Source of the DNA: an uncultured Bacteroidota bacterium
GTDB lineage: Bacteria; Bacteroidota; Bacteroidia; AKYH767-A; OLB10
Direction of reading: 5' to 3'
Assembly (NCBI GenBank): GCA_900696575.1
Contig: CAADHD010000020.1
Coordinates: 1-56,586 of the forward strand
DNA length: 56,586 nt
Below are positions 1 to 56,586 of this stretch, piece by piece. The first letter of the stretch is position 1, and the number at the start of each line of letters is the position of its first letter. The notes under the pieces were generated by a model. It did no database searches. It saw only the letters and a program-made list of their open reading frames with translations, and was not told where the DNA came from. The position numbers and the translations under genes are program-made.

Positions 1-592
1 ATTTAGCGATAAAACATATATATTGGACAATAGTATCATTGCCAAAAAACAATGTATCACCATTATGGCCACCGCTTAGAATAATGTTTCCGAACGGATC
101 GGCACATAAATTTAAGCCTGTGCCTCCAGGCTTTACCGCATCTCTTGCCCAAATTACATTGCCTGATGAATCGTATTTTACAAGATACATCCCCTTGTTT
201 AAGGTATATGGGCCGAAGGTAATGGTAGTCCCCCAGGGAGCATTAGTGGCATATCCTGTTACATAAACATACCCGGCATTATCCGTGGCAACTGAATTAC
301 CGTAATTTTGCGTATTGCCTGTTGCGCTTCTTGCCCAAACAGGATTGCCATTAGCGTTATATTTAGCAAGAAACATAGAAGATGGTGTGGATAAGGTATC
401 TGTACCAAAAACAATATTGGGGCTGAAATAATGGCCGGTTATGTAAATGCTTCCGCTTATATCAGTGGCAATAGAAAGCGATTTATCTTCAGCGCTGCCC
501 CCGGCCATAGTCGCCCATTGCCAGTACGGTGGCTGGGCGTGCACAGTAAAACAACATAGCAGCAAAAAGAAAGCTAAAAAGATAAATTTCAT
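1..592 (-). CDS. SBBP beta-propeller repeat secreted protein, partial (3' end beyond window)
   Basis: Reading the complement from an ATG at 592-590 gives about 197 codons without a stop before the window edge. The first 20 or so residues are a signal peptide (charged start, hydrophobic core, ending VHAQ). The rest is built of repeats about 55-60 residues long around a motif like IATDISGSIYITGHY and VATDNAGYVYVTGYA, with WARS/WARD and FLAKY/LVKY strands between them. This is the pattern of SBBP (seven-bladed beta-propeller) repeats found in secreted or surface Bacteroidota proteins. The start codon overlaps the stop of the upstream gene as ATGA, so the two are probably translationally coupled. 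The C-terminus, where a T9SS sorting domain would be expected, lies outside the window. The specific function is unknown. Confidence 0.8.
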   Translation of the reverse strand, partial: MKFIFLAFFLLLCCFTVHAQPPYWQWATMAGGSAEDKSLSIATDISGSIYITGHYFSPNIVFGTDTLSTPSSMFLAKYNANGNPVWARSATGNTQNYGNSVATDNAGYVYVTGYATNAPWGTTITFGPYTLNKGMYLVKYDSSGNVIWARDAVKPGGTGLNLCADPFGNIILSGGHNGDTLFFGNDTIVQYICFIAK

Positions 593-1998
593 TTTTTCAT
601 ATCTTGCTGAATCGGCTTTCTGTCATTCTCTAATTTTTCAATTTTCCTGTTTAATTCAATAATATAAAGCGTTTGCTCTTCTATTTTTTGCAATAGTCTG
701 GCAGTCATTTGCGCAAGATCAACACCCTCGCTAACCGCTTCTTCTGATGACGGAATTTCAGGCAGGTGTTTATTCTTTGTAATAAATATTTCAAGTTCCT
801 TCAAAGGCATGAGCTTATAATCTTTTTCAAAAACAAAATCAGCCCAGGCAGCGGAGTTATGCAATGCTACTTTCACTTTTTCAGCCAGTATTCCATCAGC
901 TACATACAACCCGTAGTTACCCGGGAAGTTGCTTACATTACCAATGCCAACTTTGCCGTTTACCATAAGCGTAACACCGGCCTGCGGTAACGTACCAATG
1001 CCAACATCGCCATCAAAATGAGATGGTCCGTCAACTGTTAGTCTTACATTTCCTGACGCTGCTGCCGTGCCTATACCCAGGTTTCCGTTAAGATGTGTTT
1101 GTCCGTTTACATAGAAGCGGGCGGCTGAAGGAATTGTATAGTGGCCTATAGCAACACGGTTAGGTGAGCATGTATAAATTAAACTTGGAGTATTAAATTC
1201 CCAGGCAAGCGGTACATTATTACAAGGAGCAGAAAATCCATTAAAACTGCTTTGCAATCTTCCCAAACTATCAAAATAAGCCATTCCTGTGCCGCCAGAA
1301 AAACGGTTTATCAAAATGTTGCCATCGGATTTTATCCTCAACCTTTCCTCGGCATTTGTTTTAATAACTAAATCCTGATCATCATTGGTTCCGATAAAAT
1401 TATTGTTTGGGTCGCTGCCCGTATTGCCGTTCATCGTCCAGTCATCTCGGGGAGGCTCTGTCATTTGCTTTACATTAGCCTGCAAGCAGCCGTTTGCATC
1501 GGTTACCTGAATAAAGTATTCCATAGCGCAGAGGTTATTTGCATTAGCCTGATGGTTGCTATTTAACTGTTCCCAATAATAAGAATAGGGTTCAACACCA
1601 CCGGTTACGGACGTATTAATCCATCCGTTACAGGCTCCGTTAAGGCTTATGTTGTATTCGCGGCTATTTACATTGTAGGTACTGAAAGTTAAATTTACCC
1701 TGATTGCTTCAGGTTCGGTCAACGTAATTTCGGCCGAAACAGGGGTGGTTGCCGGATTTGCATCGGCAACTTCTACTCTGTAATATCCCGAAGCAAGGCC
1801 GGTAAGGTCTTCCACCGTATCGCGTGTACTCCATAAAATACTGTAAGGCGGTGTGCCGCCCGTTATGGTTAAATCAATAGCTCCATCCCTTCCGCCAAAG
1901 CAACTGATGTTGTAGCCGTTGTAATTAGCAGGCGAAAGCTGCAGTGATAGGTTTTGTGCATAGGCAGGCATGATGTACAGGAGTAAAGGATTAATCAA
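589..1998 (-). CDS. SprB-repeat / tail-fibre-like surface protein
   Basis: 469 residues. Two SprB-like repeats lie at about residues 25-75 (CFGGRDGAIDLTITGGTPPY) and 110-180 (NGACNGWINTSVTGGVEPYS), the type seen in gliding adhesin SprB and other Bacteroidota surface proteins. The middle has phage-tail-fibre-like phrases (ERLRIKSDGNILI, GNLGIGT, HFDGDVGIGT). The C-terminal 110 residues contain FEKDYKLMPLKELEIFI and KHLPEIPS followed by a coiled coil, which resembles the intramolecular chaperone-like ends of tail-fibre proteins. The start is uncertain. The listed one is a TTG, and no in-frame ATG exists back to the stop at 2077-2079. The open frame upstream reads HKRFLQTFLLINPLLLYIMP, which would make a better signal peptide, but it runs into a small inverted repeat. 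It is coupled (ATGA) to the SBBP gene downstream. Confidence 0.75.
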   Translation of the reverse strand: MINPLLLYIMPAYAQNLSLQLSPANYNGYNISCFGGRDGAIDLTITGGTPPYSILWSTRDTVEDLTGLASGYYRVEVADANPATTPVSAEITLTEPEAIRVNLTFSTYNVNSREYNISLNGACNGWINTSVTGGVEPYSYYWEQLNSNHQANANNLCAMEYFIQVTDANGCLQANVKQMTEPPRDDWTMNGNTGSDPNNNFIGTNDDQDLVIKTNAEERLRIKSDGNILINRFSGGTGMAYFDSLGRLQSSFNGFSAPCNNVPLAWEFNTPSLIYTCSPNRVAIGHYTIPSAARFYVNGQTHLNGNLGIGTAAASGNVRLTVDGPSHFDGDVGIGTLPQAGVTLMVNGKVGIGNVSNFPGNYGLYVADGILAEKVKVALHNSAAWADFVFEKDYKLMPLKELEIFITKNKHLPEIPSSEEAVSEGVDLAQMTARLLQKIEEQTLYIIELNRKIEKLENDRKPIQQDMKK

Positions 1999-2015
1999 TA
2001 AAAATGTTTGAAGGA

Positions 2016-2039
2016 ATCGTTTGTGAAGACATAAACGAT
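2016..2039. repeat. Dispersed 24-nt inverted repeat, copy 1
   Basis: Arms ATCGTTTGTG and CATAAACGAT around the loop AAGA form a 10-bp stem with one mismatch, followed by GGCG. A second copy with a perfect stem, also followed by GGCG, is at 27375-27398. This copy sits in the 5' region of the tail-fibre-like gene. The gap 2080-2272 to ybeY shows nothing else recognisable. Confidence 0.7.
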
Positions 2040-2272
2040 GGCGTGATGTTAACGCATATTGAATTGCGGGGGGTAGTTACAGAACTTGGTTGTTTTCTCA
2101 TGTATGTCGGATTTGGTAATGTAAACTTAAGCACTATTGTAAATACAAACCAAATTTATTTTCAATTTTTTCAGGCTGATATAGAATATATTACAAAATA
2201 TACTTTTCAGCGATACTGTGTTTTCATTATGGTGGATGGCGGATTTCGGTTTTGCATCCTCTTCCCCTTTAA

Positions 2273-2722
2273 TTACGCGACCGATATTTTGTCTTTCAGC
2301 TTTTTCAAATAAAAATCCTCCATCGCCCGCATCTTTTTTTGTGATGCTGAAGTTTTATCGCTGTATCCGCAAAGGTGCAGCACTCCGTGTATCATTACGC
2401 GGTGTAGTTCCTCCTGAAAAGTTTTGCCGAATATTTTTGCATTCTCCTTTACCCGTTCAATGCTGATGTAAATCTCTCCTTCTATTTCTTTTTTCTTCCG
2501 TCCTGATTTTTCTGATAAATCAAAAGTGATGATGTCGGTGTATTCATCATGATGGAGGTATTGACGGTTGAGGGCAAGAAGGTTTTTATCATTCATAAAA
2601 ACAAATGTCAGCGACTGTATGCTGAAGCCTTCTGCTTGGGAAGAACCCATCAGCCATTGGCGCAAAAGATTTTTCTGCTTCAGTTGAAAGTTTATTCCTT
2701 CCCGAAAAAACCGGATGGGCAT
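2273..2722 (-). CDS. ybeY: Endoribonuclease YbeY (rRNA maturation factor)
   Basis: 149 residues, the usual length for YbeY, a metal-dependent endoribonuclease that acts in 16S rRNA 3'-end maturation and 70S quality control. The signature is MIHGVLHLCGYSDK at residues 110-123: His112 and His116 match two zinc ligands, while the third position, usually His in HGxLHLxGYDH, is Asp122. GYKD/GYSD forms are, as far as I recall, common in Bacteroidota, so the enzyme is probably functional. The earlier YTDIITFDLS and GEIYISIERV segments are also typical of the family. The gene follows pepA by 8 bp and probably shares its transcript. Confidence 0.93.
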   Translation of the reverse strand: MPIRFFREGINFQLKQKNLLRQWLMGSSQAEGFSIQSLTFVFMNDKNLLALNRQYLHHDEYTDIITFDLSEKSGRKKKEIEGEIYISIERVKENAKIFGKTFQEELHRVMIHGVLHLCGYSDKTSASQKKMRAMEDFYLKKLKDKISVA

Positions 2723-2730
2723 GAATCAAA

Positions 2731-4167
2731 TCAGTTCTTCACTTTCTGAAAAAAATCGAGCAGTAGTCTTACTCCTGTTCCTGTTCCGTTTTTAACGCGG
2801 TAGCTGTCAGGTTTTTTTACAAAAGCAGGGCCGGCAATGTCGAAGTGCATGTAGGGATAATCAATAAAGTGAGCCAGAAATTTTCCGGCAGTAATGGCAC
2901 CGGCTTCGGGGCCGCCAATGTTTTTAATATCGGCAATGTCTGATTTAATAAGCTCATCGTATTCTTCCCAAAACGGAAATTCTACTAACCGTTCATAAAC
3001 CGTTTTACCCGACTTCACTAATTTTTCTTTTATTCTGTCATCGGCTGTGCCCATACAAACAATACCAAAAGAGCCAATGGCCATGGCAGCAGAACCGGTA
3101 AGGGTGGAAAATTCCAGCACCAACTTCGGATGGTATTGTTTGGCATAATGCAGGGCATCGGCCAAGATCATTCTGCCTTCGGCATCGGTATTGAGTACTT
3201 CCACGGTTTTGCCGCTGTACATTTTAATGACATCACCGGGGGTGTAAGCATTGCCACCGGGGCGGTTATCCGTTGCGGGAACAAGAGCAATGACATGCAG
3301 CGGAAGCTTCATTTTTGCAATGGCATACATGGTACAACCCACCACGGCAGCTCCGGCCATATCGCATTTCATGTAATCCATGCTGTTGACAGTAGGTTTA
3401 AGGCTTAGGCCACCCGTATCATATACCACTCCTTTGCCCACCAGCACATAAGGTTTGCTGTTAATGGCTTTTCGCGGTTTCCATTCCATGATGGTGAATG
3501 TTGGCGGGGTTACGCTTCCTTTGTTAACGGCTAACAGTCCGCCCATTCCCAGTTTTTCAATTTTTGACTTGTTAAATACTTCTACCGAAAATCCGGCTTC
3601 TTCGCCCAGTTGCTGAAAAGCAAAAGCAAGCTGTTCGGCATTGAGGCTGCTTTGCGGTTCGTTCACCAGATCGCGGGTGCGGCAAACGGCATCGCAGGCT
3701 ATATTCATCCGCTGAATTAAATCATCCTGCATCTTCCTTCCTGAAATCAGAATGGTTTTCAGGGTATTTTTTTCTTTGTCTTTTTCGCTGCGGTATTTCA
3801 GAAACTGGTAATTGCCCAGCGAAGCGCCTTCAGCCATAGCCAATGCTTCAGAAAAATAATCACCAGCGGCTATGTACAGGGCTTCGCCCTTCAGTTTATT
3901 AACCTGTGCAGCCATTCGGTCGCCTGCCTTGCGCATGGCTTCCATTGCTTTGTAATCTTCTTTCTGTTTCTTGATAAACTGAACGGTTACAGTTCGCCTG
4001 TACTGATTCACGGTAACAGAATCGTTTTTATCATCCAATTTCCTTCTGATGTAATCAAGTTCATCGGCATCAAAAAAGGAAGTATCAAACTTTTTTCTGT
4101 CTTTGGTCAGAATCACTATGTGGTCAGAAGGTGAAGGGACATTGGCCTTTTTGATGGTTGTATGCAT
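2731..4167 (-). CDS. pepA: Leucyl aminopeptidase (peptidase family M17)
   Basis: 478 residues. The M17 signature NTDAEGR is at residues 326-332. The metal and catalytic region GKGVVYDTGGLSLKP begins at residue 244, and MKCDMAGAA is near 267. The enzyme removes N-terminal residues from cytosolic peptides using two metal ions. Residues 1-150 are the variable N-terminal domain. No signal peptide is seen, which agrees with a cytosolic location. The start ATG at 4167 is followed directly by conserved-looking sequence, and the 77-bp gap to divergent mqnC must hold both promoters. ybeY follows closely downstream. Confidence 0.95.
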   Translation of the reverse strand: MHTTIKKANVPSPSDHIVILTKDRKKFDTSFFDADELDYIRRKLDDKNDSVTVNQYRRTVTVQFIKKQKEDYKAMEAMRKAGDRMAAQVNKLKGEALYIAAGDYFSEALAMAEGASLGNYQFLKYRSEKDKEKNTLKTILISGRKMQDDLIQRMNIACDAVCRTRDLVNEPQSSLNAEQLAFAFQQLGEEAGFSVEVFNKSKIEKLGMGGLLAVNKGSVTPPTFTIMEWKPRKAINSKPYVLVGKGVVYDTGGLSLKPTVNSMDYMKCDMAGAAVVGCTMYAIAKMKLPLHVIALVPATDNRPGGNAYTPGDVIKMYSGKTVEVLNTDAEGRMILADALHYAKQYHPKLVLEFSTLTGSAAMAIGSFGIVCMGTADDRIKEKLVKSGKTVYERLVEFPFWEEYDELIKSDIADIKNIGGPEAGAITAGKFLAHFIDYPYMHFDIAGPAFVKKPDSYRVKNGTGTGVRLLLDFFQKVKN

Positions 4168-4244
4168 AGTCAGCTTATTTTTACGGGCTGAAATTAGCTG
4201 AATTTGAAAAACCGCATGGCATTACCGGTTGTTTACCTTTACCG

Positions 4245-5366
4245 ATGATGAATAAACACGTATTGCTCCGGAAAGCGCTGAGCGAAGATTTTCTTACTGC
4301 TGAGGAAGGTTTGTTTCTTTTCAAAAATGCCGGCACTTCAGAATTAGCATTTGCTGCCCATCAGTTACGGCTGAAGAAAAAACCGGATAATGTTGTTACA
4401 TGGATAATTGACCGGAATGTGAACACAACCAATGTTTGCATTGCCAATTGCAAGTTCTGTAATTTTTACCGCATACCGGGTCATGAGGAATCGTACATCA
4501 CCACGATTGAGCAATACAAGCAGAAGATTGAAGAAACTTTCCGTTACGGAGGTGATCAGTTACTGCTGCAGGGCGGCCATCATCCCGGCCTTGGTCTTGA
4601 ATTTTATACAACGTTGTTCCGTCAGTTAAAATCGTTTTATCCGGAATTGAAACTTCATGCCTTAGGCCCGCCCGAAGTGGCGCATATCTGCAAGAAAGAA
4701 AAGATGAGCCACGAGGATGTTTTAAAAGCATTAAAGGATGCAGGACTTGATTCATTGCCCGGAGCCGGAGCGGAAATACTGAATGACCGCGTCCGCAGAA
4801 TGATTTCAAAAGGAAAGTGCTCCGGCCGCGAATGGCTTGACATAATGCGTGCTGCCCATCAATTACACATTACCACTTCGGCTACAATGATGTTTGGTCA
4901 TGTGGAAACCTTGGAAGAACGCTTTGAGCATTTGGTCTGGATACGGCAGGTACAGAGCGAAAAACCCACGGATGCCAAAGGGTTTATTGCTTTTATTCCA
5001 TGGCCGTTTCAGGATGAAGGCACACTGCTGCGCAGGCTGAAAGGAATATGCAACCATGTAACGGCTGATGAATACATACGCATGATTGCCCTCAGCCGGC
5101 TGATGTTGCCTAACATAGACAACATACAGGCATCATGGCTTACCGTTGGTAAAACCACCGCACAGATGTGCCTGTATGCAGGCGCCAATGACTTTGGCTC
5201 TATTATGATTGAAGAGAATGTAGTTTCGGCAGCAGGAGCGCCTCACCGTTTTACTTCGCGTACCATACAGGAAGCTATTGCTGAAGCAGGCTTTACTCCT
5301 CGTCTGCGTAACCAGCAATATGAGTTCAGACAGGTGCCGGAGGTGATGGAAGAGCAGGTTTGGTGA
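4245..5366 (+). CDS. mqnC: Cyclic dehypoxanthinyl futalosine synthase MqnC (radical SAM)
   Basis: 373 residues. The radical-SAM cluster motif CIANCKFC places Cys65, Cys69 and Cys72 as [4Fe-4S] ligands, followed by NFYR. Other family features are LQGGHHPGLGLEFY, HALGPPEVAHI, LPGAGAEIL and TTSATMMFGHVE. MqnC cyclises dehypoxanthinyl futalosine in the futalosine pathway to menaquinone. MqnE, the nearest relative, is less likely because the GPPE and FIPWPFQ segments match MqnC better. Two ATGs in tandem (4245, 4248) are possible starts. TACCTTTA at 4234-4241 resembles a -7 box, which would leave almost no leader. The stop codon abuts the first unit of the downstream hairpin repeat array. Confidence 0.93.
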   Translation: MMNKHVLLRKALSEDFLTAEEGLFLFKNAGTSELAFAAHQLRLKKKPDNVVTWIIDRNVNTTNVCIANCKFCNFYRIPGHEESYITTIEQYKQKIEETFRYGGDQLLLQGGHHPGLGLEFYTTLFRQLKSFYPELKLHALGPPEVAHICKKEKMSHEDVLKALKDAGLDSLPGAGAEILNDRVRRMISKGKCSGREWLDIMRAAHQLHITTSATMMFGHVETLEERFEHLVWIRQVQSEKPTDAKGFIAFIPWPFQDEGTLLRRLKGICNHVTADEYIRMIALSRLMLPNIDNIQASWLTVGKTTAQMCLYAGANDFGSIMIEENVVSAAGAPHRFTSRTIQEAIAEAGFTPRLRNQQYEFRQVPEVMEEQVW

Positions 5367-6103
5367 CGGAGAACACAGAGAAAAATTAAAAACCTCCGTG
5401 CCCCTCCGTGACCTCTGTGGTAATAAAAACTAACCACGGAGAACACAGAAATACACAGAGAAAAATTAAAAACCTCCGTGACCTCTGTGGTAATAAAAAC
5501 TAACCACGGAGAACACAGAGAAAAATTAAAAACCCTCCGTGACCTCTGTGGTGAAAAAAAAGCAAACCACGGAGAACACAGAGATACACAGAGAATAGAA
5601 ATAAGATTATGATAGAAAATGAAATTACAGAAAAAATTATTGGCTGTGCCATCGAAGTGCACAAACATTTAGGTCCCGGCCTGCTCGAAAGTGCCTATGA
5701 AGAATGTTTGTATTACGAACTAATAAACAACGGACTAGATGTAAAAAAACAGCTTGCCCTGCCCTTAGTGTACAAGGAAATAAAACTCGATGCCGGCTAC
5801 CGTATTGACTTATTGGTAGAGAATAAAGTAATTGTTGAAATAAAATCGGTAGATGCCATTGCAGAAATACACAAAGCACAACTGATGACCTACATGAAAC
5901 TATCCAACATCAGAATCGGGCTATTGTTGAACTTTAATGTGCTACGATTAAAAGACGGCATAATACGTTGGATTGTATAACCTCCGTGACCTATGTGGTA
6001 ATAAAAACTAACCACGGAGAACTCAGAGATACACAGAGAAATCTAACAAACTCCTCCGTGACCTATGTGGTAATAAAAACTAACCACGGAGAACTCAGAG
6101 AAA
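5367..6103. repeat. Array of six hairpin-forming repeat units, one split by a gene
   Basis: Each unit has a left arm CCACGGAGAACACAGAG (sometimes extended by ATACACAGAGAA), an A-rich loop such as AAATTAAAAAC, and a right arm CTCCGTGACCTCTGTGGT. Units are separated by AATAAAAACTAA. The arms pair (CCACGGAG with CTCCGTGG-like, ACACAGAG with CTCTGTG). Units: 5367-5421 (first 3 bases replaced by the mqnC stop), 5434-5491, 5504-5552, a split unit with left arm 5567-5595 and right arm 5981-5999, 6012-6071, and a lone left arm 6084-6103. The split unit holds the GxxExxY gene as its loop. The units right of the gene share variants (CTATGTGG, ACTCAGAG) that the left units lack. Confidence 0.9.
5609..5980 (+). 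CDS. GxxExxY protein, PD-(D/E)xK nuclease-like
   Basis: 123 residues, the normal size for the GxxExxY family. The name-giving motif is GLLESAY at residues 24-30. A PD-(D/E)xK type core follows: Asp67 in YRIDLLV, then Glu77 and Lys79 in VIVEIKS, the arrangement of metal-dependent nuclease active sites. The function of this family is not established; a nuclease role is inference from the motif. The gene lies entirely between the left arm (5567-5595) and right arm (5981-5999) of one hairpin repeat, with only 13 bp before the ATG and no gap after the stop codon, so gene and repeat look like one unit. No transposase or recombinase is nearby. Confidence 0.85.
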
Positions 6104-6501
6104 CGAACTGCCGAAACAGACATCGAAGAACCATGCAGCCAACAGCATGTATCCTCAATTGACGGAGCGACCCCAATCAGTTGGAGCAGGCTGTGAAAAT
6201 TCCCTCTTAAAAACAACAATACTTTTTGAAGTTGCTTAATGCTGCTCCGGTAATTGTAAAGCCATATATTTCGCTAAAATCATCTATTCTCTTTAATGGC
6301 TTATACCGGCTGATCTGCTATGCTCAATACAGGATGCTGAGAAGTTGCTGACCGGCACCTGTAATAAAATAATACACTGAATGGTTTTGTTTTTACAGTA
6401 ACCAATAACTCTTCAGACTATGTATTATTCTTGTATCAGAAGTTGCTAACAAGAATGTGAAACGTTTTGTTCGTTAATCTCAAGGGATTGGCGTCAGCCG
6501 T
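6104..6501. other. Intergenic stretch, no gene seen
   Basis: About 400 bases between the repeat array and the next promoter box. I find no open frame with protein-like character on either strand, no tRNA and no clear terminator. It is AT-rich in its second half. Confidence 0.5.
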
Positions 6502-6509
6502 TATCTTTG
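6502..6509 (+). promoter_or_regulatory. -7 box TATCTTTG for the broken membrane-protein gene
   Basis: Exact match to the Bacteroidota -7 consensus TAnnTTTG, 22 bases before the ATG at 6532. No matching -33 TTG at the usual 19-21 base spacing was found. Confidence 0.45.
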
Positions 6510-6531
6510 AAACCCGAATTAATATATCCTT

Positions 6532-7389
6532 ATGGCGTCTGAAACCTCAAAACGGACAAGTTACATTTATCTTCTGGCGGGGTACCGGTTATTGCGGCAG
6601 CATTAGGATTTGGTGTTGGACACGTAAGCTATAAGTTTTATTTACCCGTATGGTTATTGAACGCCACCTTAATGCTGATGGCTTCCTGGTCGCTTGGACT
6701 GAATGTTATCCGACAAAAAGATGAAAGCAACATCATACTGGCAACAGCAGCCTTTTTTCTGATTGCACCATGGATTTTAATTTCAATGTTTGCAGGTCTT
6801 GGCCCTCCACCGGAAACACCATTCAGAATGGACAAATACGGCTAAAGAACAGCAAGTGCGGTATTTTATGCTTGTAATTTGCGGTATGTTGATTGCTTTC
6901 GGATTTGCTGCGTTAAGAAACAGCCTCAGAGCTAAAGGAGAAAACTTTTTTTCACTGCTTGGGCTGACAGCGGTATTGATAGCCATTCCACTATTTATCG
7001 TAAACATGCTTTACTGGGGGTTTTACCTTACCGAGTTATTCCAAATTCAGTCCACTCACTATAAAGCAAATTTTCCTGATTGGTTTTTACCGGTAAGGCA
7101 ATTGTTCGGCTTAATTTCAGTAACCGAAGTAGCATTAACATATTTTGCAACATTTGCAATTGCTGTTTCTATGAAAAAAGCAGGTTGGCTCAGCAAAACA
7201 TCCTGTTTCTTTTATACTTTATTCAGCCTGCTGGCTTTTACAATAATTGTATTATCGGCCTTTTTAACGGAACCCCTGAAGGTTCCCGGCTTTGCTGTAT
7301 CCATTCCGGCCTTCCCTTTTCTTATGCCGTATTTCATGGGGGTTAACCTGTTGCGTCAAGCAGGGAACAAGATAAATAATCCGTATTAA
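6532..7389 (+). pseudogene. Multi-pass membrane protein gene with two frameshifts
   Basis: Three consecutive frames join into one sensible protein of about 285 residues. Frame A from ATG 6532 reads MASETSKRTSYIYLLAG. Near the G-run 6579-6582 the reading passes to frame B (VPVIAAALGFGVGHVSYKF through SMFAGLGPPPETP). Near 6820-6830 it returns to frame A (NTAKEQQVRYFMLVICGM to the stop at 7389). The net shift is zero. The product would have seven or eight hydrophobic segments. I do not recognise the family. Either the gene has decayed, or the assembly has two single-base errors. The last segment alone (6790-7389) is open and could in principle be translated, but its first 20 residues are out of the original frame. 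Confidence 0.7.
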
Positions 7390-7720
7390 AGCAACAGCTA
7401 ATTCGTTTTTTTCAGCAGGCTGCCCCAAGCGGATTTTTTTTATCTGCCTCAGGCATTTACCTAAAAACTACCTGCATTCAATATCTGAAATTGCCATGTT
7501 ATGACTGTTTTTCCGGAAGTTTTTAAAGCTTCTTCTCAACCTCTACCATGTGGAATTCCTGTCTTAGCTTCCCGAAGCTTTTTCAAAACCTGAGTAACAT
7601 TATTTCCCTTTGAAATTGATTTGATGCCGTATGGAAGCAATCGTAAGGCTTGAGCTCAAGGCAAGGTGGTAAGCAGGATTCAAGTTGCCTGTAATGCAGC
7701 GCTGGCTGAAGTCATGCAAA
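7390..7720. other. Intergenic stretch with a possible degenerate coding fragment
   Basis: No intact gene. On the minus strand, roughly 7545-7660, a short frame reads GNNVTQVLKKLREAKTG and ends at a stop. It looks protein-like but is too short to identify. Nothing else is seen. Confidence 0.3.
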
Positions 7721-7760
7721 AAAAATCCCGTCCGGTCATTAATGACGAAACGGGATTTTT
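7721..7760. terminator. Bidirectional intrinsic terminator between the membrane gene and ssb
   Basis: Arms AAAAATCCCGT (7721-7731) and ACGGGATTTTT (7750-7760) form an 11-bp stem with A and T runs on both sides. The loop contains a second perfect palindrome GTCATTAATGAC (7735-7746). It lies 21 bases past the ssb stop on the minus strand and can serve both convergent genes. Confidence 0.85.
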
Positions 7761-7781
7761 GTTTTAAGAAGCAAGCAGCTT

Positions 7782-8123
7782 TCAGTCGCTCTTTTTGCCG
7801 AGCATCAGCAGTTCGTTAACCACCACTTCGGTGATGTACTTCTTTTCACCTTCTTTGGTGTTGTAGCTGCGCGAAGTAAGGCGACCGTCAATGGCTACTT
7901 CGCTTCCTTTATTAAGGAACTTCTCAACAACTTCGGCTGTTTTGCCCCAGGCTACACAGTTGTGCCAGTTGGTTTCTGTTACCTTTTCGCCTTTGCCGTT
8001 GGTGTACTGTTCGTTGGTAGCAATGGAGAAGCGGGCTACTTTTTTGCCGGGTTCAAATTCTTTCACGTCAGGATTCTGACCGAGGTTGCCCATAAGGCGC
8101 ACGTTGTTTTTAATTGTGTTCAT
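7782..8123 (-). CDS. ssb: Single-stranded DNA-binding protein, short form
   Basis: 113 residues with an OB-fold: NNVRLMGNLGQNPDVKEF, KVARFSIATNEQYTN, ETNWHNCVAWGKTAEVVEKFLNKGSEVAIDGRL. It binds single-stranded DNA in replication and repair. The protein ends at about the end of the OB domain (VVNELLMLGKKSD). It lacks both the flexible linker and the acidic DDDIPF-like tip that normally recruits partner proteins. This suggests an accessory SSB rather than the only replication SSB. It lies downstream of nosY, with 133 bp between, and probably has its own promoter. Confidence 0.93.
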   Translation of the reverse strand: MNTIKNNVRLMGNLGQNPDVKEFEPGKKVARFSIATNEQYTNGKGEKVTETNWHNCVAWGKTAEVVEKFLNKGSEVAIDGRLTSRSYNTKEGEKKYITEVVVNELLMLGKKSD

Positions 8124-8235
8124 GTTGCTTTGTTTTTAGTTGTTGTTATGGTGTTTTGAATTCAGATGCAAATGTGCAGGCAGAGTTTTGCCAAAGCCGT
8201 ATAAAGTTCGAATGCTTCTGATTGTATGCCTTAAT

Positions 8236-8253
8236 AACCGTATGCAAACGGTT
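8236..8253. terminator. Small hairpin 3' of nosY
   Basis: Arms AACCGT and ACGGTT around a 6-base loop, just past the nosY stop on the minus strand. There is no T-run, so it is a weak terminator or RNA-end stabiliser at best. Confidence 0.35.
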
Positions 8254-8256
8254 GTT

Positions 8257-9024
8257 TCAAATGTCTTTTCTTTTGAAAATCCTCATGGCCAGGGCAAAAG
8301 GCCATAGTATCCAAATGATGGAAACAAGCCCTGCAATGAGCATCCCATTGACGCTGCCGAGCAATTGGCTGTAAACGGCACCGGTCATTCCCATTAATGC
8401 CGCTACATCCATTTTAAGAAGCAAAATCAGCCGAACTAAATCAACCGGATTGAAGAACGTGAGGGCTAAAAGAAATTTTTCAATAGGATAATCGGCAAAA
8501 AGAAAGAGGATGAACAGCAGCAATGAATCGTAAATAATGGCGAAGAAAAACCAGGAGAGTATGGCTATACCGGTTCCTTTGGCCTTATCGCGCGAGAGAG
8601 CAGCGCAGAGGTAGGCAATAGAAACAAAGATGAGGGTGATAAGAATGCCTGAAATTAACAGTGCTATGGCTGCCCCTGATGAATCGAAAGTAACAAGCGG
8701 AATGCCGGTACCGATAATAAAGGCCATGCACAATGCCAATGCAGCTCCGGCATAACTTCCGGCAAATACGGTGCTGCGTTTTACCGGTTGCGCCAGCATG
8801 AGCTCCATAAACTCGTAGCTGTTGTAAAAATGAATGGTGGAAAAGATGATGCTCACCAACGGAATAACAATAAGCAGAATGTTGATCAGACTGAGCATGC
8901 TCTTGGAGGGATTGCTTTCGAGCATAAACATGCCCCAGGTGGCCAGCATCAGAAAAACCGTATAACCGATGATGGTGCGGCTGCGCACTATGTCAAGCAG
9001 TACATATTTGATGATTTTAAGCAT
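8257..9024 (-). CDS. nosY: NosY-like ABC transporter permease
   Basis: 255 residues with about six hydrophobic segments (for example YTVFLMLATWGMFML, LINILLIVIPLVSIIFSTI, WFFFAIIYDSLLLFILFLF, LIAGLVSIIWILWPFALAM), typical of ABC-2 type permeases. It ends in the charged FKRKDI. NosY is the membrane part of the NosDFY complex that supplies sulfur and/or helps load the copper centres of N2O reductase. The start overlaps the end of nosF by 8 bp. It is the last gene of the operon. The assignment rests mainly on context, since ABC-2 permeases are not specific by sequence. Confidence 0.88.
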   Translation of the reverse strand: MLKIIKYVLLDIVRSRTIIGYTVFLMLATWGMFMLESNPSKSMLSLINILLIVIPLVSIIFSTIHFYNSYEFMELMLAQPVKRSTVFAGSYAGAALALCMAFIIGTGIPLVTFDSSGAAIALLISGILITLIFVSIAYLCAALSRDKAKGTGIAILSWFFFAIIYDSLLLFILFLFADYPIEKFLLALTFFNPVDLVRLILLLKMDVAALMGMTGAVYSQLLGSVNGMLIAGLVSIIWILWPFALAMRIFKRKDI

Positions 9025-9739
9025 GGCCGTTTTCTTTCATAATGGCGGCTATAGCTTGCGACAGCTTCTCGCTTTTGGTGCGGCTGCGCAACTCTTCTAT
9101 GGTTAACTGAAATAGTATGTTGCCTTCGTTAAGGTAAATGACGTGGGTAATGATCTCATCCAGATCGCTGAGAATATGAGAAGTGATAAGAATGAGTTTA
9201 CCTTCATGGCGCGATCGGATTATTTTTTCTTTCAGTATTTCGGTACTCAGCGGGTCAAGGCCTGCGGTAGGTTCATCCAGAATAATTACTTCGGGGCTGA
9301 ACATGAAAGCAAGAGAAGCGCCTACCTTCTGCCTCATTCCGCCTGAGAGAGAATGCATGGCTTTGTTTTCAAATTTATTTATCCCGAATTGTTTATACAG
9401 ATCCATATCATAAGCCCCACTATGCTGGCGGATATCTTTTATCATTTCCATTATCTGGAAGGGAGTCATATTTTCGGGGTAGCGGCTTATCTGAGGCATA
9501 TAGCCGAAATGGTTGCGGTATTTCCATTGTTTAAGGACTGATTTATTTTGAAACAGAGCTTCGCCACTATCGGGATTTACGAGTCCGAGCAGAATTTTAA
9601 GCATGGTGGTCTTGCCTGAGCCGTTAGGCCCGATGAGTGCATAAGCCGAGCCTTTCTTCAATTGCAGGGTTAACCCGTTCAGTACATGAATTCGCCCGAA
9701 CTGCTTTTTCAGGCCCCTAATTTCCATCAGAGTTTCCAT
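9017..9739 (-). CDS. nosF: NosF-like ABC transporter ATP-binding protein
   Basis: 240 residues. Walker A GPNGSGKTT is at about residue 37, the ABC signature LSGGMRQKV at about 131, Walker B VIILDEP at about 151, followed by TAGLDP and a switch His in ITSHILSDLDE. It hydrolyses ATP on the cytoplasmic side of the NosDFY complex needed for N2O reductase maturation. It overlaps nosD by 13 bp and nosY by 8 bp, so the three are translationally coupled. The ORF begins METLMEIRG; Met5 is an alternative start. Confidence 0.92.
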   Translation of the reverse strand: METLMEIRGLKKQFGRIHVLNGLTLQLKKGSAYALIGPNGSGKTTMLKILLGLVNPDSGEALFQNKSVLKQWKYRNHFGYMPQISRYPENMTPFQIMEMIKDIRQHSGAYDMDLYKQFGINKFENKAMHSLSGGMRQKVGASLAFMFSPEVIILDEPTAGLDPLSTEILKEKIIRSRHEGKLILITSHILSDLDEIITHVIYLNEGNILFQLTIEELRSRTKSEKLSQAIAAIMKENGHA

Positions 9740-10977
9740 GGTTTCATGCGGGGTTGATTATCGAAAAGATCAACGGGAGTAATGGCAGGGGCTATTTTTT
9801 CCATGCGTTCGAAAATAGTAACCACAAAACTGCGATACAGAATCAACGCAAAAGGAATGCGTTCCATCAACAGGGCATACAAACTTACGGGGCGGTAAGG
9901 AATATCACCGGCAAGGTCGCGGTTAAGGTCATAGCCTTCGTATTTATCCCAGTAATTGTTGTGAAAAGTGTTACTGCTTGCCGGGCCGTTGGTTGAAACA
10001 TCAAAAGAGTTAGCGGTAAAGTTGTTGCGTACTATTTCGTTCGATTCGCAGTTGGAGAGAATCCTAACAGCCCATCCGTTATTATGAAAATTGTTTCCGG
10101 AAACAATGATTCGGTTACTGCCTTCCATGTAAATGCCAATGCTGTTATACTCGAACCGGTTGCTGATAATACGGCTGTCGGTTATATCTTTAAGCAGCAG
10201 GCCGTAGGCAGCACTGCCCCGGTTCAGGTCGAAGGTGTTGCCGGTCATATGAATGTTTTTAGAGTACATAACGGCCACCCCTGCACCATTATGATAAAAC
10301 CGGTTGTTGCTGTAAGCATTGCGGTCGGAAAACATAAAGTGCAGGCCGTATCGGATATTCGAGAAGCTTTTATTTTTTTCGATGCGCGAGTCGGTTACAA
10401 ACTCAAAATAAATTCCATCGCGGTGGCCGCTAACAGTATTGTCTTTAATTACGGCATGCTGGCATTTCCAGAGATGGATTCCGTTGCCGGAGGATTGTTC
10501 ATTTACGGCATACCCTTTAATATCATTTCCGGTAATGGTGCAACTATCCGAGTTAAGCAGGTAAATGCAGAAAAAATTATTGTCGAACTCATTATCCTGA
10601 ATGGTAACATGCTTTGTGCTGTAAAGCTTAATAGCAGCCAGGTCATCACTGTTTGATTTGCCTGAATTGATAAAGCGTAAGCCTTTAATTGTGGTATGAT
10701 GAGCTGAAATACTCAACATTTCCACTTTATGCTGCCCGTCAATAACAGGAAGTCCTTTACCAAGGATAGTAAGAGAATGATTGATTTTTAAGTTTCCTTC
10801 CCGGTAAGTTCCGGAATGAATGATAATTGTATCGCCAGGACTGCTTTCAGCGATGGCCTTGGCGATTGCATTTGGTGACGGAAGAACAGTAATGACATTG
10901 GCTGTAACAGATGAAAAATGTAACAGCCAAAAAGGAATAAAAAACAAGGAAAACAAAAATAAATGATGACGAAACAC
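9727..10977 (-). CDS. nosD: NosD, periplasmic beta-helix maturation protein
   Basis: 416 residues. A signal peptide covers residues 1-27 (FLFSLFFIPFWLLHFSS core). The rest is a right-handed parallel beta-helix with many repeating units such as GLRFINSG, VTIQDNEFDNNFFCIYL, SRIEKNKSFSNIRYGLHFM and ITDSRIISNRFEYNSIGIY. The C-terminal DIPYRPVSLYALLMERIPFA region is typical of NosD. In the family, NosD works with NosF and NosY outside the cytoplasmic membrane to mature the copper centres of NosZ. It is 18 bp downstream of the NosL fusion gene and overlaps nosF, so it is part of one operon. Confidence 0.93.
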   Translation of the reverse strand: MFRHHLFLFSLFFIPFWLLHFSSVTANVITVLPSPNAIAKAIAESSPGDTIIIHSGTYREGNLKINHSLTILGKGLPVIDGQHKVEMLSISAHHTTIKGLRFINSGKSNSDDLAAIKLYSTKHVTIQDNEFDNNFFCIYLLNSDSCTITGNDIKGYAVNEQSSGNGIHLWKCQHAVIKDNTVSGHRDGIYFEFVTDSRIEKNKSFSNIRYGLHFMFSDRNAYSNNRFYHNGAGVAVMYSKNIHMTGNTFDLNRGSAAYGLLLKDITDSRIISNRFEYNSIGIYMEGSNRIIVSGNNFHNNGWAVRILSNCESNEIVRNNFTANSFDVSTNGPASSNTFHNNYWDKYEGYDLNRDLAGDIPYRPVSLYALLMERIPFALILYRSFVVTIFERMEKIAPAITPVDLFDNQPRMKPWKL

Positions 10978-10995
10978 AAGTTGATGCTGCCAAAT

Positions 10996-12012
10996 TTATT
11001 GCTCACACTTTAATTCAAATCCTTTAAACAACTCCTCAAACTTAAAAACCTTTTCAGCAAGGAAAGGCTTAATATCGGTTTCGGCCGAAACAGAAGCAAG
11101 GTGGCTGCTCATGGGGCTGCGAAAAGCTTCACTTTTCAGAATTAGTACCTTGTTGGCCGGGACCAGTTCGGAAGTATTAAAGTCAATGAAATAAATACAG
11201 CGGATATTTTCTTTGGAAATGTTACCGGCATCAAGATACCCGGAAAGGCAGATGATGTCGTCAAAAACAAAATCTTTTCCATGCCGGTTGATGATTTGTG
11301 TGCCATAACGCTGATCCATCATAGTCATTTTGCAGAATTCGCAGGCATCCTTTTTCCATTGAACAGGCTGAGGGCCTGAAGAGCAGGAAACAAACATCAA
11401 TGCAAAAAGAGATGCGGCTACAGGCGCTGTATTGTTAAACTGACGTTGTTGCCTGATGAAAATAAATGAGGCCAGCATGGCAAGGGCAACGCTGAGGAAA
11501 AAAAGCCAGCCGGCAATATCAGGAATGGCAAAAGCCCCGAAGTTGAGCAGTTGCTTATAACCGATGAGCGGTGGCTGGTATGACATGCCCGGAACCTGGA
11601 TAGGCGCTGTAGGGTCAAGGTTGTGGCCATATTCATATTCCCAATGCCAGAAGTCGGCAATGGCGATAATCCCAAAAAGCATAAATATAAAGGTATAAGT
11701 CAGCGCCCATTTCTTTTTATTGAGGAAGGCGGCTATCAATCCGAAGAGCGAAAGAATGAGCACCGCATAAGGCAGGATTTTAAACTCAGGAAAATCTTCT
11801 TCTTTAATTAGCCCCATACCGATGTAATGATTCAGTCCGTTAATAACCTCCACATCACCGCTCAGTTTGGTAAGCCAAATTTTCATCACCAACCCTTCGG
11901 GATATTGAGGGGCGGTCAACTCAATTTTCCATAAGGGGAAAAGAAGAGTAACAGGAAGTAATAATGCAGATGCAAAAAGCAGCCAGCGTGTAAGGTTTTT
12001 TTGTTTTATCAT
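10996..12012 (-). CDS. nosL: Multi-pass membrane protein fused to a NosL copper-chaperone domain
   Basis: 338 residues from the ATG at 12012. An upstream in-frame start at 12069 would add 19 residues without signal character. Four hydrophobic segments at about 9-29, 79-97, 103-120 and 163-186 form an N-terminal membrane module. A fifth (197-209) ends FVSCSSG with a lipobox-like Cys210. The C-terminal half is NosL: DACEFCKMTMMDQRYG with Cys224, Cys227 and Met229, the Cu(I) site motif, then KDFVFDDIICLSGY. NosL normally is a separate lipoprotein that delivers copper to apo-NosZ. Here it is joined in one frame to the membrane part, with no internal start at the junction. It sits between nosZ and nosD. 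Confidence 0.88.
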   Translation of the reverse strand: MIKQKNLTRWLLFASALLLPVTLLFPLWKIELTAPQYPEGLVMKIWLTKLSGDVEVINGLNHYIGMGLIKEEDFPEFKILPYAVLILSLFGLIAAFLNKKKWALTYTFIFMLFGIIAIADFWHWEYEYGHNLDPTAPIQVPGMSYQPPLIGYKQLLNFGAFAIPDIAGWLFFLSVALAMLASFIFIRQQRQFNNTAPVAASLFALMFVSCSSGPQPVQWKKDACEFCKMTMMDQRYGTQIINRHGKDFVFDDIICLSGYLDAGNISKENIRCIYFIDFNTSELVPANKVLILKSEAFRSPMSSHLASVSAETDIKPFLAEKVFKFEELFKGFELKCEQ

Positions 12013-12096
12013 TTTGAAAATTGTTTTAGCAAAAAGGGGCAGAGGTTTTAAGCTCCGCCCCCATCTCAAACAAGTAAATAGCTGTATGCTGAGAAT

Positions 12097-14088
12097 TTAG
12101 TTTGCAGGAGCAGGAACATCTTTTCTTCCTGTTCCGAAGGTAAGCGGCACATTACTTCCGGCAGGAGACACGCGCATATAGCCCTGCATTTCCTGGTGAA
12201 GCGCTGAGCAGAAGTCGGTGCAATAAAACGGATAGACCCCGGGTTCTTTTGGCGTCCATGCCAGCGTTTGTGTTTCACCGGGCATAATCAGCAGTTCGGC
12301 ATTATTGGCACCTTTGATAACAAAACCATGCGGAATATCCCAGTCCTGTTCAAGGTTAGTAACGTGAAAGAATACCTCATCACCCACTTTCACACCTTCA
12401 ATATTATCAGGAGCAAAGTGTGATCGGATAGAAGTCATGTAAACATGAATTTTATTTCCTTCACGAACAACGCGTGCTTCTTTTTCACCTTTCGCTACAT
12501 AAGGATGATTGTTCTCTTCAATTTTAAAAATTTTCAAAGAATTTTTGGCTACCATTTCGGCAGGAATAGCTTCGGCATAGTGAGGTTCTCCGGTAGTTGG
12601 AAAGTCGAGCAGCAGTTGCATTTTATCACCATCAATCGAATAAAGCTGTGCCGACTGTGTAAGCTCGGGTCCGGTAGGCAGGTAACGGTCTTTGGTTATT
12701 TTGTTGTAAGCAATCACATACTTGCCCCACGGTTTTTTGGTTGGTCCGCCCGGTACGCAAAGGTGGCCGATAGAATAGTATGTCGGAACACGGTCGAGTA
12801 CCTGTAAATCACTTAGCCTCCACTTTACAATTTCGGAAGACACAAAGAAAGAAGTGTAGGCATTGCCTTTATCGTCAAACTCGGTATGCAGCGGGCCGAG
12901 GCCTGGTTTTTCAACTACGCCATGAAGTGCTGATTCGTATTTAATCACTTTCAGGCCATCATATTCGGCTTCAAAATCGCCTTTCGCAATTGCATCCTGT
13001 ATTTTCTGGAAAGAGAATACGGGTATCAGGGCTGCTAACTTTCCGCTGCCGACAATGTATTCACCAGTTGGGTTCACATCACAGCCATGCGGAGATTTCG
13101 GGCAGGGAATCAGGTAAACCACATCACTCAAATCTTTCTGCTCGAGCACAAGTACTTCATCTTTCATGGTTGAAGTGGCCGTGTGTGTGCTTTCATCATA
13201 AACATTATGAGCGTAACGCACTTTCTTTTTCACTCCTTTTCCGGCTTTGGCCATCTCTTCGGCTTTTTTCCAGTTAACGGCAAAAATGAAATCCTTGTCT
13301 TTTTGCGAAGCATTTACTTCTAACAGCGAGAATGCTTTTTCGGAGTTGTAGCACGAAAAGAAAAACCAATCGTGCGAGGGGCCTTTGCCTCCGCGTGCCA
13401 AATCGAAATTAACACCGGGCAGTTCAAGCTGGAAGGCAATATCCATTCTTCCGGTTTTTGGCTCAACACTGATAAAACTGATATGGCCTTTGAAGTTCTC
13501 TTTATAAGTTTCAATTGGAACGTCTTTTTTATCGCCAACAGGAACACTGAAACGGGTGCCGGCAACTACATACTCCGTATTTTCAGTGATGAAGGGAGAG
13601 GAGTGATTGCCTCCGCTGTTTGGCAGCTCAATAATTTCTGCTGTCCGGAAAGTACGCAGGTCAATACGTGCCACACGCGGGGTGTTGTTGCCGTTACCAA
13701 ATACCCAACGGCCATCATGGATGCCATCTGTTGTGGAGATGGCTGGATGGTGCAAATCATCCCAGGGCACAAAACCATGTGAAGTATTGAGCATAGGTTT
13801 GGTTTCTTCGCTGTAACCATAGCCGGAGGTCGGGTCAACGGAGAAAACAGGAATGATGCGAAACAAACGGCCGGAGGGTAAACCGTAAACACCCATTTGC
13901 CCATTAAAGCCTCCGGAAACAAAATTGTAAAACTCATCGTGCTTGCCCGGAGCAACATATACCTTGGAAGCTACATCGCCCGAAAGGGCTGTCATCGTTG
14001 TTTTAGGGCGGCAGCCGTTAAACCAGAAAGATAAAGCAAGGGCGATCACTGCAAAGAGTGAGATACCGCCAATTATTTTTTTGTTCAT
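12097..14088 (-). CDS. nosZ: Nitrous-oxide reductase NosZ, clade II (Sec-exported)
   Basis: 663 residues. The N-terminus (MNKKIIGGISLFAVIALALS) is a Sec-type signal without a twin arginine, the mark of clade II enzymes; FNGC at about 23-26 may be a lipid-attachment site. The seven His ligands expected for the CuZ centre are visible in DLHHP (113-114), GGNHSS, SHDWFF, SPHGCD, LHTEFD and SIGHLC. The CuA site is C-terminal: Cys623, Cys627, His631 and Met634 in YCTDFCSALHQEM, with a further His in DIPHGF. The enzyme reduces N2O to N2 in the periplasm. It lies 43 bp after the cytochrome gene and 84 bp before the membrane-NosL gene. Confidence 0.97.
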   Translation of the reverse strand: MNKKIIGGISLFAVIALALSFWFNGCRPKTTMTALSGDVASKVYVAPGKHDEFYNFVSGGFNGQMGVYGLPSGRLFRIIPVFSVDPTSGYGYSEETKPMLNTSHGFVPWDDLHHPAISTTDGIHDGRWVFGNGNNTPRVARIDLRTFRTAEIIELPNSGGNHSSPFITENTEYVVAGTRFSVPVGDKKDVPIETYKENFKGHISFISVEPKTGRMDIAFQLELPGVNFDLARGGKGPSHDWFFFSCYNSEKAFSLLEVNASQKDKDFIFAVNWKKAEEMAKAGKGVKKKVRYAHNVYDESTHTATSTMKDEVLVLEQKDLSDVVYLIPCPKSPHGCDVNPTGEYIVGSGKLAALIPVFSFQKIQDAIAKGDFEAEYDGLKVIKYESALHGVVEKPGLGPLHTEFDDKGNAYTSFFVSSEIVKWRLSDLQVLDRVPTYYSIGHLCVPGGPTKKPWGKYVIAYNKITKDRYLPTGPELTQSAQLYSIDGDKMQLLLDFPTTGEPHYAEAIPAEMVAKNSLKIFKIEENNHPYVAKGEKEARVVREGNKIHVYMTSIRSHFAPDNIEGVKVGDEVFFHVTNLEQDWDIPHGFVIKGANNAELLIMPGETQTLAWTPKEPGVYPFYCTDFCSALHQEMQGYMRVSPAGSNVPLTFGTGRKDVPAPAN

Positions 14089-14131
14089 AATGAAATGTGT
14101 TTTGGGTTTTTAAAAATTATTTCTTTGGAGA

Positions 14132-14605
14132 TTATTTAACTCCGTCATTCTTTCGCATAAATTCAAGAACGGAAAAGGCATCGTCATCCGTAAGTTGCTG
14201 ATTGGGCATGCGTACAAGACACTCCTCCAACTGTGCCATTGCAACCGGATCGCGGCTTAACATTTCATCCACATTGGTGATGAAATTAAGAATCCATTCA
14301 GGCTTTCTGCGTGTGGTAACTCCAGCCCAGCCGGGGCCTACCAGCTTTTCATCCGTTAGCTTATGACATGCCTGGCATTTTACATCATACACTTTTTCGC
14401 CATTGGTTGCTTTGGCATGGTCCAGCATTTCTGCAAGCTGCACATCGGTAAATTTTCCTATTCCTTTTTCATCGTTGTTTTTAGGTTGCGGGCGGTCATA
14501 AAGCGAAGAAGGATCAACAGCTTGTTCTGTTTTTTGCTCGGTAGCACCGCCACCGCATGACTGCATCAGGGCAGCCAGTGAGATAAATAAAAGTTGCTTT
14601 TTCAT
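14132..14605 (-). CDS. Class I c-type cytochrome lipoprotein, probable NosZ electron donor
   Basis: 157 residues. The lipoprotein signal is LAALMQSCGGG (Cys17). One haem site, CQACH, is at 77-81, followed by KLVGPGWAGV. The distal Met is probably in LVRMPNQQL near the C-terminus, which reads DDDAFSVLEFMRK. The domain is that of a soluble class I cytochrome anchored by lipid on the periplasmic side. Its place between the fasciclin gene and nosZ, with gaps of 24 and 43 bp, suggests that it passes electrons from the quinol oxidising system to NosZ. That role is inferred from position. Confidence 0.9.
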   Translation of the reverse strand: MKKQLLFISLAALMQSCGGGATEQKTEQAVDPSSLYDRPQPKNNDEKGIGKFTDVQLAEMLDHAKATNGEKVYDVKCQACHKLTDEKLVGPGWAGVTTRRKPEWILNFITNVDEMLSRDPVAMAQLEECLVRMPNQQLTDDDAFSVLEFMRKNDGVK

Positions 14606-14629
14606 TTTCTTAATTTAATTTTTATAAGG

Positions 14630-15178
14630 CTAAGGTAGTATTACTTTATCAATTACATGAATAATTCCATTGGAAGCCGGAACACTGGCAACAATGTTTG
14701 CATCGCCAATCATCACTTTTCCATCCTTAACACTGAAGGTAACGTTGTTTCCGTCAACCATTCCCAACACTTGTCCGTCATAAAAATTTTCAATCTTGTA
14801 AACCGCTACAGCCACATGATGCTGAAGTATATCCTGCAGCTTTCCTTTATTCTCGGGTTTGAGTAATTCTTCCACCGTTCCGGCAGGAAGCGCATCAAAG
14901 GCGGCATTAACAGGAGCAAAAACCGTAAACGGGCCGGCATTGGAAAGGACATCCACCAGTTCGGCAGCTTTAACGGCTGTAACCAGAGTTGTATGATCTT
15001 TAGAACCTATGGCAACCTGTACAATATTGGGTTGTGAAATTTCGTCAACCACAGCCGATTGTCCCGGTCCGGGAGCAGTGCCGGTGCTTTCTGCAGTTTG
15101 TTCGGCCGGCTGCGAGCAGGATATTACAAAGAAAGATGCCATGAGCATCGGAGCAAGGGTTTTGTTCAGCGTTATCAT
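14630..15178 (-). CDS. Fasciclin (FAS1) domain lipoprotein, first gene of the nos operon
   Basis: 182 residues. The lipoprotein signal is MLMASFFVISCSQP (lipobox Cys21). A low-complexity linker is followed by one FAS1 domain at about 50-182, with the H1 box FTVFAPVNAAFDALP and the H2 end NGIIHVIDKVILP. FAS1 domains mediate adhesion or protein contacts in many systems; no enzymatic role is known from the sequence. Similar fasciclin lipoproteins occur near nosZ in other Bacteroidota, as far as I recall, but their job there is not established. It lies 24 bp ahead of the cytochrome gene. Confidence 0.88.
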   Translation of the reverse strand: MITLNKTLAPMLMASFFVISCSQPAEQTAESTGTAPGPGQSAVVDEISQPNIVQVAIGSKDHTTLVTAVKAAELVDVLSNAGPFTVFAPVNAAFDALPAGTVEELLKPENKGKLQDILQHHVAVAVYKIENFYDGQVLGMVDGNNVTFSVKDGKVMIGDANIVASVPASNGIIHVIDKVILP

Positions 15179-15249
15179 AACATTTGTTTTTTACGGAGCA
15201 AAAATGTCCTGTAATTCACATCCTGATTATGACCGGCATTCAACAAGCT

Positions 15250-15265
15250 TATGACGTTGGTCATA
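15250..15265. promoter_or_regulatory. CRP/FNR-like palindrome upstream of the nos operon
   Basis: Perfect palindrome TATGAC-GTTG-GTCATA, 72 bases before the first start codon of the operon. A CATTTTTG sequence at 15199-15206 (minus strand) matches the -7 consensus TAnnTTTG at 7 of 8 positions. With a start about 6 bases beyond it, the palindrome centre falls near -64, a class I activator position. CRP/FNR-family sites have this form (FNR TTGAT-N4-ATCAA, HcpR/DNR type TTGAC-N4-GTCAA). Confidence 0.55.
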
Positions 15266-15456
15266 TAAATTAATGGGAAGACGTGTATAAACATGGCATT
15301 CTCTTTTTGCTGCGGAATACTCGCTGCGCACAAAAGATTTCTGATACATTCGTTTAAGCAGAATTAACATTTCGGAACGGTTGAAACAGGCATACGCACC
15401 AAAGTAACAATTTATGGCAAATATTTGCCACGGATCAAAAATATAAATTCACCGAG

Positions 15457-15669
15457 TTGGGAGGCGACAGCGACATAAAACGCTGTATGATGGGGTTCTA
15501 CACTTGCAGCGATTTAAAACCCTGTCCGCTTCATCATCATTATTATGTTTCCATCTTCGAAAGCATAATCAGAAATTTGTCTTCTATTATCACGATTGCT
15601 GAATTAGCATCAGCGGTTGAGAGAGGAGAAGCGGTGCTTAAGAAAACGCAGGTTGCTTTGTTTTCGTAA
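15457..15669 (+). pseudogene. Remnant of an Rrf2-family transcriptional regulator (C-terminal half)
   Basis: The frame reads GGDSDIKRCMMGFYTCSDLK then PCPLHHHYY and ends ITIAELASAVERGEAVLKKT before the stop at 15667-15669. The C-x6-C-x5-C spacing with the PCPLH phrase is characteristic of the Fe-S cluster region of Rrf2 regulators (NsrR, IscR relatives). The winged-helix half is missing. Upstream, another frame near 15311-15335 reads AAEYSLRT, which resembles the usual N-terminal EYGLRA segment, but stops and frame changes follow. I read this as a decayed regulator that lost its DNA-binding domain. The first usable start is TTG, and translation is doubtful. Confidence 0.6.
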
Positions 15670-15797
15670 GGACTCCCGTTTTTCGGTAGCCCCTGAAATT
15701 AAATAAACAGCAGAATAATAGATTTAAAAAGGTTTTTTCTATTCGTAAATTCGTACAGACCTGCCCGCCTGGGGTGGATTCGTAGTTCGCAGATGCA

Positions 15798-16181
15798 TTA
15801 CTCCATCACCACCTTCCCGTTTATCACTCTCCGGTTACTGTATTTCTTAATTGAAAAATATACATCCCTGCCGTGTGGTTTGATTTGGCAAGCGTGATGT
15901 TGCTGCCATGCGTTTGCTGTCGCTCGGCTGCTCTTCCGGTTAAATCAAACAGCATAAACTCATGCTCATCGCCTCTTGCATTGCCAAAGAGTAACTGGCT
16001 TTGCTCCGTTACAGGGTTTGAGCATATTTTAAACTCACTCAATTTATGTTCATTAACACCTGTACTTGCAGGTGTGTATTTCCCGATTCGTTTAAAACTT
16101 GATGAATTTAAAGTTGTAAAAGCCCCTCCAAAATACAGTTCCCCATTTAATACGGTTAATGCATCAACAGCATTATTAAAT
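15798..16181 (-). pseudogene. C-terminal fragment of a T9SS cargo protein, frameshifted
   Basis: The minus strand encodes VLNGELYFGGAFTTLNSSSF, a propeller-like segment, then a T9SS sorting domain (EFKICSNPVTEQSQLLF, EFMLFDLTGRAAERQQT, TAGMYIFQLRNTVTG). After NTVTG a one-base frameshift is needed to reach the expected end RVINGKVVME and the stop at 15798-15800; in the unshifted frame a stop occurs at 15824. There is no signal peptide or start codon at its head. It is a broken remnant. Confidence 0.7.
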
Positions 16182-16193
16182 TAATAACCGCTC

Positions 16194-16424
16194 CTAAGGA
16201 ATGCCAACGGCATTGCTGCCGAGTTTAACTTCCAACTGCTGAACATTGGAAGTATCCTCAACAACAATTACAAACCTGCATTCCATGCCTGCAGTGGTTT
16301 TATGCATCTGCACCCCGGCATCCATAATGGATGATTGTGAATGAACCGTATTTATTCCTGAAATTAAAATCAGGAACATGGTTAACTGAAAAATCTTTTT
16401 GATTAGATTGATTTTGTGTTTCAT
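16194..16424 (-). pseudogene. N-terminal fragment of a secreted protein
   Basis: 76 residues with a clear signal peptide (MKHKINLIKKIF, hydrophobic TMFLILISGI, ending VHSQ) and about 45 further residues (AGVQMHKTTAGMECRFVIVV) that I do not recognise. It stops 12 bp before the orphan T9SS fragment, in a different frame. The two together look like the head of one secreted-protein gene and the tail of the same or another, brought together by deletion. A genuine small secreted protein is possible but less likely. Confidence 0.5.
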
Positions 16425-16471
16425 ACAATTTGATTTTAGTTAGTAAGAAAATTACCGATTGGAAATAAGAA

Positions 16472-16510
16472 ACCCTTCAGGTCTGTTATTACTGACACGA
16501 CCTGAAGGGT
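16472..16510. terminator. Strong inverted repeat, possible terminator or RNA element
   Basis: Arms ACCCTTCAGGTC (16472-16483) and GACCTGAAGGGT (16499-16510) form a perfect 12-bp stem with a 15-base loop. There is no T-run on either side. It lies upstream of the broken secreted-protein gene. The stretch 16511-16868 around it has no gene I can support. Confidence 0.5.
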
Positions 16511-16868
16511 CAGTTAAATAAACTTGGTTAACGAAATTAAGGCTGTCTCTCTCTTTCGGTAATAATCATGCAGCAGTCTTTTACTGATAGTTGCTGTTGC
16601 CTGAATTTAGGAAAATACATACCGCTGAATTGTAATACAAACGTAAGCGGTTTGAGATTAAAGTGCAAATTGACTTTGCCAATTCAACCTTTCATAATGA
16701 TGAAAGACTTACTTAACGTACGGCTGAAAGATTTTCAGTTCTTTTCCGTTGAACAACTGCTAAAAAACCACTTGGCATACTTAAGAAACAAGCATTCATT
16801 GGCATGATAAGAACTGATAAAACTTAGTTAAAATCACCCTCCCTGAAACCGGTTTTCATTCTGTTTGT

Positions 16869-16876
16869 TACTTTTG
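16869..16876 (+). promoter_or_regulatory. -7 box TACTTTTG for ferritin
   Basis: Exact TAnnTTTG match, 21 bases before the ferritin ATG at 16898. The expected -33 element is not obvious. Confidence 0.5.
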
Positions 16877-16897
16877 AAAACCAAAACAGAATCAATT

Positions 16898-17404
16898 ATG
16901 ATATCCAAGAAAATTGAAAAAGCGCTTAACCGGCAGATTAAATTAGAAGGCGAATCATCGCATTACTATTTAGCCATGGCTTCCTGGTGCGAAGTGAATG
17001 GCTTTAACGGCATATCCAAATTCCTTTACAAGCATTCTGACGAAGAACGGATGCACATGCTCAAACTCTTTATGTATGTAAACGAGCGGGGCGGACATGC
17101 CATCACTCCCGAACTGAAAAGCCCTCAGTCGAATTTCAAAGGCGTTCCTGAAATTTTTCAGCACATCCTTGAACATGAAGTGATGGTTTCGAAAGAAATC
17201 AATGAATTGGTGGAGCAGTGCCTTTCAGAAAAAGATTACACCACTCACAACTTCCTGCAATGGTATGTAACCGAGCAGATGGAAGAAGAACGGCTGGCCA
17301 GAAATATTCTTGACAAACTGAACCTCATCGGCAATGACAAGAGCGGAATGTACATGTTCGACCGCGACCTTGAATCTATGAAGACAGAAGACGGAGCGGA
17401 ATAA
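16898..17404 (+). CDS. ftnA: Bacterial non-haem ferritin
   Basis: 168 residues from the ATG at 16898; an upstream non-ATG start would add 11 residues with no family match. All ferroxidase and third-site residues line up with E. coli FtnA numbering: Glu17, Glu50, His53, Glu94, Glu126, Gln127 and Glu130. The protein forms a 24-subunit shell, oxidises Fe(II) and stores iron in the cytosol. A TACTTTTG box 21 bases ahead of the ATG is its likely promoter. The S41 protease gene follows after 66 bp on the same strand. Confidence 0.95.
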   Translation: MISKKIEKALNRQIKLEGESSHYYLAMASWCEVNGFNGISKFLYKHSDEERMHMLKLFMYVNERGGHAITPELKSPQSNFKGVPEIFQHILEHEVMVSKEINELVEQCLSEKDYTTHNFLQWYVTEQMEEERLARNILDKLNLIGNDKSGMYMFDRDLESMKTEDGAE

Positions 17405-17470
17405 CAACCTGTTTCTTATTTCTGCATTGAAATGATTCGACTTTTAATTCGTTACTTTTAAAAACTTTTC

Positions 17471-19060
17471 ATGCATACCTCTTTCCTTAAAAAGCAATGG
17501 ATAATTGCATTGCTCATCCTTAGCAGCATTCAAACATTTTCACAAAGCATCCATGTTCAGAAAATTATTTCGCTGCTCAACATAATTCAGTTTGCTTATG
17601 TGGACACGGTGAATGAAAAAAAGCTGAGCGAAGATGCCATCCGCGCAATTCTAAAAGACCTCGATCCTCACAGCACCTATATTCCTGCCGAAGAAGCCAA
17701 AGAAGCCGAAGAACCTCTCCTCGGAAAATTTGAAGGGATAGGCATTCAGTTCAACATACTGGAGGACACCATTTTTGTAACAAACACCATCCCCGGAGGG
17801 CCGAGTGAAAAGGTGGGAATTTTAGCAGGCGACCGCATTGTAAAAATTGAAGGACAGAATGTGGCCGGAATAAAAATCACCAATAACGATGTGCTGAAAA
17901 AACTGCGCGGTGACAAAGGAACCAAGGTAACCGTTTCCATTTTAAGAAGAAGCGTTCCTGATTTGATTGACTTCACCATTACCCGCGATAAAATTCCATT
18001 GTTTACAGTGGATGCTGCTTACATGGTTGATAAAAACACCGCATACATTAAAATAAACCGGTTTGCCGATGCTACCGTAGATGAATTTCGCGAAGCGATG
18101 AATAAACTGAAACCGAAAAATCCTGAAAACCTGATTCTTGATTTGACCGGAAATGGCGGAGGCTACCTGAACCGTGCTGTTGATCTGGCTGATGAGTTTT
18201 TATCAGAACGCAAACGTATTGTTTACACGCAGGGAATCAATAACCCTATGAAAGAATACTATTCTACTTCTGCAGGTAATTGGGAAAAAGGGAGATTGGT
18301 GGTGATGATTGATGAAGCCTCGGCCTCAGCAAGTGAAATTGTTTCAGGCGCTGTACAAGACTGGGACCGCGGATTGATAGTTGGCCGCAGGTCGTTCGGA
18401 AAAGGATTGGTTCAAAATCCTTTCAGATTAGTTGACGGCTCAATGGTCAGATTAACCGTGGCTCGTTATTATACACCCACAGGAAGAAGCATTCAGAAAC
18501 CTTATAATTCGGAGGAAGACTATTCGCTTGAAATAATCAACCGGTACAAGCGCGGAGAAACGGTGAGTGCCGACAGTATTAAGTTTATTGACTCCTTGAA
18601 ATATTTCACCAATTCCAACCGTGTAGTTTACGGTGGCGGAGGAATCATGCCTGATATTTTTGTTCCGGCCGATACCGGAAGATTTACAGGTTATTACCGC
18701 GAAGTGCAGCGCAAAGGGGTAATCAATGAATTTGCATTGACTTATGTTGATAACCGAAGAAAATCTTTGCTTGCCAAATATCCTGATATAACCGTTTTCC
18801 GTCAACAATTTGAAACCGACAGCCTTTTCATGAAACAGTTTTATGATTTTGCTGAAAAGAAAGGCGTAGCCATGAAAGAAGAAGACAGAAAAGAGCCGCA
18901 GGTTATTTTACCCGTTCAGCTGAAAGCACTCATTGCCCGCGACCTCTGGAACATTGAAGCCTATTACCGGATAATCAATGACATCAACCCCATCTATCAG
19001 AAAGCAGTGGAAAGTTTTTCTGACGGTAGTTTTCAACGGATGAAAATTGCTTCGAATTAA
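17471..19060 (+). CDS. C-terminal processing peptidase, family S41 (copy 1)
   Basis: 529 residues. A signal peptide covers residues 1-25 (WIIALLILSSIQTFSQ). A PDZ domain at about 85-175 contains GIGIQFN and GGPSEKVGILAGDRIVKIEG. The S41 domain contains ILDLTGNGGGYLNRAVDLAD, the Ser-nucleophile segment ASASASEIVSG (residues 283-293) and the Lys-bearing GRRSFGKGLVQ. The Ser-Lys pair is therefore present. Such proteases trim or degrade periplasmic proteins from their C-termini. The 100 residues after the protease core are family-typical for Bacteroidota. A second member is encoded at 42004-43716. It ends 12 bp from convergent ubiX. Confidence 0.93.
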   Translation: MHTSFLKKQWIIALLILSSIQTFSQSIHVQKIISLLNIIQFAYVDTVNEKKLSEDAIRAILKDLDPHSTYIPAEEAKEAEEPLLGKFEGIGIQFNILEDTIFVTNTIPGGPSEKVGILAGDRIVKIEGQNVAGIKITNNDVLKKLRGDKGTKVTVSILRRSVPDLIDFTITRDKIPLFTVDAAYMVDKNTAYIKINRFADATVDEFREAMNKLKPKNPENLILDLTGNGGGYLNRAVDLADEFLSERKRIVYTQGINNPMKEYYSTSAGNWEKGRLVVMIDEASASASEIVSGAVQDWDRGLIVGRRSFGKGLVQNPFRLVDGSMVRLTVARYYTPTGRSIQKPYNSEEDYSLEIINRYKRGETVSADSIKFIDSLKYFTNSNRVVYGGGGIMPDIFVPADTGRFTGYYREVQRKGVINEFALTYVDNRRKSLLAKYPDITVFRQQFETDSLFMKQFYDFAEKKGVAMKEEDRKEPQVILPVQLKALIARDLWNIEAYYRIINDINPIYQKAVESFSDGSFQRMKIASN

Positions 19061-19072
19061 CCTGTAAGAAAA

Positions 19073-19648
19073 TTATTCTTCTTCCTGCCAGCGTTTCGTT
19101 TTCAAGTCGAATCCTGCCAGGTCAAGCACACGGTCAATAACCGTTGATGCTAATTGCTCAATTGTTTCGGGTTTGCCGTAAAAAGAAGGCGAAGCCGGGC
19201 AAATAATTCCTCCTGCCTCCGTAACCGTTTTCATGTTGTTGATATGAATGAGGTTAAGTGGCGTATCGCGTGTTACCAATATCAGTTTGCGCCTTTCTTT
19301 CAGAATTACATCGGCAGCGCGTGTTATCAGATCGTTTGAAATACCGGAGGCAATTCTTCCCAATGTTCCCATGCTGCACGGGCAAACTATCATAATCATG
19401 TAACGAGCCGAGCCGGAGGCAAAAGGGGCATTAAAATCATCCTTGCCATAATTCTTGAAAGGAAGTTTTTCAAAATCGTTGTTGCCGGTTTCGTATTTCC
19501 AGACTTCTTTGGCTGATGAGGAAAACACCACTCCTGCCTGTTCAATCTGATCGTTCAGCGTTTGAAGTTTCTCCAGAAGCAGTTTTGCATATACCGCACC
19601 ACTGGCTCCGGTTACGGCTATGATGACTTTATGTTTTTGCAACGGCAT
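19073..19648 (-). CDS. ubiX: Flavin prenyltransferase UbiX
   Basis: 191 residues. It begins with the flavoprotein GxSGxxYA segment (AVTGASGAVYAKLLLEKL), then CPCSMGTLGRIASGISNDLI, LKERRKLILVTRDTPLN and IICPASPSFY. The enzyme prenylates FMN to make the cofactor of UbiD-type decarboxylases. In an organism with mqnC the likely client is the UbiD-like decarboxylase of menaquinone synthesis; that is inference. It lies 48 bp downstream of yajQ on the same strand and converges with the S41 protease gene. Confidence 0.93.
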   Translation of the reverse strand: MPLQKHKVIIAVTGASGAVYAKLLLEKLQTLNDQIEQAGVVFSSSAKEVWKYETGNNDFEKLPFKNYGKDDFNAPFASGSARYMIMIVCPCSMGTLGRIASGISNDLITRAADVILKERRKLILVTRDTPLNLIHINNMKTVTEAGGIICPASPSFYGKPETIEQLASTVIDRVLDLAGFDLKTKRWQEEE

Positions 19649-19696
19649 TTTAACAGTGAATCAACTATTCCAAACAGTGAAATGAATAGTAAGTTT

Positions 19697-20188
19697 TCAG
19701 TTTCTGAAATTTTCGTATTGCAGAGGCAGTTCAAGTTTCTGATTTTTCAGCATGGCTATGATCTGCTGAAGGTCATCAATTTTTTTTCCGGTAACGCGCA
19801 CCTGATCTTCCATAATGGAAGCCTGTACTTTCAGGCCTGTATCTTTAATGAGCTTTACAATTTTCCTGGCTGTCTCTTTATCAATTCCCTGTTTTACTTT
19901 CACATCTTTCTTAATTAATGAGCCTGCTGCATATTGCTGCTTACCGAAATCAAAGCAGGAAGTGTCAATAGCCTGTTTCACCGAGCGGGCAATGATGATG
20001 TCCTGAATGGCTTTCATGCGCATTTCGTTTTCCGTTACAATGTGGATGTTCATGTCTTTCTTGTTAAAATCTATTTCCGTTTTTGAGTCATGAAAATCAT
20101 AACGGGTCGTTATTTCCTTTTTAGCCGTATTGATGGCATTGTCTAATTTCTGGATATCGGTTTTACTGACTATGTCGAAGGAGGGCAT
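19697..20188 (-). CDS. yajQ: YajQ family nucleotide-binding protein
   Basis: 163 residues, full length for the family (DUF520). It begins MPSFDIVSKTDIQKLDNAI and contains TRYDFHDSKTEI, the ARSVKQAID segment, and the second repeat IMEDQVRVTGKKIDDLQQII. Members bind c-di-GMP in some Proteobacteria; the role in Bacteroidota is not established. It is cytosolic, with no signal peptide. It sits between glmS and ubiX, all on the minus strand, 87 bp after glmS. Confidence 0.93.
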   Translation of the reverse strand: MPSFDIVSKTDIQKLDNAINTAKKEITTRYDFHDSKTEIDFNKKDMNIHIVTENEMRMKAIQDIIIARSVKQAIDTSCFDFGKQQYAAGSLIKKDVKVKQGIDKETARKIVKLIKDTGLKVQASIMEDQVRVTGKKIDDLQQIIAMLKNQKLELPLQYENFRN

Positions 20189-20275
20189 AAAAAACGGGTT
20201 GCTGATGCAAAAGAAGTGAATACCGGAGAAGCAAAAATTTCCGGACGAAGAGAATAAAATTCTGGTATGAAAAAT

Positions 20276-22111
20276 TTACTCAACCGTAACACTCTTGGCG
20301 AGGTTACGCGGCTGATCTACATTGCAATTGCGCATTACGGCAATATGATACGCCAGCAGTTGAAGCGGAATAACAGAAAGTAATGGAAGAAGAATGTCAT
20401 CGCACTCCGGAATTTCAATGACATAGTCAGCCATATTCTTTACGGTGGTATCGCCTTCGGTTACAATGGCTATAATGACTCCTTTGCGCGCTTTTACTTC
20501 CTGTATATTGCTTACTACTTTTTCGTAAGAAGCATTACGGGTAGCAATAACCACTACGGGCATTTCCTCATCAATCAAAGCAATAGGCCCGTGTTTCATT
20601 TCGGCAGCAGGATAACCTTCGGCATGAATGTAAGAAATTTCTTTCAGTTTCAATGCGCCCTCAAGAGCAACGGGGAATCCGTATCCACGACCGAGGTATA
20701 GGAAATTGCGTGCTTTGACAAACTTCTCCGAGAGTTTCTTAATAGCATCATTGGCTTTCAGCACCTTTTCCACTTTTTCAGGGATGGATTCCAGTTCATT
20801 CAGCAAGGATTGAAAACGCGAAGCCGTAATGGTGCCTTTACGGTTGGCAATCTGAAGCGCTAATAATGTAAGAACAGTTACCTGTGCTGTAAATGCTTTT
20901 GTAGAGGCTACACCTATTTCAGGACCGGCATGAGTATAGGAACCTGCATGGGTTGCGCGCGGAATAGAACTTCCGACTACATTGCATATTCCGAAAATAG
21001 TGGCGCCTTTTGATTTGGCTAATTCAATAGCAGCAAGGGTATCAGCCGTTTCACCTGATTGAGATATGGCGATAACAACATCCTCTTCGGTAATTACCGG
21101 ATTACGGTAACGGAATTCAGAACCATACTCTACTTCAACCGGCATTCGCGCAAGGTCTTCAATCAGGTATTCGCCTACAAGACCTGCATGCCAGGAAGTG
21201 CCGCAACCCACTATGATTACGCGTTTGGCATTGAGAAATTTATTTTCATACTCTCCTAATCCTCCCAAACGTACCCGCAGTCCTTTTGAATCAATTCTGC
21301 CGCGCATACTGTCGGCAATGGAGCGGGGCTGCTCATAAATCTCTTTCAGCATGAAATGATCGTATCCGCCTTTTTCTATGGCTTCCAGATTCATTTCCAG
21401 TTCCTGTATGTAGGGAATGGTAATTTCGTTTCCGATAGTTTTTACCGTAAGTTCTCCATCCGAAATAATAGCCATTTCACCGTCATTAAGATATGCCACA
21501 TTCTTGGTGTACTCAACAATAGGGGTGGCATCAGAAGCCACAAAGAATTCATCCTTGCCTATTCCCAGAACTATAGGGCTGCCTTTGCGTGCGGCTATCA
21601 GTTTATTCGGATCTTTTTTGGAAAGGATAACAATGGCATAAGCGCCTACTACTTCATTAAGGGCCAGGCGAACGGATTCATCAAAATCAAATTTTCCGTT
21701 GTTATGGATTTCTTCAATAAGATGAACCAGCACTTCCGTATCGGTATCGCTCTGAAATTTATGTCCGCGCTGCGTTAATTCCTGCTTGATGGCAGCATAG
21801 TTTTCAATAATCCCATTATGGATGATGGCGAAGTTCTTTGTTTCGGAAAAATGAGGATGGGCATTACGGTCGTTCGGCTCACCATGAGTTGCCCACCGGG
21901 TATGACCCATGCCGATAGTTCCGGAAGTATTTTTTTCTTTGACAAATGCTTCGAGGTCACTCACCTTTCCGGCTTTCTTGTAAACATTCAGTTCTCCGTT
22001 TAAAATAGCGACTCCGGCACTGTCGTAACCGCGGTATTCCAAGCGGTGCAGCCCTTTAATTATAACCGGAAAAGCCTCGCGCTGGCCTATGTATGCAACA
22101 ATTCCGCACAT
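20276..22111 (-). CDS. glmS: Glutamine-fructose-6-phosphate transaminase (isomerising)
   Basis: 611 residues. Cys2 (MCGIVAYIG) is the glutaminase nucleophile; RLEYRGYDSAG and HTRWATHGEPNDRNAHPH are further N-terminal nucleophile-domain motifs. Two SIS domains follow (GCGTSWHAGLVGEYLIEDLA, ISQSGETADTLAAI, ASTKAFTAQV, EGYPAAEMKHGPIALI), and it ends RNLAKSVTVE, the conserved C-terminal tail. It makes glucosamine-6-phosphate for peptidoglycan and LPS. It starts 6 bp after the DUF4270 stop, so it is co-transcribed with that gene and the starch-synthase-like gene. Confidence 0.98.
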   Translation of the reverse strand: MCGIVAYIGQREAFPVIIKGLHRLEYRGYDSAGVAILNGELNVYKKAGKVSDLEAFVKEKNTSGTIGMGHTRWATHGEPNDRNAHPHFSETKNFAIIHNGIIENYAAIKQELTQRGHKFQSDTDTEVLVHLIEEIHNNGKFDFDESVRLALNEVVGAYAIVILSKKDPNKLIAARKGSPIVLGIGKDEFFVASDATPIVEYTKNVAYLNDGEMAIISDGELTVKTIGNEITIPYIQELEMNLEAIEKGGYDHFMLKEIYEQPRSIADSMRGRIDSKGLRVRLGGLGEYENKFLNAKRVIIVGCGTSWHAGLVGEYLIEDLARMPVEVEYGSEFRYRNPVITEEDVVIAISQSGETADTLAAIELAKSKGATIFGICNVVGSSIPRATHAGSYTHAGPEIGVASTKAFTAQVTVLTLLALQIANRKGTITASRFQSLLNELESIPEKVEKVLKANDAIKKLSEKFVKARNFLYLGRGYGFPVALEGALKLKEISYIHAEGYPAAEMKHGPIALIDEEMPVVVIATRNASYEKVVSNIQEVKARKGVIIAIVTEGDTTVKNMADYVIEIPECDDILLPLLSVIPLQLLAYHIAVMRNCNVDQPRNLAKSVTVE

Positions 22112-22117
22112 GGTATT

Positions 22118-23413
22118 TTATTTAATGGATGTAAAGATAATTTTCAATTTCATTCGTTTGTCAAGGTTGTTGCTGCCTTTAATAACAGTACGGTTGGCAT
22201 TTACTGCCGCACCGCTGGCCAGCAGGTACAATCCGTAGTCTTTACGAGAGCCGTTTAATACTTGTTGCACATAGCGAGTAATAACAAACGAATAGGTATT
22301 GGAAGAAGTAAGGTCGCCTCCGAACAGAGCAGTATTATCAATGTTATCAGGAAGAAAATATCCCAATCCGGCAGAGTCAATCCCTGCAAGGCCGAGTTTA
22401 CTATGTGGCTTTAAATTGCCTGATGAAGAAACATCAGCAGTAATTTCAAGCACAGCACGGTTAATGGAAACCTGTCCTGATTTTATCAATTCATTCAAAT
22501 GAGGAAAACGGATGGTGGTTTTAATGCCGGCCATACTTTGCAGGTAGCAAAAATTGCTCCCTGCCACCGGATCGTTAAACTGATTTACGAACACAGCCTG
22601 AGAGTAATCATGATGGAAGTAATTGAAGTGCGCCCCACCGTTAACAGCCATTTCAAAAATCTGAGGCACTGTTGAAGTATCGTTGCTGTAATAGAAAATC
22701 ATTTTGGAGCGGAAGTTGGCCGGCAACGCTTCACGCAAGTCAAAATAGAAAATACAGCCGCTACCATTGGTAATGGAGTCGGTAATATAAAACCCATTAA
22801 AGAAATCATTGAATGCAGATTCGGAACTGAAGTTTGCATTATTAAGGAGATAGGAACCCCAGGCCGTATCTACCGGAATGATTAATTGTGGCGCTTTCAC
22901 GCCTTCAATATCAACAGTATCACTCGGATTGAACTGCGAAATAACTGACTCTGAAAACGGAGTCATTTCCATTTGAGGTTTATTGTGACTGTACTTCGTA
23001 CTGTCTTTAATTAGTTTTTCTGTTAGTTTAAAGAACCGGTAATGATGAGTAGTGCCGGTCGTATCGCCATAATAGCCGGTAGTATAGAGAGTAAGTTTTA
23101 CCGAATCGCAGCGCGGGTTTGAACCAAAGGAGGGGCTGGCAGAAAGCAGCCTGAGCGAGGCATAGAGTGCAGCACCTGATTTTCCAAATTCGGGATCATT
23201 TATTCCGCCAAGAAGATGTGCATTAAAATCCGTTCTTACCGCTATGGAATCTTCGCGGCTGAATGATGTTTCAAGCGTAAATGTATCAATAGCTCCGATT
23301 AACGGATCATCTGCGTCAGGCAATAAATCAGCGCCTAAGCCGTCAGGTTTTTTGCAACTGCTCACGGCAATCAGCAGGTAAGAAAAATAAAAAGCAACCC
23401 TTGATAGGTTCAT
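22118..23413 (-). CDS. DUF4270 family lipoprotein
   Basis: 431 residues. The lipoprotein signal is SYLLIAVSSCKKP (Cys20), followed by DGLGADLLPDADD, the usual beginning of the DUF4270 family, and ending LDKRMKLKIIFTSIK. The body is beta-rich with no enzymatic motif. The family occurs in Bacteroidota. The gene order starch-synthase-like, DUF4270, glmS is, to my knowledge, recurrent in the phylum, which suggests a link to envelope sugar supply. The actual function is unknown. It lies 41 bp after the upstream gene and 6 bp before glmS. Confidence 0.88.
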   Translation of the reverse strand: MNLSRVAFYFSYLLIAVSSCKKPDGLGADLLPDADDPLIGAIDTFTLETSFSREDSIAVRTDFNAHLLGGINDPEFGKSGAALYASLRLLSASPSFGSNPRCDSVKLTLYTTGYYGDTTGTTHHYRFFKLTEKLIKDSTKYSHNKPQMEMTPFSESVISQFNPSDTVDIEGVKAPQLIIPVDTAWGSYLLNNANFSSESAFNDFFNGFYITDSITNGSGCIFYFDLREALPANFRSKMIFYYSNDTSTVPQIFEMAVNGGAHFNYFHHDYSQAVFVNQFNDPVAGSNFCYLQSMAGIKTTIRFPHLNELIKSGQVSINRAVLEITADVSSSGNLKPHSKLGLAGIDSAGLGYFLPDNIDNTALFGGDLTSSNTYSFVITRYVQQVLNGSRKDYGLYLLASGAAVNANRTVIKGSNNLDKRMKLKIIFTSIK

Positions 23414-23454
23414 GTAATTATAAAAGAGGATGCAAATAAAGGTTAAATCCCCGT

Positions 23455-24279
23455 TCAGGCCTCAATAGGGCTTTCTTCAAGAATTTCGTCATAGAATGCA
23501 TTGTATGCATCTAAGTAATTATCAGGCGACTGAAAATCGAGAACAGGTTTGTTTGATTTTTTCAATGCATTGTCAACACTGCTGTGCACTTCGGGCGAAC
23601 CATAAATTATTCCATCCGATTTTGCTATTGCATTACTCATAAGAGAGGTATAGTCGGCATTTTTAAGCTCTTTTACTTCAGCAGGATTTACGCCTTCCAT
23701 CATCAGCTTATTAACGAATTTATCTGAAAAATTTTCATCAAATGTATCATTATAAATGGAACATATCACTTTTGAATCGCGGAACATCGGATCATCCTTA
23801 TAACCGGTCTTTACAAAAAACGGAATGAGGCTCGACATCCATCCGTGACAGTGAATAATATCAGGGTTCCATCCAAGCTTTTTAACGGTTTCGAGCACTC
23901 CTCTGCAGAAAAATACGGCTCTGTCTTCATTGTCTTTAAAAAACTTATTCCTCATGTCATGAAAAAGGGCTTTGCGCTGAAAGTACTCTTCGTTATCAAT
24001 AAAATAAACCTGCATGCGGGCTGACTGTATGGAGGCTACCTTAATAATCAAAGGATGGTCATGGTCATTAATGATTAGATTCATCCCCGAAAGGCGAATG
24101 ACTTCATGCAACTGATTTCTTCTTTCATTAATCACTCCGAAACGGGGCATAAAGGTTCGGATTTCTTTTCCCCTCTCCTGCGTTCCCTGTGGTAAAAAAC
24201 GGCTGATGCGCCCCATCTCTGTCTGGTCAAGGAATGGATAAATTTCATGCGAAACGAATAATACTCTCGTTTTCTTCAT
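23455..24279 (-). CDS. Starch/glycogen-synthase-like protein, GT5 N-terminal domain only
   Basis: 274 residues. It opens like GT5 glycogen synthases (RVLFVSHEIYPF, RFLPQGTQERGKEIRTFMPR) and has WNPDIIHCHGWMSSLIPFF, a conserved acceptor-domain motif. The KxGGL ADP-glucose site is not seen; that position reads LDQTEMGRI. The C-terminal GT-B half that binds the sugar nucleotide is absent, since the protein ends after about 270 residues. Stand-alone proteins of this type are conserved in Bacteroidota, so this is a family form rather than a truncation. Catalysis is doubtful; a binding or regulatory role is possible. It is the first gene of the operon with DUF4270 and glmS. Confidence 0.82.
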   Translation of the reverse strand: MKKTRVLFVSHEIYPFLDQTEMGRISRFLPQGTQERGKEIRTFMPRFGVINERRNQLHEVIRLSGMNLIINDHDHPLIIKVASIQSARMQVYFIDNEEYFQRKALFHDMRNKFFKDNEDRAVFFCRGVLETVKKLGWNPDIIHCHGWMSSLIPFFVKTGYKDDPMFRDSKVICSIYNDTFDENFSDKFVNKLMMEGVNPAEVKELKNADYTSLMSNAIAKSDGIIYGSPEVHSSVDNALKKSNKPVLDFQSPDNYLDAYNAFYDEILEESPIEA

Positions 24280-24320
24280 AACTTAAATATGTTTTTGGAT
24301 TATTAGTTTCAAAAGGTACG

Positions 24321-24351
24321 CAAAGATACATCAGCATATAGCATTTAACAA
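24321..24351 (-). promoter_or_regulatory. Promoter of the GT5-like/DUF4270/glmS operon
   Basis: On the minus strand TATCTTTG (24321-24328) matches TAnnTTTG exactly, with ATTG about 20 bases upstream of it, as expected for the Bacteroidota housekeeping sigma factor. The leader to the start at 24279 would be about 37 bases. Confidence 0.65.
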
Positions 24352-24460
24352 TGAAAACAACAATAAATTGCCCTTGTATTTTATAAAAAAAATGATTATG
24401 GCAATTGGGTAAACGGCCTGTTTTACCGGGGAATTGTTTCTTTGGAGAAATTTAACAGCG

Positions 24461-27355
24461 ATGAAAAATTTCTGCATTCTGCTAATCTTTGTTTATTCTC
24501 TTTTGGGTGGTTTATCTTTTGGTCAAAAAACACCCAATCCGGTTCCTGCCACTATGTTTCAAGCCCGCAATCAGGATTTTGAAAAAAGGCAACAATTAAA
24601 ATCCGGCAGCTTGGTTAAAGATATTCCATTCCGATCGGCCGGGCCTTCGGTCATGAGTTGCCGCGTTACGGATGTTGATGTGAATCCTTCCGACCCAAAA
24701 CAGTTTTATGTGGCCTATGCCTCAGGCGGATTATGGTTTACCCGAAATAACGGTCAGTCGTTCGAGCCGCTTTTTGACAATCAGCCAGTCATGACCATTG
24801 GCGATATTGCTGTTGACTGGAAACGGGGAATCATCCGGGTTGGCACCGGTGAAAATAACTCCAGCCGTTCGTCTTATTCAGGCACCGGAGTATTTGTGAG
24901 TTATGATAAGGGCAACACCTGGCAACATCGAGGACTTGGCGAAATGCATCACTGCGGAAGAATAGTGCTGCATCCCGAGAATCCTGAAGTGATTTGGGTG
25001 GCTTCCATGGGACATTTGTATTCTCCCAACCGCGAACGTGGTATATATAAAACTACCGATGGCGGAAAAACATGGAAGCACACATTATACATTGATGATA
25101 ACACGGGAGCTATTGACCTGGTCATTAACCCTCAGAACGCGAATGAGCTTTATGCTTCTATGTGGTACCGCGAACGCAGGGCATGGAACTTTACCGAAAG
25201 CGGAAAAACCAGCGGCATTTACAAAAGCACCGATGGCGGTGAGTCATGGAAACTTATAACCGGCTTAAACAACGGTTTTCCCGGTGGTAACGGAACAGGA
25301 AGAATAGGGATAGATATCTACCCGCCCAATCCTCAGATAATTTATGCGGTGCTTGATAACCAGAACCGCACAGAAAAAAAGGCAGAAGAAAAGCAAGGAC
25401 TTACCAAAGACACTTTCCGGTTGATGACAAAAGACGTATTTCTTCAATTGAATGATTCGTTGCTCAATAAATTTTTAAAAGACAATGGTTTTGAAAAAGA
25501 ACATACGGCCGAATATGTTAAAAGTCAAATAAGGAAAAATATTTTGAATCCTGCATCCTTGGTCGAATATCTCGAAGATGCCAATGCTGCTTTATTCGAT
25601 ACCGATGTGATTGGCGCTGAAGTTTACCGCTCCAACAATGGCGGTCTGACGTGGAATAAAATGAATGCTGATTTTCTGGATGAGGTTTACAATACTTACG
25701 GTTATTACTTTGGTGAAATAAGAGTATCCCCTCAAAACGATAAACGCATCATCATTGGCGGAGTGCCTGTGTTGCTTTCTGAAGATGCAGGAAAAACTTT
25801 CCGCTCCATTGATGCTCCCAATGTACATGTGGACTACCAGACCTTCTGGATTAATCCATCCGACCATGACCACATCATCATGGGCAATGATGGCGGTTTA
25901 AACATTACTTACGATGGCGGCAAAACATATTTCAAAGCCAATAGTCCGCCCGTAGGGCAGTTTTATACCGTGCAATACGATATGGCTACGCCTTACAATG
26001 TTTATGGCGGATTGCAGGATAACGGAGTATGGACAGGGCCATCTACATACGAAGCCTCGCCTGCATGGCATCAATCGGGTCATTATCCATATAAAAGCCT
26101 GATGGGTGGCGATGGCATGCAGGTAATGGTTGATCCGCGCGATAACAACACCGTTTACACCGGTTATCAGTTTGGTTATTATTTCCGCATCCATAAAACA
26201 TCGGGCGAAACAAAAAGCATCCGCCCCGGGCATAAACTTGGCGAACGCCCGCTGCGCTTCAACTGGCAAACCCCCATCTGGCTTTCGGTTCATAATCCTG
26301 ACATACTTTACCTCGGCTCCAACAAATTTCACCGCAGCATGAACAAAGGCGAAACATGGGCTACGCTTACGGGCGACCTAACCAAAGGCGGACGCAAAGG
26401 CAACGTGCCTTACGGAACGCTTACCACTATTCACGAATCGCCCCTGCGCTTCGGGCTTATTTATGCAGGGACGGATGACGGCCTTGTGCATATTTCAAAA
26501 GACGGTGGTTATTCTTTCATCAATATCAGTAAAGGGCTTCCTGAGCATTTATGGGTAAGCAGAGTGATTGCCTCTGCTCACGATACAGCCACAGTTTTTA
26601 TAAGCCTTAACGGTTACCGTTGGGATGATTTTACATCTTATATCTTTATGTCAAATGACTATGGCAAAACATGGAAACGTATAGGGCTAAACCTTCCTGC
26701 CGAGCCTGTAAATGTTATTCGTGATGACCCTCAGAATCCCAACCTTCTTTATGCAGGCACTGATCATGGCCTGTATGTTTCTATTGATAAAGGCAAAACC
26801 TTCATGGCTTTCAGCAAGGGATTGGCGGATGCCCCGGTACATGATCTGGTTATTCATCCGCGTGAAAAAGAAATCATCATTGGCACTCATGGCCGCAGTA
26901 TTTATATTGCTTCGGTTAAGGAACTGCAGCAACTCCACGATACCATACTCTATAAAGACCTTTATTTTTTTGCCACAAACGAAATCCGCTGGAATAAAAA
27001 CCGGGGAAAAATTTTTTCGAAATGGTTTCAGAAACCTGAAAGGCCCATCCGCGTTGCTTACTGGTCCAGGACCGATGAAATACGCGAATTCACCATACAG
27101 ACCGAATCGGGCTTAGTACTTAAAACCATTACCGATACAGCCGCATCCGGAATTTCTTATGTCGCTTATGATCTTACGGTTGACAGTACCGTAGCTAATG
27201 CCTATTTAAAAGAATTTGCTGACCAAAATGCCATCCCCAAAGAGTTTGATTGGAAACAGCAGGATGACGGCAACTATTACCTCATGCCCGGCAAATACAT
27301 CATCACAGCCGGCCGGGAAAAAACAACGCTTATTATTAAGGAAGCGAAGCCGTGA
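24461..27355 (+). CDS. Large secreted BNR/VPS10-type beta-propeller protein
   Basis: 964 residues from the ATG at 24461. A signal peptide (ILLIFVYSLLGGLSFGQ) covers about 22 residues. About nine Asp-box/BNR motifs follow, including YKTTDGGKTWKH, YKSTDGGESWKL, YRSNNGGLTWNK, SEDAGKTFRSID, SKDGGYSFINIS, SNDYGKTWKRIG and SIDKGKTFMAF. This pattern predicts one or two seven- to ten-bladed propellers like those of sortilin/VPS10 and sialidases. The sialidase catalytic residues are not evident, and proteins of this kind in Bacteroidota are usually annotated only as glycosyl-hydrolase-like. The last 130 residues (from about 830) form a beta domain without the usual T9SS signature. A TTTCTTTG sequence lies shortly before the start. 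Confidence 0.85.
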   Translation: MKNFCILLIFVYSLLGGLSFGQKTPNPVPATMFQARNQDFEKRQQLKSGSLVKDIPFRSAGPSVMSCRVTDVDVNPSDPKQFYVAYASGGLWFTRNNGQSFEPLFDNQPVMTIGDIAVDWKRGIIRVGTGENNSSRSSYSGTGVFVSYDKGNTWQHRGLGEMHHCGRIVLHPENPEVIWVASMGHLYSPNRERGIYKTTDGGKTWKHTLYIDDNTGAIDLVINPQNANELYASMWYRERRAWNFTESGKTSGIYKSTDGGESWKLITGLNNGFPGGNGTGRIGIDIYPPNPQIIYAVLDNQNRTEKKAEEKQGLTKDTFRLMTKDVFLQLNDSLLNKFLKDNGFEKEHTAEYVKSQIRKNILNPASLVEYLEDANAALFDTDVIGAEVYRSNNGGLTWNKMNADFLDEVYNTYGYYFGEIRVSPQNDKRIIIGGVPVLLSEDAGKTFRSIDAPNVHVDYQTFWINPSDHDHIIMGNDGGLNITYDGGKTYFKANSPPVGQFYTVQYDMATPYNVYGGLQDNGVWTGPSTYEASPAWHQSGHYPYKSLMGGDGMQVMVDPRDNNTVYTGYQFGYYFRIHKTSGETKSIRPGHKLGERPLRFNWQTPIWLSVHNPDILYLGSNKFHRSMNKGETWATLTGDLTKGGRKGNVPYGTLTTIHESPLRFGLIYAGTDDGLVHISKDGGYSFINISKGLPEHLWVSRVIASAHDTATVFISLNGYRWDDFTSYIFMSNDYGKTWKRIGLNLPAEPVNVIRDDPQNPNLLYAGTDHGLYVSIDKGKTFMAFSKGLADAPVHDLVIHPREKEIIIGTHGRSIYIASVKELQQLHDTILYKDLYFFATNEIRWNKNRGKIFSKWFQKPERPIRVAYWSRTDEIREFTIQTESGLVLKTITDTAASGISYVAYDLTVDSTVANAYLKEFADQNAIPKEFDWKQQDDGNYYLMPGKYIITAGREKTTLIIKEAKP

Positions 27356-27374
27356 GGAGGGATGCCACTTGATG

Positions 27375-27398
27375 ATCGTTTGTGAAGACACAAACGAT
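27375..27398. repeat. Dispersed 24-nt inverted repeat, copy 2
   Basis: Arms ATCGTTTGTG and CACAAACGAT form a perfect 10-bp stem around AAGA, followed by GGCG. It is identical to copy 1 (2016-2039) except for one base. It lies 20 bases after the stop of the BNR-protein gene and could act as an RNA 3'-end hairpin. Confidence 0.75.
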
Positions 27399-27550
27399 GG
27401 CGGGAAATTTTAAAGAAGATGTCTTATTTTTTCCGATGAATAAGGAACAGGTCGGCATGACAACAGTAACAGGCAGTTAAGCAGTCAACTTCTTTGCACC
27501 AGTTCAGCAAAAAAATATCTTTCCTTATCGAAATCGTGCTATGGAACACA

Positions 27551-27630
27551 CTCCCCTCTCCTGAGGAGAACTTGTCCCGAACTTGCTTTGGGAGGGGTCG
27601 CCTTCCTGCCGGACAGGCAGGGGGGAAAGG
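27551..27630. repeat. Composite nested palindromic repeat in a gene-free stretch
   Basis: A CTCCCCTCTCC/GGGAGGGG hairpin contains the near-palindrome TCCCGAA-CTTGC-TTTGGGA at 27575-27593, and is followed by the palindrome CCTGCC-GGACA-GGCAGG at 27605-27621. The surrounding interval 27356-27766 has no gene. A related element, TTCCGAA-TCTGA-TTCGGGA, is at 37651-37669. Confidence 0.6.
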
Positions 27631-27766
27631 TTAAATAAATTTGCCCACAATCCTTATTTGCTGTTTATTTGCACTCCTGATACCTAAAAGCCTCTGCCCA
27701 TAGCCAACATTTACTCTTAAGGTTTTTCAAATTCAACAAAAGGCTAAAAGCCAAAAATTTTTTCAT

Positions 27767-28939
27767 GTGAATATCTACACGCGCAAACAACGCTGGAAGT
27801 TACTTTTACTCACTACCGCTTTGCTTATAGGGCTGGTTTCGCTTTGGTACACCAACAACTTAGTGAGCAAACTGGCCGAGCAGGAACGCGTTAAGGTTGA
27901 ACTGTGGGCACAGGCCATACGCCATCTCAGCGATATTTCCGTTCAGGCCGGTGATCTTACATTTGCTCTTGATGTTTTGCAGAGCAACAGTACCATTCCC
28001 GTATTACTTACCGACAGCAATCATGTCATTAAAACATCGGTTAATGTTGATACCTCCCGGTTATCAGACCCTGTTTTTGTAAAAGAACTGATATCAGAAA
28101 TGCAGGCGCAGCATGAGCCGATTATTGTCCGTTACGATCCTTCTAATTTCGATTACATCTTTTACAAAGATTCCATCCTGCTTAACCAGTTAAGGTATTA
28201 TCCATACTTCCAGTTAGCGGTTATTTCCCTTTTTCTTTTTGTATCCTATCTTGCCTTCAGCACTTCGCGAAAAGCAGAACAGAATCAGGTTTGGGTGGGA
28301 ATGGCCAAGGAAACAGCCCATCAGCTTGGTACGCCTTTATCGTCCCTGTTAGCATGGGTTGAATTTCTGAAACTGAAAGGCGAAAAGCCCGAGCACCTTG
28401 CCGAAATGGAAAAAGACATCTCGCGTCTTCAAACCATTACAGAACGTTTTTCAAAAATCGGTTCCGCACCTGTGCTGGTGCGCGAGAATGTAAAATCCAT
28501 CATTGAGCATTCGGTGAATTACATACGCACGCGTGCTTCTTCGCATGTCGAGTTTTCTATGGAAAGCATTCCGAATCATCATCACATTATCAATGCCCCG
28601 CTTAATGCCCATTTGTTTGAATGGGTACTCGAAAATGTTTTTAAAAATGCCATTGATGCCATGCAGGGCGAAGGCAACATCAACATATTGATAACCGACC
28701 AGCAGCAGTTCGTTTACATTGATATAACCGATACAGGCTGCGGCATTCCGAAATCTAAATTCAAAACCATTTTTAAACCCGGCTATACAAGCAAAGAACG
28801 CGGATGGGGGCTTGGGCTTTCTTTGAGCAAACGCATTATTGAAGAATATCACGGAGGACACATATTTGTAAAATCATCCGAATTGAATAAAGGCACTACC
28901 ATCCGTATTGTTCTGGATAAGCAAAACCGCAACGCATGA
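27767..28939 (+). CDS. Orphan sensor histidine kinase
   Basis: 390 residues from a GTG start; the ATG at 27765 is out of frame and immediately stops. TM1 is at about 11-29 and TM2 at about 146-163, with a periplasmic sensor region of about 115 residues between them. The H-box AKETAHQLGTPLSS carries His185. The ATPase part has the N-box ENVFKNAIDAM (289-299), the G1 box DTGCGIP (322-328), FKPGYTSK, and the G2 box GWGLGLSL (346-353). All autokinase motifs are present. No response regulator gene is adjacent. The stop overlaps the gpsA start (ATGA), so the two are coupled. The signal sensed is unknown. Confidence 0.92.
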   Translation: MNIYTRKQRWKLLLLTTALLIGLVSLWYTNNLVSKLAEQERVKVELWAQAIRHLSDISVQAGDLTFALDVLQSNSTIPVLLTDSNHVIKTSVNVDTSRLSDPVFVKELISEMQAQHEPIIVRYDPSNFDYIFYKDSILLNQLRYYPYFQLAVISLFLFVSYLAFSTSRKAEQNQVWVGMAKETAHQLGTPLSSLLAWVEFLKLKGEKPEHLAEMEKDISRLQTITERFSKIGSAPVLVRENVKSIIEHSVNYIRTRASSHVEFSMESIPNHHHIINAPLNAHLFEWVLENVFKNAIDAMQGEGNINILITDQQQFVYIDITDTGCGIPKSKFKTIFKPGYTSKERGWGLGLSLSKRIIEEYHGGHIFVKSSELNKGTTIRIVLDKQNRNA

Positions 28940-29922
28940 TTACAGCAGTGATAGGTGGAGGAAGCTGGGCTACTGCACTCACCAAAATTCTGACAGGAAA
29001 TGGCCATGAGGTCAACTGGTGGGTAAGGCGCAGCGAAATGGCTGATTACATAAACACCCATCATCACAATCCTGATTATTTAAGCGATGTGGAAATTGAC
29101 ATAAGCAAAACAACCGTTACTACTGACATTAACCTTGCGCTGAATGATGCAGAACAAGCAATACTGGCTGTACCCAGCGCATTTGTTGAACAGGCTTTTA
29201 AAACCATGAAAGCCGGAGCACTTCATAACAAAAAAGTTTTTTCTGCCATTAAAGGAATCATTCCTTCAAGGCTGATGATTGTGGGCGATTACCTTCATCA
29301 TCAGCTTAAACTTCCATTGAATGATATCGGGGTGATAACCGGCCCTTGCCATGCCGAAGAAGTGGCGCTCGAAAAACTTTCCTATCTCACCATAGCCTGC
29401 CAGAACCCTGAAACCGCTTCACAGTTTGCCGAAATGATTAAATGCCGTTACATCAAAGCAACCGTGTCTGACGATATTTACGGAACGGAGTATGCAGCCG
29501 TTTTGAAAAACGTAATTGCCATTGCCAGCGGCATCTGTCATGGATTAGGGTATGGCGATAATTTTCAGGCAGTGCTTGTTTCCAATTCGCTTCAGGAAAT
29601 CAAAAGGTTTATTGATGCTGTTCACCCGACAGAGCGCGATATTAATGACTCGGCATACCTTGGCGATTTGCTGGTTACCTGTTATTCGCAGTTCAGCCGC
29701 AACCGCACTTTCGGAAATATGATTGGCAAAGGATACTCTGTTACCTCAGCTCAGATGGAAATGAACATGATTGCCGAAGGATATTATGCAGTGGCCTGCA
29801 TTCAGAAAATCAATGACAAACTGAAAGTAAAGATGCCGGTTTGCGAAGCCGTGTATAACATTCTTTACAAAAAACTGCCGGCAAGAAAAGAAATAGAACA
29901 GCTTGCCGAACTCATGAACTGA
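28936..29922 (+). CDS. gpsA: Glycerol-3-phosphate dehydrogenase [NAD(P)+]
   Basis: 328 residues. The Rossmann motif is VIGGGSWATALTKIL at the N-terminus, and ILAVPSAFVEQAF, GVITGPCHAEEV and YAAVLKNVIAIASGI (with the catalytic Lys) follow in the usual order. The enzyme makes sn-glycerol-3-phosphate for phospholipid synthesis in the cytosol. The start overlaps the histidine kinase stop by 4 bp, and the GT9 gene begins 1 bp after its own stop, so the three form a tight operon. Confidence 0.96.
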   Translation: MITAVIGGGSWATALTKILTGNGHEVNWWVRRSEMADYINTHHHNPDYLSDVEIDISKTTVTTDINLALNDAEQAILAVPSAFVEQAFKTMKAGALHNKKVFSAIKGIIPSRLMIVGDYLHHQLKLPLNDIGVITGPCHAEEVALEKLSYLTIACQNPETASQFAEMIKCRYIKATVSDDIYGTEYAAVLKNVIAIASGICHGLGYGDNFQAVLVSNSLQEIKRFIDAVHPTERDINDSAYLGDLLVTCYSQFSRNRTFGNMIGKGYSVTSAQMEMNMIAEGYYAVACIQKINDKLKVKMPVCEAVYNILYKKLPARKEIEQLAELMN

Positions 29923-29923
29923 G

Positions 29924-30898
29924 ATGCCGAAGTTTTTAGTCATCCGTTTTTCTTCAATAGGCGATATAATACTCACTTCGCCTGTAGTGCGCTGTCTGAA
30001 ACAACAAGTAAAGGATGCGGAAGTGCATTTTCTTACCAAAAAGTCTTTTTATCCCGTCATTGAACACAATCCGTTCATTGATAAAAAAATTGCTTTTGAA
30101 GAAGGTTATCGTTCTTTGATTTCAGAACTGAAAAAAGAAAAATACGATACGGTTATTGACCTGCACCATAACCTGCGCACTTTCATCATTAAACGAGCAC
30201 TCGGTGTAAAATCATTTTCATTCCATAAAGAGAATTTCAACAAATGGAAAATGGTGAATCTTAAACAGCGCATGACTTTGCCGCATGTGGTGGAGCGTTA
30301 TCTGCAAACGGTTTCTCACTTCGGAGTAATCAATGACGGAAAAGGACTTGATTATTTTTTACCTGATGAGTTGAATGTAACGGATCCATTCAGTAAAAAA
30401 AAACTGCCTAAGCATTTTCAATCAGGTTATCTTGCTGTGGTTGTTGGCGCCAGGCATGTTACCAAGCAACCACCCGTTGCAATGCTGTCATCGCTGATAA
30501 AAAACAGAAATGCTGTTTTGCTTGGGGGGAAAGAAGATTTTCAGAGAGCGGAACAAATCAGGCAAAACGAAAACCAAATTAACCTGTGCGGAAAACTTTC
30601 ATTGCATGAATCGGCATGGCTGATAAAACATTCGCAGAAAGTGGTAACGCCTGATACCGGCCTTATGCACATTGCAGCCGCTTTCGGAAAAGAAATCATC
30701 AGCCTATGGGGAAATACTGTTCCCGGTTTCGGAATGACACCTTACTTCGGAAACAAGCAAGGCAAGTCAAAAATTTTTGAAGTGGAACTGCCCTGTCGTC
30801 CTTGTTCAAAAATCGGGTTTAAGGATTGCCCTAAAAAACATTTTGATTGCATGAACAAACAGGATGCAGCAGCTATTGGCAAAGCCATAGAAAGCTAA
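29924..30898 (+). CDS. Glycosyltransferase family 9 (heptosyltransferase-like)
   Basis: 324 residues. The N-terminus (FLVIRFSSIGDIILTSPVVR) and the donor-site segment VTPDTGLMHIAAAFGKEII followed by SLWGNTVPGFGMTPY are typical of GT9. LPCRPCSKIGFKDCP and the C-terminal KHFDCM are also usual in this group. GT9 enzymes transfer heptose from ADP-heptose in LPS core synthesis; the acceptor here cannot be told from sequence. It follows gpsA by 1 bp and converges with the TonB receptor gene, 17 bp away. Confidence 0.92.
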   Translation: MPKFLVIRFSSIGDIILTSPVVRCLKQQVKDAEVHFLTKKSFYPVIEHNPFIDKKIAFEEGYRSLISELKKEKYDTVIDLHHNLRTFIIKRALGVKSFSFHKENFNKWKMVNLKQRMTLPHVVERYLQTVSHFGVINDGKGLDYFLPDELNVTDPFSKKKLPKHFQSGYLAVVVGARHVTKQPPVAMLSSLIKNRNAVLLGGKEDFQRAEQIRQNENQINLCGKLSLHESAWLIKHSQKVVTPDTGLMHIAAAFGKEIISLWGNTVPGFGMTPYFGNKQGKSKIFEVELPCRPCSKIGFKDCPKKHFDCMNKQDAAAIGKAIES

Positions 30899-30915
30899 TC
30901 TGCCGCCAAGGCAAA

Positions 30916-33720
30916 TCAGATTTTCACATTAAAGCCAATGGTAATGTAGCGACCGGGTTTACGGTCGAGGATTAGCTCATCCTGCGGATTTACCTTTCCG
31001 TTTTCATCAGAATCCTGTCGGAGGATGAGATGCTGGCTTAACAAATCCTGAATGCCTGCTTTTAACTCCACATTCCTTCCGATGCCTTTCACAAGAGTAA
31101 AATCGAGCAGGTGGCGCGGCATTTCATAAATATCAGGAGTGCCGTAAGTACCTACGGCATAAATACGCTTGCCTATGATGTTGTAGATAAGGCTTGCCTG
31201 CAGTTTCGACTCTTTTTTATGATAATACAAACCGGCATTCACAATAAAAGGCGACTGCCCCATCATGGGCCGTTCGTTTTGCTGGCCAGCGGCTTTGCTT
31301 CCTAATTGCACTTTGCTGTCAATTAAAGCTGCATTCATGTAAAGACTGAGTTTGTTCAGAAATCCTGAAGGGAACAGTTCTTCCAATGATTTTCTCATTT
31401 CTACTTCTGCTCCGCGGCTAACCGATTTATCGGCATTGTTAAAGGTGAAATTTCTTGTTCCGCCCGAACCGGTACCGGGAACAAAAAAACGTTCAATAGG
31501 CAACTCAAAGGTTTTGTAAAAAACTCCAAGACTAATCACTTCTCCGTTGCCCGGATACCATTCCACACGGAAATCGTAATTGTTAATAGAAGGGGTGCGT
31601 AGGGAGTCATTTCCGTAAATCACATTATTAAAAGTAAAGTCGTAATAGGAAAACGGTGCCAGTTCCCTGAACTCAGGACGGTTGATGGTTTGAGCATAAC
31701 CGGCACGCACCATCCATTTTGGATTAAGCTGATAGCTGATGTTTGCCGAAGGCAATACTTTAGTCTGGTTAATATCCACATTTACCGGCTCGCCTGTATA
31801 TCTGCGCGATTGCAGTTGCACACGGTTTTTTTCTGTTCTTGCGCCTCCTGAAACATTCAGCTTTTCGGTTACAGGAACCGATAATCCGAAATAGGCTGCC
31901 AAAAGCTTATTGGAGGCCGAATAGCTGTCATAAGGATTGGTGCCTTCTTCTAATTTAAATCCGCTCTCGTTCATGTTTTCAGGAGTAAATGCCTGATCAA
32001 TGGGAAGCTCAAGCAGGGCATTGTTAAACTGCGAACTCATAAAACGTTTGTAACTGAGCCAGCGTGCATTAAAATCACGGGTTTTTTCTTCGGCATAAAA
32101 GCCTGTACGCACTTTTACGGCTGATGGGAATGCATTCAGGTTGACGGCTTGTTCAAGATTTGCGGCAGCGGTAATAATATCTTCGTTCAAATCAGAATAA
32201 AACCTGCCGGCATCAAGCGTAGAAGCATTGGGGGCTATAATGATGTAGTATTTATCAAAATCATTGATACTGGCTGTTTTGGTTCTTACTCTTCTGAAGT
32301 CAGGCTCTTTGGTTCGGGTAATGGCATAGCCTCCTGTCCAGTCAATCTTAGTATTGCCAAGATTAAAATCATGTTGCCCGCCTAACTGGCCGCTGTAAAC
32401 ACTGCGTTGCTGATAATAGAAGGAATAGTTTTTTACATTGGAACCTTCTTCGAGGTTATAGCCGCTGCGAAGCGTAGTCTGATTGGTTCCGGTTTGATTG
32501 AACAGATTTCTGAATTCGATTTTATGATTGTTAGAAAACTGAAATGACCAGTTATGGAGAATGCCTCCACGTACCTGAGCATTGCAGGTATAATCATCAT
32601 ACCGGTAAATGGTATCGCTTTTCCCGGCATTAACATCATAGGCATTGTAGTTGAAATTGTCAGAAAAGTAAGACTCCTGGGTATTACTGTAATTAAGGTT
32701 GGTAATATTTCCAATCTGCACTTTTCTCCAATTGAATTTACGGCTTAAGGTCAGGTTGAAACGCTGGTCGGGAAGAGCTGTGTTTTTTTTGGTAAACCAG
32801 TTATTGGGCAATGACTTGCTGATTTCAAGCAGTTGAGCTGAATTAGAAACTTGATTAAGGGATGAAGGAAAATTATTGGGGAGGCTGCGCAAGCCGTCAT
32901 CAAAGCCAAGCCAGTCGGTACTGCCGGTGGCTCCGGTGAAAAAGTCTTTAAAAGTAGTTCCGGCTCTGTGAGAAACAGAATAGCCAATGCTTATTTGGTT
33001 TTCGTCAGGAATATTACGTGTGAAGACTTTAATAACTCCACCGGCAAACTCACCGGGCAGTTCCGGAGCGCCAGATTTGTAAATAAGTAAACGGTCAATA
33101 AGGCCGGAAGGAATAATGTCGAATGAAAAAGCTTTTTTATCTACCTCAGCACTTGGGGTAAGAGTATTGTTGAGCAATACGGCATTGTAACGTTCGCTCA
33201 ATCCGCGAATCATGACAAACCGGTTTTCAATGATGGTAACTCCGGGTATGCGTTTTACCACATCGGTAGCACTGCGGTCTTGCGAGCGGGCTATTTGCTG
33301 TGCCGAAACTCCGTTTACAATTTGCTCAGATTGTTTCATCTCGGCCAGCACGGCATTTTCCGTATGCGTTACCCGGGCAGCCACTACTTCTGCCGTGTTC
33401 AGTTCGTTAACACTGCTGTTAAGTTTTACATCAATGTTGGCAATGCGCCCTTCCATCACCTTTACGTCTTTAATCGTCTGCTGTACATAGCCCACATAAC
33501 TTACCATGAGCGTATAAGTGCCGGGTGAAAGATTTTTAATAATGAACTTCCCGTCCATGTCGGTTATTGCCCCTGTGGTCGTACCCTGAATGACAACATT
33601 GGCGCCCGGCAGTGTTTCACCGTTTTTGGCATCAGTTATTTTACCCTGAATGGAGGAAGTTTGAGCCCATGCAGGAACCGTTAACAAAACGGTAAGAATA
33701 AGAATACAAACAGGTTTCAT
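30916..33720 (-). CDS. TonB-dependent receptor with carboxypeptidase-like N-terminal domain
   Basis: 934 residues from the ATG at 33720. An upstream in-frame start at 33768 would place 16 charged residues before the signal peptide. The signal peptide MKPVCILILTVLLTVPAWAQ is followed by a carboxypeptidase-regulatory-like domain (IQGKITDAKNGETLPGANVV). Then comes the plug (SATDVVKRIPGVTI, FVMIRGLSERYNAVLLN, ELPGEFAGGVIKVFTR) and a beta-barrel ending GRYITIGFNVKI. It imports an unidentified substrate across the outer membrane. It is not paired with a SusD, and no riboswitch or regulator is seen at its head. Confidence 0.93.
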   Translation of the reverse strand: MKPVCILILTVLLTVPAWAQTSSIQGKITDAKNGETLPGANVVIQGTTTGAITDMDGKFIIKNLSPGTYTLMVSYVGYVQQTIKDVKVMEGRIANIDVKLNSSVNELNTAEVVAARVTHTENAVLAEMKQSEQIVNGVSAQQIARSQDRSATDVVKRIPGVTIIENRFVMIRGLSERYNAVLLNNTLTPSAEVDKKAFSFDIIPSGLIDRLLIYKSGAPELPGEFAGGVIKVFTRNIPDENQISIGYSVSHRAGTTFKDFFTGATGSTDWLGFDDGLRSLPNNFPSSLNQVSNSAQLLEISKSLPNNWFTKKNTALPDQRFNLTLSRKFNWRKVQIGNITNLNYSNTQESYFSDNFNYNAYDVNAGKSDTIYRYDDYTCNAQVRGGILHNWSFQFSNNHKIEFRNLFNQTGTNQTTLRSGYNLEEGSNVKNYSFYYQQRSVYSGQLGGQHDFNLGNTKIDWTGGYAITRTKEPDFRRVRTKTASINDFDKYYIIIAPNASTLDAGRFYSDLNEDIITAAANLEQAVNLNAFPSAVKVRTGFYAEEKTRDFNARWLSYKRFMSSQFNNALLELPIDQAFTPENMNESGFKLEEGTNPYDSYSASNKLLAAYFGLSVPVTEKLNVSGGARTEKNRVQLQSRRYTGEPVNVDINQTKVLPSANISYQLNPKWMVRAGYAQTINRPEFRELAPFSYYDFTFNNVIYGNDSLRTPSINNYDFRVEWYPGNGEVISLGVFYKTFELPIERFFVPGTGSGGTRNFTFNNADKSVSRGAEVEMRKSLEELFPSGFLNKLSLYMNAALIDSKVQLGSKAAGQQNERPMMGQSPFIVNAGLYYHKKESKLQASLIYNIIGKRIYAVGTYGTPDIYEMPRHLLDFTLVKGIGRNVELKAGIQDLLSQHLILRQDSDENGKVNPQDELILDRKPGRYITIGFNVKI

Positions 33721-33815
33721 TGTAAAGAAATTTGCTTTTCGATGGCAAACTTCCTGTTCCAATGACAAGAAAATCTTAACGGATGTTTATGCTAATGTTA
33801 AGCGGAAAGGTAAAA

Positions 33816-34550
33816 CTAAAGCCAGAAATGAAAATAGTTGTATGTTTTTTCGGGGCTAAAGCCGAATTTCGCGTAAAGTGAGCAGGCTGCTTGGTTTTCT
33901 TTTTGCGTTGCTACTTCTACCTTGTTATACCTTTTCTTATTGAACCACATCAAGGTGTATTCCATCAACATGTTGCCAATGCCGACACCACGGTATTTCT
34001 CGCTGATTGCCACCAAACCGATTTTCCCGATTCCGTCTTTTCCTCCAACGGTTATCATTCCGGTGAAATCGTTTTGAAAACGCGAAACGAAAACCTCAAG
34101 CGCTATTTTCTTTTTTACACTATCGGTTATCCATTGCAGATAAAGTTTTTCAAAATTTTTACTTCCAAAGCGTTCATCCTTTAGAAAACGAGAGTATATG
34201 CCGCTTGCCAAAGCCAACTGTTTCAATTGAACATCCGGTTCATCAGAAGTATAGGGGCTGATATAGAGTTTCTCGGCATAAGTGAAAGTAAACCCTGCTA
34301 AACTTCGGGAGTAAAGAATCTTTGTGTCAACTAATTTTCCATTCTGCTTGCAGGCAAAATTGATTAATTCAGGATGTTGAGCAGATGCCGGCCAGTAAAC
34401 ACACTTAACTCCCTGATTTTTTAATTGACTAAGAGCCATTGATAACTCGTTTTCGCCTAAAACATCTTTTTGAATAAGCGCTATGGGGAACCCGAAAAAG
34501 TTGCTGTCCCATTCAAGCAGCTTAAAAACATTACTGCCAGAAGAAGTCAT
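33816..34550 (-). CDS. GNAT N-acetyltransferase, WecD-like
   Basis: 244 residues. The N-terminal half (LEWDSNFFGFPIALI, VKCVYWPASAQHPELINFA) resembles the dTDP-4-amino-4,6-dideoxygalactose acyltransferase WecD group. The C-terminal GNAT fold has IGLVAISEKYRGVGIGNMLM, the acetyl-CoA loop (RGVGIG), and NQAACSLYAKFGFSPEKTY. It probably acetylates an amino sugar for surface glycans; the substrate is inferred from the family. Its start overlaps the mreB stop by 1 bp (TAATG), where mreC would normally follow. Confidence 0.85.
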   Translation of the reverse strand: MTSSGSNVFKLLEWDSNFFGFPIALIQKDVLGENELSMALSQLKNQGVKCVYWPASAQHPELINFACKQNGKLVDTKILYSRSLAGFTFTYAEKLYISPYTSDEPDVQLKQLALASGIYSRFLKDERFGSKNFEKLYLQWITDSVKKKIALEVFVSRFQNDFTGMITVGGKDGIGKIGLVAISEKYRGVGIGNMLMEYTLMWFNKKRYNKVEVATQKENQAACSLYAKFGFSPEKTYNYFHFWL

Positions 34551-35572
34551 TAACGAATCAAAAATTTAAAGCGGTCAATATTTTTAAGTGCAATGCCGGT
34601 ACCGCGAACCACCGCTCTCAACGGGTCTTCCGCAACGTGAACGGGCAATTTTGTTTTCATGGAAATACGTTTATCTAACCCTCTCAACAGCGCACCTCCG
34701 CCAGTCAGGTAAATACCCATTCGGTAAATATCAGCACTCAGCTCCGGAGGTGTTATCTCAAGCGCTTTGAGAATAGCTTCTTCAATTTTTGAAATGGATT
34801 TATCCAGTGCATGGGCAATTTCGGAATACGAAACGGTGATTTCTTTCGGAATTCCTGTCATCAAATCGCGGCCATGAACGGCATAATCAGCCGGAGGAGT
34901 ATCCAATTCGGGAAGGGCCGACCCGCATTCAATCTTGATTTGCTCTGCGCTGCGCTCTCCTATAAGAATGTTATGTTGCCTGCGCATGTAATCCCAGATG
35001 TCGTTGGTAAACGCATCACCGGCTACACGAATACTTTGGTCGCACACAATTCCGCCCAGGGCAATTACTGCAATTTCGCTGGTTCCGCCACCAATGTCAA
35101 TAATCATATTGCCAACCGGCTCTTCCACATCAATTCCGATACCGATAGCTGCCGCCATAGGTTCGTGTATCAGATAAACTTCTTTGCCACCGGCATGTTC
35201 AGCGCTATCGCGCACGGCACGTTTCTCTACTTCCGTAATTCCTGAGGGAATGCAGATAACCATCTTGAGCGAAGGGGTAAACAGCCTGCGTCCCGGGTTA
35301 ATCATTTTTATCAACCCTTTAATCATGTATTCGGCAGCTTCAAAGTCGGCAATCACCCCGTCTTTCAGCGGGCGGATAGTTTTAATGTCTTCATGCGTTT
35401 TGCCATGCATCATCATGGCTTGTTTGCCAACAGCCAGTACTTTGCCTGTTCTTCGGTCTATAGCTACAATGCTTGGCTCATCTACCACTACTTTATCATT
35501 AGCAATAATAAGCGTGTTTGCCGTGCCAAGATCAATGGCTATTTCCTGAGTTAAAAAGTCGAATAATCCCAT
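34550..35572 (-). CDS. mreB: Rod shape-determining protein MreB
   Basis: 340 residues, full length. Actin-fold ATPase motifs are present: IAIDLGTANTLI (phosphate 1), NMIIDIGGGTSEIAVI (phosphate 2) and IYLTGGGALLRGLD (adenosine). It forms membrane-attached filaments that steer cell-wall synthesis. The MFSL-like N-terminus is GLFDFLTQE. purH lies 63 bp upstream and the GNAT gene overlaps its stop; mreC and mreD are not in this window next to it, unlike the usual mreBCD cluster. On the minus strand TTCCTTTG near 35605 is a weak -7 candidate. Confidence 0.97.
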   Translation of the reverse strand: MGLFDFLTQEIAIDLGTANTLIIANDKVVVDEPSIVAIDRRTGKVLAVGKQAMMMHGKTHEDIKTIRPLKDGVIADFEAAEYMIKGLIKMINPGRRLFTPSLKMVICIPSGITEVEKRAVRDSAEHAGGKEVYLIHEPMAAAIGIGIDVEEPVGNMIIDIGGGTSEIAVIALGGIVCDQSIRVAGDAFTNDIWDYMRRQHNILIGERSAEQIKIECGSALPELDTPPADYAVHGRDLMTGIPKEITVSYSEIAHALDKSISKIEEAILKALEITPPELSADIYRMGIYLTGGGALLRGLDKRISMKTKLPVHVAEDPLRAVVRGTGIALKNIDRFKFLIR

Positions 35573-35635
35573 TAAAAAATAAGCGTCAGGTTAAAAGTGT
35601 GTTCAAAGGAAAGCATAAAGTTTTATCCGGCAAAC

Positions 35636-37171
35636 TTAATGACGGAAATGCCGGAATCCTGTCATCACCATAGCAATTTTTAAGCGGTTGCAAGCCTCAA
35701 CAGATTCCTTATCCTTTACCGAGCCACCGGGCTGGGCAATGGCAGTAATATCTGCAGCAGCAGCTATTTCAACACAATCGGGAAAGGGAAAGAAAGCATC
35801 GCTGGCCATTACGGAATTTTTCAAATCCATATTGAACCGCTTAGCCTTCTCAATGGCCTGATTTAATGCATCTACACGGCTGGTTTGGCCTGTACCCGAT
35901 GCCAGAAGCTGTTTGTTCTTTGCCAGAACTATTGCATTTGAGCGTGTGTGCTTTACTATCCGCAAAGCAAAAAGTAAATCATCTGTTTGCGATGCGGATG
36001 GCGACTGTTCAGTAACTGTTTTTAAATCCTCCTTAGTTTCATGCTTCACATCTTTATCCTGAAACAGTATGCCGTTAAGTGAAGATTGAAAACGGAATTT
36101 CGATTCGGGATATTTGATAAGTCGAAGAAGGATGCGGTTTTTCTTTTGAGCAAGCAGAGCGAGTGCATCAGGATGGTAAGAAGGGGCAATGAGTATTTCG
36201 AAAAACAGTTTGTTTATTTCATTGGCAACCATTGCATCCACTTGGCGGTTAAAAGCTATAATGCCACCGAAAGCAGAAACAGGATCGGCAGCCAGCGCCC
36301 TGTTCCATGCTTCTGTTGTTGATTTGGCAGAAGCCAACCCGCAGGCAATGTTGTGTTTGATGATGGCGCAGGTACATTCGTCAAATTCGGAAATAAGACT
36401 GAGAGCAGCATCAACATCAAGCAGGTTGTTATAGGAAAGTTCTTTGCCGTTGAGTTGTTCAAACACCTCATTAAGCCTGCCGAAATAAGCTCCCTGCTGA
36501 TGCGGATTTTCTCCGTAACGCAAGGTTTGTTTGTGGAGGTTTACTTCGGCAAAAACGGAATGCTGATCATCAAAGTAACTCTGAATGAGTGAATCGTAGT
36601 GCGCTGTGATGGCAAAGGCGCGTGCAGCCATTTGTTTGCGAAGAGCTAAATCGGTTGATGCATTTTGTTCAAGCACCTGTTTCAGCAAAGCATAGTCATC
36701 TACTGAGGGAATGATAAGCACATCGTTAAAATTTTTGGCTGCAGCGCGGATAAGTGAAACACCGCCTATGTCAATTTTTTCAATCACTTCCCCTTCGGTT
36801 ACTGATTGATTGCCGGAGTTTTTAGCAGTGATGGTTTTTTCGAACGGATACAAATCAACCACTACAAGGTCAATGGGAGGGATGTTATGCTGGTCTGCTT
36901 CTTTTTTATCCTTTGCATCATCACTGCGTTGCAGAATGCCGCCAAATACAAAAGGATGAAGTGTTTTTACTCTTCCGCCAAAAATTTCGGGAAACCCGGT
37001 GAGGGATGAAACTTCGGTAACAGGCATGCCAAGCTGTTCGATAAACTTTTTAGTACCACCTGTGGAAATTATTTCAATGCTATTTTGATGCATTGCCCGG
37101 ATGAGCGGTTCAAGACCGGTTTTATCAAAGACAGAAACGAGGGCGCGGTTAATCTTCTTAATGTCATTCAT
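35636..37171 (-). CDS. purH: Bifunctional AICAR formyltransferase/IMP cyclohydrolase PurH
   Basis: 511 residues from the ATG at 37171. The longer open frame to 37384 adds 71 residues without similarity and would pass through the promoter. The N-terminal IMP cyclohydrolase (MGS-like) domain has SVFDKTGLEPLI, EIISTGGTKKFIEQLG, and TSLTGFPEIFGGRVKTLHP-like sequence. The C-terminal formyltransferase has LRYGENPHQQGAY, IKHNIACGLA, TDDLLFALRIVKHTRSNA and the end MVMTGFRHFRH. It catalyses the last two steps of IMP synthesis. A perfect TAnnTTTG box ends 7 bases before the ATG. Confidence 0.96.
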   Translation of the reverse strand: MNDIKKINRALVSVFDKTGLEPLIRAMHQNSIEIISTGGTKKFIEQLGMPVTEVSSLTGFPEIFGGRVKTLHPFVFGGILQRSDDAKDKKEADQHNIPPIDLVVVDLYPFEKTITAKNSGNQSVTEGEVIEKIDIGGVSLIRAAAKNFNDVLIIPSVDDYALLKQVLEQNASTDLALRKQMAARAFAITAHYDSLIQSYFDDQHSVFAEVNLHKQTLRYGENPHQQGAYFGRLNEVFEQLNGKELSYNNLLDVDAALSLISEFDECTCAIIKHNIACGLASAKSTTEAWNRALAADPVSAFGGIIAFNRQVDAMVANEINKLFFEILIAPSYHPDALALLAQKKNRILLRLIKYPESKFRFQSSLNGILFQDKDVKHETKEDLKTVTEQSPSASQTDDLLFALRIVKHTRSNAIVLAKNKQLLASGTGQTSRVDALNQAIEKAKRFNMDLKNSVMASDAFFPFPDCVEIAAAADITAIAQPGGSVKDKESVEACNRLKIAMVMTGFRHFRH

Positions 37172-37177
37172 GCGCGA

Positions 37178-37185
37178 CAAAGGTA
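37178..37185 (-). promoter_or_regulatory. -7 box TACCTTTG of purH, implying an almost leaderless transcript
   Basis: Exact TAnnTTTG match on the minus strand. With transcription starting 5-7 bases after the box, the purH mRNA would have at most a few bases before its ATG at 37171. This box also settles the purH start against the longer frame. Confidence 0.6.
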
Positions 37186-37650
37186 AAAGATGAAGACTGA
37201 GATGGTTATAAATAATGATGTTGTGGTAAATGAGATTACACGGAATGCAAATGTTGAAAAGCAGAAATGCTGCAGAAGCTGAGATCCTCATATAAGAGTT
37301 TTCGGGTAGTGTGCAGCTTCGGAGGGAATGGTTGCAGGGGAATGTGATGAAAAAATGGATTAAAATGGACAGGCAATGGGCCATAGCCCGCTATAAAGCA
37401 AAATCAGACGGAATTTTTTAATGTACGACTTCAGCCATTTGAAAACACGGTGTTGCTGAAAAAATTATTCTGTAATGCACCGGTTATCGGCATACTTATA
37501 TTATTTAAACCATTTACTCTATCCTTTATTTTAATCCTTACATCCTCTTCCGCTCACTATCATTTATACTTTCACAAAAGAAATGCATCCATACAATTTT
37601 CATTTGTTACAAATTACAAATCGAAGCCTCCTCTTTTTGTGGAAAAATTT

Positions 37651-37669
37651 TTCCGAATCTGATTCGGGA
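37651..37669. repeat. 19-nt palindromic element TTCCGAA-TCTGA-TTCGGGA
   Basis: It has arms like those of the element at 27575-27593 but a different 5-base centre. It lies in the gene-free stretch 37186-37770 between the purH promoter and the TPP riboswitch, where I see no protein-coding frame. Confidence 0.5.
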
Positions 37670-37775
37670 TCACCCGTAGGCGAAGTACTTATTCTGAACT
37701 CAGCCGGTACCGTACTCATAACCGTCAGCATTACATTTAATTCTGTTAATTCAAAAATTTTCATACTACCTTCGC

Positions 37776-37870
37776 CCCCTGTAATCGGGGTGGTATGCCG
37801 TTGGGGGCATGCCTGAGATTATACCCGCCAACCTGATCAGGATAATGCCTGCGTAGGAAAGTTATAATCC
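37776..37870 (+). ncRNA. TPP (thiamin pyrophosphate) riboswitch
   Basis: All conserved THI-box blocks are present in order: GGGGTGGTATGCC, GGCATGCCTGAGA, TTATACCC, ACCTGATCAGGATAATGCC and TGCGTAGGAAA (37851-37860). These are the pyrimidine- and pyrophosphate-binding arms of the TPP aptamer. Just before it, TACCTTCG at 37767-37774 is a near match to the -7 consensus. Downstream, GTGCGC (37884-37889) can pair with GCGCAC (37903-37908), a possible expression platform between the aptamer and the ATG at 37930. It should shut off the TonB receptor gene when TPP is plentiful. Confidence 0.95.
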
Positions 37871-37929
37871 GCTTTTCGGAATGGTGCGCCCCCGCCCCGC
37901 CAGCGCACAGAAGTTTATGAATTCATTAA

Positions 37930-40350
37930 ATGAAAAAGTTAATTCTGTTATTTCAGTTGTTGCCCGTTATGCTGTTAGCCCAGCGCATTACCGGAACAGT
38001 AACCGACAGCAGCGGTACAGCCATAGCCAATGCTGCCCTTATGGTTAACCACCGGTTGGTGGTTTATACCGGTTCCGATGGTTCTTTTATTATTCGCCCG
38101 CCTCAGAAAGGCGATGTAATACGCATCCGTCACATTGCATATCTTCCCTATGAAATGGAGTTTGACGGAACGCAACAAAAAATCAATGTCGTTCTGCAAC
38201 GGCAAAGCTATCCTACTGATGAGGTGGTTATAAGCGCTACACGCGCAGAGCGCAGATCGGCCACGGCTTATGTAAACATTGATAAGCAGGAAATCGAAAA
38301 AGCCAACTCAGGAAAAGACTTACCGTTTCTGATAGAGATGACCCCTTCGGCTGCAGCCACCAGCGATGCCGGTCATGGCATTGGTTATACCGGGCTGTGG
38401 ATTCGCGGCAGCGATCCTTCGCGTATCAATGTTACAATTAATGGTGTTCCGGTGAATGATGCCGAATCTCAATTGGTTTTCTGGGTTGATTTACCTGATT
38501 TGTCTTCTTCTGCTGATAACATACAGATACAGCGCGGGGCAGGAACATCAACCAACGGAGCCGGTGCTTTTGGCGGAAGCATTCACATACAAACCAACAA
38601 GCTGAATGATAAACCTTACGGAAGTATAAATTCATCGGTGGGCTCTTTCGGTACAGTTAAAAACACATTGCAGGGAGGAACAGGATTAATTAACAATCAC
38701 TTTACGTTTGATGTACGCCTTTCCTCCCTCCGCTCTGACGGCTACATTGACCGTGCTTCGGCTGACATGACATCGGCTTTCATTTCGCATGGTTATTACG
38801 GTAAGAAAACCACGGCACGGCTCAATATCTTTACCGGAAAAGAAATCACCTATCAAAGCTGGTACGGAACGCCTGAAGCGCGTATCAGAAATGATGTTCA
38901 GGGAATGATTGATTTCACTGTCCGCAACGGATTAGACAGCCGCGATTCGCTCAACCTGCTTACTGCCGGGCGTACCTATAATTTTTACACCTATAAAAAC
39001 CAGGTGGATAATTACAAGCAGGATAATTATCAGTTACATCTGGCACATCAGTTCAGCCCGAAACTCTACGGTTCTCTCGCATTGCATTTTACCAAAGGCA
39101 AGGGCTATTATGAGGAATACAAAAAACAAAGCGACCTTAGCCATTACGGAATAGAAGATTCGCTGGCGCAACATGTAATCGGGGCGGTGAATCTTGTTCG
39201 CAGAAAATGGCTCGATAATGATTTTTACGGAATGATTTATTCCATGAGCTATGAAACATCCGCTAATTTAAAATTCACGCTGGGCGGGGCATGGAATCAA
39301 TATGATGGAGATCATTTCGGTGAATTGATCTGGGCAGCTTATCTGCCTGTTGATGAAATTCCATACCGCTATTATTTTAACAACGGGCTTAAATCGGATT
39401 TCAATTCTTTCCTGAAAGCAGTGTGGAGTAAAGGGGCATGGTCTGTATATGGCGATGTGCAGTTCCGCAGAACAGGGTATCATTTCAGCATTTTGGATGG
39501 CAGAGGGAATCCGGCAGAAAATGATTTTGATGAAGCCACTTTTTTCAATCCGAAAGCAGGCCTGTCTTATAACCTGAATAGTCATCAACGCATTTACACA
39601 TCCATAGCACAGGCCGGCAAGGAACCTTCTAGAAAAGATTACATTGATAACCCCCGCGGGCAGCGCCCTTTACCTGAACACATGACCGATGTGGAAGCAG
39701 GATATGAATACAGCAGCAGCGATTTTACGGCTGCCGTCAATTTTTATCACATGCAGTACAACAACCAGTTGGTGCTTAACGGAAGCATAAACGATGTGGG
39801 CGAGCCGGTGCGCATCAATGTAAAAAGCAGTTACCGGCAAGGTGTTGAACTGATGGCTTCCGCACACCCTGTAAAATGGTTCAGAACTTATGGCAACCTT
39901 ACCCTTAGCCGCAACCGCGTTAAATCTTATTTTGAAATAATCCCTGATTACGATGACTACAGCAACGACAGCCTGTTGTTAAGCAACACTCCCGTTTCAT
40001 TCTCTCCTGAGTTTATAGCTGCATGGAGTGCTGAAACAGCCCCCATTAAAAGATTCATTGCAGGAATTCAGCTTAAATACACCGGCAAACAGTTTCTTGA
40101 CAATACAGGCAGCCAAACCCGTATGCTGAAGGCATACCATTTTTTCAACGCATGGGCAAGTTTTAACGTTAAGATAAACAACAACCAACAGCTGGAGCTG
40201 CGCTGCATGGTTTACAATGTTACCAACCGCCTAAACGAAACAAACGGTTATACTTACAGTTATCTTTATGCCGGTGAACGTACCACCGAAAATTTTTATT
40301 ACCCGCAGGCAGGCAGGCATGTAATGGTAAGTGCAGGCTGGAAATTTTGA
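37930..40350 (+). CDS. TonB-dependent outer-membrane receptor, predicted thiamin uptake
   Basis: 806 residues. A signal peptide (LILLFQLLPVMLLAQ) is followed by a carboxypeptidase-like domain (ITGTVTDSSGTAIANAAL) and an extended TonB-box region with PTDEVVISATRAERRS. The plug contains LPFLIEMTPSAAATSDAG, LWIRGSDPSRINVTINGVP and RGAGTSTNGAGAFGGSI. A beta-barrel ends with FYYPQAGRHVMVSAGWKF. The substrate is predicted from the TPP riboswitch directly upstream: TPP-regulated TonB receptors of Bacteroidota are known candidates for thiamin import. No inner-membrane thiamin transporter or thi synthesis gene is in the window. Confidence 0.93.
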   Translation: MKKLILLFQLLPVMLLAQRITGTVTDSSGTAIANAALMVNHRLVVYTGSDGSFIIRPPQKGDVIRIRHIAYLPYEMEFDGTQQKINVVLQRQSYPTDEVVISATRAERRSATAYVNIDKQEIEKANSGKDLPFLIEMTPSAAATSDAGHGIGYTGLWIRGSDPSRINVTINGVPVNDAESQLVFWVDLPDLSSSADNIQIQRGAGTSTNGAGAFGGSIHIQTNKLNDKPYGSINSSVGSFGTVKNTLQGGTGLINNHFTFDVRLSSLRSDGYIDRASADMTSAFISHGYYGKKTTARLNIFTGKEITYQSWYGTPEARIRNDVQGMIDFTVRNGLDSRDSLNLLTAGRTYNFYTYKNQVDNYKQDNYQLHLAHQFSPKLYGSLALHFTKGKGYYEEYKKQSDLSHYGIEDSLAQHVIGAVNLVRRKWLDNDFYGMIYSMSYETSANLKFTLGGAWNQYDGDHFGELIWAAYLPVDEIPYRYYFNNGLKSDFNSFLKAVWSKGAWSVYGDVQFRRTGYHFSILDGRGNPAENDFDEATFFNPKAGLSYNLNSHQRIYTSIAQAGKEPSRKDYIDNPRGQRPLPEHMTDVEAGYEYSSSDFTAAVNFYHMQYNNQLVLNGSINDVGEPVRINVKSSYRQGVELMASAHPVKWFRTYGNLTLSRNRVKSYFEIIPDYDDYSNDSLLLSNTPVSFSPEFIAAWSAETAPIKRFIAGIQLKYTGKQFLDNTGSQTRMLKAYHFFNAWASFNVKINNNQQLELRCMVYNVTNRLNETNGYTYSYLYAGERTTENFYYPQAGRHVMVSAGWKF

Positions 40351-40470
40351 TTTGGGTATTTAGATTCATGAAAACCGGAAATGAGGGTGCTCATTTAAGC
40401 TGCTTTTAAACATACGGATCCGATTATTGCTTAATCAAATATCTCATCTTTGCGTTTCGTTAAAAAAGTC

Positions 40471-41361
40471 ATGAAAAACACGCTCGTCATCATCCTAATT
40501 GCTTCCATCGTTTTCTCATCCTGCAAAAAAGACAAGGACCAGCCGGCCCCCAAAGAGCCGATGCTTGTTTTTCGTTTTAAGTTTGATCCAACGCAACAGC
40601 GTTTGGATAATTTCGGAAATCCGTCAACTGTACCATCGAATCACGGAGCACAATCGCCTTCGTTTAACAAGATGAGTGCTCATTACATTGAACTTGCGCC
40701 CGGTGAATTTACTCCGCTTGGCTCAGGCGCTGTTGTTTTTCATCATGATGAAACAAATGCAGGAGGCGCCCATGCAATTGATTTCAGCAAATCTGTACTT
40801 GCGGGCAATAACCAAACATTTTTTTCCATTCCCTTAAAAAATGTTGCAGCCGGCAATTACCAATACCTGCGGGTTTCATTAGCTTATCAGAATTATGATA
40901 TCCAAATGCGTGTCGCTGGATCTGATATTACCGGCACACTGGCTTCTTTCATCGGCTACAACACCTACATCAGCTCATTCAAAATAAAAGACAGCACCAT
41001 TGTATTGAATGCTAACCGAAGGCAGGGCTACTGGGCTTTCGAAATACATGATTTCGGTTTCCCGCTCCCTCAATATGTGTCATCCGGATTAGCGCCCGAA
41101 GGGGCAACTACGGTTCCTAATCCACTGTCCGGAACCTCTCCAATCCCTGCAGGCTCATGCGTGGTTACAGGAGCATTTGCATCGCCACTGGCAATTACCG
41201 GAAGTGAAACGGACGACATCATCATCACCGTTTCGCTTTCGACCAACAACAGTTTTGAATGGGTGGAGAACAGCACCGCAGGATTTTTTGAACCGGCCGA
41301 TGGCGACACGGTGGTTGACATGGGAATTCGCGGATTGATTCCTTTGGTAACAAAACAATAG
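40471..41361 (+). CDS. Lipoprotein of unknown function (MbnP-like beta protein)
   Basis: 296 residues from the ATG at 40471. A typical lipoprotein signal is followed by the lipobox IVFSSCKKDKD. The body is beta-rich, with FRFKFDPTQQRLDNFG, HYIELAPGEFTPLG and VVFHHDETNAGGAHAIDFSK, and its arrangement recalls MbnP-type copper-related lipoproteins; this is only a weak resemblance. There is no catalytic motif. CATCTTTG about 25 bases upstream is a possible -7 box. It lies 120 bp after the thiamin receptor and 24 bp before rnpA and may belong to either transcript. Confidence 0.6.
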   Translation: MKNTLVIILIASIVFSSCKKDKDQPAPKEPMLVFRFKFDPTQQRLDNFGNPSTVPSNHGAQSPSFNKMSAHYIELAPGEFTPLGSGAVVFHHDETNAGGAHAIDFSKSVLAGNNQTFFSIPLKNVAAGNYQYLRVSLAYQNYDIQMRVAGSDITGTLASFIGYNTYISSFKIKDSTIVLNANRRQGYWAFEIHDFGFPLPQYVSSGLAPEGATTVPNPLSGTSPIPAGSCVVTGAFASPLAITGSETDDIIITVSLSTNNSFEWVENSTAGFFEPADGDTVVDMGIRGLIPLVTKQ

Positions 41362-41385
41362 CCTTTCCAATTATTACATTTCCTA

Positions 41386-41763
41386 ATGCTGCTGCTTTCT
41401 AAAGCTGAAATTTTAAGAGGGGAGAACCAAATAGACCGGCTTTACAAATCAGGAAAAAGAATCAGTACTCCGCCATTATTAATTATAAAAACGGAAACCG
41501 AGAAAACAGATGAGCATCCGGTTAAGGCAGCATTTGTAATTCCTAAACGAAACTTCCGAAAGGCAACGCAGCGTAACAGGCTGAGAAGACAACTTAAAGA
41601 AGCGTGGCGTCTTAATAAACAACCGCTCATTGATGTGATGAAAGTAAAAAATAAAACCCTTCAACTGTTGTTAATTTACAGCGGCAAAACACCCGTTTCC
41701 TTTTCAGAATTAGAGCAGAAAATAGTTATACTTTTACATCGTTTAATACGTGAACATGCGTAG
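41386..41763 (+). CDS. rnpA: Ribonuclease P protein component
   Basis: 125 residues. The family signature is [20 protein letters not shown] (residues 49-68), with the RNR loop at 63-65 that contacts P RNA. It helps RNase P cleave the 5' leaders of tRNA precursors. rpmH, the usual upstream neighbour, is absent here, but yidD overlaps downstream as is common, with its ATG 8 bp before the rnpA end. Confidence 0.93.
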
Positions 41764-41977
41764 CACTTTAGTTTGGTTAATGATTCTTCCGGTACGCCTG
41801 TACAAAATTTTTATTTCACCATTACTTCCAATGGCCTGCCGTTTTCAGCCAACCTGCAGCCAATATGTAATAGAAGCATTAAAAAAATATGGGCCGGTAA
41901 AAGGATCATGGTTTGCTATTAAAAGAATTCTTTCCTGCCACCCCTGGGGAAGACACGGATATGACCCTGTACCATAA
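41756..41977 (+). CDS. yidD: Membrane-protein insertion efficiency factor YidD
   Basis: 73 residues from the ATG at 41756; a GTG two codons earlier is an alternative. The family core is [20 protein letters not shown] followed by [12 protein letters not shown], with both conserved Cys residues, and it ends [17 protein letters not shown]. YidD is a small membrane-associated protein that assists YidC in inserting inner-membrane proteins. Its overlap with rnpA is the usual arrangement. The S41 protease gene follows after 26 bp. Confidence 0.95.
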
Positions 41978-42003
41978 ATTTTAACACAGATCAATACACC
42001 AAT

Positions 42004-43716
42004 ATGCAAATGCTTTTCAAAAAATTCAGAACTCTGTTTCTGGTCATCAGCCTCCTTGCCGCTTCGGTTACGGCCATTAGTTTTACCGATGATTATTTTG
42101 AGGTAACGCGGAACATAGACATCTTCGTTACACTTTTCCGCGAATTGAATGCCAACTATGTTGACGAAATTAAACCGGGAACATTGGTAAAAAAAGGAAT
42201 TGATTCCATGCTTGAATCATTAGACCCCTACACCAATTACATTCCCGAATCCGATATTGAAGATTACCGGTTTATGACCACCGGCCAGTATGGCGGCATC
42301 GGGGCCTTGATAGGTCAGCGGAATGACGAGGTTATTATAACCGACCCGTATGAAAACTATCCTGCACAGAAAGCCGATCTGCGTGCCGGAGATGTACTGG
42401 TTGAAATAGACGGTAAATTACTGAAAGGAAAAAAATACGATGAGGTAAGTAAAATTCTGAAAGGGCAGCCTAAAACGGTTGTTAAAATAAAAGTAAGGCG
42501 TGACGGTGAAAAAGAGCTGCTTGAAAAATCGGTTACCCGCGAAGAAATTAAAATCAATAATGTTCCCTACAGTGGCATTATAGGAGAGGATGTAGGATAC
42601 ATCCGGCTTACCGGGTTTACCGAAAATGCCGGCATGGAAGTGAAAAACGCGCTCACTGATTTGAAAGCGAAGAAGCAATTAAAAGGAGTAATTCTCGATC
42701 TGCGCGGCAATCCTGGCGGGTTGCTTCATGAGGCCGTGAATATTGTAAACATTTTTACTCCGAAAGGAGTGGAAGTAGTAACCACCCGGGGAAAAATAAA
42801 AGATGCCGATAAGGTTTATAAAACTCTTAGCACACCGGTTGATACAGGTTTGCCAGTAGCAGTTCTGGTAAACAGCATGTCCGCTTCGGCCAGCGAAATC
42901 GTTTCCGGAGCCATTCAGGATCTTGACCGTGGTATTACCATCGGTCAGCGCACATTCGGAAAAGGATTAGTACAGACAACCCGTCCGCTCAGTTATAATG
43001 CACAATTGAAAGTTACCACTGCCAAGTACTATATCCCCAGCGGTCGCTGTATTCAGGCTGTTGATTACACCCATAGAAAAGATGACGGCAGCGTAGGCAA
43101 GATTCCCGATTCGCTCATTTCAGAATTCAAAACCAAAAGCGGAAGAGTGGTGTATGATGGCGGAGGCATTATACCTGATTTTATTACTTCCCCGCGCTAT
43201 GTAAGTCCTATTACCCGTGCGCTCATCAGCAAGTATTTGATATTTGATTATGCGACATGGTATCACCGTACCCACCCTTCCATTGCCCCGGCACTCCAAT
43301 TCAAACTTTCGGATGCCGAATACGATGCTTTTGTAAAATGGCTCGAACCCAAAGAGTATGAATACAGCACACGCAGCGAGAAGTCTTTGGAAGACCTGAA
43401 AAAGTTTGCAGAGAAAGAAAAGTATTTTGAAGCCATAAAATCAGAGTACGAGCAGTTGCAGAAAAAAATGATGCACGATAAAACCAAAGACCTTTATAAA
43501 TACAAAGATGAGATTACTGAATTGCTTCAGGCAGAGATCAGCTCACGCTATTACTTTCAGAATGGAAGAGTTGAAGCTGGCTTTGCTTATGATACGGATA
43601 TTAAAAAGGCGCTTGAAGCCATTGCCAGTCCGCAGGTATTTGCTCAAATTATAAATCGTCCTCCGGTTAAGAATCCTCCGGTTGATGATGAGGAAAAGGA
43701 AGGGCAGGGCGAATAA
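42004..43716 (+). CDS. C-terminal processing peptidase, family S41 (copy 2)
   Basis: 570 residues. A signal or anchor segment (TLFLVISLLAASVTAI) starts the protein. A PDZ domain at about 90-180 has GGIGALIG and AQKADLRAGDVLVEIDG. The catalytic domain has VILDLRGNPGGLLHEAVNIV, the Ser-bearing SMSASASEIVSG, and the Lys-bearing GQRTFGKGLVQ. A long C-terminal part (about 400-570) is rich in charged helices, with KYFEAIKSEYEQLQKKMM, and ends in an acidic tail. It is related to the S41 protease at 17471-19060 but clearly distinct, especially at the C-terminus. It acts in the periplasm on unidentified substrates. Confidence 0.93.
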   Translation: MQMLFKKFRTLFLVISLLAASVTAISFTDDYFEVTRNIDIFVTLFRELNANYVDEIKPGTLVKKGIDSMLESLDPYTNYIPESDIEDYRFMTTGQYGGIGALIGQRNDEVIITDPYENYPAQKADLRAGDVLVEIDGKLLKGKKYDEVSKILKGQPKTVVKIKVRRDGEKELLEKSVTREEIKINNVPYSGIIGEDVGYIRLTGFTENAGMEVKNALTDLKAKKQLKGVILDLRGNPGGLLHEAVNIVNIFTPKGVEVVTTRGKIKDADKVYKTLSTPVDTGLPVAVLVNSMSASASEIVSGAIQDLDRGITIGQRTFGKGLVQTTRPLSYNAQLKVTTAKYYIPSGRCIQAVDYTHRKDDGSVGKIPDSLISEFKTKSGRVVYDGGGIIPDFITSPRYVSPITRALISKYLIFDYATWYHRTHPSIAPALQFKLSDAEYDAFVKWLEPKEYEYSTRSEKSLEDLKKFAEKEKYFEAIKSEYEQLQKKMMHDKTKDLYKYKDEITELLQAEISSRYYFQNGRVEAGFAYDTDIKKALEAIASPQVFAQIINRPPVKNPPVDDEEKEGQGE

Positions 43717-43831
43717 CGACTCTGTGTAAGTGCCGGATGTCATTAAAATTATTTGCTTTGCGCGCCTTTGTTGGTTTTTAATTCACAGAATAAAGCGACA
43801 GGGTACTTTGAAAAATTAAACATTAGTTTGA

Positions 43832-44920
43832 ATGAACCCTAACCACTACAGTGTTATCATGGCAGGAGGAATCGGAAGCCGTTTCTGGCCGATGAGCCGC
43901 AATGCAAAACCAAAACAGTTTCTGGATATCCTCGGTACAGGCCGCACCTTGCTGCAACAGAGTTTTGACCGGCTGAAAAAGATTTGTCCGGAAAAACAAA
44001 TTTTAATTGTTACCAATGAAGCTTATGTTGGTCTTGTCACTGAACAATTGCCCGGAATAAATCCTTCGCAGGTTTTAGGAGAGCCTTATCGAAAAAATAC
44101 TGCACCTTGCATTGCTTATGCCGCTCATAAAATCAATGCGCTCAATCCTGAAGCGGTAATGCTGGTGGCCCCAAGCGACCATGTCATAACAGATGAAGAC
44201 GGCTTTGTACGCTGTGTTAATAAAGGCCTTGAGTTTGTTTCCGGAAAAGAAAGCCTGCTCACCATCGGTATTAAACCTTCGCGTCCGGATACCGGATATG
44301 GTTATATCCAAATGGTTGCCGATAAAACCAACGAAGAATTCAAGATTACCAAGGTAAAAACCTTTACCGAAAAACCGAATCTTGAAATGGCAAAATTCTT
44401 CCTTCAATCAGGAGAGTTTGCATGGAACGCAGGCATATTTATGTGGAGTGCTAAGAGTATTTTATCGGCCATGGAAGAATTTCTTCCGGAAATGAATCAT
44501 CAGTTTTCAGCATGCAAAAATGATTACAATACCCCTGCAGAACATCAGGCCATGATAGAAGTCTATGAACGCTGCCCCAGCATCTCCATTGATTTTGCCG
44601 TGATGGAAAAAGCAAAGAATGTTTATGTAATGAGTGCCGATTTCGGATGGAGTGATTTGGGAACGTATGGCTCGCTGCACGAACATATTCCTCGCGATAA
44701 AAATCAAAATGCTGTTACAGGAAAACAGGTCATGATTTACGATTCAAAAAACTGCTTCATCAATGTGCCGAAAGAGAAATTAGTCGTACTGCAGGGCCTT
44801 GAAGATTATATTGTTGTTGACACCGGAGATGTACTTCTGGTTTGCCGCAAACAGGATGAGCAGCAGATACGCCAGTTTGTAAATGATGTACAGATAAGCA
44901 AAGGCGACCGCTTTGTTTAA
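43832..44920 (+). CDS. manC: Mannose-1-phosphate guanylyltransferase
   Basis: 362 residues. The nucleotidyltransferase signature VIMAGGIGSRFWPMSRNAKP followed by KQF is at the N-terminus. LGEPYRKNTAPCIAYAA, LVAPSDHVI, TFTEKP, WNAGIFMWSA and FGWSDLGTY follow as in type II GDP-mannose pyrophosphorylases without the isomerase domain. It makes GDP-mannose for surface glycans. It is followed with no gap by the GNAT-fold gene, whose ATG directly follows the manC TAA. Confidence 0.94.
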   Translation: MNPNHYSVIMAGGIGSRFWPMSRNAKPKQFLDILGTGRTLLQQSFDRLKKICPEKQILIVTNEAYVGLVTEQLPGINPSQVLGEPYRKNTAPCIAYAAHKINALNPEAVMLVAPSDHVITDEDGFVRCVNKGLEFVSGKESLLTIGIKPSRPDTGYGYIQMVADKTNEEFKITKVKTFTEKPNLEMAKFFLQSGEFAWNAGIFMWSAKSILSAMEEFLPEMNHQFSACKNDYNTPAEHQAMIEVYERCPSISIDFAVMEKAKNVYVMSADFGWSDLGTYGSLHEHIPRDKNQNAVTGKQVMIYDSKNCFINVPKEKLVVLQGLEDYIVVDTGDVLLVCRKQDEQQIRQFVNDVQISKGDRFV

Positions 44921-46075
44921 ATGGAACTGATCGAAGTAAAATCAAAAGCAGAAGCAAAAGAATTTCTGCATTTACCGGTAAAGATTTACAGCCATGATCC
45001 CGACTGGTGCCGTCCGTTAAATCAGGATATTGAGGCCGTTTTTGATGAGAAGAAAAATAAATTCTTCCGTCATGGCCAGTGTACCCGCTGGATATTAAGA
45101 AAAGACGGAGAAGTGATAGGAAGAGTGGCTGCTTTTATTAACCATAAGACTGCTAACAAAGAGCCGCAGCCTACCGGAGGAATGGGTTTTTTTGAATGCA
45201 TCAATAGCCGGGAGGCAGCCTTTAAGTTATTTGATACCTGTAAAGAATGGTTGAAACAAAGAGGTATGGAGGCGATGGATGGGCCTATCAACTTTGGCGA
45301 GCGCGATGCCTGGTGGGGTTTATTGGTTGACGGATTTACTCCTGTCCCCTACAAAATGAACTACAATCCGCGCTACTATCAAAGTTTTTTTGAAGAATAT
45401 GGGTTTAAAAATTACTTTGAGCAGTGGTGCTATTCGATAAAAGTGGCTGACCGTCCGCAAGAAAAATTTTATGTTCGTCATGCCGCTATATCTGCCAACC
45501 CCGATTTCTCTTCGGCACACCTTAAAAAAAACCAACTCGCAAAGTATGCAGAAGATTTCAGGCAGGTGTATAACAAAGCTTGGGTTAAACATGGTTCAGG
45601 CAAGCAACTGGAACAACATCAGGTTTTAGGTTTTTTCAAAAAAATGAAACCGGTGATGGATGAAAAAATAATTTGGTTTGTCTATCACAAAGGACAACCG
45701 GTTGGTACATGGGTAAATCTTCCCGACATCAATGCCATTTTCAGAAAGTTTAACGGAAAATTCGGATGGTTGGAAAAACTCAGGTTTATTTATCATCTGA
45801 AGAGAAAAAAAGAAAAAAAAATGATCGGGTTTGTTTTCGGAATCATTCCTGAACATCAGGGAAAAGGAGTTGATGCTTACCTGATTGTAGAAGCCGCCAA
45901 TTTCATGCAAAGCAAAATGCTTTATGACGATCTTGAAATGCAGTGGGTCGGAGATTTTAATCCAAAGATGATTGCTGTTTGTGAAGACCTTGGTGCGTGG
46001 CGCTCGCGAACCTTGATAACCTATCGTTATTTGTTTGATCGTAACAAAGAATTTAAACGTCATCCTGTTTTATAA
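44921..46075 (+). CDS. GNAT-fold protein of unknown substrate
   Basis: 384 residues. The C-terminal third has a GNAT-like acetyl-CoA segment (IGFVFGIIPEHQGKGVDAYL) followed by MQWVGDFNPKMIAVCEDLGA. The N-terminal part begins with SKAEAKEFLHLPVKIYSHDP, DWCRPLNQDI, and has GPINFGERDAWWGLLVDGF, features of a Bacteroidota family annotated variously as N-acetyltransferase or GTP-cyclohydrolase-like. I see no support for a cyclohydrolase. No signal peptide. It is coupled to manC (TAAATG) and is probably co-expressed; a role in sugar or lipid acylation would be guesswork. Confidence 0.8.
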   Translation: MELIEVKSKAEAKEFLHLPVKIYSHDPDWCRPLNQDIEAVFDEKKNKFFRHGQCTRWILRKDGEVIGRVAAFINHKTANKEPQPTGGMGFFECINSREAAFKLFDTCKEWLKQRGMEAMDGPINFGERDAWWGLLVDGFTPVPYKMNYNPRYYQSFFEEYGFKNYFEQWCYSIKVADRPQEKFYVRHAAISANPDFSSAHLKKNQLAKYAEDFRQVYNKAWVKHGSGKQLEQHQVLGFFKKMKPVMDEKIIWFVYHKGQPVGTWVNLPDINAIFRKFNGKFGWLEKLRFIYHLKRKKEKKMIGFVFGIIPEHQGKGVDAYLIVEAANFMQSKMLYDDLEMQWVGDFNPKMIAVCEDLGAWRSRTLITYRYLFDRNKEFKRHPVL

Positions 46076-46082
46076 TCATTAC

Positions 46083-46112
46083 TTGTAATCCTTACTGATA
46101 ATTTTACTTTTG
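46083..46112 (+). promoter_or_regulatory. tRNA-Lys promoter
   Basis: TTG (46083-46085), a 19-base spacer and TACTTTTG (46105-46112): a textbook Bacteroidota -33/-7 pair. The likely start is about 25 bases before the mature tRNA. The promoter is only 7 bp beyond the stop of the preceding gene. Confidence 0.75.
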
Positions 46113-46142
46113 CACCCCGTTTGAAAAAACGGTCATACTTCC

Positions 46143-46215
46143 GATTCCGTAGCTCAGCTGGTAGAGCATTACACTTTTAATGTAGGGGTCCTGGGTTCGA
46201 ATCCCAGCGGAATCA
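46143..46215 (+). tRNA. tRNA-Lys (anticodon TTT)
   Basis: 73 nt. The acceptor stem GATTCCG pairs with CGGAATC, with discriminator A at 46215. The D arm is GCTC-AGCTGGTA-GAGC, the anticodon loop CTTTTAA with TTT, and the T arm CTGGG-TTCGAAT-CCCAG. CCA is not encoded. No duplicated 3' end or integrase was found nearby. Confidence 0.97.
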
Positions 46216-46226
46216 CTGAAATCATC

Positions 46227-46262
46227 GCAACCTGCTGTTCCCCAGCAGGTTGCTTTGTTTTT
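46227..46262 (+). terminator. Intrinsic terminator of the tRNA-Lys gene
   Basis: Perfect 11-bp stem GCAACCTGCTG / CAGCAGGTTGC (46227-46237, 46243-46253) with a 5-base loop, followed by TTTGTTTTTG. Confidence 0.9.
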
Positions 46263-46392
46263 GACTTTTAAGGGGCAACACAGGTAATCAAACCAACCCC
46301 GGTTAAACCCTGTCAAGAAAAATAATTTCTGACCAACCGGCAGTTTGCTAATCCCGGTTTTAAATCCATTTAAGCTAAGCCCCCGTTTATCA

Positions 46393-46486
46393 GGATTTAT
46401 AAATCCGGTTCATTCAAAAAATTTCATCATTTATTGATTTGACATAACTAAGGCATGTTTTTCAAAAACTGCTTGTCTAAAGACAA
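46393..46486. promoter_or_regulatory. Two palindromes upstream of susC, possible operators
   Basis: GGATTTATAAATCC (46393-46406) is a perfect 14-bp palindrome. TTGTCT-AA-AGACAA (46473-46486) is a second one. They lie 166-179 and 86-99 bases before the susC start in a gap (46263-46571) without genes. No dedicated regulator gene such as an anti-sigma pair or hybrid sensor is next to the locus. Confidence 0.4.
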
Positions 46487-46571
46487 CTGACTTAAATTAG
46501 TTACCTGCCTTCTCCAGCGTTTTCTATTTTTACACTCTCAAAATAATCTGACTGAATTAAAAATTTTACAC

Positions 46572-49500
46572 TTGAGCAGACAACTGTTATTGATATGCTG
46601 TGCCATATTTTTTTGTTATAGGGGCGCAGTTAAGGCTCAGGAAACCATCATTTCCGGAATTGTAACCTCTTCGGCTGACGGAAAGCCATTGCCTTTTGTT
46701 TCCGTTTCTGTTGCAGGCACAATGAAGGGAGTAGTAACTGATTTGGATGGCAGGTATTCCATTCAAAATGTAAAACCTGACGATTCGCTGATGTTCAGTT
46801 TTGTTGGTTTTACAACTCAGAAAATAAAAACAGGTAATCAGAAAGTAATTAATGTGAAATTACAACCTGCCACAGCAGAACTTGGCGAAGTGGTGGTTAC
46901 GGCTCTTGGCATCAGCCGCCAGAAACGAGAACTTGGTTATTCTACCGAGAAAATTAAAGGGGATGAAATTCAGCAATCCAACTCACCGAATATTCTCAAT
47001 ACAATAACCGGGAAAACAGCCGGAGTGCAGATTACCAATCCTGATGGTGTAGATGGTGGCACCACGCGCATTACCATCCGTGGCAACAACAGCATTAGCG
47101 GAAATAACCAGCCGCTTATAGTAGTGGATGGAGTTCCGCTGAACAATGATCCGGGATTAACGGATGTAGGCCGCGGTCAGGACTGGGGCTCTGCCATTAA
47201 CAACATCAGCATGGCCGATGTGGAAGATGTGAACATATTAAAAGGAGGTGCTGCATCTGCCTTGTATGGCGCTCGCGGGGCAAACGGTGTTTTACTGATA
47301 ACTACCAAAAAAGGAAGGAAGCAGGAAGGTATTGGTGTTTCTTATAGTTTATCGTACAAGATTACCCATCCATACCGTTACCGCGCTGTTCAGAATAAAT
47401 ATGGCGGGGGCGCTCCATCCGTTTCACTTGCTGCTCCTGACTTTACGTATGCGCTTGACGGAACTCCCATGCTTCCTTCTCTTGCCACCGATCCTGAATT
47501 CGGATATCCGGGTTCGGCTGTTTCATGGGGGCCGGCTTACAATGGTCAGATGATTTTATGGTGGGACAGCATTTTCCGCCCATGGTTGCCACAGCCGGAT
47601 AATCTGAAAATTCCATTCCGCGATGGAAACAACACAACTCATCATATAGCCATTGAAGGCGGGGGTGATGCCGGCACTTTACGATTTTCCATTACCCGCA
47701 CTGATAATACTCCCATAGTTCACAACAGCCATTTTAAACAGACAACCCTCAGCACCAATTCGTCTCTCAAAGTTTCCGATAAAGTAAACATTGGTCTGGC
47801 AGCAGCATTTACAGATTATCACCGGCTTAACAGCCCAATGCTTGGTGAAGCTGCCAATTCCTTCAATAAAGGATTGCTGTATTCGTGGCCGCGCAGTTAT
47901 GCGGGCGAAGACAAGGAGCAGTATGCCCTGGCTGACGGAACACGCAACCCCATGTCGGGTTATCCATACCTGTACATTGACAAATACATGTGGTGGAATT
48001 ACTTTAACAACAACACCACCCTTGACCGGAAAAAATTAACAGGCGGTATATCCATCAATTATGAAATTCTTTCATGGCTGAACTTTACCGGCAGAACAGG
48101 CATTGATTATACCGCTGACGAATTTAGAACCAAGCATAAACCTGCCGATCTGATTGGGCTTCTGGATGGTTATTACTCCGAAACCAATCAGCGTGACAAC
48201 AGCTACCATCATGAGTTTTTATTTACAGCCACCAAAGAGAAAATTTTTAAATCGGACATCAATGCCGGTTTCCATATTGGCGGTTCGCGGTGGGACAGAG
48301 ATATGCGAAATGAAAAAGCACATTCGGGTACATGGTATTATCCTAACTGGTACAGCCTTGCTAATTACACTCCGGCAGTTTATGGTCAGGATGCACAGGG
48401 AAATGTAACCGTGATTGTTAAAGGCGATGATCCTTCAACTCTTATTCCGCAAACAAATTTTTACAGAAAAAAAATCAACTCCTTGTTTTCATTCCTCAAT
48501 TTGTCGTACAGGAACTATTTGTTTCTTGAATTAACCGGACGAAACGACTGGTCTTCCACCTTGCCTGATAATGCTAACTCGTATTTCTATCCTGGTATGT
48601 CTGTTAGTTTTATAGCTACTGATGCATTGCAGATAAAAAGCAGCAAACTCAGTTTTGCGAAAGTGAGAATGGGCGCAGCCCAAACAGCTACCGATACCGA
48701 CCCCTATCTCACAGAGTTTTATTACAACACCGGTTTGTTTGGCGGGCAACAGTCATCGTCATTTCCGAACACCATTCCACCCATCGCTTTAAAACCACAG
48801 CGTGTTAATTCTTATGAAGCCGGAACCAATCTTGGTTTTTTCAATGACAAACTAACCATTGATTTTACTTACTATTACCGTTACTGTTTTGATCAGATTA
48901 TTTCGCTTCCTGTTCCTGCTTCTTCAGGGGCAACTATGGTGGCTATTAATGAAGGGGTGCTTACAAACCGCGGAATTGAATTATTGGTGAATGCAACTGT
49001 GCTAAACAAAAGAAACCTGTTGGTAAAATCAGGATTGAATTTTTCACGCAACAGAAATAAAGTGGTTAGCCTTGGCGAGTATGCCGACACGTATGTGCTG
49101 GCCGACATCTGGGGTGAAAACGGTCCGCTGATGGCATTGCGCGAAGGCGATGATTTCGGAACCATATTCGGATGGGATTATGTTTACCGTGACGGTCAAC
49201 CGGTAGTGAGCGATGACGGTAAAAAGTATTTAATATCTGATAAACGAGTTCCCATCGGAAATGCCTCTCCGCATTTTCTTGCCGGATGGACTACCGAATT
49301 CAGGTATAAAAATTTTACCATGCGTACATTGATTGATACAAAGTATGGCGGTGATATTTACTGCGGCTCCTATGTTACAGGGTTGCAAACCGGTCAAAGC
49401 CCTGAAACATTGCTGGAACGCGATGGCGGAGGATTGCCTTACACCGATGCCAATGGCAACACTTCCAACATAGGGGTAATACTCCCCGGTGTTCATGCCG

Positions 49501-49847
49501 ATGGAACTCCGAACAACACCGTGGTGCATTATTACTACAAGTACATGCCTAATGCAGGAGGATGGGGACACTTTCTTTCCAAACCCGGCATTGTAGAAGA
49601 TACATGGGTAAAATTCCGCGAAGTAGTACTGACCTATACTTTCCCTCAACATATACTTGGCAGGCAAAAAGTTTTCCGCGAGTTAACGCTTGCCTTTACT
49701 GCACGCGATTTATTTTACATATACAGCTCCGTACCCGACCGCATCAATCCCGAAGGGCTGATGGGGGCAGGTGATGCGCAGGGGTTTGAATGGGCTTCAC
49801 TACCCGGGGTAAGATCTTTTTCGTTCGGAATAAATGCACGGTTTTAA
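46572..49847 (+). CDS. SusC/RagA-type TonB-linked outer-membrane protein
   Basis: 1091 residues from a TTG start; no in-frame ATG precedes it and the reading SRQLLLICCAIFFCYRGAV gives a proper signal peptide. A carboxypeptidase-like domain (ISGIVTSSADGKPLPFVSVS) leads to the SusC signature plug (GVQITNPDGVDGGTTRITIR, IVVDGVPLNN, DVNILKGGAASALYGARG) and a barrel ending VRSFSFGINARF. It pairs with the SusD lipoprotein 9 bp downstream to import oligosaccharides or peptides. The adjacent PNGase F-like protein suggests glycopeptide or N-glycan substrates, which is inference. Confidence 0.95.
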   Translation: MSRQLLLICCAIFFCYRGAVKAQETIISGIVTSSADGKPLPFVSVSVAGTMKGVVTDLDGRYSIQNVKPDDSLMFSFVGFTTQKIKTGNQKVINVKLQPATAELGEVVVTALGISRQKRELGYSTEKIKGDEIQQSNSPNILNTITGKTAGVQITNPDGVDGGTTRITIRGNNSISGNNQPLIVVDGVPLNNDPGLTDVGRGQDWGSAINNISMADVEDVNILKGGAASALYGARGANGVLLITTKKGRKQEGIGVSYSLSYKITHPYRYRAVQNKYGGGAPSVSLAAPDFTYALDGTPMLPSLATDPEFGYPGSAVSWGPAYNGQMILWWDSIFRPWLPQPDNLKIPFRDGNNTTHHIAIEGGGDAGTLRFSITRTDNTPIVHNSHFKQTTLSTNSSLKVSDKVNIGLAAAFTDYHRLNSPMLGEAANSFNKGLLYSWPRSYAGEDKEQYALADGTRNPMSGYPYLYIDKYMWWNYFNNNTTLDRKKLTGGISINYEILSWLNFTGRTGIDYTADEFRTKHKPADLIGLLDGYYSETNQRDNSYHHEFLFTATKEKIFKSDINAGFHIGGSRWDRDMRNEKAHSGTWYYPNWYSLANYTPAVYGQDAQGNVTVIVKGDDPSTLIPQTNFYRKKINSLFSFLNLSYRNYLFLELTGRNDWSSTLPDNANSYFYPGMSVSFIATDALQIKSSKLSFAKVRMGAAQTATDTDPYLTEFYYNTGLFGGQQSSSFPNTIPPIALKPQRVNSYEAGTNLGFFNDKLTIDFTYYYRYCFDQIISLPVPASSGATMVAINEGVLTNRGIELLVNATVLNKRNLLVKSGLNFSRNRNKVVSLGEYADTYVLADIWGENGPLMALREGDDFGTIFGWDYVYRDGQPVVSDDGKKYLISDKRVPIGNASPHFLAGWTTEFRYKNFTMRTLIDTKYGGDIYCGSYVTGLQTGQSPETLLERDGGGLPYTDANGNTSNIGVILPGVHADGTPNNTVVHYYYKYMPNAGGWGHFLSKPGIVEDTWVKFREVVLTYTFPQHILGRQKVFRELTLAFTARDLFYIYSSVPDRINPEGLMGAGDAQGFEWASLPGVRSFSFGINARF

Positions 49848-49856
49848 ATTCAGGTC

Positions 49857-51527
49857 ATGAAAAAAACTCAATACAAAACCACAGGACTTGCCAATCAGGT
49901 ATTATCGAAGCCTGGCTTTGCATTGATCTGCGCTTCTGTTCTCATATCCATCCTGTTTTTCTCGTCATGCAAAAAAGATTTTGATGTCATCAATAAAAAC
50001 CCTAACGGATTTACCACCGCCAGTGACGGAGCGCTTTTTAATTCTGTAATCAGTTCCATGCGTTCAGGTTGGAATGAACAGTTGTATGTAAATGTTTCCG
50101 TGCTTTATAAAGAAACACAGTTAGCCGCCCTGCCTCAGGTGCGCTGGAATAATTATACGCTGGGCACGGAGGAAATCTGGTCGAACTATTATACCATGCT
50201 TCCGAACCTGCGCGAACTGGAAAGAAGGTTTGAAACATACGATGCTTCGAATCCCGGAGTGAAGAACATGATGGCTATGGAGAAAATTATACTGGCCTGC
50301 AAGACTTTTAAAGTAACTGATCTGTTTGGCGATATTCCTTTTTCTGAAGCGGGTTATGGGTTCAGCAACCTCAATATGCTGCATCCGAAATTCGATTCGC
50401 AGGAAAGCATTTACAAAACACTGTTAAACGAATTGAAGTGGGCAGTTGAAAACATAAACATTCAAGCTACAGGAGAAGAGCCGTTTCTCACTTTCAGAAA
50501 GTTTGACAATCTGTTTTTCGGGGATTTGAAAAAGTGGAAAAAATTTGCCAATTCGCTTCGTCTGCGATATGCCATGCGTATGGTGAATAAAGAACCTGCA
50601 CTGGCCGGACAAATCTTCTCCGACATTTTCGAAAACCAACAAGAAGCCTTCGGCATAAATGCCTTCGGCCAGTTGAATAATGATCATACCGAGTGTGCGG
50701 CATTGTATCCGTATCAGCTTGGTTACCGCAATGAAAGCAAGGGTTGGTCGTTTAACCAGTCGAAAGACATGCGCATGGGAACTACTTTCTGGCGCTTGCT
50801 TTCCAAACATGACAGCACTGACGGCAGCGGAATTTTTGACCCGCGTGCTTATTATTTTTTTGATACCAATAACAATAACAAGTGGATTCCATATCCAAAC
50901 AACCCTCCTTCCGGTACGCCTGATGGCGGAATTCCGTATGAGTACCATCGCGATTTAAATTATTCCATTAAAGGCGCAGATTGCCTGTATTCTCCGGTTA
51001 ATTATTACCTGGCACGTGATATGGATTATCAACCTGATATTTTAATAACAGGTGCTGAAGTATTGTTCATTCGTGCAGAAGCGTATTTATTGGGAATCGG
51101 TGTACCGAAAGATTTAGGAAATGCTACCTCTTCTTTTTTGGACGGCATTCAGTTTTCACTTAACTTCTGGAAACAGGTAATGACGGCTTCGCGGTTACCC
51201 TTGGGTGCCCCGTTTTCAAACAACGTTTCTGTTCCGCAGAATCTGAATTTTATTTCCGTTCAGAACAACCTCGCATTTTTTACCGGTACAGAAGAGCAGC
51301 AACTCCGCGAAATTTATGCGCAATGCATGATTGATTTTTTCCGGCAGCCGCAGGAAGCTTTTGCACTGGCAAGACGTACCGGCATGACCCCGTTTGACGG
51401 AGTGCCTTCACAAGTTTACCGGTTCCCGATTCCGCCAACGGAAGTTTCCTACAACGCTTCCAATTACAGCAGTACCTTCGGAGCATCGGGCGATAATATG
51501 AACACAAAAGTGTGGTGGATGAAATAA
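49857..51527 (+). CDS. SusD/RagB-like outer-membrane lipoprotein
   Basis: 556 residues. An unusually long N-terminus (about 25 residues) precedes the hydrophobic stretch and lipobox (ISILFFSSCKKDFD, Cys about 39). The body follows the SusD-like group: NKNPNGFTTAS, a helical TPR-like core with EKIILACKTFKVTDLFGDIPFS and FANSLRLRYAMRM, then a late region YLLGIG and FPIPPTEVSYN. It caps the SusC channel and binds the substrate at the cell surface. Met start at 49857 is 9 bp after the susC stop, and the next gene follows after 67 bp. Confidence 0.93.
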   Translation: MKKTQYKTTGLANQVLSKPGFALICASVLISILFFSSCKKDFDVINKNPNGFTTASDGALFNSVISSMRSGWNEQLYVNVSVLYKETQLAALPQVRWNNYTLGTEEIWSNYYTMLPNLRELERRFETYDASNPGVKNMMAMEKIILACKTFKVTDLFGDIPFSEAGYGFSNLNMLHPKFDSQESIYKTLLNELKWAVENINIQATGEEPFLTFRKFDNLFFGDLKKWKKFANSLRLRYAMRMVNKEPALAGQIFSDIFENQQEAFGINAFGQLNNDHTECAALYPYQLGYRNESKGWSFNQSKDMRMGTTFWRLLSKHDSTDGSGIFDPRAYYFFDTNNNNKWIPYPNNPPSGTPDGGIPYEYHRDLNYSIKGADCLYSPVNYYLARDMDYQPDILITGAEVLFIRAEAYLLGIGVPKDLGNATSSFLDGIQFSLNFWKQVMTASRLPLGAPFSNNVSVPQNLNFISVQNNLAFFTGTEEQQLREIYAQCMIDFFRQPQEAFALARRTGMTPFDGVPSQVYRFPIPPTEVSYNASNYSSTFGASGDNMNTKVWWMK

Positions 51528-51594
51528 CCTGAAAACTGTATCACCAAGAAACTTTAACGCATTAAAATAAAATCAACACATAAAACTAAATACA

Positions 51595-54093
51595 ATGAAA
51601 AATCTCTACTCAAAAATCAGCAGACTGGCATTTCTGTTCTGCATGTTGGCTGCGCTTAATGTGAGCGCACAATCCAATCAATACCTCGACTTTGACGGCA
51701 TTGATGATTTCGTTACCGTTGACAATGCTTCTCAACTCATAGCCGGATCATCAGCCATGAGTATGACCGGATGGTTTTACTGCAATGCTCTTTCTTACGG
51801 ACAAGGCATGATGGGTTTCCGCGCCACACAGGGTGGATTTTATCTGATTCAGTTAAACAACGGGGTGATTGAATGCCGCTTTCTTAATTCCAACGGAACA
51901 TTATACGAGTATGTAGCCCCGGCCAATACTACTGTTCCTCAGGTGTGGCAGCACTTTGCCTGGGTTTACACCGGCTCGCAGGTTCAATTATATGTGAATG
52001 GAAACTTATCAGGCGCGGTGGCAGCATCGGGAACCATTAACAACACTTCCATTCAGTTTGCTATCGGCAAAAGCATACTGAGCGGATTCAACTTTGTTTA
52101 CAACGGAAGAATTGACGAAGTGTCTGTTTGGAACAAAGCATTATCGCAGACCGAAATTCAGGATATGATGAACAATGAACTTTTAGGAACAGAACCCAAT
52201 CTTCAGCTTTACTATAAGTTCAATCAGGGTGTACCGGGCGGAAACAATACCGGAATTTCGTCACTGATTACTGAAGTAAACGCTCCAACCTACAACGGAA
52301 ACTTCAACCTTTTCGCTTTAACCGGCCCGACTTCAAATTTTAACGGAAGTCTGAATCCGTCTTTTCAGGCTATTTCATTCCCTCAGCTTCCTGATAAACT
52401 CACAACCGATCCTCCTTTTAAATTGAATGCAACTGCTACCTCAGGCTTGCCGGTTTATTACCACCTGATTTCAGGGCCGGCATCCATCAGCAACGATTCT
52501 GTTTACCTGGCAGGAACGCCAGGACCTGTTACCATCCGCGCTTATCAGCCCGGCAATGCTTCTTACGATTCTGCTGCTTCCATTTATAACACTTTTAATG
52601 TAATTGACCCTGCATTGAATGTTCCGGTTATTGAACCGCGCAATCCTGTAAACAGTGCCGATGTGTATATGCCTACGCTTTCCACCATGCAACTGGCGGC
52701 CAAGGTTAACATTCCTTACCCGGCATTATTCTCAGTGCAGAATGTTCAGTTTGTAATTAACGGACAAACCATCCCTGCCATTGATCACCAGAATCAGCAT
52801 TACACCGGATGGTGGACTCCGCCTGCTTTCGGGCCTTACACTATTCAGATTGTTTCGACCAGCAATTTCGGGGCTGTGGCTACCGAAACGGTTAACATCA
52901 ACGTTGTATCATCAGTTACCACACTAAACAATGTCCCGGCATTCAGTGGTATATGGCTTGATGCAAATACTCCTTCGGTTACTGTTGACGGAATTCTGCC
53001 TTCCTATGTTGGCGCTTTTGATACCATTGTGGCTACCCTGACGGTTACCTGCCCTCCGGGTGGTTGCGGGCCGTGGGACAGAGTAGCCAGCATTGACCTG
53101 CAGGGACATGACGGCAAATGGTTTGAAATTATCCGTTACATCACCCCTTATGGCGTTCCCTGTTCGCACAGCATCAACCTGGCCGACTATATGTCGCTGT
53201 TGCAAGGCAAGGTAACTTTCCGCGCCAATTGCGCAACGCTTGATAACGGCTTTCAGTATGCTCTTAGTTTTACTTTTAAAGATGGACCGCCTCCGCATAA
53301 ATACAGCCGCGTTGAACAGGTTTGGAAAAACATCTATCCCTTTGGAGATTATGCCAACCTGCAACCTGTTCCTGCATTCTCCATCAACTATCCTAATCTT
53401 ACTGTTGAGGCAAAACTTAAATTAGTAAGCACAGGCCACGGTTGGGGAAATCTGAACACCGGAAATGCTGCCGAATTTTATAATGCTACCCATTCACTTT
53501 TGGTAAATGGGGCGAATACCTATTCGCAGAATAACTGGACAACCTGCAATCCGAATCCTGATGCTTGCCAGCCGCAGAACGGAACATGGACATACAACCG
53601 TGCCGGATGGTGTCCCGGTTCTATTGCACGTTATTTTGATTATGACTTCACTCCGTTTATTTCCTCATCAGCGGTTAACCTTGAGTACAAATTTTTCGCA
53701 GGCTATGTTGACCTCTGCCATCCTAATCATCCTAACTGCATAACAGGTGTTACATGCGCTGACTGCAATGATGGATTTAATCCTACGCTGGATGTAAACT
53801 GCAACATTGTTTACTGGTTTGACGACCCGGCTGCATTGTCGGTTATCGAAAAGGATGAATTGAGTTTTGTCATCTTCCCCAACCCGGCCAGCGGTTTTCT
53901 GAACATGGGCGCATGGAGCACAGGTAAGAAATACACAGTTACCGTATTTAATGTTCTGGGAAATGCTGTAAATAAGTTTGACTGGAACGGACAACTCATA
54001 CAACTTGATCTTACTAATTATTCAAAAGGTATTTACATGATTAAAGTAAGCGACAGCAAACATGCTTTAGTTAAAAAATTGGTTATTCAGTAG
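51595..54093 (+). CDS. T9SS-secreted protein: LamG domain plus PNGase F-like amidase domain
   Basis: 832 residues. Signal peptide 1-25. A LamG/concanavalin domain spans about 28-220 (YLDFDGIDDFVTVDN, WQHFAWVYTGSQVQLYVNG, GRIDEVSVWNKALS). Beta linker domains run to about 440. Residues 445-750 resemble peptide-N-glycosidase F: CPPGGCGPWDRVASI with Asp495 at the position of catalytic Asp60, WFEIIRYITPYG, STGHGWG, AEFYNATH with Glu627 at the place of Glu206, and NRAGWCPG. The position of Glu118 aligns with Cys546 or a neighbour, so one key acid seems lost. The C-terminus (757-832; FVIFPNPASGFLN, GIYMIKVSDSKHALVKKLVI) is a T9SS type A sorting domain. It may cleave N-glycans from glycoproteins outside the cell. 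Confidence 0.88.
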   Translation: MKNLYSKISRLAFLFCMLAALNVSAQSNQYLDFDGIDDFVTVDNASQLIAGSSAMSMTGWFYCNALSYGQGMMGFRATQGGFYLIQLNNGVIECRFLNSNGTLYEYVAPANTTVPQVWQHFAWVYTGSQVQLYVNGNLSGAVAASGTINNTSIQFAIGKSILSGFNFVYNGRIDEVSVWNKALSQTEIQDMMNNELLGTEPNLQLYYKFNQGVPGGNNTGISSLITEVNAPTYNGNFNLFALTGPTSNFNGSLNPSFQAISFPQLPDKLTTDPPFKLNATATSGLPVYYHLISGPASISNDSVYLAGTPGPVTIRAYQPGNASYDSAASIYNTFNVIDPALNVPVIEPRNPVNSADVYMPTLSTMQLAAKVNIPYPALFSVQNVQFVINGQTIPAIDHQNQHYTGWWTPPAFGPYTIQIVSTSNFGAVATETVNINVVSSVTTLNNVPAFSGIWLDANTPSVTVDGILPSYVGAFDTIVATLTVTCPPGGCGPWDRVASIDLQGHDGKWFEIIRYITPYGVPCSHSINLADYMSLLQGKVTFRANCATLDNGFQYALSFTFKDGPPPHKYSRVEQVWKNIYPFGDYANLQPVPAFSINYPNLTVEAKLKLVSTGHGWGNLNTGNAAEFYNATHSLLVNGANTYSQNNWTTCNPNPDACQPQNGTWTYNRAGWCPGSIARYFDYDFTPFISSSAVNLEYKFFAGYVDLCHPNHPNCITGVTCADCNDGFNPTLDVNCNIVYWFDDPAALSVIEKDELSFVIFPNPASGFLNMGAWSTGKKYTVTVFNVLGNAVNKFDWNGQLIQLDLTNYSKGIYMIKVSDSKHALVKKLVIQ

Positions 54094-54124
54094 TTTAACA
54101 GGAAAAACAACCCGACTATTGTCA

Positions 54125-54141
54125 CACCGGCAAAGCCGGTG
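54125..54141 (+). terminator. Hairpin after the SusCD/PNGase locus
   Basis: Perfect 7-bp GC-rich stem CACCGGC-AAA-GCCGGTG, 31 bases past the last stop codon. No long T-run follows. Confidence 0.5.
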
Positions 54142-54559
54142 GTGCTTACTGTTTGTGATGGCAGTAACGAATACAAAAAAAGAAAAATGCAAAGAGCGCA
54201 AATAAGACAATCGCCATAGTTATCGGGACAAACCATAGCCGGTTAGATTAAAACGATCCCGCAATAATGCTGGTTTAACTGCCTGCTCTAATTATAAAGC
54301 ACATTCATAAGCTTTTTGCATTACTGCTAACAACTTGCTGGGGAAATTTCATTTTTTTGATAATGCTTTCCTGAATACTAGTTTGCAAACAAAAAGTGTA
54401 ATCTATACACCAACAACCAGTAAGACTTGCTGGAGAAAGTAATACCAACCAATGGCTTATGGGTAATAGAGCCTGAAAATCAATCCCCTTTTTATTTACG
54501 CCTCTTAGAAGAAGGTTGTGCAAAAGTTACCGTTGTTAGCGGTTGGTTGTTATTGTCTG
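54142..54559. other. AT-rich intergenic stretch with short repeats
   Basis: No gene supported. GCTAACAAC (about 54326) and GTTGTTAGC (about 54532) are inverted copies, and ACTTGCTGGnGAAA occurs twice (about 54332 and 54426). Their meaning is unclear. Confidence 0.3.
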
Positions 54560-55120
54560 TCAGGTACTTTCTTTTCTGCTGTCCCATTCTCGTTTTAGCA
54601 TTGCGAATTGAAATTCACTTCCCCATTTTCCTTTAAAGAAAATATTTTCAATAAAGTGTCCTTCTTGTCTAAAACCTGTACTTTTCAATAGGTTAATTGA
54701 AGCAATGTTTTCAGTGTCAACTATTTCAACTACTCTGTGAATTTTTACCGTGTTAAACAGAAAAGTCAAAATTCCAAGTAGAATTTCTTTTGCGAAACCC
54801 TTTTTTTGTTCGAGATGCGAAATGGTAATGCCAATTTCTGCAATTCTTGTGTCGTATTGGTCAAGTTTAATGGCACAATCGCCAACAAGTTGTCTCGTTT
54901 CATTATTTTCAATACCGTATTGCACCCATTCACCTGCTTTTCCAAAATGTTTTGTCGAGTTGTCTTTAATGAATTCTTCGGCTTGTTCGATTGTCATAAC
55001 GTTAAAACCTTGATATTTTGTAACTTCCGGATTTGAACGATAGATGTGAAAGTCAGAAAGGTCTGTTAATTCGAGGGGTCGAATGTTGAGACGTGTTGTT
55101 TGTATATTTAGTTTTTTCAC
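54560..55120 (-). CDS. GNAT acetyltransferase, RimJ/RimL type
   Basis: 186 residues. It opens TTRLNIRPLELTDLSDFHIY, and has the acetyl-CoA region EIGITISHLEQKKGFAKEIL and the C-terminal HRVVEIVDTENIASINLLKS with TGFRQEGHFIENIFF, all standard in the RimJ/RimL GNAT group that acetylates protein N-termini or small amines. It is probably cytosolic. The gene and its surroundings are clearly richer in A+T than the rest of the window, and it stands alone between inverted repeats, so it may be a recent acquisition. The substrate is unknown. Confidence 0.88.
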   Translation of the reverse strand: MKKLNIQTTRLNIRPLELTDLSDFHIYRSNPEVTKYQGFNVMTIEQAEEFIKDNSTKHFGKAGEWVQYGIENNETRQLVGDCAIKLDQYDTRIAEIGITISHLEQKKGFAKEILLGILTFLFNTVKIHRVVEIVDTENIASINLLKSTGFRQEGHFIENIFFKGKWGSEFQFAMLKREWDSRKEST

Positions 55121-55475
55121 TGTCTGAGTTTCTTTTGTCTATTCCTTGTCAATTGTGTTGTCTTTACAATGACTGACTCGTCCTGAAAAAAGTTTACAGT
55201 TTTTATTGTTAGTCCTGCTATTCATTTACAAAGTTAGTTTTAGTGCTGATATTGGTTTACAGTTGGTTTTTCTGTCCGTTTAATTGTTTGCAGTCGCTGA
55301 AATAAGGTTTTCGTTAACGAAGAAGGGATTAAAGAAGTAAAAAAAAGAAGGGTTTAGAACCACTACTGTTCGTTTACCTACACTGTTTGTTAGAAGCTCA
55401 ACTCTTTGTTTACCTCTCAAAGCCCTTCTTTTTTTTATTTCTTTTAATCTTGATGTTATCCGTAGTTTTACTCTC
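55121..55475. other. AT-rich structured intergenic region with a long-stem terminator
   Basis: No gene. The A-run followed by GAAGGGTTT (about 55339-55356) and AAAGCCCTTC followed by a T-run (about 55418-55435) are inverted copies enclosing about 60 bases, so on the minus strand the gene at 55476 ends in a GAAGGG stem with a T-tract. Inside the loop, GTTTACCT occurs twice (55371 and 55410 area). Confidence 0.5.
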
Positions 55476-56447
55476 TCAATTTTTCACAACCTTACCTTTC
55501 TTAATCACTCCGTTTTTGTTTCTCAACTCGTAAAGATAAATACCTTTTGCAAGTTGTTCTGTGTTTATTGTAATTGAATTTGTAAATGATTGATTGAATA
55601 ATTTTCTTGCAGTGATATCAAACAAGTTCACTTCAATAAGGTCGTTTCTTCTTGCTGCGATATTAATTTTATCAGTAAAAGGATTAGGGAATAAATTTAC
55701 TCCATCATCTTTCATTACTGAATCAATTCCTGAAGTTGAATTACAATTTGTAGAATGAACCGATACACAAACATCATCAATAAGCACATAAGCAGCTGGG
55801 CCGAATCCACCGTTGTTTAGAATTGTTGTAGAAGAATCAGGCTTAAAATTCCCAATTATCAAGTAATTTTCACCCCCATGAGCAATGTAAGTGCCGGAAA
55901 CTTTTTTCCAATTTTGCTTATCAAAGTAATTGCCAGCAGCATTACTTATCTGTGGAGAAAAGGGAATCATTGTTGCGGGAGAAAAGCCGATTACTAAAGT
56001 ATCAGAAAAATAAGCTTGGATTGCATCCGTTGTGTATTGGCAATTATCGCTTGTATTAACGTACATTTCGAAATAGTAATGAACATTAGCAATTAATGGT
56101 GTTATAAATGGTGTTTCAATGTACTCTCTTGTACTGGCACTGGTTGCATGTCTAAGTATTATTCCTGCATACGCCCCTCCACTATGCGCAACTTGATAAC
56201 CTACTGCATTAGTAGGAACGCTTACTGGATTTCCAGCACACGCATTATAATAATCAGGAGAACCAACAGTCGGGCTTATCCAAAACAATGCAGAATCTAT
56301 TTGGCCATAAGAATTAGGACATCCTGAATATTGCTCAAAATCTCCATTGGGCACAAGATTCTGTCCCTCGCTAACTCCGCAAGTGAAAAACATTATGATT
56401 AAGCGACACAGTTTATTCAAAGCAACAAAAAATTTAGGTAACGTCAT
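55476..56447 (-). CDS. T9SS-secreted protein with a carbohydrate-binding-like N-terminal domain
   Basis: 323 residues from the ATG at 56447 (the longer frame to 56501 lacks signal character before it). Signal peptide (FVALNKLCRLIIMFFTC), then NLVPNGDFEQYSGCPNSYGQ and PDYYNACAG, a beta-sandwich of about 200 residues found in many Bacteroidota secreted proteins, sometimes ahead of OmpA domains. Here it is followed by a linker and a T9SS type A sorting domain (NLFPNPFTDKINIAARRNDL, GIYLYELRNKNGVIKKGKVV). It has no catalytic motif and is probably a surface adhesin or glycan-binding protein. It ends at the AT-rich terminator region. Confidence 0.85.
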   Translation of the reverse strand: MTLPKFFVALNKLCRLIIMFFTCGVSEGQNLVPNGDFEQYSGCPNSYGQIDSALFWISPTVGSPDYYNACAGNPVSVPTNAVGYQVAHSGGAYAGIILRHATSASTREYIETPFITPLIANVHYYFEMYVNTSDNCQYTTDAIQAYFSDTLVIGFSPATMIPFSPQISNAAGNYFDKQNWKKVSGTYIAHGGENYLIIGNFKPDSSTTILNNGGFGPAAYVLIDDVCVSVHSTNCNSTSGIDSVMKDDGVNLFPNPFTDKINIAARRNDLIEVNLFDITARKLFNQSFTNSITINTEQLAKGIYLYELRNKNGVIKKGKVVKN

Positions 56448-56586
56448 AGCCGAGGCAAGCTGTGAAAAAACTCCACCTTCAATTTGTGAGTAACTTCTCA
56501 TGGTTGCACAAAAATAATTGTTTGCCGGAAATGATATTTACTGCCGTAAAAATAAACCATGCAGCATATTACCGGTACCGACCGTC
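56448..56586. other. Window end, no feature recognised
   Basis: About 140 bases upstream of the T9SS protein. No promoter box or coding start was identified with confidence. Confidence 0.3.

Follow-up and report, generated by a model that had tools for sequence, protein, structure and literature searches.

A SusCD pair beside a T9SS-tagged LamG and PNGase F-like protein: a candidate glycoprotein-capture module in an uncultured Bacteroidota bacterium

The stretch of DNA analysed here (hereafter the window) comprises 56,586 nucleotides from the genome of an uncultured Bacteroidota bacterium. Three of its genes lie next to each other on the plus strand, in the order SusC, SusD and a LamG plus PNGase F-like gene, with 9 bases between the first two and 67 bases between the last two. 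The first gene (46572-49847; 1091 aa from a TTG start that is uncertain) encodes a SusC-type TonB-dependent outer-membrane transporter. It scores 534.5 bits against TIGR04056 (cut-off 368.25); of 18 matches to this model in the 2.87 Mb genome, no other exceeds the cut-off. The second (49857-51527; 556 aa) encodes a SusD-like lipoprotein lid that matches PF12771 (164.1 bits) and PF12741 (141.7 bits; cut-offs 27) and, as judged by eye, carries a lipobox-like FSSC close to its N terminus; when the whole genome was searched with PF12771, this was the only match. With a SusC above the TIGR04056 cut-off and a SusD immediately downstream, the two genes were classified as a SusCD pair. The third gene (51595-54093; 832 aa) encodes a putative secreted protein with LamG, PNGase F-like and type IX secretion system (T9SS) type A domains, identified by Pfam, TIGR and phmmer searches. 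A previous interpretation of the window (the sequence-only reading) had described the same plus-strand trio, and both its coordinates and its domains were confirmed.

Enzymes of the PNGase F family cut whole sugar chains off glycoproteins. The window protein starts with a signal-like N terminus (judged by eye), followed by a LamG domain (Laminin_G_3 in Pfam, 80.7 bits; residues 34-189, positions 51694-52161), a PNGase F-like two-jelly-roll domain (residues about 441-751, positions 52915-53847) and a T9SS type A C-terminal sorting domain (residues 760-832, positions 53872-54090), the last recognized by both PF18962 (54.9 bits, cut-off 27) and TIGR04183 (40.5 bits, cut-off 23). Profile searches with the two N-glycanase families, which the sequence-only reading had proposed as a check, bore it out for one half of the enzyme: N-glycanase_C (PF09113) matched residues 595-684 with 49.7 bits (cut-off 25), while the N-glycanase_N model gave no reported match in this protein at E≤0.01. 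In phmmer comparisons, residues 466-701 aligned significantly with PNGase F over both halves (3pms, E = 3.1e-23; 1pgs, E = 4e-23), and a profile built from seven LamG-type sequences (defined below) matched 1pgs with E = 1.2e-35 and the type II enzyme 4r4z with E = 0.0036. Structure prediction, another of the proposed checks, gave a concordant result. Residues 441-755 were modelled with AlphaFold from five sequences (pLDDT 67.9, pTM 0.69), and the model had 1pgs as its top Foldseek match in the PDB (E = 1.7e-17, TM 0.70); ranks 1-18 were all chains of known or putative PNGases, with zebrafish Ngly2 and type II enzymes within these best 18. The model of the full-length protein (pTM 0.44) was of low confidence across LamG, and the packing of the domains was therefore left uninterpreted.

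Upstream, the trio is bounded by a tRNA-Lys (TTT) gene predicted by ARAGORN (46143-46216, plus strand) and a GNAT-like gene; downstream, its first two neighbours, encoding a GNAT acetyltransferase and a T9SS protein, are on the opposite strand. Between the tRNA gene and the trio lies a terminator-like hairpin (46227-46253, plus strand) of 11 pairs followed by a T-rich tail, found by a pattern scan that recovered 9 sites overall against 9.1 expected in shuffled sequences. The pattern scan, which is a weak test, placed neither a terminator-like nor a sigma-70-like site within the gaps of 9 and 67 bases. The sole strict match to a Bacteroidetes-type promoter motif is located at 46083, ahead of the tRNA gene. 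The spacing of the three genes suggests that they may be co-transcribed. None of the eight proteins scanned for a linked regulator (hybrid two-component, or sigma/anti-sigma) contained a regulator domain. The window also holds nitrous oxide reductase genes on the minus strand (9727-14088), including those for a nos_propeller protein (12097-14088) and NosD (9727-10977), which suggest N2O respiration, and a plus-strand lipoprotein-like ORF of 303 aa (40450-41361) without a Pfam match at E≤0.01, located after a TonB-dependent receptor (37930-40350).

The observation that the locus lacks a glycoside hydrolase was correct: none was found among the trio genes or the flanking genes scanned, and 10 other large ORFs of the window gave no match to glycoside hydrolase families. 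Classical polysaccharide utilisation loci are recognized by SusCD accompanied by one or more genes for glycosidases or lyases, and by a linked regulator; here, an amidase gene is present instead of the former, and the flanking genes scanned yielded no regulator. Such a composition had been called unusual, a view that does not agree with published precedent, as the PNGase gene of Bacteroides sartorii is described as adjoined by a susC/D pair only (PMC9522356, accessible text).

The neighbourhoods of the three genes were compared in related bacteria (L numbers below are labels of the comparison loci). All ten LamG-type sequences found, the window included, match the LamG part of the window protein with at least 51% identity and form one clade (support 100/99). 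The order and orientation of SusC, SusD and PNGase are the same in eight of the ten, on eight distinct contigs (window, L032, L033, L035, L056, L057, L100 and L101; SusC of L056 is cut by the contig end). The remaining two, L034 and L099, encode the full-length protein with another gene upstream and SusCD not nearby, on less than 2.7 kb of contig there in both cases. Across the trio loci the gaps are 6-30 bases (SusC-SusD) and 27-218 bases (SusD-PNGase; about 56 in L032 after start correction), whereas the outer neighbours vary from locus to locus. Of the 395 genomes in the class sample, 7 contained relatives of the SusD at E≤1e-30; the five closest (identity at least 46%, window included) all adjoin a PNGase gene, and the two more distant ones (38% and 34% identity) do not. 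Pairwise identities at seven loci are correlated between SusC and SusD (0.95), SusC and PNGase (0.77) and SusD and PNGase (0.83), with L056 left out because of its cut SusC and 79 residues trimmed from L032, whose predicted ORF began too far upstream. L032 does not follow the common pattern: its SusCD is nearest to those of L100 and L101, but its PNGase groups with L099, and the three genes thus have not always travelled together. A genome of the same genus (G001) showed neither the trio SusD nor the PNGase at the thresholds used, and for this reason the trio is probably accessory.

It is very improbable that the neighbourhood is accidental and that the PNGase-like protein has a purpose unconnected with that of SusCD. 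Consistent with such a reading, the majority of PNGase-like genes with examined flanks have no SusCD nearby, and PMC12381499, in its accessible text, terms most of its six genes orphans. Against it stand the unchanged order and orientation in eight LamG-type loci despite changing outer neighbours, the position of the genome's single above-cut-off SusC beside this gene, and the recurrence of the pairing elsewhere on the tree. The conservation of the trio in related bacteria makes the link between SusCD and the PNGase look real.

PNGase-like matches were detected in 142 of the 395 genomes of the class search, and flanks were examined at 13 places from the first search, 20 best new and 20 hand-picked places from the class search, three of one genus and four loci. 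At several of these the contig ends close to the PNGase gene (e.g. L064, L108, L113 and L126), which makes the absence of SusCD there weak. More distantly related PNGase-like genes also have SusCD as neighbours in L062, L063, L148, L149, L150, L111 and L129, and in L114 the start of a SusC follows at the contig end. A separate gene is inserted in L062, L063, L148, L149 and L150, that of L148 being a LamG/T9SS gene by Pfam; such a gene adjoins the PNGase gene in L148 and L111, whereas the corresponding parts are fused in the window protein. L111 also has an adjoining MFS transporter gene and a GH92 gene, divergently oriented, and in L129 SusCD and PNGase are followed by genes for Asparaginase_2 (PF01112), CutC, GH92 and an alpha-L-fucosidase. 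The region L129:3199-16648, CutC-family gene included, resembles a fuller N-glycan locus. On a tree of 45 rows the SusCD label changes seven times, at least six of these changes being forced by well-supported branches, and gains or losses therefore recur. This tree omits L150 and 14 further rows (13 with an unaligned N-half, plus L118); L058, which shares its contig with L033, and the fragment L068 had been left out of the alignment beforehand.

Both catalytic residues of PNGase F have equivalents in the alignments, namely Asp495 (53077-53079, plus strand; Asp60 in PNGase F), within W494-D495-R496, and Glu627 (53473-53475, plus strand; Glu206 in PNGase F). H615, R669 and W672 are kept as well. 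The catalytic Glu is conserved in all 56 aligned PNGase-like rows and the Asp in all 42 rows with both N-half cysteines aligned; in the other 14 the N-half is poorly aligned and the Asp cannot be judged. Both residues are present in each of the ten LamG-type rows. Conserved PNGase features, according to the accessible text of PMC12381499, include an aromatic-Asp-positive/aromatic motif, a pair of His (or Trp) and Glu, and an aromatic residue over the second GlcNAc. The first two correspond to W494-D495-R496 and to H615 with E627 in the window protein; one alignment placed W617, not H615, opposite Trp191 of PNGase F. With regard to the third, Leu549 occupies the position of PNGase F Trp120. A separate set of sequences (L065-L067, L122, L124-L126, L128, L130, L133, L134, L136 and L137; proteins of about 740-1180 aa, that of L126 being incomplete) resembles the PNGase domain chiefly in its C-terminal part, with the region of the catalytic Asp unaligned and the Glu kept.

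The sequence-only reading had missed two substitutions in the window protein, which affect the residues corresponding to Glu118 and Trp120 of PNGase F. Alignments put Ala547 (53233-53235, plus strand) at the position of Glu118, part of the core-binding site (PMC9522356, accessible text), and Leu549 at that of Trp120. At position 118, the ten sequences of the LamG type have Ala (5), Gly (2), Glu (1), Thr (1) or Phe (1), and at position 120 they have Leu (6), Phe (2), Ser (1) or Gln (1), never Trp. In the sister clade (L059, L060 and L102-L110), by contrast, Glu or Asp at 118 and Trp at 120 are found in 11 of 11 sequences; its members are without SusCD in the examined flanks, and one of them, L107, has a weak LamG match too. 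Judging from the aligned residues, replacement of Glu118 and Trp120 is a mark of the LamG-type clade and not of its sister. In PNGase F, O6 of the second GlcNAc is reportedly bound by Glu118, and a Glu118 mutant is reported to be nearly inactive (Kuhn et al. 1995).

The lack of an acidic residue at 118 in nine of the ten LamG-type sequences, and of Trp at 120 in all of them, would fit a PNGase-like domain that is no longer a useful amidase and that, together with LamG, forms a surface binding protein feeding glycans or glycoproteins to SusCD. We consider this unlikely, as the window protein keeps the catalytic Asp and Glu, the WDR motif, H615, R669 and W672, the catalytic pair is intact throughout the LamG-type rows, and active PNGases without this Glu exist. 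Type II PNGases have Gly at the 118 position, with Glu418 likely taking over the role of Glu118, and Bacteroides group 1 PNGases have Asp there (PMC9522356, accessible text); zebrafish Ngly2, which aligns an Ala with Glu118, is described as an active enzyme that requires the equivalent Asp and Glu (PMC12753239, accessible text). Since active type II PNGases and Ngly2 lack this Glu, the change at 118 and 120 would speak for altered core recognition rather than lost activity. A strict type II (core alpha1,3-fucose) PNGase, which would have Gly at position 118 and a pocket for the fucose, was considered and rejected, residue 547 being Ala and not Gly and the sequence being closer to type I. More tentatively, the LamG-type, mostly SusCD-linked PNGases might constitute a subfamily in which the core-binding pocket was rebuilt at about the time of joining LamG and SusCD and became suited to glycans beyond the reach of PNGase F, for example N-glycans of plants, algae or invertebrates with a core alpha1,3-fucose, or sugars attached to Asn that lack a chitobiose core; we regard this as possible, though doubtful.

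PNGase F itself (type I, Elizabethkingia meningoseptica; 1pgs/3pms) shares the fold and both catalytic residues with the window protein and is its closest solved sequence. Unlike PNGase F, the window protein also contains LamG and a T9SS domain, is encoded beside SusCD, has Ala and Leu in place of Glu118 and Trp120, and matches neither Cys204 nor Cys208 with a cysteine. Surface glycan release coupled to SusCD import, as proposed for the window, is reportedly a feature of two glycoprotein-foraging loci, Gpd of Capnocytophaga canimorsus and Don of Bacteroides fragilis, which are said to use endo-glycosidases rather than a T9SS amidase. The group 2 (type II) PNGases of Bacteroides resemble the window protein in their non-acidic position 118 and, for some, in having susC/D neighbours; they differ in that they have Gly at this position, the solved one has an NBL domain and the two tested are predicted to be periplasmic (PMC9522356, accessible text), whereas the window protein has Ala, LamG and a T9SS sorting domain and is much closer to type I in sequence. 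PNGaseL of Flavobacterium akiainvivens carries a signal for the T9SS and leaves free space around C3 of the core GlcNAc, and PNGaseRz of Runella zeae belongs to a putative N-glycan operon with fucosidases, a mannosidase, GH18 and an asparaginase; the accessory modules described for these proteins are other than LamG, and neither SusC nor LamG is a term in the main text of that paper (PMC12381499), as far as it is accessible. PNGases joined to SusCD, a T9SS-tagged PNGase and an N-glycan operon with a PNGase are thus already known from the accessible parts of these two papers. A LamG-PNGase-SusCD module was not found among the titles and abstract openings listed in a literature search in which subscription journals are thinly covered.

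The best match of the window SusC in the PDB is BT_2264 (BT2264; 284.6 bits over residues 94-1091; next best 128.2), which is also the best solved match of the PNGase-linked SusCs of L100 (293.3 bits), L111 (384.3 bits) and L129 (261.5 bits), the second-best matches of the four ranging from 128 to 142 bits. The BT2263/BT2264 complex (PDB 5fq6) was seen with an oligopeptide (PMC7782687, accessible text); its SusD (5fq4, 5fq6_A) is matched by that of the window weakly, at 1e-5. The amidase might be a helper for protein feeding that strips N-glycans for proteases, the SusCD pair importing deglycosylated peptides and the glycans being waste. The wide margin by which all four SusCs match BT_2264, the missing glycosidase and the preference of one Bacteroides PNGase for glycopeptide (PMC9522356, accessible text) agree with this possibility, to which we give a minor share of probability: the trio includes no protease gene, and L129, with a BT2264-like SusC, adjoins GH92, fucosidase and Asparaginase_2 genes. 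Similarity to BT2264 was not accepted as proof of peptide cargo, the comparison covering PNGase-linked SusCs only; with L129 beside glycosidases, the cargo cannot be read off from the SusC subfamily. The sequence-only reading had allowed for import of either the glycans or the deglycosylated peptides; we slightly favour the freed N-glycan as the imported product, a deglycosylated peptide or glycopeptide being nearly as likely.

Outside the locus, the genome encodes one GH92, one GH20 and two Asparaginase_2 proteins; the GH92 is 50% and the Asparaginase_2 proteins are 53% and 31% identical to those of L129. No N-glycan theme was apparent among the scanned neighbours of the GH92, GH20 or closer Asparaginase_2 genes. 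GH92 was rejected as a marker of the trio, being near-universal in the order sample (35 of 41 genomes, including the same-genus genome without the trio), and its presence in the window genome therefore says little. With these enzymes encoded elsewhere, the locus need not be self-contained. The earlier proposal of a glycan-capture locus is upheld in so far as it concerns an amidase domain with its catalytic pair, a T9SS domain and coupling to SusCD, the last indicated by synteny, recurrence and the N-glycan enzymes beside two of the related pairs; it is to be amended in that later steps may lie outside the locus.

Taken together, the locus is probably a minimal glycoprotein-capture module, in which a surface N-glycanase is coupled to a dedicated SusCD importer and later steps are encoded in trans. 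Weighing against this reading are the replaced Glu118 and Trp120, the two LamG-type sequences and two SusD relatives without their partner genes nearby, the discordant L032, the peptide seen with BT2264, the lack of a regulator among the scanned flanking genes and the many PNGase-like genes that have no SusCD in the examined flanks. The PNGase F-like protein would be exported via the T9SS and held at, or released near, the cell surface, where its LamG domain may hold a glycan or glycoprotein while the PNGase F-type domain, with Asp495 and Glu627 as the predicted catalytic pair, would cut the N-glycan from asparagine. The adjacent SusCD would import the released product, and a GH92 mannosidase, a GH20 hexosaminidase and a glycosylasparaginase-like protein encoded elsewhere may carry out the later steps. 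The locus also points to a PNGase subfamily whose core-binding site is altered and which might yield tool enzymes for glycans that PNGase F leaves. If the proposed capture module is real, it would mean that uncultured Bacteroidota are able to reserve a SusCD pair, in this genome the one with the only SusC above the TIGR04056 cut-off, for glycoproteins, and that an amidase can be the single enzyme encoded beside it.
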